Source: Rhizophagus irregularis
Lineage: Eukaryota; Glomeromycota; Glomeromycetes; Glomerales; Glomeraceae
DNA: 64,000 bases
Assembly (NCBI RefSeq): GCF_026210795.1
Contig: NC_089438.1
Span: forward strand, 2,377,501-2,441,500
Direction: 5' to 3'
Under the pieces are notes generated by a model. It did no database searches and was not told the DNA's origin. It saw only the letters and a list, made by a program, of their open reading frames with translations. Position 1 is the first letter of the stretch, and the number at the start of each line of letters is the position of its first letter. Below, in pieces: positions 1 through 64,000 of this stretch. The position numbers and the translations under genes are program-made.

Positions 1-11
1 TTTGAAAAAAA

Positions 12-175
12 AACAATTGTATACTTTGAACAATGGCAAGAAAAGTTCGCGCGAATTTTTCTTGTTATTGTTTAATCGATTGCTTTAAAAAAAAACAATG
101 GTATGCTTCGAACAATAGCAAAAAAAGTTTGAGCGAATTTTTCTTGCCATTATTTAATCAATTGCTTTAAATAAA
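12..175. repeat. Two-copy tandem repeat, about 83-bp unit
   Basis: Two diverged copies of a unit built around 'gaacaatggcaagaaaagtt' and 'gcgaatttttcttg', whose halves form an imperfect hairpin. A partial copy of the same sequence recurs near 13457-13495, so it is a dispersed family. No coding content is visible. Confidence 0.6.
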
Positions 176-178
176 CAT

Positions 179-346
179 TGTGACACGCTGCCCATAGGAT
201 ATTAAAATAAAATATCGTATGTTGCTACCAACGTGTTGAGTTCGAATAATATCTATGCTTGGTTTAAAATAAATATTATTCGAACTCAACACGTCGGTGG
301 CAACATACAATATTTTATTTTAATATCCTATAGGCGGCGTGTCACA
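179..346. other. Palindrome made of two inverted LTR ends
   Basis: The left arm (179-252) begins TGTGACAC and is nearly the reverse complement of the right arm (273-346), which ends GTGTCACA; a 20-bp loop separates them. Both arms match the end of the LTR at 7217-7764 (direct) and the solo LTR at 21462-22086 (inverted). The right arm is probably what remains of the 5' LTR of the element running to 7764. A TGG-starting sequence about 5 nt after the arm could be a primer-binding site, but I cannot name the tRNA. Confidence 0.7.
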
Positions 347-460
347 TTTTTGGTGCATGCTCACGAGAAAATAAAAGATTGTTGTCTTCATACAAGATCT
401 AAATGAGAAATAAAAGAAAAGTATATAAAAAAAAAAATGAAATGAAAGAAAAATTTGTGA

Positions 461-624
461 AATATGAGAAAAGGAAGGATGATATGAGAAATCATCAAAG
501 AAATATGAGAAAAGGAAGGATGATATGAGAAATCATCAAAGAAATATGAGAAAAGGAAGGATGATATGAGAAATCATCAAAGAAATATGAGAAAAGGAAG
601 GATGATATGAGAAATCATCAAAGA
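461..624. repeat. 41-bp minisatellite, four copies
   Basis: Four near-identical 41-bp units (starts near 461, 502, 543 and 584) carrying 'aatatgagaaaaggaagg' and 'gatatgagaaatcatcaaag'. The purine-rich strand lies in the leader of the retroelement. The copies are almost perfect, so amplification is recent or homogenised. Confidence 0.9.
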
Positions 625-899
625 AATGATAAGATAAGGAAGACTTATCTGAAATATGAGAAAAATATTACTATATATGAAAAAGGATATAGTAAAAGTA
701 ATATTATGAAAAAGGAATATTACGGAATATATGAGAAATGAAATATACGATATATTGAAAAAGTATATATCGAAAGGATAAATGAAATATTCAAAATAAT
801 AATAAAAAGATTTAAAAAAATTGAATGAAAATAAAAATTTATAAGGAGTTAATATAAGAAAAAGATTAAAAGTTATTAAAAAATTTAATTTTGTGTATA

Positions 900-1015
900 G
901 AACTGGGAGAACCCCAGTATAAATAAGAGCACACTGGAAGGACCCAGTATAAATAAGCCTTTGTTGGTGATCATATTAGTCTGACGCTGGGTGGCCCCAG
1001 TTATAAATAATCCCT
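900..1015 (+). repeat. Three CTGGG/CCCAG hairpins each followed by TATAAATA
   Basis: Three successive segments each consist of a short inverted repeat (an ACTGG or CTGGG arm, then CCCAG) followed at once by TATAAATAA. They lie upstream of the first ORF of the retroelement and could be promoter or leader-RNA structure; the role is inferred only from position. Confidence 0.5.
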
Positions 1016-1333
1016 AACCTTGATCACAGTTTATTTGCGCAAGATATAGAAAGTTTATAAATAAAATCACGATTATAGATTATAAATTATATTATAGAAT
1101 GTATAAAGAAATTATAGAATCAAAGCTGGAACTTTGAAAATATTAGAATTTAAATTATATGATATTTTAAAGAGTAAAGAATTTAGTGAAGTATTGAGAA
1201 TGATTAATGGAACAATAGGAATGAATGATCGATAGGAAAATATGAAAATATCAAATTAAAAATATATATATAGCTGCCCTTGGGCAGGGGCGACTGATTA
1301 ATGAAATAATAAATAAATAAGAAATAATAAATT

Positions 1334-2023
1334 ATGAAATTAAAGGTTAAAATACCGAAAGAAGAATTAAGAAAAGTTGAAGAAAAACTAAATGATGGTA
1401 TTGAAATAGAATTCTATGATGAAAATAATATGAGATTAAAGAATTGGGTTATCACATGTGAAATAATTACTGAGAAATTATTTAATGAAGAGAAAATTGA
1501 ACTTGATGAAGTTATAATTAGAGAAAGTGATGATAGTTCAGAGAATAGAAGTGTTAATGATGATTCAGAATTTAATACAGAAAAAGATGAGAATGACGAA
1601 AATAATGATAACGACAATATAGTAATAAATGAAAATAATGAAAATAATGAAATAAATGATGAAATACAAAAGAATGAGACTGATAATAATGAAGAAAATG
1701 AAGAAATAGTTAAATCAGAAAATTATCAAATCTTAATAAATAGATTAAAACATAAAAGAGAAGATATTGATGAAGAAATGTTAGAAAAGGGAAATGAAGG
1801 ATTATCATTATTACAATTATGTCATAAAATAAGAAGGAATAATCTGATGTTATTGGAAATACATTATTATTTAGGAAAAAGGTTTGAAGAGAGATTAGAA
1901 CGAGAAATTAATAAACGGAAAAGGAAAAGTAGAAAAAGGAAAACAGATAAAGAGGAACGAGAAAAGATATATAAGGAAATGATAGAAACAGGTGTAAAGA
2001 GAACAAAGAAGGGATTAAAATGA
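1334..2023 (+). CDS. Acidic/basic 229-aa ORF in the retroelement leader
   Basis: An intact 229-residue ORF starting at an ATG. The N-terminal 50 residues are charged, residues about 60-125 are a Glu/Asp/Asn-rich low-complexity stretch, and the C-terminal third is strongly basic (repeated Lys/Arg around 'RKRKSRKRKTDKEER'). It lies between the 5' leader and the gag-like remnants, so it is probably the first ORF of the gypsy-type element. I recognise no domain. The same frame reopens after the stop (2024-2170), suggesting the original ORF was longer. Composition resembles the flanking AT-rich element, not a host gene. Confidence 0.5.
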   Translation: MKLKVKIPKEELRKVEEKLNDGIEIEFYDENNMRLKNWVITCEIITEKLFNEEKIELDEVIIRESDDSSENRSVNDDSEFNTEKDENDENNDNDNIVINENNENNEINDEIQKNETDNNEENEEIVKSENYQILINRLKHKREDIDEEMLEKGNEGLSLLQLCHKIRRNNLMLLEIHYYLGKRFEERLEREINKRKRKSRKRKTDKEEREKIYKEMIETGVKRTKKGLK

Positions 2024-2385
2024 ATGATGGAAAAAGCAGAAAAAGTTTGTTTATTAGTTGACAAGATAGGGAAGAAAAGAGTATTTGAAAGTAGTTGTGA
2101 TATTACATCAGTAGATAACTGTACTAAGAAAGAAATAGTGGAGATAACAGAATATTTCACCAGTGTATAAAAAATGGAAGAATAAGAAGTTAAAATATAG
2201 AGATGAAATTTGAGAATTTCAAATGAAGTGAAATTATAAGAAATATGAAAAGATGTATAATAAATAAAAGAATTAATAAATAAAGGAAAATAAAATGTTT
2301 AATTAAAATTATAAAAAGAGCAAAACTTGTACCGTAAAAAGAACGTAAAGTATATATATATTTTAAGAAGTAATACAAAAGATTA

Positions 2386-2700
2386 AAATAGAAATACCAA
2401 TATTTTATGGTGTAACAGGAGAAGATCTAAAAGAATAGACGAATCAAGTAGAAAAATATTTGTCAAAGATAGAAGATGATTTAAGATTGTGAAGACATAT
2501 CTATTAAGAAATGCGTTACTATGGTTTAAAAATAAAGGAATGTGTATTGCAGATTAGAATAAGAATGAAATTAAGGAGTTAAGATTAAAATATAGAATAA
2601 TTGAAAAATATTTGTTAATAAAAGAAGTTAAGGATGATGAAAATGAAATAAAAGAAACAGTAAGAAGAATACTAAATGAATCAGAAAAGGAAATAGTATA
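2386..2700 (+). pseudogene. Gag (retrotrans_gag-like) remnant
   Basis: Translation in shifting frames gives 'PIFYGVTGEDLKE', a stop where Trp is usual, then 'TNQVEKYLSKIEDDLRL', and after a frameshift 'KTYLLRNALLWFKNKG'. This is the usual start of a Ty3/gypsy capsid domain (F-x-G..D..xW....E..L then K..YLL..A..WF). Stops and frameshifts make it non-functional. It follows the acidic ORF and precedes foreign repeats that have replaced most of pol. Confidence 0.55.
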
Positions 2701-2879
2701 AAATATTTCTTGATGAAATAAAAGTTAAATTAGTTAAAGCAAAAATATTAATGATGGTAGCATTTGTAAAGCATTAATGATGTATAAATATATGGACAAA
2801 AAGTTAAAAATCAAGTTGGAAATTATTGAGAAAATAATTGGTCACTGAAAAGGAATTTTATTTTTGAGTTATAGATTTA

Positions 2880-3420
2880 TGTTGAACAGAATCACGTTGT
2901 CACCTCCGTCTGCCACCCGGCGGTAAACAAAGTCCCCAGCTTCTGTTATATGTGCTCTCAGCGAAACATTAATATTCTTGCTTGGTTTAGTTTTATTACT
3001 ACTTAACTTTCAAATAGCTCTCGCCACGGTATTTCATATTTTCTCTTCTTTCAAGTTTACGGTAGTTCTCTTTACAAAAGTTTATATTTTATTCATTTCA
3101 TAATTCTTGTTATAACATTAAATTCACCATAAATTTATCCAATTAAAATTAATTAAGCGAACATTACAATAAAGTTTAGGGCGAACCTATTACCTTTAAA
3201 ATAATATTACGCTCTACTAACAATTAATTAAACAAAATTACTTTTTCATCATAAGAAAATAGTAACAAAAACAATCGAAACAATTAATTTTCATATAAAG
3301 GGTATTTTATTTATTCCTCATAAAATTCACAATTAACTAATTTACTTAAAGTTTTACATCGTATCTGACGACTGTCGAATTCACCTCCCATTCCGCTCCT
3401 ATTTAAACCAACTTTCTTAT
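2880..3420 (-). repeat. Diverged LTR-like segment in reverse orientation
   Basis: The reverse complement carries 'TTCTTATGATGAAAAAG' and 'TTCGCCC' motifs in the relation seen inside the LTR at 7217-7764, but overall identity is low. It may be an old related LTR inserted backwards. Boundaries are approximate. Confidence 0.3.
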
Positions 3421-3540
3421 TCTTTCTTTTCTTACTTCTTATTTCTTTCTAATATTTTATGTTATGTGTTCCCTTTTATGCGCTATCTTATATGCTATTT
3501 ATATATTATCTTTTCTAATATGTTATACTATTTTTAATAC

Positions 3541-3830
3541 GCTATCTTTTCTTCAAAATAATCTTTCAAATATTATGTCGTAAAGATATAATCCATCTTT
3601 TGTGGCTGTGCTATCTTTTCTTTAAAATAAAATAATCTTTCAAATATTATATCGTAAAGATCCATCTTTTGTGGCTGTGCTATCTTTTCTTTAAAATAAA
3701 ATAATCTTTCAAATATTATATCGTAAAGATCCATCTTTTGTGGCTGTGCTATCTTTTCTTTAAAATAAAATAATCTTTCAAATATTATATCGTAAAGATC
3801 CATCTTTTGTGGCTGTGCTATCTTTTCTAC
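3541..3830. repeat. 69-bp minisatellite, about four copies
   Basis: The segment 'tccatcttttgtggctgtg' recurs every 69 bp (at about 3604, 3673, 3742 and 3811). Because 69 is a multiple of three the reverse strand stays open as a repeating 23-residue peptide, but nothing else supports coding. Confidence 0.85.
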
Positions 3831-4259
3831 TGCGTCTCGTCAGCTATTCTTCTACTGCGGCTGCAGTTCATCAATATTTTACATGTTCCTATTTTTTTTG
3901 TTCCTTTAATTCGCTATCCTTCCTTTTTATATGATTTATCATTTGTGGCTTATGATTACTCCTCCTAATTGTTCCTATTGTTGAACTTGATAAACTGGTT
4001 GCTAAGCCACATCGATCAACTCCCTACTTGATCTATTGGTTCTCCGTTAATCATTTAATAAACATTACATCATGTAGATCATTCCTTCTCCTAAAAGTTT
4101 ATCCTTTCTGGTTAATTTTATCCAATCATGTGACTTTCTATCGTTTGATCTTTTATTCCATATTATTCCTCCATATTATGCGATTACTTCAGTATCTATG
4201 GCTACAACGTGTAAATTTCATATTTAACAAATTAATGATAGAATTAATATTTTATTAAT

Positions 4260-6690
4260 TGATATATATGATACAGAAATATAAGTAATATATAATAAAG
4301 TTGTGAGGAATACAAGAAGATAAAGAAAACTAGAAAGAAGAGATGTTAATAGAAAAGTAAAGTATGATGATCATCTTTGAAATTATTACAACGGGAAAAT
4401 TAAGAAATCTGGAAAATTCTGGAATAACGCGGAATAATTTAAATTTAGAAGAAGCAATATGAAAATTTATTATGATATAGAATAACGATATTGTAAATAA
4501 GAGAGAATATAAAATATATATATAAAGAAGACTGTTCTGAAATAAAATGAATATAAAGATTAGAGGAAATGCAATAATTCTTAATGTCGTTATCATGTGT
4601 TGAAGGAGGTCAAGTTCGTAAAAGTCTTTGAAATGGAGTATCGCATACCTAATAAAGTAATGGGGACATCGTACAGAACGAGGAGCGCACAACGATGAAG
4701 AAAATAATAATAAAGGAAAAGGGAAATGCGAGAAAGAAGAGAGTTTTAAAGGGTTGGCAAGAGTTAGTTATAGTTTGTTAATGATTGAAAATTTTACGCC
4801 CTTAACCCCTTACGAGGCATCTAATCGCCTATAACTAACTACTCGATACGAATATTGACTGTAAGTAGTATCATTAAAACTGATCTAAAACTTTAGCGCT
4901 GCTTACCTGTAGAATCTAAAAGCATATTCAGTTTAATTGAAAGAAGAGTCACATGACAAGAGAATAAAAAATAAAGAAAATATACCTATAGAATAGAAAA
5001 TAATTTTTGGTTGAGTTGGATTATTATAAAGAAAAGAAGAGTATTTAAAAGAAAAGAAAAGAGAAAGGAGTTTAATAATACTTACTATATAGGAATAGAA
5101 GAGAGGAATAACAAGCTAAAAAGTATATACCATGAGAATTATAACGAAGATACTAAGAAAATTATTGAAAAGTGTAAAGTTAGATTAAAGAATATTAAAT
5201 AGAATAATAATCATTTTCTTTTGAAATAATAAATTACTCACCAATAAGTCGAGAAATATAGTGAAACAGAAAGTTACGAGAGACATTATGAAATTGTTGA
5301 AAGAATAATAAAGCATAAAATTTAAAAAAAAAAAAAAAGTAAAAAGAAAAGTAGAAAATTTTATGAGAAAATATTAATAAGAATTGCGAGGTAATAGGAA
5401 AGAATTAGAAAATAACCACGAGGAACACTTACAAAATTGAATTGATCTACAATTAGTAAAATAATGGCGTAATCAAATAGATGAGATGATCAATAGATTA
5501 GATGATCGACAAGTCAGCTGATTAATTGAAAGAGTGATTTTGTTGGACAGAGAGATATGAGACGAAAAACCTAAAATAAATAGAGAGTACGTTCAAGTCA
5601 GAAGGAGACATCTGTTTCGCATTCCATTTCGGCATAACTGAGATATTCCTTGAAACCCTTAGACTTCTGACAATCTTATAAGCAGTATCATTAAAACTGT
5701 AGCGGGACGTTCTCAGGCACCGAGCCAAACATATCTTATTATACTTTAGGGACTATAAAAGTATACACGTATAATGTGCAGAGGTTTGGACTCTCCAAGT
5801 CCATTATAGAACCAGCCGTCTTTAGCGCTGCTTACCTAAGAAAAATTAAAATCACAGCGTAGGAAGTTGAAATAAAATAGTATAGGAAAAATGGAGTTAA
5901 AAAAAAAATAATAATAATAAAATAAAATAAAATAATAATAATAATAAAAATGAAAATAATGTGGGAAGAAAAAGGAGTGTGAATAAGTAGAATTTTATGG
6001 ATATTTAAATGGAAGATAATACGCGTAAAACATGTAAAACACGTAAAAATAAATTATTTTGAGGACAAAGAATTTATCGAGATAAATGATAAAATTAAGA
6101 GATCAGGCATGAGTATTACGATAGAAAAATTATGAAGAAAAATTGCGCAATATTAAGAAAATATAATTGGATAATAATAAAAATTAATTAGAAATAATAA
6201 TATAAAACGTATGGTGACATGTGGAAAATTTCTGGAGTAAGAAGAATTATTTTTGAAACAAAGGAAAAATATTTTAAATAGTGAAACATGATAGATTGAA
6301 GGGCTAAAATAACAAATTAGGTTAATGGAATCTAAATATAGTGATCTACTAAAATTAGAGATCTATTTTTAGAAATGTTAATGAAAATGATCGACAAAAA
6401 TTAGTCGCTAAATTTAAGATGAATGACAAGCCTAAAAGATGAGAAAATAATGGTAGAAAATCAAACAAATAAATTGAGAGAAAATATAGGATATTTTTAT
6501 GAAACATTAGAAGAGAAGGCTAAATGAATATGAGAATATAAAGATTAAATTAATGATAGGAAATGGAAAGTTAATAAATATAATATATAATTACAAATTA
6601 TCAGGATGTTTTAGAATGGATATAACACTTTAATCTTTACAACACCTTAACCTTTTAAACATTTTAAATGGAGGAAGAGAGGTTTTATTC
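4260..6690. other. AT-rich degenerate region without a recognisable gene
   Basis: No domain is recognisable. Two less AT-rich islands (about 4790-4915 and 5560-5850) share 'agtatcattaaaactg' and 'tttagcgctgcttacct'; the second copy has extra sequence between these blocks and a 68-residue open stretch on the reverse strand (5522-5728). They look like fragments of one repeat family of unknown nature. Confidence 0.5.
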
Positions 6691-6693
6691 ACG

Positions 6694-7152
6694 TGTAGAA
6701 CAAAGAAGAATGATTCAACAAAGTTAAAACCAGGATATTTAATATATGGAAAAGAAATAAAGACATTATTAAATTTAGAAGATAAAAAAGTTACAATAAT
6801 ACAAAGAATTAACAGTCTAATTGAAGAATTACCAATAAGAAGAAATAAAGCAAAGAAGAATATTGAAAAAGCACAAGAACAACAAAAGAAATATCATGAT
6901 AAAATTGGAAAACGAAAACAAAACTTTCAAATAAGAGATAAAGTATTATACTTTGACGCTGCGAAATACAAAACACATACAGGAAAACTAGAAGAAAAAT
7001 GGAAGGGACTATACTATATACATAAAGTAATAATAAACGGATCATACAAAATTAAAGAATTAAATGGAAGAATTTTAAGAAGACCAGTAAATGGAGAATT
7101 ATTAAAGGAATATTTTGATAGAGAAATATTTGAACCATATATAATAATATAA
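6694..7152 (+). pseudogene. Integrase C-terminal fragment of a Ty3/gypsy-type Pol
   Basis: An open stretch of about 150 codons with no start codon reads through 'KLKPGYLIYGKE' (the usual P..LxYG+E of gypsy integrases), 'QQKKYHDKIGKRKQNFQIRD', 'DKVLYFDAAKYKTHTGKLEE', 'KWKGLYYIHKVI' and 'NGSYKIKELNG', the classic integrase C-terminal SH3-like segment. The DDE core is absent upstream. It ends 65 bp before the 3' LTR, as expected for a Ty3/gypsy element. Confidence 0.75.
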
Positions 7153-7216
7153 TATGTTTGAGACCCAAATTCGATTCTTAATTTATGGGACATAAATTTT
7201 TCAAGAGGAGGATAAA

Positions 7217-7764
7217 TGTAATAACCGAAAATACAATAAAATAGAATAAGGATAAATAATTAGCCAAAGGATAAATAATTAACCGATGGGTAAATAATTG
7301 GCCAATAAAATTATATTTATAGTTTAGTTTAGTATAACGAGAAAGTTATATGATAATACATCTTTTATTTCTTATTATTCTTAGAATTTTGATAGAGAAA
7401 GAATAGTAGATAGTAGAAATGATTTTCTTAAAATGTATAAATACAAGTGGATTTCGATAGGAAATTCTGCAGTTCAAATTTTTGAAAATAAAAAATAAAA
7501 ATTTTAGTTCGCCCTTAATAATAAATTAACACATTCTTTTACCTTTTTCTTATGATGAAAAAGAGACATTATTAATTTAATGTTTATTGTTATTATTATT
7601 ATTTGGGGAAACTATCGCAAAATTAATGTTTGGGTAAGAAATTATGTTTTGTAATTTTTATAGCTAATATTTATTTTAAACCAAGCATAGATATTATTCG
7701 AACTCAACACGTCAGTGGCAACATACGATATTTTATTTTAATATCCTATGGGCGGCATGTCACA
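7217..7764 (+). mobile_element. 3' LTR
   Basis: A 548-bp segment starting TGTAATAAC and ending ATGTCACA, preceded by a purine-rich tract. A second, reverse-oriented family member is at 21462-22086 and the terminal part is repeated at 179-346. It contains 'ttcgcccttaataataaatt' and the 'cttatgatgaaaaag' block that is constant in the family. Confidence 0.85.
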
Positions 7765-8598
7765 ACATATTAATATCAGTTACGAGATCCGATTCACTAT
7801 CACTAACAATTACAGGAGGAACACAATGTTTAACATGTTGAGTATATCCAGATTTGGAGGAAAATATTCTTGAGCAATATGGGCATTCCTGGGGTATCAT
7901 TTTAAGGTATTTGTATAGGATTTGAATTATTTACTTGCTATTGCCTTTGGTAAAAATGACCGTATTTATACGCAAATTTTTATTTCCTTCAGTAAAAATG
8001 GGCATATTTACATATAAAATTATTTATCATACGGCCGTGAATCTCATTAAGATCAGCCGATCCACAAAAATTTGTTACTTTGATCTTTTTTTTGCACGTA
8101 ATTAATAAAAAATATGTTTTTTCACTACAAAATACGTTTTTATTTTATTGTTTTTATTTTATTGAAGTTTTCTTTAAAAATCTTTGGTCCCGAATCAGCC
8201 GAATTGAATAAAATTTTACTAGAATTGGATAAATAATCGGCCGATAAAAGCCGATCATATTTCAATTATTTCCAGAGATTGGCACATGAAGTAAAAAGTC
8301 AAATTTGCCTTAAATTTATTATTGAATTGAAAATTTTATTTGGTTTGTTACAAAAAATTTGCAAATTTTTGTATATAAAATTCTTGCTAAGCCTTTTACT
8401 TTAAAAAAAACATATTTTCATCAGCACCTCCCCATTCAAAATTGAAAAACATGCACACTTGTTAAATTTAGTAATATAGAAAAGAATTATATTAATTAGT
8501 CAGAACCTTTAAAGGAAAAAGGATATAATATTATCAAAAAAGAAGAATTTTTTTACTTACGGAATCAATATATTTTTTAGTTTTTGCCGTCTGTTAAT
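7765..8598. other. Intergenic, no feature
   Basis: AT-rich sequence with short repeats such as 'tttgccttt(g)gtaaaaatg'. I see no gene. Confidence 0.4.
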
Positions 8599-11020
8599 TT
8601 ATTCGTATTCTATTTTATTTTTCATTGTATTTTCATTTGTTTGTATTGTTTTAGACTTTAGGTCCAATAATACTGCGAACGTGGCTGTTACGAAGGCGAG
8701 ATGCAAAGAAGATGGATATTCTCCAGCGAATACTCTTTCAAGTATTCGCGTAAGCATGCCCAAACTTCCATTTTGATTAAAAAGTTTATTGTAACATTCA
8801 GCCACTGCAGGATGATTTTTCCATTCAATTATCCCTGCTGATGAAGTGTTAGTATTGATGGGTGGCAAAATTACTTCTCCAAAATAGCTGAATAAAGCAT
8901 CTCTAGCTTTAGTTGTCAAGCAACTTCGTAGGGATCTTTGTTTTGATAGAAGCTTTTATTAAAAAAAAAAGATTATTATTATTTATTAGTTTTCTAAACG
9001 TAAATATTAAATATAAAAAATTTACTTCTGGACAAATTTTGTTGTTAAAATATGAAATCCACTGCGTTTTAGTGAATTTGTTGTAAAAGTCTTGATGTCG
9101 AATTTTGAGAAATTCCTCAGTTGCTTCTCATAATTCTTCTTTGGTAGGGTATATACTTATATTAAATGTTGCTTTAGCAACATCTTTTATTATGGTCTAA
9201 AGAAATATAATTTGAGTTATAATATGTATATGACTTTAAAATTTAAAAAAGCTAGACTAACCTTTATGAAATTATTATCACCGGAATTATCAGATTCGAC
9301 CATCTCCTCAATATGCTTCATTCTATTGCATAAAAATTCCAAATGTTTATTGGTTTTTACGTTCTCTTCAATTAATTTAGTGTTGAACTGTTTATTTTGT
9401 TCTATCATATTATCAACCTTTTTGTTGAGTTTTATGAGTTGTTCTAATAAAATAAATTTTTGTTATAAAATATAAATTATCATAATTTTAAAAAACGATA
9501 ATATTCAAATATTTGCATACCATTAAAAACTTCATAGCTATTTTCGCTCATGCTACTCGTAGGACTCTGAATAATACTAATATAACTCACAAATGATCGG
9601 CATGCATTTACTATTAACTCTACGCAACTTTTTTTTCATAGTAACGCTACGCAAATCCAAATCTTAGTTCAAAAAAATTTTTGTTACTAATATAATTCAT
9701 TTCACATTTTTTCTATTAAAATATTAATAAAATCATGCAAAACTCACCATTTTATATTAAAATAGTGTGTTTCGCACTTTTTTCTATTAAAATATTAATA
9801 AAATGGTGCGAAAATCACCATTTATTTGTTAAAATGGTGTGTTTTGCACTTTTTCTATTAAAATATTAATAAAATCATGCGAAACTCACCATTTATTTGT
9901 TAAAATGGTGCGTTTCACACTTTTTCTATTAAAATATTAATAATATCATGCGAAACTCACCATTTATTTGTTAAAATAGTGCGTTTCGCACTTTTTTATA
10001 ATAAAATATTAATAAAATGGTGCGAAACTCACCATTTATTTGTCAAAATAGTGTGTTTCGCACTTTTTTATATTAAAATATTAATAAAATGGTGCGAAAC
10101 TCTCCATTTATTTGTCAAAATGGTGCGTTTCACACTTTTTTATATTAAAATATTAATAAAATAGTGCGAAACTCTCCATTTATTTGTCAAAATGATGCGT
10201 TTCACACTTTTTTATATTAAAATATTAATAAAATGGTGCGAAACTCTCCATTTTTTTGTTAAAATGGTGCGTTTCGCACTTTTTTATATTAAAATATTAA
10301 TAAAATGTGCAAAACTCACAATTTTTTGTTAAAATGGTGTGTTTCGCGCTTTTCTATTAAATTATTAATAAAATGGTGCGTTTCGCACTTTTTCTATTAA
10401 AATATTAATAAAATGGTACGTTTCGCACTTTTTTATATTAAAATATTAATTAAATGGTGCGAAACTCACCAATTATTTATTAAAATTGTGCGTTTCGCAC
10501 TTTTTTCTATTAAAATGTTAATAAAATGGTGCGAAATTCACCATTTTTTGTTAAAGTAGTGCATTTCGCACTTTTTTTTTATTAAAAAATATTAAAATAA
10601 TGCGAAATGCATTACTTTTTGTTACTATATACAATTAATTACCAAAATCCGTAATATTGCAAATTTCATAAATATATTACGGACCCATCCTTAATGGTTT
10701 TGCGCAACTTAATTTTTATTTACTACTATCAATATTATACAATTGATCAACATATAATGCAATATATTTATAAACTCTACGTAAACGTGATATGTGAGTT
10801 ATCCCAAAATTGACCGATCTACACAAACTCAATTTATGGGTTTAAAAAGTAATTTCATATAAACTCTACGCAAACCCGTTTGTGAGTTATATCAGTATTA
10901 TTCGGGGTCCTCTACTTGTGCTACTCATACTACTTTCAATACCTTGGCGTTTGTTTGATGTTACTTCACCCGCCGATAGAAGTTTTTGAATTTTATTTCG
11001 AAATTCTGATCTATCTCTGG
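8599..11020 (-). pseudogene. Broken multi-exon gene, lineage-type family of unknown function
   Basis: Exons on the reverse strand: part of one at about 11020-10913, continued at 9560-9521 after a transposon; 9433-9262; 9196-9026; 8952-8599. All junctions are GT-AG and keep frame. The product has a coiled, charged middle ('QNKQFNTKLIEENVKTNKHL') and a C-terminal part with 'KARDALFSYFGEVILPPI' and 'EWKNHPAVAECYNKLF'. I recall similar C-terminal segments in many Rhizophagus proteins of unknown role (memory, not a search). Two lesions: the 1.35-kb element at 9561-10912 inside an exon, and an in-frame TGA at 9130-9128 where CGA would fit. The 5' end was not found. Confidence 0.6.
9561..10912. mobile_element. 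Non-autonomous DNA element with 8-bp target duplication (hAT-like)
   Basis: Terminal inverted repeats: 'AGGACTCTGAATAATACT' at the left and, reverse complemented, 'AGGACCCCGAATAATACT' at the right, continuing into 'ATATAACTCACAAA'. Flanks are CTACTCGT (9553-9560) and CTACTTGT (10913-10920), an 8-bp duplication with one mismatch. Removing the element and one flank restores an open reading frame on the reverse strand. The interior has no ORF but a tandem array (9700-10620, roughly 70-bp units) in which GGTGCGAAACTCACC-like segments face TGGTGCGTTTCGCAC, so it can fold extensively. Eight-bp duplications are typical of hAT, P or Merlin elements. Confidence 0.8.
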
Positions 11021-13033
11021 ATATATTTGTAATGTTGATGATAATAGAGAATTATAAAATTTATGATAAGGTAAGAATCCTCACGAAAAAAAATATTGAG
11101 CAAGTCTTTATTTTACGGTATTTATGAATATTAAATGTACATACGTGGATATAAAAAAATCTAAATTAGGAAAAACTTAGAAGTTGCTATAAATGTAACC
11201 ACGTGGAACCAATATCGATGTATGTGGAAAAGCTTAATAATATTTAATGGTTATGAATTATTATGAATGTACATACGTGGATCAGGGACTAAAATAGTAC
11301 TGTAAAAGTCGGAAAAAATGATAAATTTTGAAAATATATAAAAATTTTCATTTTTTCTGCGACCTGTTAATGCCAATATAAAAAATAAAAACAAATCCCT
11401 GAGCTCAATCAATATTAATGGTTACGAATTATTAAATATATATGTGGATATAAAAAAATCTAAGAAGAAGTATAAATCATACCCAGAAGTTATTAAATGT
11501 ACCTATGTGGAACCAATATCAATGTATGTGGATCAGGGTCTAAAATAGTACGTGGAACAAATATCGATCAGGGTCTAAAATGGTACGTAGAACAAAAATC
11601 GATTCCCAGAAAAATATGATATATTTAAAAAGTATCCAAAAATTTTCAGTAAAATAAACATAATATATAAAAACCAATAAATTAAAGCCCGTCAGCAAAT
11701 TTTTTGTACCTACGTGGAATCAAATCGATGTATGTGGAAAAGGACACGTGGATTTGGGTCTACATATGTGGATATAAAAAAAATCTAAGAAAAAGTATTA
11801 ATCATACTCGGGTTATTATAAATATACCTACGTGAAACCAATATCAATGTATGTGGATTAGAGTCTAAAATAGTATGTGAAACAAATATCGATCAGGGTC
11901 TAAAATAGTATGTGAAACAAATATCGATCAGGGTCTAAAATAGTACGTAGAACAAAGATCGAAACTGCAGAAAAACATGATATATTTTAAAAGTATCCAA
12001 AAATTTTCAGTAAAATAAACATAAAATATAAAAACCAATAAATTAAAGCCCGTCGGCAAATTTTTTGATAAATCTGATTGAATCCTGATGCGAATACTAA
12101 AAAAGTATACATATGTAGTTATTCAGTAAAATTCGAAGCAGATATCACATATACGTATCAGGAACGATGATTTTTTGTTGTGATAAAATTTATAAAATAT
12201 GTTTGTAATAAACTAAAATTTTGATTTTGTATTTTGATTTTGTTTATTGGTGATATTTTGTTGGTTAATTAGCTTAATAAAGCAAAAAATATGAAAAAAA
12301 AACTAAATTAACAAAAAACTAGCTGTAAGTAAGAATCAAGATGCTGAAGTCGTGGTCAATAAAAGGGAAAATAGGCGAATTTTTTTGTTGAAAAAAATTG
12401 AGAGTATGAACAAATTCTTTTGAAAAAGGTGAGATAAAATGAAAAATAGTAGTAATTACTACCCTGATGGTAATTACCCCTTTGTTGATTATCTTGTAAA
12501 ATAGCATGAATTTTCGCTATTTTTTTCATTTCAGGTATTAACTTGCAATTCAGCTTCATATAATCTTTAGCATAAAAAATCAGTTGAAACTAAGAATTCC
12601 ACCGTGTTGCATTAAGTAACGGAATTTTACGTGGTGATGCAATTCCATGTTCTTTTAAGTGAACTGTGTACGTCTTCGTGTAGGAGCATTAACAAAAACG
12701 TTCTTTATATCTTGCAGAAAGCTTTTTAAATGTTAAATTGGGAAAAGTCTCGCTGAAAAAAAAATTTTTTATTAGTAAAGACAGGTAAGATTCAAAGATT
12801 AAGATTATCATGAACTATACCCGATTTATGCATACAACATGGCGCATGTATAACTGAGCATAACACTTTTCATATAAGCCGCAGAATTAGCGTATAATTT
12901 TAACTTTACCGAATATTTCTGAGTTCTTTAAATTTTGCTAAGTGTTCCAATCTTTTTGAAAAATCTGAAGGCATCTGGTTTATTCATATCTAATCCGGAT
13001 TTAAAAATAAATCCGGTTTGAAACTCTAGGTGC
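11021..13033. repeat. Degenerate repeats, no clear gene
   Basis: From 11150 to 12060, phrases such as 'acgtggaaccaatatcgatg', 'tatgtggatcagggtc' and 'aattttcagtaaaataaaca' recur irregularly, pointing to a decayed tandem family. Short reverse-strand open stretches around 12319-12559 lack further support. It may include intron sequence of the gene ending at 8599. Confidence 0.4.
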
Positions 13034-13330
13034 GAAGGATTTCGAGTGTAATATTTTGTAACGATTCCGGTACGTAAATTTTTGAAGGATTTCGAGCGTA
13101 ATATTTTGTAACGATTACGGTACGTAAAACTTGCGAAGGATTTCGAGCGTAATATTTTGTAACGATTCCGGTACGTAAATTTTTAAAGGATTTCGAGCAT
13201 AATATTTCGCAACGATTATGGTACATAAAACTTGCGAAGGATTTCGAGCGTAATATTTTGTAATGATTCCGGTACATAAATTTTTGAAGGATTTCGAGCG
13301 TAATATTCTGCAACGATTACAGTACGTAAA
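13034..13330. repeat. Tandem repeat, about 101-bp unit made of two 50/51-bp halves
   Basis: 'gaaggatttcgag' recurs at 13034, 13084, 13135, 13185, 13236 and 13286, alternating 50 and 51 bp, with the flanks alternating 'gattccggtacgtaaatttt' and 'gattacggtacgtaaaactt'. It keeps two reverse-strand frames open by chance; no protein is inferred. Confidence 0.85.
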
Positions 13331-13489
13331 ATTTGCAAAAGTATATGCTATAATATTCCGGAAGTTTACAATACCCATAAACTTACGTATGTTTACTCCG
13401 TAAATTTACGGACATCATAACTTACGTAATATTATGCCCAATTAAATTTGCTGATGACTACTTCGAACAATAGCAAGAAAAGTTCGCGC

Positions 13490-13885
13490 AATGGTAGATC
13501 AAGTAGTAGAATATAAGGATTTTAATATACCGTATCCATTATTCACAGTAAAATACGTTATAAACATATGATTTAATATACCGTATCTATAGCAGAAATG
13601 AATGATATGTTATAGACATATGAATTTAATATACCGTATCCATATTTTGCGAACAGTATACAAAATACTGATATACAGTAGAAATATATTTATACAATAT
13701 ACGTTACAAATGTATGAAATTAAAATACCGTATCATACAGTCTATTCACCGTATACTTTGTTACATTTTTTATTATTGGCATTTTGCGAACAGTATACAT
13801 AATACTGATGTGCAGTATATAAAATTGCGAACAGTATCAAAGATGCGAATATACAGTATATAAACAGTGTGCATATTTTTTATAG
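13490..13885. repeat. GTATAC-rich repeat block ending in TATTTTTTATAGG
   Basis: Multiple copies of 'taatataccgtatc', 'gcgaacagtatac' and related words, ending 'catattttttatagg' just before a start codon. The same block occurs inverted at 24658-24975 and direct at 31490-31875, so it is a dispersed family that looks like subterminal repeats of a DNA transposon. Confidence 0.65.
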
Positions 13886-13903
13886 GGTAGGGATTTGTGT
13901 AAT

Positions 13904-16900
13904 ATGAATAATATACCATTAGTTGCGATAATTAAAGATTTAACAGATTTTTTAACTGTCAGCGATCGCATGGTTGTTAATCAAGATGTACAAAATGCAA
14001 ACCATCGTCTTAAACATGCTCTTAATTTATTAATTCATCGCTGTAAAGAAATATACGAAGAACGCGATACATTAAAAGGAGAACGCGATCAATCTCGAAA
14101 AGAATGCGATGAATTACAAGATGAATTCAAGGTTCAAACAGGTTTGTTAGGTCTTACACAAGATGAGCTAAATATCGTACGAGATACTATTACTGGTTTA
14201 GAAGCTAATTTGGCTGAATTGGAACGTGAGTTTGGTGGTATGCGGATGACTAATCATCGTCTTCAGTAGTAATATAATCTTATGAGAGGAGAACGTAATA
14301 GAGCTATAGGTGACCGTAATAGAGCTTTAGGCGAGCTTGATGCAGCACGAAATCAGCTTGTATATGCTAATAATCAGGTTCTTTTTGGAATTCGGATATT
14401 GGGACGTCTTAGGAATCGACTTTTCCAACAAATAGCCACTCTGCGTATTCAAGTACAATGGTTTCGAATTAGACAATTGAACCCTCCTCCACCTCCTCTC
14501 AACCATCCACAAAATACGATATGGCTGCCGTTGGTATAGCTGCCCCTATATTTCATGGTCGGAAAGATATAGATCTTAATCTTTTTATTGATAACTTTTT
14601 AGGTATATTAATACCGTTGGTATTGATCCATTGGACAATACCGGTGCGCCTCCTGGTTGGGTGAGAACGATAGGGGTTCTTCGTAGCTGTATGAGAGATG
14701 AAGCAGCGAGATGTTTTAATGCAGAACTTACTGGATAAAATTGGGAACTCTCAAGTATTCAGTTAGTGGCTGCTGCAAATGGTGGAGCTGGTGCCACTCG
14801 TTAAGCATTCAGAGCTTTGGCTATTCCTGAAGTTGTTAATGGAATACATGTTGGTACTTACTTACCCGGATCTGATGCTGATGCATATGCAAGAATTGCA
14901 GGTAATGCAGCGGTAACTGTTGGAGATGCATTTTTTCCATCACGTGCTGATATTGTTAGACCGAATTTTAAAGTTGAAGAGCAGTAGAGGCGTGCGGGCA
15001 GACGTCCTACTCATCAACCCGTTAATAGGTTGGGAAATCATGGAGGTTCATTTAATGCTGCTGTCCAGAATCAACCGATAGTCTTATAGGGGATTTTCTT
15101 GGATTAAGCATTTATGCATATACGCACAAATTTTCCAACCATCGTGGAAGAAAGATTTTAGATACGATTTAGTAATCTTTACCAGGAACAAGGTAAACCT
15201 GTTCGATCTTACTATAAGCGAGTTGAGAGGGCTGGGAATATTGTAGGATATAATCAAATCATGGTTACTGACCAGTTTTATAGAGGACTTTTGCCGGAAA
15301 ACGTTATTGAAGCTTTTAGAATAGGGGCAGCACCTCTTAATATATTAATCGATAGATTGAGTGATCTTGAGCGATGAAAATGCGAAATGTTCTATAGATT
15401 ACAAAAACGCCAGGGTATTGAAAAGGCTAAAAAAGAGGAATTGGCTGGCTATACTTATCCCGTGACTCCACATGAAGGCGCTGTAATACAAAGATCAACA
15501 GACGTTATTACTCAAGAACGATTACAAGAATTGCTCAAAGCACAAGCTGAGGAACTTACCAAGAATTTTCAGGTGCAATTTAAATAATTACAAGCATCTA
15601 AGCCAGTTCGTAAACCACCGGTCTATAGATAATAGATTAAACCTGTTCAGCCGAAGCCACAGCCACGTGTTGTCCAACAAGAAGATAATGATTATCCTGA
15701 TCCTGATTGGGATGATCTATTACCTGATGTTGGTGATGACCCTGATGCTCCTGAATGGACTAGGGAGGATGATCAACATGTTATTGATCTTATTATGGGA
15801 TACGATACGTCTAAAAGATTTCCAAAGCGACTTCAGAAGGCTAAAGATAGACGCGATGATCTGGAATTAGCCCGAGCAATGAGAAACCTCGATCTTAACG
15901 ATGATGCTATGGATATTGATACTAATACCGCGAGTTTTGATGACTTGAAAATTATTCCAGACGAGGAAGGTGGTTTTCGGATTTGTGTAGTTCGAAGTAC
16001 AAAAAAAAAGTAAACTCAGATAAGGGCGTAAGTACAGTCAAACCTCGATATAACGAACTCGCGGTTCAAGAGCAAAAGTTCGTTATATAGTAGAAGTTCG
16101 GTATGTAAATTTTTTTCGTGTCGAACTCCATAAGTTTTACAGTAGCAGTTCAGTATATAAAGTTATCACGTGATTAAAGAATATTAATTTTGGCCAGAAA
16201 TTAAGATTTAACAGTATAAATTATGTGAAATTTCAACTACGTGATCAAGTTCGGTATATAAAGAATTTTTTTATATGCTTTATTATAAACGGTAAATCAT
16301 AAAAGTTCAGTATACGTTATATCGAGTTTATATGAAATTCGGTATATCGAGATTTTTTTAAATAATATGAAACCGGTTTTTAAAAAAAAGTTTGGTAAGT
16401 CAAGAGTTCATTATATTGTGGGTTCGTTATATCTAGGTCAGACTGTATCTCAAAACTTCTTAAATCGGCTCTAAAAAAATCAGTTAAAATGACTCCTATT
16501 AAGATTCCTGTGAAGGTTACTAGTAGTAAGCTCACACCTATAAAAGCCATCACTAAGAATGACTCATTAAGTTTGTTAAGGTCAGCAGATTTTAGGAAAT
16601 TACTCCGCAAGATTCTTCGGGAAGAGTTAAAGTCTGTTTGTAAAAGTACACAGATTCTGGAGGACCTAGTTGAGAAGAAACAAGAAAAAGATATCAGGAA
16701 AGACGACCTGATGGATATTGACATAGCTTGTTTGGAGAATACTAAAAATCGTTTAGCGCTGGATGGGGAGGTCAATGGGATAGCAATTCAATGTTTAGCT
16801 GACACTTGTGCTAACGCGTCTTTTATTCAGAAGGAAGTCGCTGAGGAATTAGGTTAGATATCGACAAGAGTATTACACATAACATATCCGGCGCTCTGGG

Positions 16901-17144
16901 ATCTGGTAGGACATTTGGCATAGTAAAGGATGTGTCAATCAAACTTACCCCTGATTGTGTAATCACTGAGAATCTCGCGGTTTTAAGTGATTACAAGCAT
17001 AGGGAGATTGGGTTAAGCCGGACGTGTCTGAAACGTTACAATTATGATGTCCATGAATCACGTAAACATATCGCCCTTACCTGTAGTGGAAAGAATGTTT
17101 TTATCCCAATAGTTTCTGACGTGAATCGAGAAAATAAAAAATAG
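13904..17144 (+). pseudogene. Decayed gag-protease gene of a retrotransposon
   Basis: Fragments in order: an N-terminal coiled coil (13904-14269, e.g. 'RKECDELQDEF'), a second coiled segment (14282-14539), gag-like pieces ('FHGRKDIDLNLFIDNF', then 'GIHVGTYLPGSDADAYARIA' about 14820-14980), an acidic linker (15650-16010), and a retropepsin-like segment around 16790 ('LADTCANASFIQKEVAEELG', DTC where DTG is usual), continuing after a 1-nt shift to 17144. Many stops fall at likely Gln codons (TAA/TAG for CAA/CAG), suggesting C-to-T decay. A MITE at 16035-16445 interrupts it. No reverse transcriptase follows. Confidence 0.6.
16035..16445. mobile_element. Pogo/Tigger-like MITE, 411 bp, TA duplication
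   Basis: Left end CAGTCAAACCTCGATATAAC and right end (reverse complement) CAGTCTGACCTAGATATAAC form matching terminal repeats. TA lies on both sides (16033-16034 and 16446-16447). The CAGT...ACCTCGATATAACGAAC signature is that of pogo-like Tc1/mariner elements. There is no ORF inside. It sits in the gag-protease pseudogene, between the acidic linker and the protease. Confidence 0.9.
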
Positions 17145-17158
17145 GGAATATTTATTTT

Positions 17159-18238
17159 TTATTCCCAAAACTTGCGGATTAAATTGGGAACATCCTCCTC
17201 TAATCTACTAGCGGGTTCCCAAGTGGCTTTGGTATTTGAGTATCGCTCCCACTTAACTAGATACTGGTCCTGGCCTTTTCTGATGCGATGCTGAAGTATC
17301 CGCTCAGGTACAAATCTTTTGGATTGCCCTCTTATCACGGAGTCAGGTGGAGGACGTTCATTTTCTGGAACAACCTGCAACTCTTTTCGGGTGTACGCAT
17401 ATCTGGATACACCTAGTCGCTTGTGTAGTCCGTTAAGGAGATATATAGGAGGCTGTTCGTGTGTGAGTATCATTTTTTTGATTACACGAATATTGGGATT
17501 CCATCTTATGTCTCCTGTACAGAATTTTCCATGAAGTTTATTACCGAGCACTGAAATAGGTTCGTCTACCTTGACTAGGACACGTGTTCTCTCAGAGAGA
17601 AGTTCTGTTATCTTTGATACTTTGGGTGACCCAGTCGGAATGTCTGGGGGATTTCTTTGCCAGATTTCATCTATTTTACTAACCACATCATGGAAATCTT
17701 CTGACCATTCCACGGATGTCACCCCAGTCTTCAACTCCTGTGCCACCATTCGTTTGAAAAGGGGTTCTTGGATAGCTTGGATAGCTCGTTCGGCATATGA
17801 CTGTTGTTTATGTCTTACTGGTTCTCTGAACCTCATCATTACCCCTAGACTGTTCAAGAAAAAATCACGTATCTGATCATTGGTGAATTCTGATCCAAAG
17901 TCGGTTTCCAGTCGGTATGTTGAAGGCTTGATACGATTTCTTCTGTAGATTTTAACAAACCCGTTTAGTACTCTATTTGCGGTTTTATCCTTCAGAGGCT
18001 CTGCATCGACTCGTTTACCCGCGACTTCCACCACTACGAGGAAATAGTGGAATCCTTTGGGGTCAACTGGCATCTCTGCGAGATCTGCCTGATACGTCGC
18101 ATTTGGCTTCCATACAACTACTCGTGGACGCTCTGATGACTTCTCCTTTAGGGGCTTTTTGTATAGGTTGTAGTGCTCTTCACCTTTTAGAATTCGTGCT
18201 GGTACTCCGGATAGACTGTAGTACTTGTAGTAATTCTC
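17159..18238 (-). pseudogene. Polinton/Maverick-like integrase with C-terminal chromodomain (fragment)
   Basis: An open frame of 359 codons without a clear start; the first Met of the conserved part is at 18073. Retroviral-type integrase core residues are visible: Asp in 'NATYQADLAEM', Asp in 'LETDFGSEF', Glu in 'QSYAERAIQ', with 36 residues between the last two. The C-terminal 50 residues, from 'FVPERILQHRIRKGQDQYLV' through 'KWERYSNTKATWEP', are a chromodomain. An integrase followed by a chromodomain fits Polinton/Maverick elements, which are reported from this fungal lineage, but chromovirus retroelements share that architecture; the absence of adjacent RT and the neighbouring small ORFs favour the former. 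An upstream stop (about 18240) removes the N-terminal zinc region. Confidence 0.65.
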
Positions 18239-18294
18239 TTAATGTGACATATTGTGACAAATTAAAGGAAAGATTTCGGACTTCAAATCTTAAG

Positions 18295-18615
18295 ATGACA
18301 CGATTTTACTGTCTAAAGTGTAAGAAGGAAACTGAGACTGCTAGTGAAATACAAGATATGACCACAAATGGCCGCTATCGTTTATATGGTGACTGTATAG
18401 TTTGAAGTATGCATAAGAATACTTTTACTGGAGTAGACTGGGTTATCAAAAAGAAAACTAAGGAGAAGAAAAAAGAAACCGCAGCCAAAAGACATCAGAT
18501 GGTTTATAATCGGCAGTGTAAAAAACTTGGAAAGAAAATTTTAGATGCTGATGACGCGTGTAAACAGTGTATTGATAAATGCCTTAAGGAGGCAAAAAAG
18601 AGGAAAACGGATTAG
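18295..18615 (+). pseudogene. Small zinc-ribbon (DUF5679-like) protein, interrupted by TGA
   Basis: ATG at 18295. 'MTRFYCLKCKKETETASE' followed by 'NGRYRLYGDC' matches the CxxC...G.C..C layout of DUF5679-type zinc ribbons, known from viruses and Polinton-like elements. A TGA at 18403-18405 lies exactly where the fourth zinc ligand Cys would be; the frame then continues for 70 codons into a Lys-rich, Cys-containing tail ending at 18615. Either this is a nonsense mutation (TGT/TGC to TGA), or there are two overlapping-context short ORFs. It neighbours the integrase, divergently. Confidence 0.5.
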
Positions 18616-18624
18616 TACCGCCTT

Positions 18625-19170
18625 CTAAAAGTATTCTTCATCATCGCTAGGATATCCTACATCTTCAGGAGTAAATCCATCCTTAAATAACTCAAAGTTG
18701 TGCATCATCCAGTAGTACTCTCCCCAGTTAGATTCTCTTATTACAAAACCACAACAGAGAATAGCTTGTTCTATAATTACCATTTTTTCAAAGGTGGTAT
18801 ATTTTTTATCATGAGCTTTTTCACATTTTTCATAAGCTTTATTGACATTCTTTCTATCACCCTCAAATGTTTGCCAATAAGCCTTCCCAGCTTTCTTGTC
18901 TTCATCTGCCGCTCTGCCATATACTTGTTCAGCTTCTTTATGCCGTTTCCATAATTTGTCTCTACACCAAGTATACCAAGTGCAGTTAGGTAATAGATGT
19001 TTGCCAAATTTATCAATCGGACAGACCGCAATGAAGATATCCACAATCTTAGGAATACTGAATGGGCTTTGCTTTCTGCATTGCTCAAGAAGTGTCCTCC
19101 TATTGATATCCATAAGATCAGAGACTGTGCAGCCGAAGATTGTTGCTAACTTTTCTGCGGTATATGTCAT
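18625..19170 (-). CDS. Hypothetical 181-aa protein of the Polinton-like fragment
   Basis: Intact ORF with ATG at 19170. It is soluble in appearance, rich in charged residues and Cys/Trp, with a helical Lys/Glu middle ('KAYEKCEKAHDKKYTTFEKM') and an acidic C-terminus. I recognise no family. Its base composition is less AT-rich than the host background and similar to the integrase, so it probably belongs to the same element. It converges on the zinc-ribbon ORF, with 9 bp between stops. Confidence 0.55.
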   Translation of the reverse strand: MTYTAEKLATIFGCTVSDLMDINRRTLLEQCRKQSPFSIPKIVDIFIAVCPIDKFGKHLLPNCTWYTWCRDKLWKRHKEAEQVYGRAADEDKKAGKAYWQTFEGDRKNVNKAYEKCEKAHDKKYTTFEKMVIIEQAILCCGFVIRESNWGEYYWMMHNFELFKDGFTPEDVGYPSDDEEYF

Positions 19171-19885
19171 TTTTTCGTTCTATTAAATCAGGATCTAATT
19201 TATAGTTACCTAATCTTCAATTGCCGAATATATTTTTTCTAAAAATCCGCATTCCTACCCAGTTATCCTCCTGTGGCTTTATAGACCTTCTAGGGGCTAT
19301 TAACCTACCTGTTTACTCGGTTTGCTATCTTACTGCTTCCAATAGGAAAATGAATGAAATTCGGATTCGTTTCAGATGTTTCAGAAGTTTCAGATCTGGG
19401 GGGTAAAATCAAAACTTTTTCTGGGAAGGTTGTCCTCTCCTGACTTTTTCCAAAATTACCGAAACATCTGAAACATCGAAATACCCTCTCTGATTCTCTT
19501 TTATTTTCTTCTCTTTTCCCTTATTTTATCCTTTTTTGCTTATATTATTATGTTTCAGATCTTGTTTCATATTGTTTCAGATATATAGGGATTTCCCACC
19601 TCATGGTGGGGGGATGTAGGTACTGCGAGGCCGTGAGGTCAAGATGGAGGAGCATAGCGACTACACTACCAGCCCGACGACCCTGATTGGTCTCTAATTT
19701 TACATTGTTTGACTAGTGTTAGTTTGATTGCAACATTTAGCATATCCAACACAGAAGATTGTGTTTTGTTTTTCAATGCCAGCTGTGATGATTCTATTAA
19801 ATATTTAAATCCATATTTTTATACTTGTTTCGCCTTTAATTCTCTTTCTTGTTTGATATCACTAGTCGAATGATGTCAAATCGGG
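19171..19885. other. Non-coding edge of the Polinton-like fragment
   Basis: Contains facing repeats 'cagatgtttcagaagtttcag' (about 19373) and 'ccgaaacatctgaaacat' (about 19458), and a GC-richer stretch at 19600-19690. 'CCTGATTGGTC' (about 19683) is the inverted partner of the sequence starting at 19886. No gene seen. Confidence 0.4.
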
Positions 19886-20619
19886 GACCAATCAGGTGAC
19901 CGAATTCCACCTGATTGGTCCCTATTTTTTTAAAAATTTTCATCAATCGGTAAACCCGATTGCTGCCAAAAGATGGCGCAAAAGGAGGATACTCAGATAC
20001 CAATCGGGATATTCAATAGAGTATAATCGGGTATTAATAGTTACCAATAGGATATTTACTGGATATTTACTATTTGACATATCAGTATACCGATTGATAA
20101 CTTTTTGATAAATTTATAACAATAAGAAATCTGCCGATTGCATACATTTTTATTTAAATTTATTTGATATTTTACAATAATTACATTTAATAATTTAAAT
20201 TTATTAATTATTAAAAATACAAAATCAGAAATACTACTAATACTGAAATTTTATCTGGAATCCAGTATTCAGGTTGGAGCAAATTCCCTACAAAAGAAAT
20301 AAAAAAACATTAAAGAAAGTTTTTTTAAAAAAGTTTCAAAAGTTAAAACTTACTTATGGGATTCTGGTATATACATCTATCAGAGCCGATTCCCTATAAT
20401 AGAATAATAAAAAAATGTTTATTACCATTTTTTTAATAGTTTTGAAAAAAAATTTCTGAAACTTATTACTTATGGGATTCTATGGGATTCGTTATACCGA
20501 TTCCCTATAATAGAACATTTAAAAAAAAACGTTAAAAACATTTTTTTAATAGTTTCAAAAAAATATTTTTCGAAACTTACCTATGGGATTCGTTATACTG
20601 ATTCCCTATAAAAGAATTA

Positions 20620-20999
20620 TTGCTGTTTTCTAATTATTGTGATCTAGTATTATTTAATAAAAAAAAAAATTTTTTGAGAAAATATGTGAAAATAAAAATT
20701 TTATTGTATTTTCAAATAAAGGAGGTATGATTATAAGCTGAAAATTACAATTTTAAGAAAAAATTTTCAATTTTTAAATAAGTTTACTTATAAGTAACTT
20801 TTTAAATTTTGTGTAATAAATCGTTTTTTAAAAAGTTATTTATAAGCAAACTTATTTAAAGATTGAAAATTTTTTCTTAAAATTATAATTTTAATTTATA
20901 ATCAAACCTCCTTTATTTAAAATTTTTATTTTCACATATTTTCTCAAAAATTTTTTTTTTATTAAATAATGTTAGATCACAGTAATTAGAAAATAACAA
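20620..20999. mobile_element. 380-bp foldback MITE
   Basis: Almost the whole element is one inverted repeat: it begins TTGCTGTTTTCTAATTATTG and its reverse complement begins TTGTTATTTTCTAATTACTG. TA occurs on both sides (20618-20619 and 21000-21001), consistent with a Tc1/mariner- or Harbinger-type insertion into a unit of the surrounding array. No ORF. Confidence 0.8.
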
Positions 21000-21461
21000 T
21001 AAAAAAAACGTTACCATTTTTTTAATAGTTTCAAAAAAATATTTTTCAAAACTTACCTATGGAATTTGTTATACCGATTCCCTATAATAGAATTAAAAAA
21101 AAAACGTTAGTTAACATTTTTTTAAAAGTTTCGAAAAATAATTTTCGAAACTTATCTATGGGATTCGTTATAACCGATTCTCTATAATAGAATAATAAAA
21201 AAACGTTAGTTAACGTTTTTTTAATAGTTTCGAAAAATAATTTTCGAAACTTACCTATGGGATTCGTTATAACCGATTCCCTATAATAGTGTATTAGAAA
21301 AAAACATTAAAAACGTTTTTAAAAAGAATTTTTTGAAACTTACTTATGGGATTCGTCCCTATAATTGATAATTGAATATTAAAAAAAACGTTTTAAAAAA
21401 ATGTTAAAATGTTTTTTAATAGTTTCGAAAAAATATTTCAAAACTTACCTATGGGATTCGT

Positions 21462-22086
21462 TGTGACATGCCGCCCATAGGATATTAAAATAAAATATCG
21501 TATGTTGCCACCGACGTGTTGAGTTCGAATAATATCTATGCTTGATTTAAAATAATTATTAGCTATAAAAATTACAAAACATAACTTCTTACCCAAACAT
21601 TAATTTTTCGATAGTTTCCCCAAATTTTAATAATAACAATAAACATTAAATTAATAATGTCTCTTTTTCATCATAAGAAAAAGGTAAAAGAATGTGTTAG
21701 TTTATTATTAAGGACGAACTAAAATTTTTATTTTTCCAAAAATTGAACTGCGGAATTTCCTATCGAAATCTACTTGTATTTATACATTTTAAGAAAATTA
21801 TTTCTACTATCTATTACTCTTTCTCTATCAAAATTCTAAGAATAATAAGAAATAAAAGATGTATTATCATATAACTTTCTCGTTACACTAAACTAAACTA
21901 TAAATATAATTTTATTGGCTAATTATTTATCCATCGGCTAAATATTTATCCGTCACTTACTGCGCCATGTGACTTGTCACGTGACTTTGTATTCCCAACT
22001 ATTTCTTCTTGTGTAACCATATCATGTGACCTACTGCGCCACAGGATTTACTGCGTTATTTATTTATTATATTTTCAGTTATTACA
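21462..22086 (-). mobile_element. Solo LTR, 625 bp, 4-bp target duplication
   Basis: Same family as 7217-7764 in opposite orientation: it starts TGTGACATGCCGCCC and ends GTTATTACA. TCGT flanks both sides (21458-21461 and 22087-22090). Uninterrupted array units read 'gggattcgtccctataattg', which is the empty site. It extends the 548-bp copy with about 80 bp of extra internal sequence. Confidence 0.9.
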
Positions 22087-23707
22087 TCGTCCCTATAATT
22101 GAATATTAAAAAAACATTTTAAAAAAATGTTAAAACATTTTTTAATAGTTTCGAAAAATTATTTTTCAAAACTAATCTATGGGATTCATTATAACCGATT
22201 CCCTATAATTGTATATTAAAAAAAAGAGTTTTTGAAAAATTTTTTCGAAACTCACCTATGGGATTCGTTGTAACTGATTCCCTATAATAGTGTATTAGAA
22301 AAAAAACGTTAAAAACATTTTTTAATAGTTTCAAAAAGAATTTTTCAAAACTTACCTATGGGATTCGTCCCTATAATTGAATATTTAAAAAAACATTTTA
22401 AAAAAACGTTAAACCATTTTTTAATAGTTTCAAAAAATTATTTTTCGAAACTTACCTATGGGATTCGTCCCTATAATTGAATATTAAAAAAAACGTTTTA
22501 AAAAAACATTAAAACATTTTTTAATAGTTTCAAAAAATTATTTTTCGAAACTAATCTATGGGATTCGTTATAACCGATTCCCTATAATTGTATATTAAAA
22601 AAAAGAGTTTCAAAAAATTTTTTTGAAACTCACCTATGGAATTCGTTGTAACCGATTCTCTATAATAGTGTATTAGAAAAAAAACGTTAAAAACGTTTTT
22701 TAATAGTTTTGAAAAAGAATTTTTCGAAACTCACCTATGGGATTCATTATAACTTATAACTGATTCCCTACAATTGAATAATAAAAAAAAATGAGTTTCG
22801 AAAAATTATTTTTCAAAACTCACCTATGGGATTCGTTATAACTGATTCCATATAATTGTATATTAAAAAAAAAGAGTTTCAAAAAATTTTTTTGAAACTC
22901 ACCTATAGGATTCGTTGTAACCGATTCCCTATAATAGTGTATTAGAAAAAAACGTTAAAAACGTTTTTTAATAGTTTTGAAAAAGAATTTTGAAACTAAC
23001 CTATGGGATTCGTTATAACCGATTCTCTACAATTGAATAATAAAAAAAAATGAGTTTCGAAAAATTATTTTTCAAAACTCACCTATGGGATTTATTATAA
23101 CCGATTCCCTATAATTGAATATTAAAAAAAAGTGAATTTCAAAAAATTATTTTTCGAAACTCACCTATGGGATTCGTTGTAACCGATTCCCTATAATTAA
23201 ATATTAAAAAAAAAGTGAGTTTCGAAAAATTATTTTTCAAAACTCACCTATAGGATTCGTTATAACCGATTCCCTACAATTGAAGATTAAAAAAAAAAGT
23301 GAGTTTCGAAAAATTATTTTTCGAAACTCACCTATGGGATTCGTTATAACTGATTTCCTACAATAAAATGTTAAAAAAAAATGTTAAAAATCGTTTATTA
23401 ATATCTTCAAATAAATGGTTTTTTCAGTTTAATAAAGTTTCGAAAGTAAAATGTTTGAAACTTTTGTGGGATATCGGTATCCAAATCGGAACCAATTTCC
23501 TAAAAAAAAAAATTTTTTTAAAAGTTTCAAAAGTAAATGTTTGAAAAAAAATGTTAAAGATAGTATGAAATAGTTTAATTCGTGATCTGTGTAACAATCG
23601 AACAAACACTCATATACGAAGCTGGGATAATAAACATATAAAAAAATAGGTCTAACCTGAATCCACTTTTTTTTATACTCAAATATTTTTTTTAAGACGC
23701 GTAAACT

Positions 23708-24661
23708 ATGAACAAACGCAAAAGTCAAACCAAAAGTTATAATACAACTCTCCTTACTACCGGAAAAATTATTCTAGAAATACATTATGGACATTTTTCT
23801 CGGGAATGGTGGATAGCAACTGAAAATAATATAAACGATCAGGCGACGCGACTAGTTCCAATAAGGTTGGGTATGCAAACACTTACAAAACTCAATGGTT
23901 ATGAGTTTATTATTGTTGTTTTAGGTGCAGATATAGAAATTACACCTGGTCCAAGATATCAAGCAAATTGTTATTTTATAAATAACGAGTTAATAAATGG
24001 TGATATATGTACAAACTCTTCATTTGCTATTACATCATTATATAAACGTCTTTTTGGAACAAAAACAAAATTTTCTGGGCCGCTTGTTATGGGTTTTGAC
24101 CAAGATATTATCGTAGAATAATTACTAAAAGATGTTTAATTTCAGCCTTTTGAATTTTTTGTGGGACGACTTCAGATAGTAGTTTTTGGAATTGGAATTT
24201 CAAATAGTCAAGAATGGAACTATGCTGGAGAAGGATACCAGTCATCTTTTATTGATAATGTTAATAAAAAACTATTTTTATATGTTCAAACTTTTACTGC
24301 TAAGAAATGTATTCTTACTGTTTATGAAGATAATAAACTTAGAAAAATTATTTGTGGAAAAACTCCAGCAGATGTGTGGTCTCAAGTAGATTATAAACCA
24401 AAATTTGATGCGAACAAATTATTTGGAGTTGATAATGAATATACACAAACATTAATCAGTAAGCTGCAAATTCCATCATGTACACCAGAAGAATGGAATA
24501 ATTTGCCTTTATTGCAGCAAATCTTTGAATATCATCTAAAAAAACGAACAATTTCTGATGTTAACTGGATGGGGTTTATTGAAAATTGGAAAAATCAACA
24601 GAGTGAAATTATTGAATTGCGAATATCTTTGATGCAACTATATGGATCTGAATCCCTATAA
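23708..24661 (+). CDS. Two-exon gene with FYRN/FYRC-like domain
   Basis: ATG at 23708. Exon 2 starts at 24146 after TTTCAG, with a TACTAA branch-like site in the intron. Two in-frame donors are possible: GTTATG at 24086 (60-nt intron, 297 aa) or GTAGAA at 24113 (33-nt intron, 306 aa). 'NYAGEGYQSSF', 'IICGKTPADVWSQV' and 'ANKLFGVDNEYTQTLISKL' follow the order and spacing of FYRN (GY.S..., G.SP..W) and FYRC (..LFG......I..L), domains found in chromatin proteins. The match is weak and by eye. The stop codon lies within the repeat block that begins at 24658, so the C-terminus may have been altered by that insertion. It may be a passenger gene of the surrounding transposon. Confidence 0.6.
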
Positions 24662-24975
24662 AAAATATGTATATGGTTTTTACACTGTATATACGTATTT
24701 TTGATACAGTTTGCATTTTTACATATTGCATATCAGTATAATGTATACTGTTTGCAAAATGTGTTTAGTAAAAAATACAATAAAGTATACGGTAAACATA
24801 CTGTGTGATATGGTATATTAAATTCATACGTCTATAACGTATACCATTTCTACTGTATATCAGTATTTTGTATACGGTTCACAAAAATATTGTAAATGAA
24901 GGATATGGTATACGTATTATTCTACAGTATATTAAAATTCATACGTTTATAACGTATTTTCTACAGATATACACA
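24658..24975. repeat. GTATAC-rich subterminal block, left-end orientation
   Basis: Starts CTATAAAAAATATGTATATG and continues with 'cagtataatgtatactg' and 'ttcatacgtctataacgtat' words; it is the inverted form of the blocks at 13490-13885 and 31490-31875. With 31875 it could form the two ends of a 7.2-kb nested element. Confidence 0.6.
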
Positions 24976-25430
24976 GGTCAAATAAATAAAAATCAGATTT
25001 TTGCCCTTTTTAATATGGCTATCTGATTTTTTGGCAATTTTAATATAATATTTCCGATTTTAATAAATATTTTTGATTTTAATATAATATTTCCGATTTT
25101 AATAAATATTTTTGATTTTAATATAATATTTCTGATTTTTAACATGAAATTGCCGATTTTTGGCTATTTGTAGTAGGATTTTTCGATTTTAATATAAAAT
25201 TTCTAATTTTAATATATAACATGTGATTATGTATTACGGTTTAATATTTATTTATTAACTTAGATTTTTTTTTTATTTCAGTTATAATTATTTTTTTGCC
25301 TCAAAAACTTTACTAAAATACTTTTTAAATACTTTATAAAATAGAATTAAAATATTTTTTTTCTTAAATATAAACACATTTAAATTAAATAACTCATAAT
25401 TTAAAATATAAACAAATATTATATTTTTTT
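24976..25430. repeat. Short interspersed 'ccgattttaataaatatttt' repeats
   Basis: Repeated 'gattttaatataatatttcc' phrases with period about 36 bp between 25050 and 25210, then AT-rich sequence without features. Similar 'aaaatcggcaattt' words reappear at 26930-27110. Confidence 0.5.
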
Positions 25431-26660
25431 TACACATATTTCAAAGTATGGTTTGAGCATTTTGGTTAAAGTAAATCTTATTCTTTTAATTAAAAGTAGT
25501 TCAGTAAGTTTAAAACTGTTAAGATATTAATCTTCATAAAAGTACAGTTAATATTTTTGGAATTATTTACATTTTTTATATAATACAGTAGTATTAAGTT
25601 ACAAATTTTTTTACCTTCAGAACGTATTTTGAGATCTTTAGCCAAAGTAAATCGACTTCTTATATTAATTGAAAGTTGTTCATCATGTCAAAATCAACTT
25701 GGATATTAATTTTTACGAAGGTACAGTTAATACTTGATGAGTTATTTACAATTTTCACAACAGTACTCATTCATGACTTTTATTTTTTTCATTTTGTCAC
25801 TTCAGAGCGTATTTTGAGCACTTTATCCAAAGTAAACCAACTTCTTATATTAATTGAAAGTTGTTTAGCATGTCAAAATCAACTTGGATATTAATTTTTA
25901 CGAAGGTACAGTTAATACTTGATGAGTTATTCACGATTTTCACAACGGTACTCATTCACGAATTTTATTTTTTTCCGTTTTGTCACTTCAGAGCGTATTT
26001 TGAGCACTTTAGCCAAAGTAAATCGACTTCTTATATTAATTGAAAGTTGTTCATCATGTCAAAATCAACTTGGATATTAATTTTTACGAAGGTACAGTTA
26101 ATACTTGATGAGTTATTCACGATTTTCACAACGGTACTCATTCACGAATTTTATTTTTTCTATTTTGTCACTTCAGAGCGTATTTTAAGCACTTTAGCCA
26201 AAGTAAATCGACTTCTTATATTAATTGATAGTTGTTCAGCATGTCAAAATCTACTTGGATATTAATTTTTACGAAGGTACAGTTAATACTTGATGAGTTA
26301 TTCACGATTTTCACAATGGTACTCATTCACGAATTTTATTTTTTCCATTTTGTCAATTCAGAGCGTATTTTGAGCACTTTAGCCAAAGCAAATCGACTTT
26401 ATTTATTAATTGAATATTGTTCAGCATGTCAAAATCTACTTGAATATTAATTTTCACGAAGGTACAGTTAATACTTGATGAGTTATTCACGATTTTCACA
26501 ACGGTACTCATTCACAAATTTTATTTTTTTCCGTTTTGTCACTTCAGAGTGTATTTTGAGCACTTTAGCCAAAGCAAATCGACTTCATTTATTAATTGAA
26601 AATTGTTCAGCAGCTTAGAATCTACTTGAATATTTATTTTAATGAAGGTACAGTTAATAT
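25431..26660. repeat. 185/186-bp satellite, about six copies
   Basis: Near-identical units, with 'atgtcaaaatcaacttggat' at 25684, 25869, 26055 and so on, and 'cacttcagagcgtattttga' about 130 bp later. The first copy (25431-25560) and the last are diverged. Each unit holds an ATG and a 60-72 codon open frame, but the frames end inside the next unit and the peptide shows no sign of selection. A diverged inverted copy is at 29519-29640. Confidence 0.85.
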
Positions 26661-27229
26661 TTGTGGAATTATTAATTTTTATAATTGTGCATATTACATT
26701 GAATTACAAGTAAATTTATATTCTTAAATGTATTTTGTTTAAAATTTAATTATTTAAGATTAGTTTTTTATTTAATATTGCTTAATAAAATATTTTTTAA
26801 AATTTAATTCAATATTACAATATAATTTTTTATAAAAATATATATTTCATAATGTACAGTATATACAATTTTTTTGTATAGTGAAAAAACTGAAAAATGT
26901 AGTTAAGAATTGGTAATACGGCTGTAAAAAGTCACAAATCAGACAAATATAGCTAAAATCAGCAATCCGATTTGAATATGCAATTTAAAAATTGGCATAT
27001 CCAATTTTTGTCAATTCGTACTAAAAAATCAGCTACAAAAAGTTACAAATCGGACAAATATAGCCAAAAATTGGCTATCTGATTTTTTTGCCAGTTTTTA
27101 TTTATTTGACGTAAGTTTTTCTACACTTTAAAGCATCAAACAATACTAGTATCCACTAATATATACTACCCAAAAACTCACTGATGTAAAATTACAATTA
27201 TTAAAAATTCGCAAAAATTTTTGTTAATA

Positions 27230-27660
27230 CTGTTTAATTTTTAAGTTCAAAGTCTGATTGATAATACTAAATTCAAAACTCAATTATAAATCATTTTTAT
27301 AAATTAGTATTAAGATTTTAATTTAAAAATTAAGCAGTATCAAGGAAAATTCTTGCGAATTTTTCTTAATACTGCTTAATTCTAATTTAACTAATTTAGT
27401 ATTAAAGCTTTAATTTAAAAATTAAGCAGTATCAAGGAAAATTCTTGCAAATTTTTCTTAATACTGCTTAATTCTAATTTAACTAATTTAGTATTAAGGC
27501 TTTAATTTAAAAATTAAGCAGTATCAAGGAAAATTCTTGCAAATTTTTCTTAATACTACTTAATTCTAATTTAACTAATTTAGTAGTATTAAGGCTTTAG
27601 TTTAAAAATTAAGCAGTATCAAGGAAAATTCTTGCGAATTTTTCTTAATACTGCTTATAT
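27230..27660. repeat. Hairpin tandem repeat, about 94 bp
   Basis: Units of 'aattctaatttaactaattt', then 'agtattaaggctttaattta', then a palindrome AAGCAGTATCAAGGAAAATT / AATTTTTCTTAATACTGCTT. At least four copies, the palindrome being the best conserved part. The same family continues at 30040-30290. Confidence 0.8.
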
Positions 27661-28834
27661 TCGCCAATTTGTGGAATTAGCCAAAATTAAAATTTTCATA
27701 AAGATTTGCACATTTTAATAAGAATTATGTTTCACAAGCTTAAATTATATGTGTTACATAATCAGATGATCTAAATCTATCAAAAAATAAAAAAAATTTT
27801 TTAACGTTTATTCAAAAATAACAATGGCAACTACTTTCTTTTTTAATCACTTTTCAATCACTTTTCAATCACTTTTCAATCAGATTTTTGTTAGGTGACT
27901 TAGAAAAGTTTATAGGCATATATAGCAGGTTTTTTTTAATCAATAATTAAGAAAACAAATATTAATAATTTATATTAATAAGAAAATCTTTTTTCATTTA
28001 TTTTTAACCTTAGTTCCTTCTTTTTTTTAGTAAAAATATACAAAATAAAAATGTGAGTTATGCTTTAGAGTTTTTGAGATGTTTTTTTTTGTTTTTTACT
28101 ATACTGATTTTATTCTACTTGTTAATTACTTTTTAAAATTGATTTTATTAATTTATTCAATTTAAAACAGAAATAGCAAATAAAACCTTATTAAGTAAAG
28201 TAAAAAGAGCTCAATAATACCTGTAAAAATCATCTTTTGGTAAGAATTATAATTTTAAAAATTTTTGTATCAGAGTTTTATTCAATTAACAAAATCGTTA
28301 ATATATCAGCGTAAATACATGCTAAACACATATATTTATATTCATATGAAAGGCCAGAACCTAAACTACCTGAACGAAAAAAGATCATTCAAATTGAATT
28401 ACTAGATGTGAAGATATTAATGATCAAAGTCAAAAGTTAAAAACAAATACATTGAACGTAATTATTCAGCAACTTGTGATTCAATTCATGCGATATTTGG
28501 TTTATAGATAGCTCTTGATTACCTCTTTCTAATGAATATAAATTCATTCATCTAGCACAAATACACGTTAAGTTATTCAATATTTTGTCATGACAATTAT
28601 ATTTAAATTTTTTAATTTTAATGATATTATTAAAAAAAATCAAAAAATAATATAATCAAATCAATTTTATTTATGTCAGCTGGTGTGAATCTATCATTTT
28701 CATGTAACTTGTATTTGCATTTGCTTAATAAAGTTAGTTTTTTGAATATAAAAACTTAATTCCATAAATCAGCCCATATGTTAAGGGGAGTTACACATAT
28801 CACGTAATATTCATTTATAAACCTTACCCCCCCC
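27661..28834. other. AT-rich, no gene
   Basis: Only low-complexity sequence and short repeats ('cacttttcaat' three times at 27848-27880). No feature supported. Confidence 0.4.
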
Positions 28835-29917
28835 AGGACCCCGAACAATATATATAAAGGTAGGTTTTGAGTTTGCTTAACCAACATATAAAAATTTTTC
28901 CTATGTGAGATTTATTATTGCTTATTTGATACCATAATTTTTAAATAGTCAGATATAATTATGCGTAGCAGAGTATTAAATTATTAATAGTCAGATATAT
29001 ATTTGCGTAGCAGGATAGATTTTTTTAATATATATATATAATATAATATATATTTACATTTTTCACATTAAAAAAATTTAATATAATATGTAAACAAAGT
29101 TATAAACATGTTTGTGTAAAAAAAAATTACTATTTTTAATACAAAGAATAAGTTAATTGTATACGTAATACAGGAATCATTTTTAGACGTGATTGTGTAA
29201 CGTGTTTTTGATAAAACAAATACGCGTCCGCGTAACATTAAAATTATAAAACAAATACGCATCCGTGTAACATTTAAAAAATATATATTAAAAATGAGAG
29301 CAAGAAAAATAAGTGTTTTTTTGTTTTTTTATAATTTTACACTATAATTTTTGTAATAATCAGTAAAAGTTATTTCATTTTTACTTAGAAAATTTTTTAA
29401 AAATATTTTTTTTTGACAAATTTTACAGTAAATTTTAAAAATAAAAATTCCGCGTATTGGTGGCGTTACAAAAAACATGAATAAATCCATAAATATCTAT
29501 TCAATCGTGATAAAAATTTATATGTAAGTAGATTCGAACCTGCTGAACAACTTTACTTAAGAAGGTTTTGGATGTTTCCTTTGACTAAAGTGCCTAAATT
29601 ACGCCCTGAAGTCACAGAACAGATATACGAAATATTAATAAGAAACATTTATAAGTTGTAATATTACAAAAAAATAATAATAGCTTTATCCATACTTTAT
29701 TTCAAAAATTTTTGTTTTTTTAGTTTTTTTTATATACATATTTTATAAAAAAAATTATATATAAATATATATATGTCATAAAATAAATTGCTTAGCAGTG
29801 TAAAAAATTTATGGGTTAGATAAAAGTTTGCTTAGCAGACATGAAAAATATTTGCTTATTGACCTTAGTAAATTTTGAATTTTTTATCTGACCTATATAT
29901 ATATTGTTCGGGGTCCT
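28835..29917. mobile_element. Non-autonomous DNA element, 1083 bp, inserted in a poly-C tract
   Basis: Terminal repeats AGGACCCCGAACAATATATA (left) and the same sequence reverse complemented (right, ...TATATATTGTTCGGGGTCCT). Flanks are CCCCCCCC on both sides (28827-28834 and 29918-29925), consistent with an 8-bp duplication. The first 11 bases match the terminus of the element at 9561-10912, so both belong to one superfamily. 'gcgtagcag' and 'gcttagcag' words recur near the ends. No transposase inside. Confidence 0.75.
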
Positions 29918-30039
29918 CCCCCCCCCGTTAGATTTCATAACCAATCAAATTATAATATTTATAAATCATATGATTTAAATAAGTGTAACGTACAATTTTA
30001 ACTACCCCCTCCCCCCTTATAATAATTACATAATATGTG

Positions 30040-30290
30040 TAAGCTCCCTAATTCTAATTTAACTATTAAGCAGTATTAAGGAAAATTCTTGCGAATTTTT
30101 CTTAATACTGCTTAATTCTAATTTAACTAATTTAATATTAAGGCTTTAATTTAAAAATTAAGCAGTATCAAAGAAAATTCTTACAAATTTTTCTTAATTC
30201 TAATTTAACTAATTTAGTATTAAGGCTTTAATTTAAAAATTAAGCAGTATTAAAAAAAATTTTTACAAATTTTCTTATTAAAAAAAAGAA
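30040..30290. repeat. Hairpin tandem repeat, second block
   Basis: Two to three more units of the 27230-27660 family, including the AAGCAGTATTAAGGAAAATT palindrome. Together with the first block it brackets the 28835-29917 element. Confidence 0.75.
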
Positions 30291-31075
30291 CTTTTAAATT
30301 ACTAATTGAACTTTAAAAACAATCTGTATGATTTAAATTTTAAAAAAATACTTCTGCTTTTTAATTTTCGCATTTCTATATTTAACCAATTAAAATTCAG
30401 CTGATCGCTGATCACATGCATTAATAACACGTTATTGTTTATTTTTTGTTTATTTTTTCAAAAATATTCTTTTCTCTTCTTTTTTTTTAGAAAAAAAAAA
30501 GACAATAAAAATGAATACCAAAACTATTTTAACATGTAATAATAAAAATTAAATAAAAAACTTATTTTGATAATATACAATATATATATTTGTACTAAAT
30601 GACTACTAATTATACAAAAAGTGATACGCACGTATATCAATTAACAATTACTTTCGCTAATATCTCTCTGGAATTGTAATGGTGAATTTTAACAATATTA
30701 ATTAAACAACTATATGTACACCTTTTTATGTTTTTATTTTTATATTAATATTATATGTTAACATATATTAATTATATTTTTTTTACTTTTATGTATTTTA
30801 TTTAATTTTTTTAATATATTACTAACATTACTACTATCGTTTTATTACTTTTTTATATCTAACTAATATATTAATAATATTACTAACTTTTTATTATTTC
30901 TTTTTTATATTTAAAATAATGATAATATTACTAATTAAGTTTCTTTTTTTTTACTAACCTTTTATTATTCCTTTTTTATATTTAAAATAATGATAATATT
31001 ACTAATTAAATTTCTTTTTTTTTTGTTTATATTTTGCTAATATTATTTTTTTTTACAAATAGTATATTATTTTAT

Positions 31076-31392
31076 ACTACCGTATATCGCGGGCCATAGT
31101 ACCTATGCATAGTACCCCCCTTGAAAAATTTCATAGAATTGTATAGTACCTGGGGGGATATTTTACAATTATCTCGTGATCTAGTGATCAGATTTGAGCC
31201 ATCTTTTTTTTGTTTGATAGCTCTCGTTGAGCTCTTCAAAATAAAAAAAGATCGTTCAAATTGGACTGGTAGATCGTGAAATATTCGCAAAAAATGGAAT
31301 TTTTAGGCTTTGTTTAGTCTTTCGGGGTACGGGGGTCAAACCCCGATTTTTGCAAGATACCCGGGGTACTGTGGCGCGCTATATACGGTAGT
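31076..31392. mobile_element. 317-bp MITE
   Basis: Terminal inverted repeats ACTACCGTATATCGCGGGCC (left) and, reverse complemented, ACTACCGTATATAGCGCGCC (right), each followed by a 'AGTACC' box. GC-richer than its surroundings. It contains a 72-codon reverse open frame that I do not consider a gene. No clear target duplication. Confidence 0.7.
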
Positions 31393-31489
31393 TTTTTATT
31401 TATATTATTTATAAAAAATATTTGTATATTTAATATTATTTAATAAAAATTTTATTGATTATAAATGCATTTTAAATTCTGTTTGCAAA

Positions 31490-31875
31490 TATAAAATATA
31501 CGATTTAATTGAATAATATATACTATTTATCAGTACAAAATATGCAGTTTAAACTGGAAAAAAGTACTGTTTATCAGTATAAAATATACGGTTTATCCTG
31601 GAAAAGTATACTGTTCGCAATATAAAATATAAAACAATATACTGTTTACAAGTATAAAACATACGGTTTTTCTACTGTTTACAAGTATAAAACATACGGG
31701 TAAAACTGGAAAAATATACTGTACACAAACCGTATATATGATATGGTGTGCAGAATACCGAATATATACAGTATGTGAAAATACTGTAATCATACGGTAA
31801 TAATACTATAAATATACTGTTCGCAAAATACGAAAATACAGTATACTAACCGTATATATATTTTTTATAGGATAA
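31490..31875. repeat. GTATAC-rich block upstream of the transposase gene
   Basis: Repeated 'actgttcgcaaaatacg', 'tactgtttacaagtataaaa' and 'acatacgg' words, ending 'accgtatatatattttttat' + 'agg' seven bases or so before the start codon at 31882. Same family as 13490-13885, which also ends just before an ORF; a promoter role is possible. Confidence 0.6.
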
Positions 31876-31881
31876 TATCAA

Positions 31882-34800
31882 ATGAATTCATGTGCATTTT
31901 GTGCCTGGAAATCAATGCTTAGGCATATGGGTTGTGTAGAAATTACACCTTATAATAAAGATCAAAGTGAGGTAAGAAATGGACATATTAATTAATACTA
32001 AGCAATAATACCAAATAAATATTTATCTAATTTGAATTATTTATATTTACAGTTTGAATTTTGGACAAGATCGGTAAATTCAGAAAAAGATCGTGAGATG
32101 TTACAAATTTTACATGATCTTGATTTTCTTCATCCTGCACCAAGAAAATTTTGTGATCAAACAGGAACTCTATGGAATTGTATTCATGAATCATTGAATG
32201 CAAATAAAAGAGGTCAAGATGGAAAAAGTCGCATTTTGTCTATTGTTGCAGAACAATTTCCATATTGTGAAATTAAAAAGAATTTGAATGTTAGTGATAT
32301 TTTCATATAAAAATTTAGTATTTCAGTTTGACTAAGATTATTTTTTTTCTATTAGATCTCTTCATCAGATACGATTAATGAGGCACGCAAATATGCAAGA
32401 ATCCATGGACCAGGTGCTAAATGTGTCGAAAAACCTATTTTTACACGAACTACAATTTCGCATGAAAAACTTGATCAGTTGCAACAATTTTTGGACGATA
32501 AAAATAATGTGATAATGAGTAGCTATAAAACAGAAACTAAAACTAGGCTTCCAGTAAAATATCTCAAATATACAAAAGAATCTTTGTGGGAAAAATTCAG
32601 CTACCAATTTCCAGATGGTGTTAAAAGAACATCTTTTATGATGTTTTTGCAAGGAAAACAATATATTTATCAAGAGAATCTTGATGGTCTTTGTTCAATT
32701 TGCAGTCGTTATGGATATGAGATTTTTGTAGAAATGAAAAATTTTATTGAAAAAAATATTCAAAACAACAATCTTCAAGTAAAAATTTTTTCAATTTATT
32801 TTATTTATATATTACAAGTTGGTTTATTTGTTTTGATTTATTTTATAAATGGTAATCTAGAAAGACTATATAAATAAACTTGAGCACCTGCGCCGATATC
32901 TTAAAAAGTCTTACGAACAAGAGCTTGAAATTGCTGTGAATGGAACTGTTGCCCATAATGCATGCATTAGCCACTGTCTCCCATACGCCTTTGGTACCTA
33001 CACAGAATCACACAGTCACGAATGTGTTAAATGTGGACAATTATTTGCAATTTTTTATCAATTGAAAAATGATACTCCAATTACATTGCATAATGAATTA
33101 GAAGAATATCAGGAACACCTCCTATACTATCTTGCTCATCAAACACGAAAAGTATACCTGAACACACAATTCAATGCAAATTTGTTAGAGTTAGATGAAA
33201 AAGGAGCACTTATTGTCATGGATTATAAAATGAAGGTATTACCTAAAAGTGCACGAGAGACAAAAGAACAGTTTTTTGGAAAAAAGGGCTGGACTCTTCA
33301 TTCAGTATTGGTATATACTCGCAAGGAAGATTCTTTTGAACTTGACATCCAAGCACATGACCACTGGTCCAATGATCCACGTCAAGATGCTTGGTTCGCC
33401 GCTTAGTCTTCACGCTGTTATTGAATCTATGAACAAGAAACCAGAATGGGTTACGATTATTTCAGACAATGGAGGTCATTATCATAATGCAGATTTGATG
33501 ATGACTCTGAGATATTGGCAAGTTTGGTACAGTATTTGGCCAAAAAAATGGATATTTCTTGAACCGGGGGAGGCGAAAACAACCATTGACAGTCATCATG
33601 CTCAGGTTTGTTCATACCTTTCCATTTGATAAATAATATCTATTAGCAAGAATTAACTACATGATATTAGCTTACTTTATGTTTGAAATAGATTGCACAT
33701 TCCATCAATCGATATGTAAAATTAGGATTTGATATATCATTAGGAAAAGACATTGAAAATGCAATATCTGGAATTTGCAGAATGTCAGTATCTCGCCTGG
33801 AACCAGTTAGAACAAAAGGTTGTAAATTAGAAGTTGAATTATTATACAGCTAGGTTTATTAGAAATTATTAGAAATTCTCAAACTGTCTCTTTACAGAAC
33901 CTGGAAAAAGGAGAAACCAATTACCTGGCATTTCAAATTGGTTTGAATGGTCATGGCCAATTACTGGAGAGTATGCTGGTTATATTCAAGCGAGAGATAT
34001 TGCAAATCTTGGCGCCTGGACGAATTTTTCTCCAAAGAAACTGGAAAAATTACAATCAAAAACAATCAAAAAACCAGATCCCAATGTATCAACGTCTTCA
34101 ATACCTAAAAATCCTTGGACAGTTCCATTGCCAAATGATACAGGTTTTATGGATATTAATTGATTCAGTTAGAATTATTTATGATAATCTTCAGATGAAA
34201 CAACTGATTCAACATGCAAATATAGGAATTCAGGTAAAGAAACTAAAAAAAAACTACGTGAAAGAACAACTGAAAACTCGTGGCATTCTAAAGGATATAG
34301 ATACGAATAAAAGAGATTTGGTAAAGGAGTTAGAAATAGCATTGGCCAAAGACACCTTGGCAAAGATACCAGGCACGCAAAATGTGATCTTCACGTTGTT
34401 AACTGCTTTTTGTAATATGTTACTTTTTATCAGTTTTAGATAACACAATTTATCAAACCATGATCCCTATTCAGACGAAAGAAAAAATTCAGCTAAAGAC
34501 AGAAATAAAGTAATATTGGATCCAAGGTATGACATGATTTGAAAGCTAAATAGTTACCTGGTATAATGAACTTACATCTGTATTTGATATTATAGCTCGC
34601 AATTTTGTTTTGGCCATTAGCTTGTGGGTGGGTATTGAAATCTGCGCAAAAATATGGAAAAAAAGGGAGTGGTAAACGTATTTCTAAGAAAGTGTGGAAT
34701 CTCTTGCAAGAATATTTTTTGGAGGGTAATGTTAATAAAAGTGAAAGGCATACGGCGGAAAGTATGCTTGCCCAGCTAAAGAAAAATGTGGAAGACGGCG

Positions 34801-34913
34801 TAATTGAAGAAGAAGAAGTACCAAAATTAGAGACTATACGTAATTGGATATCTCGTTATACAAGTCAACACCGCCAAGAGTCAGCAATAGTAGCTCAAGC
34901 ATCTAAGATATAA
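31882..34913 (+). pseudogene. DDE transposase with Cys zinc motif and SAP-like segment, frameshifted
   Basis: Exons: 31882-31971, 32053-32289, 32356-32778, 32861-33605, 33692-33818, 33898-34143, 34195-about 34380, about 34442-34527, about 34597-34913; all junctions examined are GT-AG. Visible motifs: 'SHECVKCGQLF' (zinc-type), then an RNase-H-fold transposase core with Asp in 'VMDYKMKVLP', Asp in 'TIISDNGGHYHN' and Glu in 'FLEPGEAKTTIDSHHA'. Later 'KKNYVKEQLKTRG' ... 'NKRDLVKELEIALAKD' looks like a SAP DNA-binding motif, and the end is basic. Two 1-nt shifts break it: an extra T near 33405 ('DAWFAA' then a stop) and one in the A9 run near 34240. It could instead be an assembly error. The family appears to be a eukaryotic DDE superfamily; I cannot name it. 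Confidence 0.65.
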
Positions 34914-35637
34914 ATAAGTCAAAATTTGTAATAAATAAGTCGTGTATGTAGAAAAATTTTTGAAAACGTAAAATTTTTGGTGTTGGAATCCAACTGGCAT
35001 ACAAGTAAAAAAAATTTTTTTTTTTTGAAAGTTATTAAAAGAATCGTTAGACGTACGATTTAGGTATTGATGTACAAAATGACATAAGTTTTGTATCGAT
35101 TAAAATTATATAAAGTGACGTTGCATTTACATCGAAAAAATCAATTTTTTAATTTTATTATGAAGATCGGCAAATTTTACCCCATTTTTATCTAACAAAT
35201 TTGTCCGGTTGTTACACGAATATGGATTAAACTTTTTTTTAAGTTTTAAAAGTAAATGTTCGAAAAAAATGTTAGTGTAAATTTCAATAGTATAAAATAG
35301 TTTAATTTTAGTTAAAGAAAAATAGTTTATCAATAGTCTAATTGAAACAATAAAAATCAATCGGTAAATTTAAACTGAATGATAGTTATCAATCGGGTAT
35401 TAACCTGATTGATACCCGATTGAAGTGTACACCAATTTCTAACTATTGAATAAATCAGGTGACCGATTAAAAAAAAAGTTACCAATCGGGTAGATACCCG
35501 ATTGGTCAGCGTTTTACCTGTATACGATTCCAATATGATATTTCTTGTTTATTGCTCTTTTATAAAAAAAGCAAATCTTATATTAGTTCAATTTAAATGT
35601 ACAAGACAATTCCTACATAATGCATGTTGAGAGTTTG
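34914..35637. other. Non-coding with CCAATCGGG-type hairpins
   Basis: 35370-35507 contains several facing copies of 'accaatcgggt' / 'acccgattggt', the same family as 19880-20100. The rest is AT-rich. Confidence 0.45.
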
Positions 35638-35917
35638 CTATATCATCATGATGTCAGTTGGTTAAAGTAATTTATTAATATTTATTATTAGTACTTGTAA
35701 AATATAAGGTATGTTGGTAAAATGCATTTGAGTATTTACTTAAAATACTAATAAAATGCTTAATAAATTAAATGGTTAATAAATATTAAAATTTAGTACT
35801 TATTTAATATATTAAGTATTTATTGCTTAATAAATATAAAATCTTAATGCTTATTAAATAAATATTACTATTTAGTAAACATAAGGTTTCAGTTGGTCCA
35901 ACATCATGATGATATAG
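35638..35917. mobile_element. 280-bp MITE
   Basis: Terminal inverted repeats CTATATCATCATGATGTCAG and, reverse complemented, CTATATCATCATGATGTTGG. The AT-only interior repeats 'taataaatatt' words. No ORF and no clear target duplication. Confidence 0.65.
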
Positions 35918-38372
35918 TACTGAGGGCGTCACCTAACTCCAAAAGGTTAAGGGTATTACCTTCCTCTCAGCAGTGCAATATAAGCAATTTTACAAAATTC
36001 TGTAAGAGGGCGTTACCGGTAAAGGACGTTACCTTCCAGGAGCTTCACAGATTTTGCTATTGACATCAAAAGAAAAATATTTTTACAAACCTCATTTATG
36101 AGGAACACATACTGTTGCAGCAGAAAAGACATTGCCATTAAAGCAATATCCATAATTATTACAAGAGTTACATTTTTGCGAGATAAAAATGTTAAAGTTA
36201 TAAAAAATGGTTAAGTAGTACGGTCATGTTAAAATGAAAGATTTGATAATGCCGATCTGATCTGTTTTCATTTTTTTACACAGAAATGCTTTTAAAATTA
36301 GTGTCGCTACTCGCTATATTAGTTCTGTTATGATTTTTTTTGTTATAACATTTTCTAACAGTGCGGTTTCATAAGATTTTATTTCACCATCGAAAAATCA
36401 TTCCTCTTTGTTTGTGCTTACATTTATATAATAGAATATTTCTAATTTACAGTAGCTTCTTTATAAATCTTTTTATAATTTGAGAACTGCAAATCATTTC
36501 ATGTATGTAAAATTTACTAGAAGCATTTATTTCATACATCCTTTAAAGAAAAGACATATAATAATCGCCATCATGGGTATGGAAGATCTCCTATATAATA
36601 AATGTAACTGTTTTAATACCTATGTAGTGTAACCAATTAAATAACAATATTATATTATATGGTTATTTATTTCCTAAAAGGTGCTGCTTCTTCTTAAAGA
36701 CATTGATATAATACTTATAAATTATAATCAAAGATTATTATTTATTGAAAATTTTAATATTGAATACTTACTACTAGCTGATTATGCAATCAAACTGACT
36801 AATACAAGTCATGTTATATCATCGAAAGCTTCTTTGCTAATGAAGAGAATGACCTTGAGCGGTTTATGCTTCTTCATAATTTATCATTGGGTTGGAAAGG
36901 TGTTATCAAAAACTAAACAGTGTAAGCAACAATTCTTATTCTAATGCTAATGAGGAGTTGATTAATATATGACTATCTTTACATTTTTCTTTATTACCTT
37001 TTAAAATTACAAATTCATGAACTTAAATAAAATAATTAATTATTATCTAAATTCTTGAATAATTTTGTCTTTTTCAAAGTTTAAATAAATGAATATTTTT
37101 TTTTCAATTTTTGTAAATAATCCAACCTCCTACATTATTAGTTCTCGATATCTACAAATTTTTTTAAAAAAAATATACAAAATTAATCACTATTAATAAT
37201 AATACTACTTTTATAGAGAAAAAGCATGGTTGAGCAAATATATCATCATCTGAAATACGTGTTTTTATTTGGAATTTCTAATAATCCATCCATCTATTAT
37301 TGGGTAACTAAAAAAGTACAATACTGAATCTTACAAAGAATAAATTTGATACCGATAATCGTAATAAGAGTAGTATTTAATTCAAGATTTATAATATAAA
37401 TATTTTATAATATTTAATATGGTCAATATTATTAATATGGCTTATTTTAACCAAGTTAACTAAGTCTTTGATTTTTAGGTTGCATAGATTTTTTCTGAAA
37501 TTTTTCATAATAACGTTTTAACGTTTACATTGAATTTATTAACAATTTACGTTATGGTTCGAATCAATTAATTGGTAGTTTTTTTATTATAACAAAATAT
37601 TATATTTAAAAAAACAATTTACGTGATTAAAATAAATCATAATCATATAGTAATTTATAATGTCATGTGTCATTTAGTAACATACTCACGTGATATTGAA
37701 CTTTGGCTTCATCTGAATAAAGATTTGGATTCCATCGTCAAGGCAAATAAAATTAAATAAATTGTTACTGAAAACTTATGAAGGAAGAGTATGTTTTTAC
37801 AATTGATCAATAATCATGTCCAATAAATTGCATAAAAAAAAAGAATGAGGCTCTTGAACAAAAAGCTGAATATGATAGTCATTTGTATTAAGTGCAATTT
37901 TTTCCTTTTTACTTTTACACATATAAAATATTTTATTAGCTATGACAATACTTGAATAAAATATTTTGAGTTGGGCAAAAAAAATTTTTAGATTCTCATG
38001 ACATAAAATTTTAAAAATGACCTGGTCGGTCAGCATTTTTTTTTATATATGTAAAATTTTTTCATATGTGGAATTTTTTTACGTACATTAGCCAAAAACT
38101 TAAAATCACGTGATAAAATTTTTTACTATGATATATAAAAAAAAATTTCCATTTTTTTGGTCAAATTTTTTTTTTGCCCAGCTACAAACTTCAGGATAAT
38201 TGATAGCACTTAATCATCACTTCGCTCAATTACAAACTGATTTATTTATGTAATAGCTTACATATATACTCTATATTCAGTGTTGAGCAAAATATACAAA
38301 AAATAAATATAATAAATAACAAAATACTATTATTCAACTGATAATAAAAATATAATACTTCTTAGTAATTGA
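35918..38372. other. Intergenic, no convincing gene
   Basis: Short open frames at 36681-36944 (+) and 37797-38036 (-) show no recognisable domain, start context or splice sites. Otherwise AT-rich. Confidence 0.4.
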
Positions 38373-41300
38373 TTATTTTAATTCCAATGAACGGTCAATC
38401 TTCCCAACCAAATTCTGAATATTTTGTGGTTTATTAACTATTTTATTTTCATTTTCATTACTTCCAATAATAACGCCAATATCATCACTATTATAATAAC
38501 ACGTTTTGTTCAAATTCTTTAATTTGCAATTAAAGTTTTCTAGATCATTAAAAGTTACTTTAAGATTGTGAGCCATTATAGGAAACTTCTGCAATAAAGT
38601 TTTCGTATTTGGAAGGAATCTGCGCCAACCACAAGTGATCTCACAACGTAATACTTGAGTAATAGTAATACAAAATCCATGCATCCCTTCATAAATAAAC
38701 CACTGACTGGAATGAACTCCAGGAACGAAATTTTCCCTATGACTACCATCTTTATCAAGATTATTGTCAATATATTGATATAACCAACGCTCTCCTTTAG
38801 TATTAGGACCTTTATAAAATAATTTTCACTCATTTGATGAATATTGAATATTATTACTTTTTTTATATCCACCTGTAAAATCTACACCTGGCGTTTTTGA
38901 TATTCCAACCTTTCCTTCATAGCTCTTTTCATTACCCTTTGAAATTTCAATATTTCGATTTATTTGTCTTGGTTGTGAAGTACCTTTCAATCCAAACAAA
39001 TTATTTCCATTATTAGGTAATGGAGAAATATGAACTTCGACAGAATGAAGTAAGTAACCGAGGCCTTTCCCATTAAATAATGAACATTGATTACTAAGCA
39101 TATCTCCAACTCCACAAACATTTACATCAACGTCATATTCTAAAATCTTGATATCCTCCTCAAAAGGAATAATTTCTGCCCAAAGATTAGCAGAAATGTT
39201 AAAATCTTGCAAAAATTCAGAATTAATAACTTCGGCATTTACTTTTGATGAAATGTAGATTCTATCTACTTTTTTTTTACCACTATTATTATCATCACCA
39301 TCACCATCATCATCATCATCACCACCATAATTATTATTACCACTATCATCACTATCATTATTACTAATAATATTACCACTATTACCGGTATTGTTATTGC
39401 TATTATTACCATTATTATTATTGTTGTTGCCATTTTGACGATTATTGCTACCACTACCACCACCATTACTATTGCCATTATTACTATCATTACCATCTTC
39501 ATCCTTTAAGTTTTCTTCATTATTAGCAAAATAATTACTGGTGTTTAAATTCTGATTATTATTTTCATTTATATTTAAAGGTACTACTATTTTGTATATA
39601 ACCTCAAACTGATCTTCAAATATAGTTTCAAGACATTCCAAAACTGTAATATCAAGTGATTTAGCAACCCAACAGGTAATGCATGGTCTAGTAGAATTTT
39701 TTTGAAAATCAGCTCCTATGGCATATACAGGTTGTAATTCTAGTATATGATCAATATCATCTTTTCGGCTGATAAGTAATTTTTGCAATTTTTCTGCTTC
39801 AGAATATGAAGTATCAGAAATTCCAGGAAAAATAGTTGCTTTTACTGTAATAAACTCTGAATTAGCTTCACAATTTGCATTAATAATAGGTTCATCAAAT
39901 TGAATATTATTAAAAAGATTATTATTATTATCATTAATATTACTATCTATATTATATGTATTTATTAATTCATTGTTTTCAATAAAAAACTTATTATTTG
40001 AACCAGCTAATTTTTCATACCATTCCTTTGCTTTAATCTCATTTTTTTCAATTTCCAATCCATATCTATAAAAATTACTTAAATTATATTGTGCAATTTT
40101 ATTACCATTTTCTGCTGATTTTTGATACCAATAAAATGATTTTTCTAAATCTATTTGTATATTTATACCATTTTTATAAAGAAATCCCAAATAATTTTGT
40201 GCATCACTATTATCTTGTTTAGCTGATTTTTCATACCATTTAAATGCTTCAATTTCATCAGTTTTTTCAATTCCCCATCCATTTTGATAATACAAACCTA
40301 AATTATATTGTGCAAATTTATTATTATTTTCTGCCGATTTTTGATACCAATAAAATGATTTTTTTAAATCATTTTGTATTTCATAAAAATATCCTAATTT
40401 ATATTGCATTTTATCATTTTTTTGTTCAATTTCTTGTTCAACCAATTTTTCATCAATTTTCCATCCATTTAAATAATATGAAATTAGATTATATTGTGCC
40501 AATTTATTTCCATTTTCTGCTGATTTTTGATACCAATAAAAAGCTTTTTCCAAATCTTTTTGTATTCCTATTCCATTTTCATAATAATATCCTAAATAAT
40601 TTTGTGCATCATTATGTTCCTGCTTAGCTGATTTTTCAAAATATTTAAATGCATTAATTTCATTTTTAATTTTTTGACAAAATAAACCAAAATTATATTG
40701 TGATAAACCTTATGAAAAATTAAATTGATTAAATTTAAATTACAAAACAATATAAAAATATTATCAGTTATAATAAAATTAAATAACTTACTATCTGTAA
40801 TAATATATTAAAATAAAATTTATAAAATTTATAATTAAATTAATTAAATTTAAATTATAAAATAATATATAAAAAATATTTACCATCTGTAATATATTAA
40901 AATAAAGATTTTGCAATTAATTAAATTTAAATTATAAAATAAACATAAAAATATCATAATAAAATTAATTAATTAAATAACTTACTATCCATAATAATAT
41001 CTGATATATTAAAATAAAATTTACAATTAAGTTAATTAAATTTAAATTATAAAATTATAAAATAATATATAATAAATTATAAAATTAAATAACTTACCAT
41101 CTATAAATTATAATATATTAAAAATAAAGATTTGCAATTAATTAAATTAAATTATAAATAATATCAGATATGTAATAAAATTAAATAACTTACCAACTGT
41201 AATATATTAAAAATAAAGATTTACAATTAATTAAATTTAAATTATAAAATAATATATAAAAAATAACTTACTATTATCTATATATTAAAAATAAAGATTT

Positions 41301-44300
41301 GCAATTAATTAAATTTAATTTATAAAATAATATATAATAAAATTATAAAATTAAATAACTTACAATCTGTAATATATAAAAAATAAAGATTTGCAATTAA
41401 TTAAATTTAATTTATAAAATAATATATAATAAAATTATAAAATTAAATAACTTACCAACTGTAATATATTATATTAAAAATAAAGATTTGCAATTAATTA
41501 AATTTAAATTATAAATAATATATAATAAAATAATAAAATTAAATAACTTACAATCTGTAATATATTTAAAATAAAAAATTTGCAATTAATTAAATTTAAA
41601 TTATAAAATAATATATAATATTAAATAACTTACTATCTGTAATATTAAAAATAAAGATTTACAATTAATTAAATTTAAATTATAAAATAATATATAAAAA
41701 AATTATAAAATTAAATAACTTACAATCTGTAATATTAAAAATAAAAATTTGCAATTAATTAAATTTAAATTACAAATAATATATAATAAAATTATAAAAT
41801 TAAATAACTTACTAACTGTAATATATTAAAATAAAAATTAACAATTTTTAAGTTAAATAGGAGAAAAGATTTTATATATTATAAAATAAGTTTTTATAAT
41901 AAATACTGTTTTTTATAAAAATAATTGTAAAAAATACTTACATACTAAATAATTAAATTTTTTAAATAAAGATTTATAGTTAATTAAAAAATAAAAAATA
42001 ATATAAAAAAATATAATAAAATTAAATACTTACATTCTAATAATTAAAATTTTTAAATAAAGATTTATAGTTAATTAAAAATTAAAATAATATAAAAAAT
42101 ATAATAAAATTAAATAACTTACCAACTGTAATAATTAAAAATAAAAAATTTTATAATTAAAATTAAATTTTAAATATTTATGTATTAATAATATTAATAA
42201 TTAAAATTTTTAGATTAAATATAATTAAATTATAATAAAATTAAATACTTACGTGCTAATAATTAAATTTTTAAATAAAAATTTATTATAAAATAAGTTT
42301 TTTGTAATAAAATACTGCTTTCTATAAAAAGTAAATTATAAAAAATACTTACATGCTAATAATTAAATTTTAAAATTAAAAATATAAAATTAAATATTTA
42401 TATATTGATAATTAAAATTTTAGATTAAATATTATAATAAAATTAAATACTTACGTGCTAATAATTAAAATTTTTAAATAAAATTTATTATAAAATAAGT
42501 TTTCTATAATAAATTAATATTGTTTTTTAAAAATAAATTATAAAAAATACTTACATACTAATAATTAAAATTTTAAATAAAAATTTTATAGTTAATTAAA
42601 AAATAATATAAAAAATATAATAAAATTAAATAACTTACCAACTGTAATATATTAAAAATAAAAAATTTTATATATTATAAAGTAAGCTTTTTATAATAAA
42701 ATACTGCTTTTTATAAAAATAAATTGTAAAAAATACTTACATGCTAATAATTAAATTTAAATAAAATATTTATATATTAATAATTAATAATTAAAATTTT
42801 TAGATAATAAAATTAAATACTTACGTTCTAATAATTAAAATTTTTAAATAAAAATTTATAGTTAATTAAAAAATAATATAAAAAATATAATAGAATTAAA
42901 TAACTTACCAACTGTAATATATTAAAAATAAAAATTTGCAATTAATTAAATTTAAATTATAAAATAATATATAATAAAATTATAAAATTAAATAATTTAC
43001 CATCTGTAATATATTAAAAATTTTATAAAATAAGTTTTTTATAATAAAATACTGCTTTTCTTTTTATAAAAATAAATTGTAAAAAATACTTACATTCTAA
43101 TAATTAAATTAAATACTTATTGTTAATAATTAAAATATTTGGAAATTAAATTATAATAAAATTAAATACTCACGTTCTAATAATTAAAGTTTTTAAATAA
43201 AAATTTATAGTTAATTAAAAAATAATATAAAAAATATAACAAAATTAAATAACTTACCAACTGTAATATATTAAAAATTAAAAATTTTCAAAGTTAAATA
43301 GAAAATAAGTTTTCTATAATAAAATACTACTTTCTATAAAATAAATTGTAAAGATACTTACATGCTAATAATTAAATTTTAAATAAAATATTATAAATTA
43401 AATATTTGTATATTAATAATATTAATAATTAAAATTTTTATATTAAATATTATCGCACAGCCCTATAGGATCATGCTGATTTTATTTGTCCGATATTTTC
43501 ATTATCGTACAATATTGATATCAATAGTTTATTTGTGTACAATATTGAATATCGATAGTTTATTTGCGTACAATATCGAACATTAATAGTTTATTCAAGT
43601 ATGATCTGCATTAGCCATACGATAACATAAATATTGTACGGTGATATTTATATTGGTTAATGTCACTTTGTAATATAAATACAACACTGTACAATATCCA
43701 TTAATTATAATTAAATTATAATAAAATTAAATAGTACTTACGTGCTAATAATTAAATTTTATCATAAAATAAGTTTTTTATAATAAAATATGCTTACTAT
43801 AAAAATAAATTATAAAAAATACTTACATGCTAATAATTAAATTTTAAAATTAAAAATATAAAATTAAATATTTATATTAATAATTAAAATTTTTAGATAA
43901 AATATTATAATTAGTAAATTATAATAAAATTAAATACTCACGTTCTAATAATTAAAATTTTTAAATAAAAATTTATAGTTAATTAAAAAATAATATAAAA
44001 AACATAATAAAATTAAATAACTTACCAACTGTAATATATCAAAATAAAGATTTGCAATTAATTAAATTTAAATTATAAAATAATATATAATAAAATTATA
44101 AAATTAAATAACTTACTATCTGTAATATATTAAACATTTTTAAATTAAATAGAAAAAAATTTTATATATCATTTATAAAAATAAATTGTAAAAAATACTT
44201 ACATTCTAATAATTAAATTAAATATTTATTGTTAATAATTAAAATATTTAGATGAGGTTTTTACTTTAAATCACCAAGGGTAATCATCATCATTGGCTAA

Positions 44301-46801
44301 AATTATTAATTTTTACCAGCACTATATTTTTTTAATGCTGGTTAATTGTTATAATTTCAGTTACCAGTGATCATTACCCCCTGGTGATAGTTAGAAAAAT
44401 TCTTTAGATAAAATATTAAATTAAATTGTAAATACTTACGTTCTAATAATTAAAATTTTTAAATAAAAATTTATAGTTAATTAAAAAATAATAATAATAT
44501 AAAAAATATAACAAAATTAAATAATTTACCATCTGTAATATATGAAAAATAAAAAATTTTATATATTATAAATAACTAACTTTTTATAATAAAATATTAT
44601 TGCTTTTAAAAATAAATTATAAAAATACTTACATTCTAATAATTAAAATTTTTAAATAAAAATTTATAGTTAATTAAAAAATAATATAAAAAACATAATA
44701 AAATTAAATAACTTACCAACTGTAATATATCAAAATAAAGATTTGCAATTAATTAAATTTAAATTATAAAATAATATATAATAAAATTATAAAATTAAAT
44801 AACTTACTATCTGTAATATATTAAACATTTTTAAATTAAATAGAAAAAAATTTTATATATCATTTATAAAAATAAATTGTAAAAAATACTTACATTCTAA
44901 TAATTAAATTAAATATTTATTGTTAATAATTAAAATATTTAGATGAGGTTTTTACTTTAAATCACCAAGGGTAATCATCATTGGCTAAAATTATTAATTT
45001 TTACCAGCACTATATTTTTTTAATGCTGGTTAATTGTTATAATTTCAGTTACCAGTGATCATTACCCCCTGGTGATAGTTAGAAAAATTCTTTAGATAAA
45101 ATATTAAATTAAATTGTAAATACTTACGTTCTAATAATTAAAATTTTTAAATAAAAATTTATAGTTAATTAAAAAATAATAATAATATAAAAAATATAAC
45201 AAAATTAAATAATTTACCATCTGTAATATATGAAAAATAAAAAATTTTATATATTATAAATAACTAACTTTTTATAATAAAATATTATTGCTTTTAAAAA
45301 TAAATTATAAAAATACTTACATTCTAATAATTAAAATTTTTAAATAAAAATTTATAGTTAATTAAAAAATAATAATAATATAAAAAATATAACAAAATTA
45401 AATAATTTACCATCTGTAATATATGAAAAATAAAAAATTTTATATATTATAAATAACTAACTTTTTATAATAAAATATTATTGCTTTTAAAAATAAATTA
45501 TAAAAATACTTACATTCTAATAATTAAAATTTTTAAATAAAAATTTATAGTTAATTAAAAATAATATAAAAAATATAATAAAATTGAATAACTTACCATC
45601 TGTCTTACTATCTGTAATATATTAAAAATGAAATTTTGTTTAATAAAACTTGGTTAAATTAATATAATATAATAAAATTAAATAATTTACCATCTGTAAT
45701 ATATTAAAAATAAAGATTTGCAATTAATTAAATTTAAATTATAAAATAATATATAATAAAATTATAAAATTAAATAACTTATTTATCTTACTATCTATAA
45801 TATTAAAAATAAAGATTTGCAATTAATTAAATTTAAATTATAAAATAATATATAATAAAATTATAAAATTAAATAACTTACTTATCTTATTATCTATAAT
45901 ATATTAAAAATAAAAATTTGCAATTAATTAAATTTAAAATTATAAAATAATAAAAATAATATATAATAAAATTATAAAATTAAATACTTACATGTATTAA
46001 TTCTTTTTTTCTTCTGTTCTAATTTATTCATTGAATTTATTGAATAAAATTTAAAACTTCCTGGTTTTGTTTTTCTTTTCCTTTTCTTTATTCTATTATT
46101 TTTTTTCTCTATATTTTCTCCTGTATTAATATTCATTTCTTGACTATTCTTTTCACTTATATATGCTAATAATTAAATTTAAATAAAATATTATAATTAA
46201 ATTGATCAAACTTAAATTATAAAGAAAATAATATAAAATTATAATAAAATTAAATACTTACATGCTAATATAATAAATTAAAACAAATAATTTAAATTAT
46301 AGATCACATGAAAATAAATATACTAATTAAAATTAAATAACTTACCCTCTATAATAAATAAAATAGATTTAGTAAAATGAATTTGAATTTAAATTATAAA
46401 GCCATATGAAAAATACAATTAAAATTATTAAAATTAAATAACTTACGCTCTAAATTAAATAAATTTAGTAAATTATAATATTATCATTCATTAGGAAAAA
46501 AAAACAAATAATGTTTAAAAAAATACAAGCAGAATTGGATAACTTACCTTCTATGATATAATCATTTATTAAGAAAAAAGGTAGTTAAAATATAATTGAC
46601 TTACTAGGTAATACTTAAATTTTGTAGTTTAATAATTTATTGTATTAAATAACTTACCTATTTTATCTTCGCTGGTACCTAAATATTTTAAAATCGGTCA
46701 AGGTTAATTATAAATTAACAAAAATAACGAATCAAACAGTAAATTCCGTACCTTCATCTCTTATTACTCTTTTACCTTTACTATTAGCTTTTTCCGACAT
46801 A
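38373..46801 (-). CDS. Sel1-repeat protein assembled from about 58 exons, 49 of them single codons
   Basis: Start ATG at 46801. Exons: 46801-46753, 46678-46658, 46613-46605, four 3-nt exons (46550-48, 46449-47, 46348-46, 46264-62), 46165-45992 (Lys-rich), the micro-exon array to 40792, and the long exon from 40708. Total coding length to the TGA at 38828-38826 is 2331 nt (776 aa). The long exon has about seven Sel1 repeats (e.g. 'ALEKAFYWYQKSAENG'-type units ending 'AQYNLGLYYQNGWGIEK'), which usually scaffold protein complexes, then a region of unknown fold, an Asn/Gly/Asp-rich linker and a second globular part. After the TGA the same frame stays open to 38373 with conserved-looking sequence ('KGERWLYQYIDNN', 'VHSSQWFIYEGMHGF'), so TGA probably replaced Trp TGG. 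Splicing is inferred, not observed. COX10 lies upstream in the same direction. Confidence 0.7.
43453..43706. other. Foreign insert in one intron of the array
   Basis: A stretch unlike the array, with three 'gtacaatat(t/c)gaatatcgatag' + 'tttatttg' units (about 36 bp apart). No clear terminal repeats. It lengthens the intron between exons 43744 and 43364. Confidence 0.5.
44271..44387. mobile_element. Small MITE-like hairpin in an intron (copy 1)
   Basis: Ends TCACCAAGGGTAATCAT and, reverse complemented, TCACCAGGGGGTAATGAT; an internal 'ccagcac...gtgctgg'-like hairpin. It lies in the intron between exons 44442 and 44205 and was copied together with its surroundings (see 44962). Confidence 0.6.
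44962..45075. mobile_element. Small MITE-like hairpin in an intron (copy 2)
   Basis: Same sequence as 44271-44387 except for a 3-bp shorter 'catcatcatt' run. It marks the roughly 690-bp segmental duplication of the array. Confidence 0.6.
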
Positions 46802-47825
46802 ATTGTAAAGCTATATAGAAACTAGTGGCTCGAGAAAATTTTATTTTATAATTGACGCAGTATGTAACATCAAATTTAATTTACATCATAATTATGTAAT
46901 ATCATTTCGTTTATAACAGCAAAACGAACAAAGGAACAGAAACCTAGTCCAGGGATCTCATACTGGGCATTGAAGTGAATGTTGTTGCTTCAATTTCTAA
47001 TTAAAAGAGGTGCTATCGTTCTTTATCTTTGACAGTCCTTAGTCTGAAATGCGCAGAAGAATTAAAGGAGCTCTATGAACTATGAACTGGGAATAATTTC
47101 AAGGACTTTAAAGACTTTGCAAAAATAGCCACATGATATATTTTTGAAATTTTAAAATATATTATTGTTCATTAATACTCTTAATACTTTTTTTTATGTT
47201 TTTTATGTACAATGTATTTTGTTTTCGAATACTAATAAGTTGAAAATTACATTTATCATATAATGAATGAAGCGTGAGCTAGGTGTTGTCAATGCATTGA
47301 GCTCTCTGATGAAGAAGAGAGATCATAACTTAGAGGTTGTTGATGGCGTTTGGGACGAATTTTAAGAATATTTTTGATAATTGATATTTATACGACGTTT
47401 TAACCGATTTCCAACATCAATAATTCAAACAAAAAGAATCAATTTCTTAGTGTACGGCGAACATTAATCTTTTATATCATAAAAAAAAATAACGTAATAG
47501 TAGTGAGTTCGATCAATTGTTATTACTTTAATAATCATATAGATCGGTAAAAGTATAATTGGGAAATTTTAAATTTAGATATGGGTGGTAATTTCAAATC
47601 TACAAAAGTCAAGACATTACATTAAATTTCATCATCCTTTAGAAATTTTAAAAAATTTCAAAATTATTATTTTTTTAATGTTTAATGTAAATGAAATTGT
47701 TAATGTGTAAAAGATAATATGGCTTAAGTTCTGTTTGTACACACTACAACAAACCTACCAAAGGACCAATAAAATTCAATATATGAGATTTAAAATAATT
47801 AATTAAAGAAGGAATTATAATTAAT
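46802..47825. other. Intergenic between COX10 and the Sel1 gene
   Basis: About 1 kb without ORFs; it must contain the Sel1-gene promoter and the COX10 3' end. No specific motif is convincing. Confidence 0.5.
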
Positions 47826-49151
47826 TTATTTCGTAATGTTTTTCAATTCAGTGTCTGAAATATCTTCTAAATCATATTTTTGATTATCTGTTCTCCAATT
47901 CTTTTTATGAGCCATCATTAATGCCAATATTACAGGTAAATGTATGAGACTCCCAAAAAATAAATCCCTTGCAGTTTTGTCATTAGAATTTTTCCAAAAT
48001 CTAAATGCACCTAATAAAAGTCCACTATTGATTATGGTCGAATCTAATGCGAACCACCAAGTTGTCATTTCAATATAAGGAATAATATAACATAAAGGAA
48101 ATAACAATAAACTATATCTTAAAGAAACACGACTATTTAAAGCAGGGTTTGCATTGACCATCATGTGATATCCAGCTTTGGTATAATCATAACGCATATT
48201 CCAAGCAAGAGAATTAAAATGAGGAAATTGCCATGCATATAGAATTGAACCTAATACCCATGCACCAAGATCCAAACTATTTGTACAAGCTGCCCAACCC
48301 ATCATTGGAGGAATTGCACCAACAATAGATCCAATCCATGTATTTACAATAGAAACACGCTTCATTGGAGTATAAATACAAGTATATAATACAATATTGG
48401 ACGCACCTAAAATGGCTGTTAAAGGATTTACCATAGCAGATAATATCCCAACTCCCAATATTCCAGTTATCGTTCCGAAAGAAGCTGCATGTAAAGGAGA
48501 AATTACCTTACGTACAAGAACACGATTCCTCGTTCGTGACATTTGTGCATCATATGGTGCTTCCATCAATTGATTAAATGTATTTGCTGAAGCTATACAT
48601 AATCCTGTGCCTGCTGTTGTAGCAAAAAGACATGTGAGATCAGTTGCCATCGGAGCCATAGCATACCCACACATTGTTGTTAATATTACAAGAGCTGCAA
48701 GTCTTGCTTTTGCGAGATCTCTATAAACCCTTATTAATCTAGAAAATGTTAATGAAGGAGGATTCAGTGAATTAATTTGACTGTGAGCATGGGATGTGAA
48801 ATCAATGACAGGTTTTTTGATATTTTTGTTATCTTTGTTGTCCAAAGATTGAACTTGTGGAGCTGCTGCTGCTGATGCTGCTGTTATGATCTTGTTATGA
48901 TGATGATTTGTACTTTCCCAGCGCGTATTTTGTATCCTTAAATGAGAAATTTTGTTATTATATGTTGGCCGAATTTTGAACTTTTCAATTGAATTAAATA
49001 TTGTCCATGTTGAATGACAATACATATTTTTATAAAAATTCTTTACTAAACAATTTTGACGCTTATTCATTATAAAAATATCTTTTATAATGAAATAATT
49101 CGTTCGAAATTTTAGTTGTTTTCGAAAATTTAACAAAGTATTTTTCAACAT
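47826..49151 (-). CDS. COX10: Protohaem IX farnesyltransferase (haem O synthase)
   Basis: Single-exon, 441 aa. This mitochondrial inner-membrane UbiA-family enzyme transfers a farnesyl group to haem B to make haem O, precursor of haem A for cytochrome c oxidase. Residues 1-135 are a basic, poorly conserved leader suited to mitochondrial import (the Met at about 28 could also start it). Conservation begins at about 140 with 'YRDLAKARLAALVILTT' and 'GYAMAP'. The prenyl-diphosphate/Mg motif is 'NTFNQLMEAPYDAQMSRTRN'. Further signatures are 'YTPMKRVSIVNTWIGSIVGA', 'PPMMGWAA' and 'WQFPHFNSLAWNMRYDYTKA'. Several hydrophobic spans follow. Length is close to fungal homologues. No introns, unlike its neighbours. 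Confidence 0.95.
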   Translation of the reverse strand: MLKNTLLNFRKQLKFRTNYFIIKDIFIMNKRQNCLVKNFYKNMYCHSTWTIFNSIEKFKIRPTYNNKISHLRIQNTRWESTNHHHNKIITAASAAAAPQVQSLDNKDNKNIKKPVIDFTSHAHSQINSLNPPSLTFSRLIRVYRDLAKARLAALVILTTMCGYAMAPMATDLTCLFATTAGTGLCIASANTFNQLMEAPYDAQMSRTRNRVLVRKVISPLHAASFGTITGILGVGILSAMVNPLTAILGASNIVLYTCIYTPMKRVSIVNTWIGSIVGAIPPMMGWAACTNSLDLGAWVLGSILYAWQFPHFNSLAWNMRYDYTKAGYHMMVNANPALNSRVSLRYSLLLFPLCYIIPYIEMTTWWFALDSTIINSGLLLGAFRFWKNSNDKTARDLFFGSLIHLPVILALMMAHKKNWRTDNQKYDLEDISDTELKNITK

Positions 49152-50108
49152 TTCTACGATAAATTTTAAAAATTATAAAAAAAAAAAACTGATAGATAAG
49201 GTCGATCTGATCTACAGCAGTTTTTATGTTTTGATATTCTATCCAAATTTCTGGATTTATATTAGTCTGAAAAACGAGGTTCATTTTTTTGGGAACTGAA
49301 ATTTAAACAATCTCTTTTAATAGTTAGTCTAATTTGAATTCCATAGGATATATTGAAACTTGTAATTTACGGTAGTTTTCTTCATGAACCTATTGATAAG
49401 ACTTTAGGGATTCAGAAATTGCGAAGTATATATAAAATTACTAGAAGCATTTATATTTACTTTCGAGGCCGCGAGCATGGTCTATTGCTGAAAAATCCTT
49501 TAGTCTAAGGTCTCCTGTATAATAATTGCAAACCATGCATGCACAATTCAACATAGTATAATTATTATAATCATTATTGATTATGTAATGACTTATTAAC
49601 TAATTAATAAAGCAATTATATTTTAACATCAGGTGAATTAAGATATATGATTTTAACAAGTTACATGCTAAAAGTTCATTTTGGTTTTTTATGGATTGAT
49701 TCTAGAACCGGCTTAATATTTTCTTTTTATTATCTTTAATTAGTGGACTTTGAGCCACTTATTTTATAATTTTCACAATAAAATAAGATACAATCCATAT
49801 TGAATTATCCAGATTCAGTATTAAATTTTAATCTTTTAAAGTTTAAATAAATTTTTTTACTTTTTTTGATAAACAATCAATTGTAAATATCTAGCCTCTA
49901 CAAAAATAAAATGTCTTATTAATTACTTTTAGTCCCCAAATATCTATATGTATATTTTTTTCCTCCTTATAAAAAATAAAAATAATCGCCATTAATAATA
50001 TTATTACTTTTGTGGGGGGAGGAAGAGTAAGAAATAACAACATTTTTATATATTTTATTATATCGATTTATAAATTTTTTTTTTCATTTTTCTTTTTCGT
50101 CTCTTTTT
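49152..50108. other. Intergenic, COX10 upstream / RAB3GAP1 3' side
   Basis: AT-rich with T-runs; contains the COX10 promoter by position. No ORF or repeat family recognised. Confidence 0.5.
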
Positions 50109-53100
50109 TTACATAAATATAGTGTCTTTTCCAACCATATCTACGATTCTCATTCCAGTATTATCTAACGAAACGTACATCCTCGTTGGAACTGGGGTTG
50201 GCCGTAGACACGTTGTTTGCAATACAAATTCACGTGTTGTCGGATGTGGGAACGAATCATTAAGTGGTGCTTTATTCAAAAAAAAAAATAAAAAAAAGGT
50301 TAAAAATTAAAAAGACATACTAAATATAAGTGATGATTAAATTTGATTACAAACCTCCAGAAGCAAATAATTCATAAACTGCTTGACGTTCGTCTCCATC
50401 TGAAACTTGTGTTTCTGGAATTTCTAATAATCTTTCTACTAAGTCATATTGTTTCGGTAACTAAAAATAAATATGAACCGATTTATTAGTAAGATCGGTT
50501 TAAAAAGGCATCTGATGGAAATGGTAATGGTGGTTTAAATACCTTTCGCAAAAGAGAAATCGCTTTACCGATAAGCATTTCGTTCCGTCTAAACGATTGT
50601 ATTAATCCATCACATACAATATTTTTAGATCTTAAAAAATGTTGATTTACCGTTATGAGTTATATAATATTTAGCATGTAAATTCAAATTCAATCATGAT
50701 AATTTTAATTTTTAATATTTTGTACCCTATTTCATTCCATGGAAAGTCAATCAGCTCTTGTGCCAAAGCTGCTAAGCCAGATGTTACAGGCTTAATGTTT
50801 TTGGAAACAGATCTAGAGACTAATGTGTCATACGCGATAAGGAATATAGTAGGTAAAAGTCTATGCAATTACGGGATAAATTAGTTATATTATTCAATTA
50901 ACTTACACTATAATGATAAAAAAATTACTAACTCTTTAAATAGATCCTTAACCGATAATTGTTCCAAATAATGAAGTGCCTAAAGAATAAATTTACTCTT
51001 TAGAAAAAAATTAATTTTCAATTCACTAAAAAGTTCATTATTTACCTTTTCTGCTTCACGAGTATACTTGAACAATGGTTTCTGTCTTCTTGCCGGAATT
51101 CTTTTAGATGACTACGAAGAATACATGTTACTTTAATTATATATTATTTCCAATAAAGAACTTAAAACATAATAAGGATAATTACCCTCCACAATTCTTG
51201 CCAAAGATTTCCTTTCTCTTTCATTCTTGGACTAAGAGTTCCCTTGTTTGGATCTCCACTCTCGTCAGAAATCCAATCACGCGGTGAATACCATCGAACA
51301 AAGTCTTCTAATATAGCATGTGGATTTGCAGCTTTGAAGGCTTGCATATCTAGATGCAAATTATTAAATTAATCATATTATATAAATAATATATATATGT
51401 GTATGTAACTTACCAGATTTCAAGTGGACAGACTGTAATTGGGCTCTTATTTTAGTTGCATCTTCTGAAGAACCTAAATTCTCGAACAGTTCCTCTTGTT
51501 CACGTATCATATCTTCGGTCATAAATCCCATATCCTATAGAGTAAGGTTAAATTAATGTCATTATTATTTAAGCTACGATCAAAAAAAAAAAAATTTATA
51601 TACCTGGGTTTCTGGTACTAGTAATGGCTCACCAGTTTTTAATAATTTAAGATTATTAAAATGGTATGAATGTCCTTCTCTCTCATTTTCATCCTTAAGT
51701 TCTTTATCAAATCTATCATCAAAGGACATTCTGCTTGCATTTTGACCCGCAAATTCAAATCCTTGATTTGAATCCATACTGGATGAATAATTAAGTTGAA
51801 TAAATTGATCCGATTGTTCAGAAAATAAAGAAGTTGTTGGGGAATTAGAGTGAATATGAGACAATGAAGAAGGCGAACGACGATGTTGAGAAACCGGTCG
51901 ATTTGGATTTTTCTTGTTCGGTATTCCTAAAGGAGTTGTTGTTGCTTCCTCAATTGCATCAAAGAATTCTTCTTCTTCCAATTCTCCAACACTTGCTGAA
52001 TGAATATGCTAATAAAAACATTAAATCGTCACAACCAGCTCAACGAAATAAATTAAAAACAAGATTCAAGAGTTATATTTATTAACTTTCTTACATTAGG
52101 AGATTTTATTTCTTTTTCGTCCAAAGCGATAACATCAGAAGCGCTAGCACCATTTGAATTTACTGGAGGTACTAAAATCACTGAAGCTTCTGGTGTATCT
52201 TCCCCAGTTATATGATCAAATAACCGAACAAATGGATCTGAAGTCGTTTGCTTTTGTTCCATCAGAGAATTTTTACTTATTTTATTATTTAACATAAAAT
52301 CAGAAGAACCTAAAGAATTACTCGATGATACTTGATTTTTTGGACTTGTGGACAGAATTGGGTTATACTTTTGATCTTGTCGAATGCGTGTAACACAACA
52401 ATTAATCATGCACAATTTTTGATGAATTATATTGTACTTCATGTCTATGCCAATATTATGAGAATTGGTCATTTCAACTATAGGATCCTTCACTTTATTA
52501 TCATCTATTGATAATGAACCATTTTGATTAATAACAGAGGATATATTCTCATCTTCTGACATATAAATATTCACGTCAGGTAAAGGCTCAAATCGTTCCC
52601 AATGTGAACGAATTTCTCTAATGATTTCGTTCCATAAAATTTTCAAAAATCCCAAAAATGAATCACTAGAACTATTCATACGTGAAACGGTTTCCAATAA
52701 ATATTCAAGAAGATTCCATAAAAATGATTTATAAGGAACGGTTCTGACGCAAAAATGATGACCTAATGATGATGCTGATAATAAAGGAATCCCACTCAAC
52801 GTGTTAATCCGTTCGGCATTACTTGGAAATGTTTTACTACTTAACGGATGGAATAGACGACGAAGAATTTCATCAATATCTACATCGTCCATATCAACGA
52901 TTCCACCAACTGTCGATCTAGAGAATCGTGCCGCATCACTAGCTAAATCATCAAATTTGAATGTTCCCGGTATATCAGTAACCTGACTTTTTCTAAAAAC
53001 CTTATTCCGAATCTTGCCTTTTAAATTATTTGATTTTTCAGCCAGATCATTGGCACAGTTAATGTTGAAAGAGAATATAGCATTATTCAACATGTTTGAA

Positions 53101-54579
53101 AGCGACGCGTGTGATTGATTTTGCTGATTTTCAGGGTAAAAGTTACATCCCAAAATCCAGATGGGAGCTCGTACGGCATCCATTTCTGAATATACGTCAT
53201 TATCCAAATATGAGTCCCTCGGAGCAGAAGGAAAAAAAGCAGTGAGCAACAACGATTGAAGTTGATCATTTTGCGGACCGAAAGGTAAATTTGACGCTGA
53301 AGCAACTGTTGAAGTAAACTCCTGAGAAAATCCGGGTGGATCTTTCAACGTTCCATTTTCAAATATTGTTCCATTTCCAAACATTCCTCCATTCTGTCCT
53401 TCAAATTCTTTAAAGATATCTTCATTTATTCTACTCGAAGGAAAGTCATTATCATCAAAGTCTTTCCAATCTTGATCATCCAAATTTTGCAATTCATATG
53501 TGAATAACCCGGATACGACAATTCCAAGGTGCGGCATTTTGTCTAATTCTGGAACATCAACTTGATCTGTGTAACCGAATCCGATCAAAACGATATGTGT
53601 GTCAGATCTAGGTTGAATTTTTGTGTCGTATTTTTATAACAAGTTTCACGAATAACTTGAGAACAAATTGCATATCCAATTGATGTTTGGACGGTAATAT
53701 TTGTGAAAATGAAAAATTACTAAACTAACACTTACCTAAAGGAATTTGATTTAAATCCATTTTTTCAATAAAAAATTCGGTCAAACCTGCTAAATGTGAA
53801 AAACGGGATGGAACATCACGAACATATGTAGTATTAAATCTTATCTCAACTTCACCAGCATCAATAACATTTTTCGCATATTTATTGTATAAACACATGT
53901 AACCAGCATATAAAGAATTTGCAACTTGACCAGTTGGAACATAAACTGGAAGCTTACATTTCGTATTATGAAACGCAATTGCAAATGAAGATAATAACAT
54001 CTTTGTAGTATTAAGATCTAAACTTGTAAAATTTGAAATAGATCCGGATGAAAAAATATCTGTTGGCGTCAATACCAAAATATGAGTTAGACCCGTCCAT
54101 CGATGAATTTTGTTTAAATTTATCGAAGTTGAGTCTAATGAAGTACTTGGTAGAGTAATAGGAAGGAATTCTGAACTAGGTAAAAATGGGTCAGGATTTG
54201 GAGGGAAAAGGGTAGTAGTAGTTGGTGGAGGTTGAAGTTCTGAAGTGGAACTTACGGAAGAAGAACGACTTGTAAATTCATTCCACCTTTTTATAGGATG
54301 ATAATGATATGATAAAGTATAAGAATTATCGTCGAGAATTATTATCTCTCGTTTTACAAAAGGATCAATTCCTTCGACCGTTTTTATAGAAGGTTTGTCG
54401 CCAAGAGGGGGCAACTTTGAATCGTCAAATATTCCAAGTTGACCATCATTAACACCCCACCCATTTAAAACTTCTTCGACAGTTGTTATGAATCGCTCCC
54501 ATTGTGAAGCAGCGGTATAGTCAATAAACTCAAAATGTTCGTCGTCATCAATAGGAGAATTTGGATTAGAAGCATGCAT
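50109..54579 (-). CDS. RAB3GAP1: Rab3 GTPase-activating protein catalytic subunit
   Basis: Eleven exons: 54579-53736, 53607-52095, 52008-51604, 51534-51414, 51349-51186, 51111-51046, 50979-50933, 50860-50726, 50630-50543, 50460-50355, 50269-50109. In animals this subunit, with RAB3GAP2, is a GAP for Rab3 and an exchange factor for Rab18, acting in membrane traffic, lipid droplets and autophagy. The N-terminus has 'FEFIDYTAASQWERFI'; exons 5-7 carry the family signature 'DMQAFKAANPHAILEDFVRW', 'YSPRDWISDES' and 'RIPARRQKPLF' ... 'TREAEKALHYLEQL'; the C-terminus has 'REFVLQTTCLRP'. Exons 3-11 sum to a multiple of 3. The exon 1/2 junction is out by one base with canonical sites ('DLNQIPLG' to 'SDTHIVLIGFG'), suggesting a missed mini-exon, unusual splice or sequence error. 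Confidence 0.9.
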
Positions 54580-55045
54580 TTGTAAAAATTAAAAATGTTA
54601 TAATATGAGACGACAAGAAAAAAATTTTTAGAGACATGAAAAAAATTTTTTGAAATGGAAAAAAAAAAATTTTTTAAAATTTTTTTTCGGTGTAAAAATT
54701 TTGATATTTATATTATTGATTTTCATCCAAATTTAAATGCAAACGCCCAAACAGGAAATTAATCAGGATTAACAAAAACCGCCAGTTTACTATATGTAAT
54801 ATACAAAATACTTATTTAGAATTAAAAACTCATAACGGGCGGGCTAGTTATTATATGTTATTATGTTGTCAGGATCGACTTTATGCATTTTACGCATTTG
54901 TTGTGTTGTGTACCACTGTACCTTATAATTTTAATTTTATTGATAAAGATAAGATACAAAAGAATTCATTGTTTAAATGTCAATCTTGTGATTTGGAATA
55001 ATAACTTGAACGCAGTCCTGATTTACATTTATTTAGTTAGTTAAA
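54580..55045. other. Intergenic, RAB3GAP1 upstream / stress-protein 3' side
   Basis: Short AT-rich gap containing the RAB3GAP1 promoter by position. Nothing else seen. Confidence 0.5.
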
Positions 55046-55940
55046 TTACAAAGATGATTTCCGAGGTCCCTTCACAATTAATACTGGACAATGTGCGTTG
55101 TGTTGACAGAAATCGGAAAAACTTCCTAAAAATAACCTATATAATACATATACGTATACATATATGTATAAATCAATATATTTAAAAAAGTTCAAAAGAA
55201 AATAAACCTGCGAACCTTTTCCATACTGACAAGTCTCTACTTCCCATTATAAGAACGTCAGCCTTCTCTTTTTCAGTATAATCTACGACTATATTTCGAG
55301 AATCAGCATTCGATTTTATTAATTCGACCTCACATTTAATCTAATTAATAAAAATGAAAATAAAAAAAGATAAAAATAAAAAGATTGTAAATATATATAT
55401 TAACTATCCAGAGTTATTTATAGTTATTTATTTTAGTTATTCTGAATATTTTTGTACATTTGCTGTTTCTAACTTTTTAGCGAAAGGTTGCATTGCATCA
55501 TTAGTCTTTTGTTCTACCTCCAAGTATAAATAAAAATCAAAAAATTAATAATTATTAAGTAGAATTATTAAGTAGTAAAATAAAAGAATATATTAATGAA
55601 ATGGAATATACTTCTTTTTCCAAATTTGCGGCATATTCAGCTGCATAATTTACGTTCATTCCTAAATTAATGAATCGATCCGAAAAAAAAAGTATTAAAA
55701 TATTAAAAATTGTCAAAAGATCGGGTTAATATTTTCTTTATTAGTATAAAATACGAAACTTATTCTCAAATACGTACCTAATTCAGTTACGTCGAAGTCA
55801 GAATTTAGACATAACGCTGAAATTAAATGCACTTCGTCTCGTTTAGGTATAAGGAAATTATCAACTATCCAATCTATAGTATATGAAGCCTCTTCAGAAG
55901 AAGGATCTAATGCGACAACTACTTTTCGTTGTTTTGACAT
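55046..55940 (-). CDS. Universal stress protein (UspA-like)
   Basis: Five exons: 55940-55778, 55661-55612, 55517-55458, 55340-55208, 55125-55046; 486 nt, 161 aa, frame kept throughout. A single USP domain, presumably an ATP-binding Rossmann-like fold of unknown cellular role. Visible: N-terminal 'RKVVVALDPSSEEASYTIDW' (first strand and helix), and the C-terminal nucleotide motif 'MGSRDLSVWKRFAGSFSDFC' followed by 'HCPVLIVK'. The usual G-x2-G-x9-G-S/T reads G-S-R-D here, so the second Gly is Asp, which could weaken nucleotide binding. It is transcribed divergently from DBP10 with 210 bp between starts. Confidence 0.85.
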
Positions 55941-56150
55941 TATTCAGACTGAACCGATATTAAATAATATAGGAATAAGATAATTTTTAATGTTTTTCTC
56001 AGAAAAATTAAGTTATCAAAAAGATCAACGGAAAGTCGGTACTCTAATTATAGAATCTGCGCAAATAATTGGTTGATGTAACCATCAGCTGTTCATGATT
56101 ATCGTAAAAATTTTTTTGCTCAATTAAAAAAATTTCGATCTTTTTAAAGA
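55941..56150. promoter_or_regulatory. Shared upstream region of two divergent genes
   Basis: 210 bp separate the start codons of the stress-protein gene and DBP10, so both promoters must lie here or overlap. No factor site can be named from sequence alone. Confidence 0.5.
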
Positions 56151-59100
56151 ATGGAAGTAAAATTCAGCAAAGATTCGATGTCAAAACGAGCAGAATCTGA
56201 AAAAGAAAAAGACAATGATGATAACGTGGATATTTTTTCCTCATTGACCAAGGGCGACGAAGACGAGGCGTTTGAGGAAGAAGCAGCTTTCATTTCTAAA
56301 CAACTTCAAGCAAAGAATAGGAAAAAGAAAAAATCTGGCGGGTTTCAATCAATGGGTATAAATTATTTTACTCGTTTTATATACAAACAAGTTTTTTTGA
56401 TCGGAAACTTTAATTTTTTTCTTGATTATATCTATAGGATTAAGTTATCCAGTATTTAAAGCAATATTGCATAAGGGTTTTAAAGTTCCAACACCTATTC
56501 AACGCAAGACAATTCCACTTATTATGGAAGGGAATGATGTTGTAGCAATGGCACGAACAGGATCTGGAAAAACTGCAGCATTTCTGATACCGATGTTAGA
56601 AAAGTTAAAAGGCCATTCTGCTAAAGTAAGCAAATTATAATAATAAAATTAATACGATGTTATAATTTTACTACAATTAATACAATTTTAGGTAGGTGCG
56701 CGTGCAATTATATTATCACCATCACGTGAACTAGCACTCCAGACACAAAAAGTTTGTAAAGAACTTGCTAAATATACCGATCTGAGATCTTGCTTAGTAG
56801 TTGGTGGTGATAATTTAGAAGATCAATTTGCGATGATTGCAGGAAATCCCGATATGTATGTAATTGTCATAATTTAAATATTGTTCAAATAAACCTATTC
56901 TAACTGTTAATGTTAGTGTTATCGCAACCCCAGGACGTCTACTTCATTTGATAATTGAAATGGACATAGAACTCAAAAGTGTTGAATATATCGTTTTTGA
57001 TGAAGCTGATAGGTAGATTTTCCGAATAATATTATGTTACTTTTATTATTTTATTATTAAGTTAACCAATTTTTATGCTATTAAATTGACCACATTTTTA
57101 TTTTGCAAGATTATTCGAACTGGGATTTTCAGCCCAATTGCATGAAATGTTGCATAGATTACCTCAATCAAGACAGACTATGCTTTTTTCTGCAACTTTG
57201 CCTCAGTCGCTTGTTGAATTTGCAAAAGCTGGTTTACAAGATCCAACTTTAGTAAGATTGGACGTAGATTCCAAGATTAGCGCTGATTTAGAGGTATAAC
57301 TTTTGTCTTTTAACAAGATTAGCTTTTAATTGTTATCTTTTAATCCACGAATTAATCAAGAAAATTAAACGATTTAGATGGCCTTCTTTTCTGTAAAGCA
57401 ATTGGAAAAGGAAGCTGCTTTGTTATATATTCTAAAAGAGATTATCAAAGTGCCACTCAATTTAAATCCCACGAGTGATGATGTCAAGTCGAAATCGAAT
57501 AAAAAAAAGTCGAAAAATACTTTTAATGAATTGCATTCTCATCAAACTATAATATTTGTATCGACAAAACACCATGTTGAATATATAACAAGTCTATTGA
57601 ATATAGCTGGATATCAAACTTCATATATTTATGGCTCACTTGATCAGACAGCACGAAAAATACAGATAAATAATTTCCGAACCGGTCAATCTAGTTTATT
57701 AGTTGTTACAGATGTTGCTGCTCGCGGTATAGACATTCCAATATTGGAGAATGTAATAAATTATGACTTTGTTTGTAGTAGTAAAATTTTTGTTCATAGA
57801 GTTGGTCGAACGGCAAGAGCTGGTAGGAGAGGTTGGGCATATTCATTAATAATTCCTGAAGAGGTATTTATTACAAATGAAAGATAATTAAATTTTTTTT
57901 TTCATTTTAATAAAAAATCGCAGCTTCCTTATTTACTAGATCTCCAGCTGTTTCTCGGTCGTCGTTTGATGATAGGGTCAACAGCAAGTTCACAACCAGA
58001 TTATACTTCTGACATTATTATGGGCTGTTTCCCTACTGATGCATTGGACATGGATTTGGAGTGGGTTAAAGGCAAACTCACAGAAGTGAGTAATATTGAA
58101 GCGCTTAATAACGTTGCAAAGAATGGTTATAAGCAATATTGCAAATCCAGATTGTCAGCATCTTCGGAAAGTTATAAAAGAGCCAAGGAGATTATGGCAT
58201 CAGAGAACTATACCGATGTGCATTTTCTTTTTGGTTAGTATCGATCCTCATTTTTTTTAAATTATTTACTTTTTTTTTCCCCTCTATAATTTAACATTAA
58301 TCCACTTTTTTCTTTGATTTTCAGCTGACAAGATTGATGAAAAAGAAAAGGACCGACAAAATTTAATTAGTTCGATTTCTAGTTTCAGGCCGCATGAGGT
58401 GAATAAATTTATTTATTTATTTCAATTTAAATGAGTAACTGTTTTAACGGATATTTAACATTAATTATTTTGTTATAGACTGTATTTGAAATCGGGAATC
58501 GAGGAAACAAGAAAACAGCGCAATTTATGAGACAACGGCGAGAAAATGTTTCAAAATTAATTGAAGCGCATAAGCCTATCCCAAATAAAACATTGAACGA
58601 GAATGCAAATTCTATTGAATTATCCAATTCGGATGATGAAAAAAAAGATGTAAGAATTCATCTCAAATTGGTTTCGTTTTTAAATAACAATATTATATAA
58701 TATATACTTATATCATTTTTTAATAGGAAACCGTTATTAAAGATTCCAAAAAGAGGAAATCCAATAATGATAATTTCGGAATTTGTACGTATTATGCATT
58801 GTATGCTTTGGTAAATTCGTCTTCTCTAATTTGATAAGTTTATAAAGAACTAATATCTGCTTTATGATGTAGCCAAAAAACAAAAGAATGATCGATTCCG
58901 TGATGATGAATTCTATATTCCCCATTTTCAAAAAGATGCAAATACTGAAAAAGGGTAAACCAATTATTTTTTTTTTTAAAAAAAAGTTGTTGAATTTTTA
59001 GATTGCACTTGAATAAGAATATACTCGTTTTGATTGTAGATATTCTGTAAATCAAGGCGTGTCATTTGCTCAAGAATCCAAGAAAGCTTTAATAGAAACT

Positions 59101-59671
59101 CAAGCCGATGAACATATTCCACAAAATAATAAAGCTAAAGCTTTGAGATGGGACAGTAAAAAGAAAAATTTTGTGAGAGGAAATAATATAGGGTCAGATA
59201 ATAAAAAACTTATTACCACTGAAAGTGGAATTAAAATTCCCGCTACATATAAGAGTGGAAGGTAAATTTTAATTCAAACAGATTTAGATTCTTAACTCGA
59301 TTCTAAAAGTAATAATATATATTTTTCATTTTAGATTTAAAGAGTGGCAACAACAAAATAAACTTCAAATCCCACGTATGGGAGAAAAGGAACTTCCTAA
59401 TATAAATATAAATGTGAAACAATTTCGACATAATAAAATTACAGCACCTAAACCTTTGGATCCTTTATCTAAAGATTATGAAAAGAAGCTCAAGAAAACA
59501 TCAAAAGCTGGTGATCCGAATGATCAGGAAAAGAATTATAATTTATCAATTAAAAAGAAATTTAATAATGAATTAAAAACGGCAGATCAAATTTATAAAC
59601 AGAGAAAATTAAAAGAAAAACGAAAGGCAAAAAATGGTAGAGTCAGCCGTAAAAAGAAATCCAAGAAATAA
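56151..59671 (+). CDS. DBP10: ATP-dependent RNA helicase Dbp10 (DDX54 family)
   Basis: Thirteen exons: 56151-56355, 56438-56625, 56692-56855, 56917-57012, 57110-57293, 57378-57863, 57924-58233, 58325-58398, 58479-58649, 58727-58784, 58873-58954, 59040-59261, 59335-59671; 2577 nt, 858 aa. Nucleolar DEAD-box helicase for 60S ribosomal subunit assembly. All motifs are present: Q motif '[14 protein letters not shown]', I 'ARTGSGKT', Ia 'PSRELALQT', Ib 'TPGR', II 'DEAD', III 'SAT', IV 'IIFVSTKHH', V '[11 protein letters not shown]', VI '[11 protein letters not shown]'. The C-terminal Dbp10CT domain is seen in '[20 protein letters not shown]' ... 'SFAEQ/SFAQES'. The end is Lys-rich ('[17 protein letters not shown]'), typical of nucleolar proteins. 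Length matches fungal Dbp10. Confidence 0.95.
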
Positions 59672-60389
59672 ATATTATTATTTAATTTTATATCATTAAT
59701 AAAAAACACTAAATTATGCATATAGATACAATATATTTGACATAATTTATAGTGATGAAAAAGAATCTAGTGGAAAGTGTAATAACTGGAGTTCAGTTTG
59801 AAATGATTTTAATTGATTGTAAGAATCAGGTTGATATTAGATTCAGTATATTAATTTGATCAAAGTGATCTTTGATCTAGCGTTACGGCTCATAAAACTA
59901 ATGAATAAGCATCGATAAGAAAAATCTATTAAAATATAAATATAAATCATCCATGATTTTTTACAGTTAATAAAATTACTAAATGATCAGGTTTTTACTA
60001 TACTTAAGAACAAAATAGCAATTATTTAATAAATGATTATGTTGTTTTATACAAAGTATAAAATATTGATTCTATGCATAATACACATTGTTTATCTAAA
60101 TCTTGAAGATAGAGATTTGTTAACAAACTGATTTCTTTGATTTGACAAAGAAGAGATCACAGCGAGCGCATCTAAACAATGAGAGCAGGAAAGACATCAG
60201 ATATTGGATCAATTAAATCATATAACTTAGATCGATCTTTTGAGTTGGAAGAAGCCTGACACATGAAACCCGCTTATTATATTATTAGATAGTAATGCCA
60301 CCGAAAAAAATATAAATAAATAAATATATGTATTCGATTGGAATTATATATTGAAAAAATTTTCATAAAACTTATTTCAAATAATTCGA
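59672..60389. other. Intergenic, no feature
   Basis: AT-rich sequence downstream of DBP10 without gene or repeat. Confidence 0.5.
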
Positions 60390-60578
60390 GTGTCTCAATT
60401 CGACTTTACATGTCACTATCAGTCACTGGACATAGATTCAATATCACTCATTGACATTGTTAAAGCCGTAAATAATACAGTAAATGAGAGAAAAGAAAAA
60501 CAAGGAGAGCTTATAAGCTTATTAAAACACGTAAATGACGTGATCGTAGATAAAAGATCACAAATATCCGACAAATAA
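60390..60578 (+). pseudogene. Open fragment without ATG, upstream of the kinase relic
   Basis: About 62 codons beginning at a GTG ('SQFDFTCHYQSLDIDSISLI'), helical in look, no ATG and no splice sites. It could be the 5' part of the kinase pseudogene that follows, or unrelated. Confidence 0.25.
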
Positions 60579-60654
60579 ATTTTATAAAATTATAATCCCC
60601 ATGCACACAAAAAAAATTATGCTGGGGGTGCATAAAATGCATCACGCAGTATTC

Positions 60655-61440
60655 ACTTGTTCTTTGAATATGCAGACGGTGGAACACTAAGATATTATTT
60701 AAGAAACAATACTAGTATTGGATGGAAGAACCAATTAAGGTTGCAAGTGTTATTTTATGGTTACATTGATGATAAAGGAATCGTACATGGGTTCTTATAA
60801 GTACAGTATGTTCGTAATGTTTTATTCACCATAATGCGTAACTAACGCCTTCTTTTTTTAGCATCCCAATAATACTGTATCTTTAATACGTAAGAATGAA
60901 ATAAAATTAGCAGACTTTGGTCGTTCATGTGATCATGTCTAAAAGGGTCGGATTGTAATACTGAAGTATGGGGTTTGATTTCTTATGTGGATCCTAAAAT
61001 GATCGATCAAAATCTGATATATATAGTTTGGGTGTCTTATTCTGGGAGTTAACAAATCGTAAATCGCCTTTTGACGGTCTTGATGATGATCATATTACGT
61101 TAAAAATACGAGAGAAGAACGAATATTAAATTTATTGGGCTTTATCAAAGTAAATGCAAAATTAATTCGGAGTAATAATTCCTTTTGATCTAGTGCAATC
61201 TTTATTTTTTTTTGTTGTTTTTTCAATCTAATTTCAATCTATTTGAATAGAATGTTGGGAAGAACTGGATAAACGACCAAAATTTTCCCAAGTAAATATC
61301 AGCACTTAATAGTATTGATCCTGAAAACAATAAGGCATCTACTGTTCCTTATTCTAAAGGAAGCGAAGAAAGTAATTCCTGTCAAATTGATTTAGTTGAT
61401 TTAAATAAGCTTTGTCAAAAATTTAGATTAGATTTTTAGT
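60655..61440 (+). pseudogene. Protein kinase pseudogene (expanded fungal TKL-like type)
   Basis: Fragments in changing frames: 'LFFEYADGGTLRYYLRNN' and 'LQVLFYGYIDDKGIVHG' (60657-60793), after an apparent intron 'HPNNTVSLIRKNEIKLADFG' (60862-60940), then 'YSLGVLFWELTNRKSPFDGL' (about 61019-61080), and 'CWEELDKRP' (about 61255). This is the order of a kinase C-lobe: HRD-like loop, DFG, APE-side helix, CW..xxxRP. The catalytic Asp-Leu of the HGDL loop is missing and stops interrupt the frame, so it is inactive. The N-lobe with VAIK lysine is not found. Confidence 0.65.
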
Positions 61441-62506
61441 TATTCTTATCTATTTTTTCCACTCAAATAGAAGATTTATTTTACGCGAATATTTAAAATA
61501 AATTATAGGTTTATTTCTTTTACAAAAATTGCGTAACAATAGACAAAATTTAATGTCAAGTGATGATATTTGTTTTTTATGGCGTAAACTTAAAAAAATG
61601 ATGCCCGATGTTGCATAGCAGCGTAGTATAATTATTTTTTACTAAGTGCTTGTAGTGAGAGGTTTAAAGTATCATATACAGAACGTATCAATATATTTTA
61701 ATGACCTCTACATACAAGTTGGGATTCTTCAGATTCCGAATATTTTACGCATGAGCAACGAATTTCATCTTAAAATTTGATAGTTTGAGTCAAAAAGTAC
61801 GTATACACTGATAGACACGACATAAAACAAGCGTAGACGAAAATATATTGCTAGCATATATAAATATAATATTCTACGTGTTTGGACTTTAGAGTAACAA
61901 AAATTAATTATTCAATAGCTTTCCAATGAACAAGCTCTTCGTGTGGTTTAACGCATAATAATTTCATGAGATTCACAATTGCCCGCTGATGTTGGATTAA
62001 TCCATTTTTGCTCCAAATCTAGGACAGAATTACATATTTCTACTATGTCCTCTACAAAATAAGTTATTCAAAGTGTAATTGCGTCATTTTTTCAGTTCTG
62101 AGTCTTGTTAGTCTATGTGAAAAAGAGTTTATTTCTAACACTTTTCAACGTTAATTTTCATAGCGTGTGCTTTACGTTTTAGCGCCCTTCAAGTGATTTA
62201 TATTCGAATTACAAAGATGATGTCGGTCAAACGAGTGCATGAATAGATCTGGTGTATCACGTGACTCAGGGTCTTTCAACCTTGATGGTTCCTCGCATGT
62301 TTTACTCTTAGGCTTCTCAGCTGGTGCTGGGACTTAATATTGGAAAAATACGGTAATTTATATAAATTATTTTGGTCCCTTCGGCAGATTATTAAATTTA
62401 TTCTGATTTTCTGATTTATTGGATAGTTCTAAAAATTATAATGTAAAATACCCGCGGAAGTAGTAATGATATAATTTTTTCTTTATAACCATTTATATAC
62501 CATTTA
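61441..62506. other. Non-coding, no feature
   Basis: No ORF, repeat or RNA gene recognised. Confidence 0.4.
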
Positions 62507-63415
62507 CAGAGGGTGATCAAAATTATCCGGCCAGTTTATTTTGCTAAAATTTTGTTGATCATGATGTGTTAATGTAATATAAATAAGATATAATTTTGTA
62601 TTTATAATCACAATAAACAAATTCCAATGCTTCATATTTTTCGAAAATATGAAGTCACCCTATTGTATGAATTTTATAAATTTTACAATTTTGTGTAAAC
62701 AAACTTAAAAATATTAAAAATATCATAATTTCGCCAATATCGATCTGATCGACCTGTGCTTACCGCCATTCGAATCGTCTCAATGAGACGGATCAAAAGA
62801 GCTATAAATCGTAAAATTTTAACCACAGGATCAGAAAATATCGCAGATGACATTTAGGCTTTTAGAGCGTAATCATGTGATGAATATCGATCCTACAAAC
62901 ATTAAATTATTACCATTCAAATCCTCTCAATGAGACGAATCTGATGAACCAAAAATTTCAAAATTTCAATCACTAGATCTCAAAATAACCTTAACATACA
63001 ATTTTAAATTTTAAAATTCGCGAATTTCGCAAACTTGAAAAATTTATAATTTACATAGTATTACATTTGCATAATACCTGTAATTAATATGTAATATAAT
63101 GGCATAATACTTTTTCAACATTATGCTTGCATACCTTATTAAATTTTCTGATAAAACTACTTGAAACGTACTATGTTAAAGTTGCATTGAAAGGTATTCC
63201 TCCAGAATATTATAAAAAATCTATCAATAGCATATTTCTGTGAATTGGGGAGTTATTTTTGCAAATGGAGATAGAATTTATTATTAAAATTTTATCTGAA
63301 TTAGTAAACAAAGACATAATGAATTTGTTTAACTTAAATTTTTATTATTGCTATATTATATATATATAAATTTTTTCAACTTGAAAAGTGGCCGGATAAT
63401 TCTGATCGCCCTCTG
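62507..63415. mobile_element. Tc1/mariner-like non-autonomous element, 909 bp
   Basis: Left end CAGAGGGTGATCAAAATTAT followed by CCGGCCA; the right end reverse complement is CAGAGGGCGATCAGAATTAT followed by CCGGCCA. TA is on both sides (62505-62506, 63416-63417). The TIR layout is typical of Tc1-like elements. No transposase DDE motif is visible inside. Confidence 0.88.
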
Positions 63416-64000
63416 TATATATTTATCAGTACATTTTTTTACTTTCTCGCACAATTCAGGTGTTTGATTAAACTATGGGACAAGTTTCTTTGAAAAATAT
63501 TGCTATCACGAACATCGAGTTTATTGTTGTTAGATCAAATAAAAGCATAAGATAACATAACATATTCTTGCATATAAAGACATCGTTATATGCATCACGT
63601 ATAAAAAAAGGAACGTTAATTTCTTTCTTGTTCTATGAAATGTAAATAGTAGTAATTCAACAGATTTTCTTGTGATCACACTAGTGTACAGGCATTACAT
63701 GACAATAAACAGAATAAATAAACCTATATACGGTAAATAGGTTAACTCCTTAATCAAAATGATAAAGAATTATTAATTAACAAACCAGTTCATGCTTTGA
63801 ACTTCGAAAATTAGAACTATCTAGTTGTATTGTTCGTATTGCAGAAAGTTTATTTTTATTAATTATTTTTGCCAATTATAGTTTTACGTGTTTAAAATTT
63901 GATAATCGTATCAATGAAAATTTTGCTTCGTAATTAAATTAATATCTGGAATTATTACGAAAACAAATTTATTACCATATATTGTATATTATACTTGTAT
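63416..64000. other. Non-coding end of window
   Basis: AT-rich; no feature recognised. Confidence 0.4.

Follow-up and report, generated by a model that had tools for sequence, protein, structure and literature searches.

The window, by which we mean the whole 64,000-nt stretch of Rhizophagus irregularis DNA that was analysed, contains a predicted gene in which most exons consist of a single codon. We are highly confident that this array is coding sequence and that its 3-nt exons are joined in order and read in phase 1. The window gene belongs to a feature that is found across the genome. The sequence establishes its architecture, the spacing of exactly 3 nt, the reading phase, the consecutive joining, the lack of any provision for skipping and the presence at many loci.

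The gene lies on the minus strand and has 57 exons upstream of the one encoding Sel1 repeats (Table 1). They measure 49, 21, 9, 174, 12, 15, 15 and 6 nt, together with 49 exons of exactly 3 nt, which confirms the array of single-codon exons proposed in an earlier sequence-only reading. All but the first have lengths that are multiples of three, and with 49 of the 57 at 3 nt the gene consists mainly of short symmetric exons. The 49 exons between the 174-nt exon and the Sel1 exon add up to exactly the 183 nt that had been predicted. Once joined, this chain has no stop in phase 1, one in phase 0 (in the 12-nt exon) and 23 in phase 2, so that phase 1 alone is free of stops, as had been claimed. 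The phase-1 peptide of the array is YNKINNDSKTDEYEYEQYIEYEQYIEPSPFEQYVEPFVSPSLELFNYNFDYNIDDIIMDND, and YEYEQYIEYEQYIEPSPFEQYVEP is part of it. The array introns have GT...AG ends with a strong donor and acceptor, and thus appear to be spliceosomal introns. Most are 73-127 nt long, with outliers of 231, 234 and 377 nt that each carry an insert; the periodicity of 85-105 bp given previously was therefore too tight. The donors had been described as GTAAGT, GTAAAT or GTGAGT, to which the 3-nt unit at 45792-45794, with its weaker donor GTAAGA, is an exception.

Table 1. Predicted exons and selected introns of the window gene (positions in the window).
Feature	Position	Strand	Description
Start exon	46752..46800	-	49 nt, MSEKANSKGKRVIRDEG; 1 base left over (phase 1)
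21-nt exon	46658..46678	-	TSEDKI; P0007 counterpart TSEDEI
9-nt exon (doubtful)	46605..46613	-	proposed in the sequence-only reading
Four 3-nt exons	46262..46550	-	residues E, E, Q, A
3-nt exon AAG	46548-46550	-	first of the four 5' of the 174-nt exon
3-nt exon AGC	46447-46449	-	second of the four
3-nt exon AGG	46346-46348	-	third of the four
3-nt exon CAT	46262-46264	-	fourth of the four
174-nt exon	45992..46165	-	lysine-rich
Micro-exon array	40792..45893	-	49 exons, 183 nt in total: 45 of 3 nt plus 12, 15, 6 and 15 nt
12-nt array exon	45882-45893	-	
15-nt array exon	45597-45611	-	
6-nt array exon	41272-41277	-	
15-nt array exon (second)	40986-41000	-	
231-nt array intron	44897..45127	-	imperfect palindrome inserted (seen by eye)
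234-nt array intron	44206-44439	-	near copy of the palindrome insert of 44897..45127
377-nt array intron	43365..43741	-	insert including a 31-bp tandem repeat, 43506-43595
Last exon of the model	38826..40708	-	Sel1 repeats and Rhizophagus family domain

Residues 1-150 of the predicted protein, used as the query of a protein search, matched one entry, the R. diaphanus protein P0007, which starts MSENTSKRVIRDEG; it shares the N-terminus and lacks the long array. P0007 has EE and A in the order in which the first 3-nt exons encode them, Q being absent there. The 9-nt exon is doubtful because its flanking introns would be just 44 and 54 nt long and because P0007 reads TSEDEIEE, skipping that segment in the protein comparison. 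Accordingly, the exceptional exon lengths of 6, 12, 15, 15 and 21 nt listed in the earlier reading stand and that of 9 nt is questionable, while its total, 2331 nt, includes the 9-nt exon; leaving that exon out gives 2322 nt, likewise divisible by three. For the peptide of the 174-nt exon, no second match was found in the genome.

The Sel1 exon starts at 40708, and the codon preceding it in the genomic frame is TAA; its frame can therefore be entered only by splicing. The exon ends at an in-frame TGA (38826-38828), beyond which the frame is open to a TAA at 38373-38375. Relatives elsewhere read on past this position and, given that the TGA lies in the C-terminal domain, the copy in the window may be shortened or decaying. 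Scanning the close relative P0001 for Sel1 (PF08238) gave 161.2 bits against a gathering cut-off of 30.7, in five stretches. The domains associated with array genes are Sel1 (in the relative P0001), kinase (in the homologue P0122) and a PKD_channel match below its cut-off. Six regions containing paralogues of the C-terminal domain (L048-L053) had 0, 0, 0, 1, 0 and 0 AG-3-GT matches, indicating that the array does not belong to that protein family as such.

In the phase that the start exon sets, each codon consists of the last base of one exon and the first two bases of the next, about 90 bp apart. Stops split in this way were counted in nine arrays with 360 called 3-nt exons, using the 331 pairs separated by an intron of at most 135 nt. 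A next exon beginning with AA, AG or GA, which would complete a stop, followed none of the 92 exons ending in T, compared with 68 of the 239 others (p=1e-11). The result was retained when each type of exon pair was counted once (0/46 vs 43/141) and when the window array was left out (0/77 vs 56/211). Two donor types in the list had been added after inspecting the arrays; without them the counts were 0/90 and 66/235, and with the donors GTAAGT and GTAAAT only they were 0/82 and 53/197. Permutation within acceptor classes gave 7.5 expected stops, with 0 of 5000 shuffles as low as the zero seen. The avoidance concerns neighbours only: would-be stops occurred in 20/86 cases two exons on, in 20/75 three exons on and in 17/71 four exons on, and in 26/91 when the order was reversed. 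In phase 2, 66 stops were present vs 54 expected. Genome-wide, for one acceptor and donor class, the pairs were T->RAN 1, T->YNN 146, A/C/G->RAN 81 and A/C/G->YNN 308; that is, among 147 T-pairs counted, one T-to-stop pair was seen vs 38 expected (p=1e-11). In phase 0, just one of the 360 exons is a stop, whereas independence of the three columns would predict 12.8, a deficit of limited weight given the small exon repertoire. The avoidance of stops between neighbours alone indicates that the 3-nt exons are joined consecutively and translated, upholding the earlier claim of phase-1 reading, and the base-rate stops at lags two to four indicate that exon skipping is not provided for.

Three splice-site patterns in which the spacing from AG to GT was left free had 2174 matches in the R. 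irregularis genome, and in 226 of the 233 matches listed the spacing was exactly 3 nt. For the first pattern (spacing 1-24), this was so in 32 of 33 matches, the other being 17 nt. The second pattern (spacing 1-12) had 1770 matches, of which 100 were listed, 99 with 3 nt and the other with 6 nt. Among the 100 listed of the 371 matches to the third pattern, 95 had 3 nt, four had 1 nt and one had 11 nt. Paired matches form at least 73 clusters, a lower bound that rests on the matches listed. Composition bias as the source of the spacing was rejected, because the reversed patterns gave 3, 19 and 5 matches vs 33, 1770 and 371, and because a parser with no preference for exon length, trained on other gene families, called 274 of 297 internal exons in the nine arrays as 3 nt; the same parser missed many weaker units and sites in C3 and C24a, and also in C10. 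An assembly artefact was likewise discarded: arrays occur in three kinds of gene (the Sel1 gene, kinase-type and channel-type), and a like run is present in the R. diaphanus gene model P0158. A single array can have up to 58 one-codon exons.

Six of the nine arrays read precede a kinase-like exon. Eight start exons measured 49, 13, 22, 19, 13, 19, 19 and 22 nt, all 1 mod 3, an agreement in phase that is partly the analyst's choice since they were chosen by eye. In all six kinase-type loci with the 3' end in hand, the last unit before the kinase exon is AG|A|GTAAGT; the kinase exon needs two carried bases, and the 1-nt exon thus brings its frame back. Irregular units were also found. The unit of C2 whose donor is the weak GTAATA has to be included, as skipping it would create a stop, and the two phase-1 stops of C24a disappear only with two 6-nt exons. 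One donor of a decayed unit in C24b reads AT, and C4a contains one 0-nt and two 2-nt exons, of which single 2-nt exons could be sequence errors.

Near-identical introns flank unrelated codons. With overlapping neighbour units excluded and triplets inside introns as the control, the codon changes, per base, about 3.6 times as often as stretches of equal size within the near-identical introns that surround it. In near-identical units, which were called by demanding an intact AG and GT, gap openings affected 2 of 641 exon positions vs 457 of 22026 intron positions. C17 contains a repeated run of exons, that is, a block duplication. The proposal that each duplication adds one intron and one residue is consistent with the tandem structure and with block duplications such as that in C17. 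The variability of the codon, the consecutive inclusion, the kinase-type loci and the clusters elsewhere in the genome extend what had been noted before.

These findings suggest the following course of events. Transcription would yield a pre-mRNA in which a short AT-rich intron recurs about 50 times in tandem, each copy being followed by a 3-nt exon. The ordinary spliceosome would take the introns out one after another and retain each 3-nt exon; we infer stepwise removal because simultaneous binding of an acceptor and a donor separated by 3 nt is hardly feasible. Read in phase 1, every unit would give one amino acid of a low-complexity tail or linker. In the window gene this segment would lie between the lysine-rich segment and the Sel1 repeats, and in the kinase-like family it would precede the kinase domain, with the final 1-nt exon setting the frame. 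Arrays would grow and shrink by tandem duplication of units of 3-nt exon plus intron, or of blocks of these, in whole codons only, and the encoded tail may have a function of its own.

Could the array instead be one long intron, in which the AG|NNN|GT units are relics of intron duplication absent from the mRNA? The sequence is AT-rich and tandemly repeated, and several published models of these proteins begin downstream of the arrays, but non-coding repeats would have no reason to avoid split stops between neighbours only (0/92 vs 20/86; 1 vs 38 expected), and a spacing of exactly 3 nt in nearly all matches listed is not expected of relics. We regard this explanation as extremely improbable. 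Hardly more credible is that the exons are optional cassettes, often skipped to give many protein lengths as in micro-exon genes. Skipping would keep the frame, as nearly all units are symmetric; common skipping, however, should purge stops between exons two and three apart, which occur at base rate (20/86, 20/75). Rare skipping followed by decay of the product would be compatible with the stop pattern.

The phase of the kinase-type arrays can be questioned separately. By eye, six, perhaps seven, of 68 public gene models found have such runs in phase 0: in the R. irregularis and R. diaphanus models P0125, P0133, P0134, P0136, P0154 and P0158 (perhaps also P0147), the run ends in LSK before the kinase start, which would entail one codon per exon and the replacement of the 1-nt exon by one of 5 nt, AGTAA. 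The single stop among 360 exons also speaks for phase 0. Against it, split-codon stops are avoided in phase 1, and in the six kinase-type loci for which an ATG was identified the start exon, chosen by eye, leaves phase 1. The donor of the 1-nt exon is GTAAGT in 6/6 loci, whereas that of the 5-nt exon varies; moreover, gene finders may not offer 1-nt exons. Phase 0 is thus very unlikely, as unlikely as the cassettes. As to origin only, mobile, introner-like introns may have inserted themselves, in steps of 3 nt, into an older coding sequence that was once continuous. This would account for unrelated codons between near-identical introns and for the likeness of channel-type and kinase-type intron interiors (similarity 24.7 vs 17.6 in shuffles). 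Yet no mechanism is known to us by which introns would insert at a constant interval of 3 nt, blocks duplicated with their exon order unchanged can be recognised (C17), and the introns of the Sel1 gene show only a weak excess (25.9 vs 22.2 for the kinase type, 21.9 vs 18.8 for the channel type), while two ordinary introns score 18.3 to 24.3 vs 16.4 to 23.1. We consider such an origin unlikely, though less so than the other alternatives, and prefer growth by tandem duplication.

Exon recognition is usually thought to need tens of nucleotides, and single micro-exons are special, regulated cases. Bicycle exons encode several residues each, whereas here each exon holds one codon and the repeat unit is a near-identical intron. 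These aphid genes are alike in that their internal exons are small and numerous and almost always begin at codon position 2, and megacycle has more than 100 micro-exons (PMC9168663); the small internal exons described here likewise share one phase, starting at codon position 2. Schistosome micro-exon genes (MEGs) resemble the arrays in their many short symmetric exons in tandem and their fast evolution; MEG exons measure up to 36 bp and may be skipped, and the proteins have signal peptides (PMC8293314). Here, in contrast, the exons are single codons, up to 58 per array, and the stops at lags two to four indirectly argue against alternative exon removal; to the eye, the N-terminus MSEKANSKGKRVIRDEG has no hydrophobic stretch. 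Drosophila homothorax shows that splicing can include an exon of 3 nt (PMC7392893), but that exon is single and alternatively spliced, without an array. Recursive splicing is similar in that intron removal leaves a donor at or near the new junction (PMC6224609). RS-exons have the donor at the junction itself, where it competes with the exon's second donor (PMC6224609), whereas array units have 3 nt, not 0, between the sites (with the exception in C4a), so that the donor would lie 3 nt past the junction at each step. In human cells, donors so placed are repressed by the exon junction complex. The SP7-like effectors of the same fungus are also a Rhizophagus repeat protein family with a conserved intron position; the available part of that report gives one conserved intron before the first repeat and does not mention micro-exon arrays (PMC11333574).

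In the mostly open literature on micro-exons and on small, 3-nt or single-codon exons, including that on Rhizophagus and mycorrhiza, we found no account of such arrays in the text accessible to us. A published long-read study of R. irregularis, which describes Nanopore cDNA, limited introns to 3000 nt when mapping reads for the expression profile (PMC10234402), and would thus not have been set up for 3-nt exons spread over 5 kb.

It is possible, although we stop short of calling it probable, that the arrays are a protein-diversifying architecture, in which an intron backbone is repeated and one codon varies, single residues are gained or lost without risk to the frame, and divergent linkers or recognition tails are supplied to many kinase-like and other proteins, at the price of some 50 consecutive micro-splices per message with no skipping. 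If our reading is true, the arrays, with some two thousand 3-nt units from three patterns alone, would offer a natural system in which to study how the spliceosome deals with an acceptor and a donor 3 nt apart, the order of intron removal and why junction-adjacent donors escape the block. Many gene models of this much-studied symbiont would then begin too late or in the wrong frame.

Between its 174-nt exon and its Sel1-repeat exon, the minus-strand Sel1 gene of the window contains 49 micro-exons, which sum to 183 nt, precisely the length that the sequence-only reading had predicted for this part of the message. Its estimate of about 49 single-codon exons also agrees with our count, in which 49 of the 57 exons upstream of the Sel1 exon, a doubtful 9-nt exon being included in the 57, are exactly 3 nt long; with the exception of this 9-nt exon, the exons to which it had given other lengths were all recovered. 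The regular recurrence that it had described stood, and the spacing of 85-105 bp proved too narrow: most introns are 73-127 nt, and three (231, 234 and 377 nt) are longer because of inserts. As claimed, joining the micro-exons leaves phase 1 (one base carried into each exon) open and the other phases stopped: phase 2 has 23 stops and phase 0 a single one, against none in phase 1. A TAA codon lies immediately upstream of the Sel1 exon in its genomic frame, and this exon therefore needs a splice from upstream. Two of the array introns contain palindromic, MITE-like inserts, apparently copied (by eye) within a block duplication of ~690 bp.

The predicted N-terminus of the window gene is MSEKANSKGKRVIRDEG-TSEDKI-E-E-Q-A-SYISEKNSQEM, in which E, E, Q and A are encoded by four separate 3-nt exons; the R. 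diaphanus predicted protein P0007 starts MSENTSKRVIRDEGTSEDEIEEANISKKDSQEI. At the site of the in-frame TGA in the C-terminal domain, relatives in other isolates and species have no stop and reading continues. The stretch around this site is absent from two public models, P0006 and P0012. The close annotated relatives are proteins of R. irregularis, P0006 among them, with 99% identity over the 58% aligned.

Features of the window (positions within it), further array loci and related public protein models
Feature	Location	Strand	Size	Remark
Sel1 gene	46800-40708	-		exon order: 49-nt start, 21 nt, four 3-nt, 174 nt, micro-exon array, Sel1 exon
C-terminal family domain of Sel1 gene	38373-38828	-		in-frame TGA, frame open past it
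MITE-like insert	within 44897-45127			in array intron
MITE-like insert	within 44206-44439			in array intron
Long tandem repeat	9700-10607		72-bp units	
Long tandem repeat	22087-23381		~80-380 bp	
Long tandem repeat	25615-26663		185 bp	
Array on contig C3 (channel-type)	1574.9-1577.7k		31 units	precedes gene with PKD_channel match below cut-off
Seven further array loci	C2, C4 (twice), C15, C17, C24 (twice)		25 to 58 units each	
Models with phase-0 runs	P0125, P0133, P0134, P0136, P0154, P0158, perhaps P0147			R. irregularis and R. diaphanus

Pattern searches of the genome covered 146.7 Mb in 32 contigs, in which the window occupies C10:2377501-2441500. TTACAG followed by 1-24 free bases and GTAAGTTATTT gave 33 matches, one with 17 free bases and 32 with exactly 3; these 32 fall in nine loci (the window array, the C3 array and the seven further ones), all of which were read. 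The pattern ATAG, 1-12 bases, GTAAGTTATTTA matched 1770 times (reversed control, 19), and among the 100 matches listed the spacing was three bases in 99 and six in one. For TTTTAG, 1-12 bases, GTAAGTTATAA, there were 371 matches (reversed control, 5), of which, among the 100 listed, 95 had a spacing of 3 bases, four of 1 base and one of 11. Paired hits (100 listed of the 146 for one pattern and all 81 for the other) formed at least 73 clusters separated by over 30 kb, or at least 100 when those read off three free-spacing searches are added, some of which rest on single hits. The gene 3' of the array was read for the window, the C3 array and six of the seven further loci. A kinase-like exon lies downstream of the array in six of the seven further loci, and Pfam found a kinase domain in the homologue P0122. 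One of the two C4 arrays, C4b, has the first-exon order common to the kinase-type loci, the six kinase-type calls being those of the seven loci with the 3' end read.

A phase-1 codon takes its first base from the 3' end of one exon and its other two from the start of the following exon, ~90 bp away; if exons are joined in order, a T-ending exon must therefore not precede one starting with AA, AG or GA. The nine arrays contain 360 called 3-nt exons. The 331 pairs counted span introns no longer than 135 nt; over larger gaps a unit may have been missed, and such pairs were left out. A stop-making neighbour was found after 0/92 T-ending exons versus 68/239 A-, C- or G-ending exons. The accepted donors included two weak types added after inspection of array units; without them the values were 0/90 versus 66/235, and with GTAAGT and GTAAAT donors only, 0/82 versus 53/197. 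Some pairs duplicate others, and the fair measure for these is to count every pair type once (0/46 versus 43/141); without the window array, the result was 0/77 versus 56/211. Shuffling within acceptor classes gave 7.5 expected, and 0 was reached in none of 5000 trials.

The avoidance is limited to neighbours, the stop-making fraction being 20/86 at two exons, 20/75 at three, 17/71 at four and 26/91 in reversed exon order. In phase 2, no stop avoidance was detected in the nine arrays (66 seen versus 54 expected). One C24 array (C24a) has two stops, both only across gaps left out of the pair counts, and both disappear if 6-nt exons found by our splice-site parser are used. Genome-wide, for one acceptor and donor class, T-ending exons preceded RAN once and YNN 146 times, versus 81 and 308 for other exons; the single T-RAN pair compares with 38 expected (p=1e-11), and subtracting the nine-array hits as far as listed (9, 4 and 6) gave p=1e-10. 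To our knowledge, only translation of consecutively spliced exons would tie together bases that lie 90 bp from each other, and the neighbour-only avoidance argues that the array exons are so spliced and translated. Stop-making pairs are common at two exons, which says that these genes would not be built to survive skipping of single units. None of the 360 called 3-nt exons has C in the middle position.

The frame also appears to close at both ends. Eight start exons, chosen by eye (49, 13, 22, 19, 13, 19, 19 and 22 nt), all leave one base; for the ninth array, C24b, no start exon was identified. In all six kinase-type loci with the 3' end read, the last unit is AG/A/GTAAGT, whose exon is 1 nt long. 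The kinase exon, starting AG/A TTT GG, requires that two bases be carried in: the array phase supplies one and the 1-nt exon the other. Neither phase 0 nor phase 2 would close onto the kinase exon in this manner. Among 68 hits to a kinase-type array query, six, perhaps seven, are public models with phase-0 runs of exon-typical residues (by eye). We think that automatic annotation has met the single-codon exons, in what we believe is the wrong frame, probably because gene finders offer no 1-nt exons.

On sequence comparison, the arrays evidently grow by duplicating units and blocks of units. Each unit was compared with the most similar non-overlapping unit of its array, giving 146 pairs with flank identity of at least 95%. 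The exon differed in 64/146 pairs versus 125/739 equal-sized intron triplets treated alike (p=1e-11), a ~3.6-fold per-base excess. With 84/84 flanking bases identical, the codon was the same in 40 pairs and different in 6 (e.g., CTC versus GGT on C17), the six not being independent because four share one C15 partner unit. Unrelated codons within identical intron flanks occur in regions L057, L058 and L032/L033 and in other arrays. Diversifying selection, homogenisation of the introns or their origin by insertion could each account for the excess; the low change at AG and GT is partly built in, since unit calling required both intact. A few units have decayed. In one C4 array (C4a, region L055), two exons are 2 nt long (GA) and a third has 0 nt, its AG running straight into GTAAGT; these are decayed units, sequence errors or a true recursive site. 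Intron interiors of channel- and kinase-type arrays have a similarity of 24.7 versus 17.6 in shuffles (region L033 and the seven further loci), hinting at a common origin or a shared intron grammar in unrelated genes.

The donor and acceptor of each unit are strong and the introns short, so that recognition across introns rather than exons would be natural. Both factor sets would hardly fit one 3-nt exon at once, and we therefore infer stepwise intron removal. In 5' to 3' removal, every new donor would sit 3 nt past a junction, the sort of position at which donors are repressed by the human exon junction complex (PMC6224609). Removal from 3' to 5' would escape such repression. The splicing chemistry is presumably ordinary.

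In the nine arrays, the phase-1 residues D, E, N, W, F, R and Y are abundant, and the window array peptide is acidic and aromatic and follows a lysine-rich segment; our guess is that the encoded tails serve as a linker or interaction segment. The nearest known systems are single 3-nt exons, schistosome micro-exon genes and aphid bicycle genes, and the open-access papers searched gave no account of tandem one-codon exons. As far as we can tell, these arrays represent a new kind of gene architecture.
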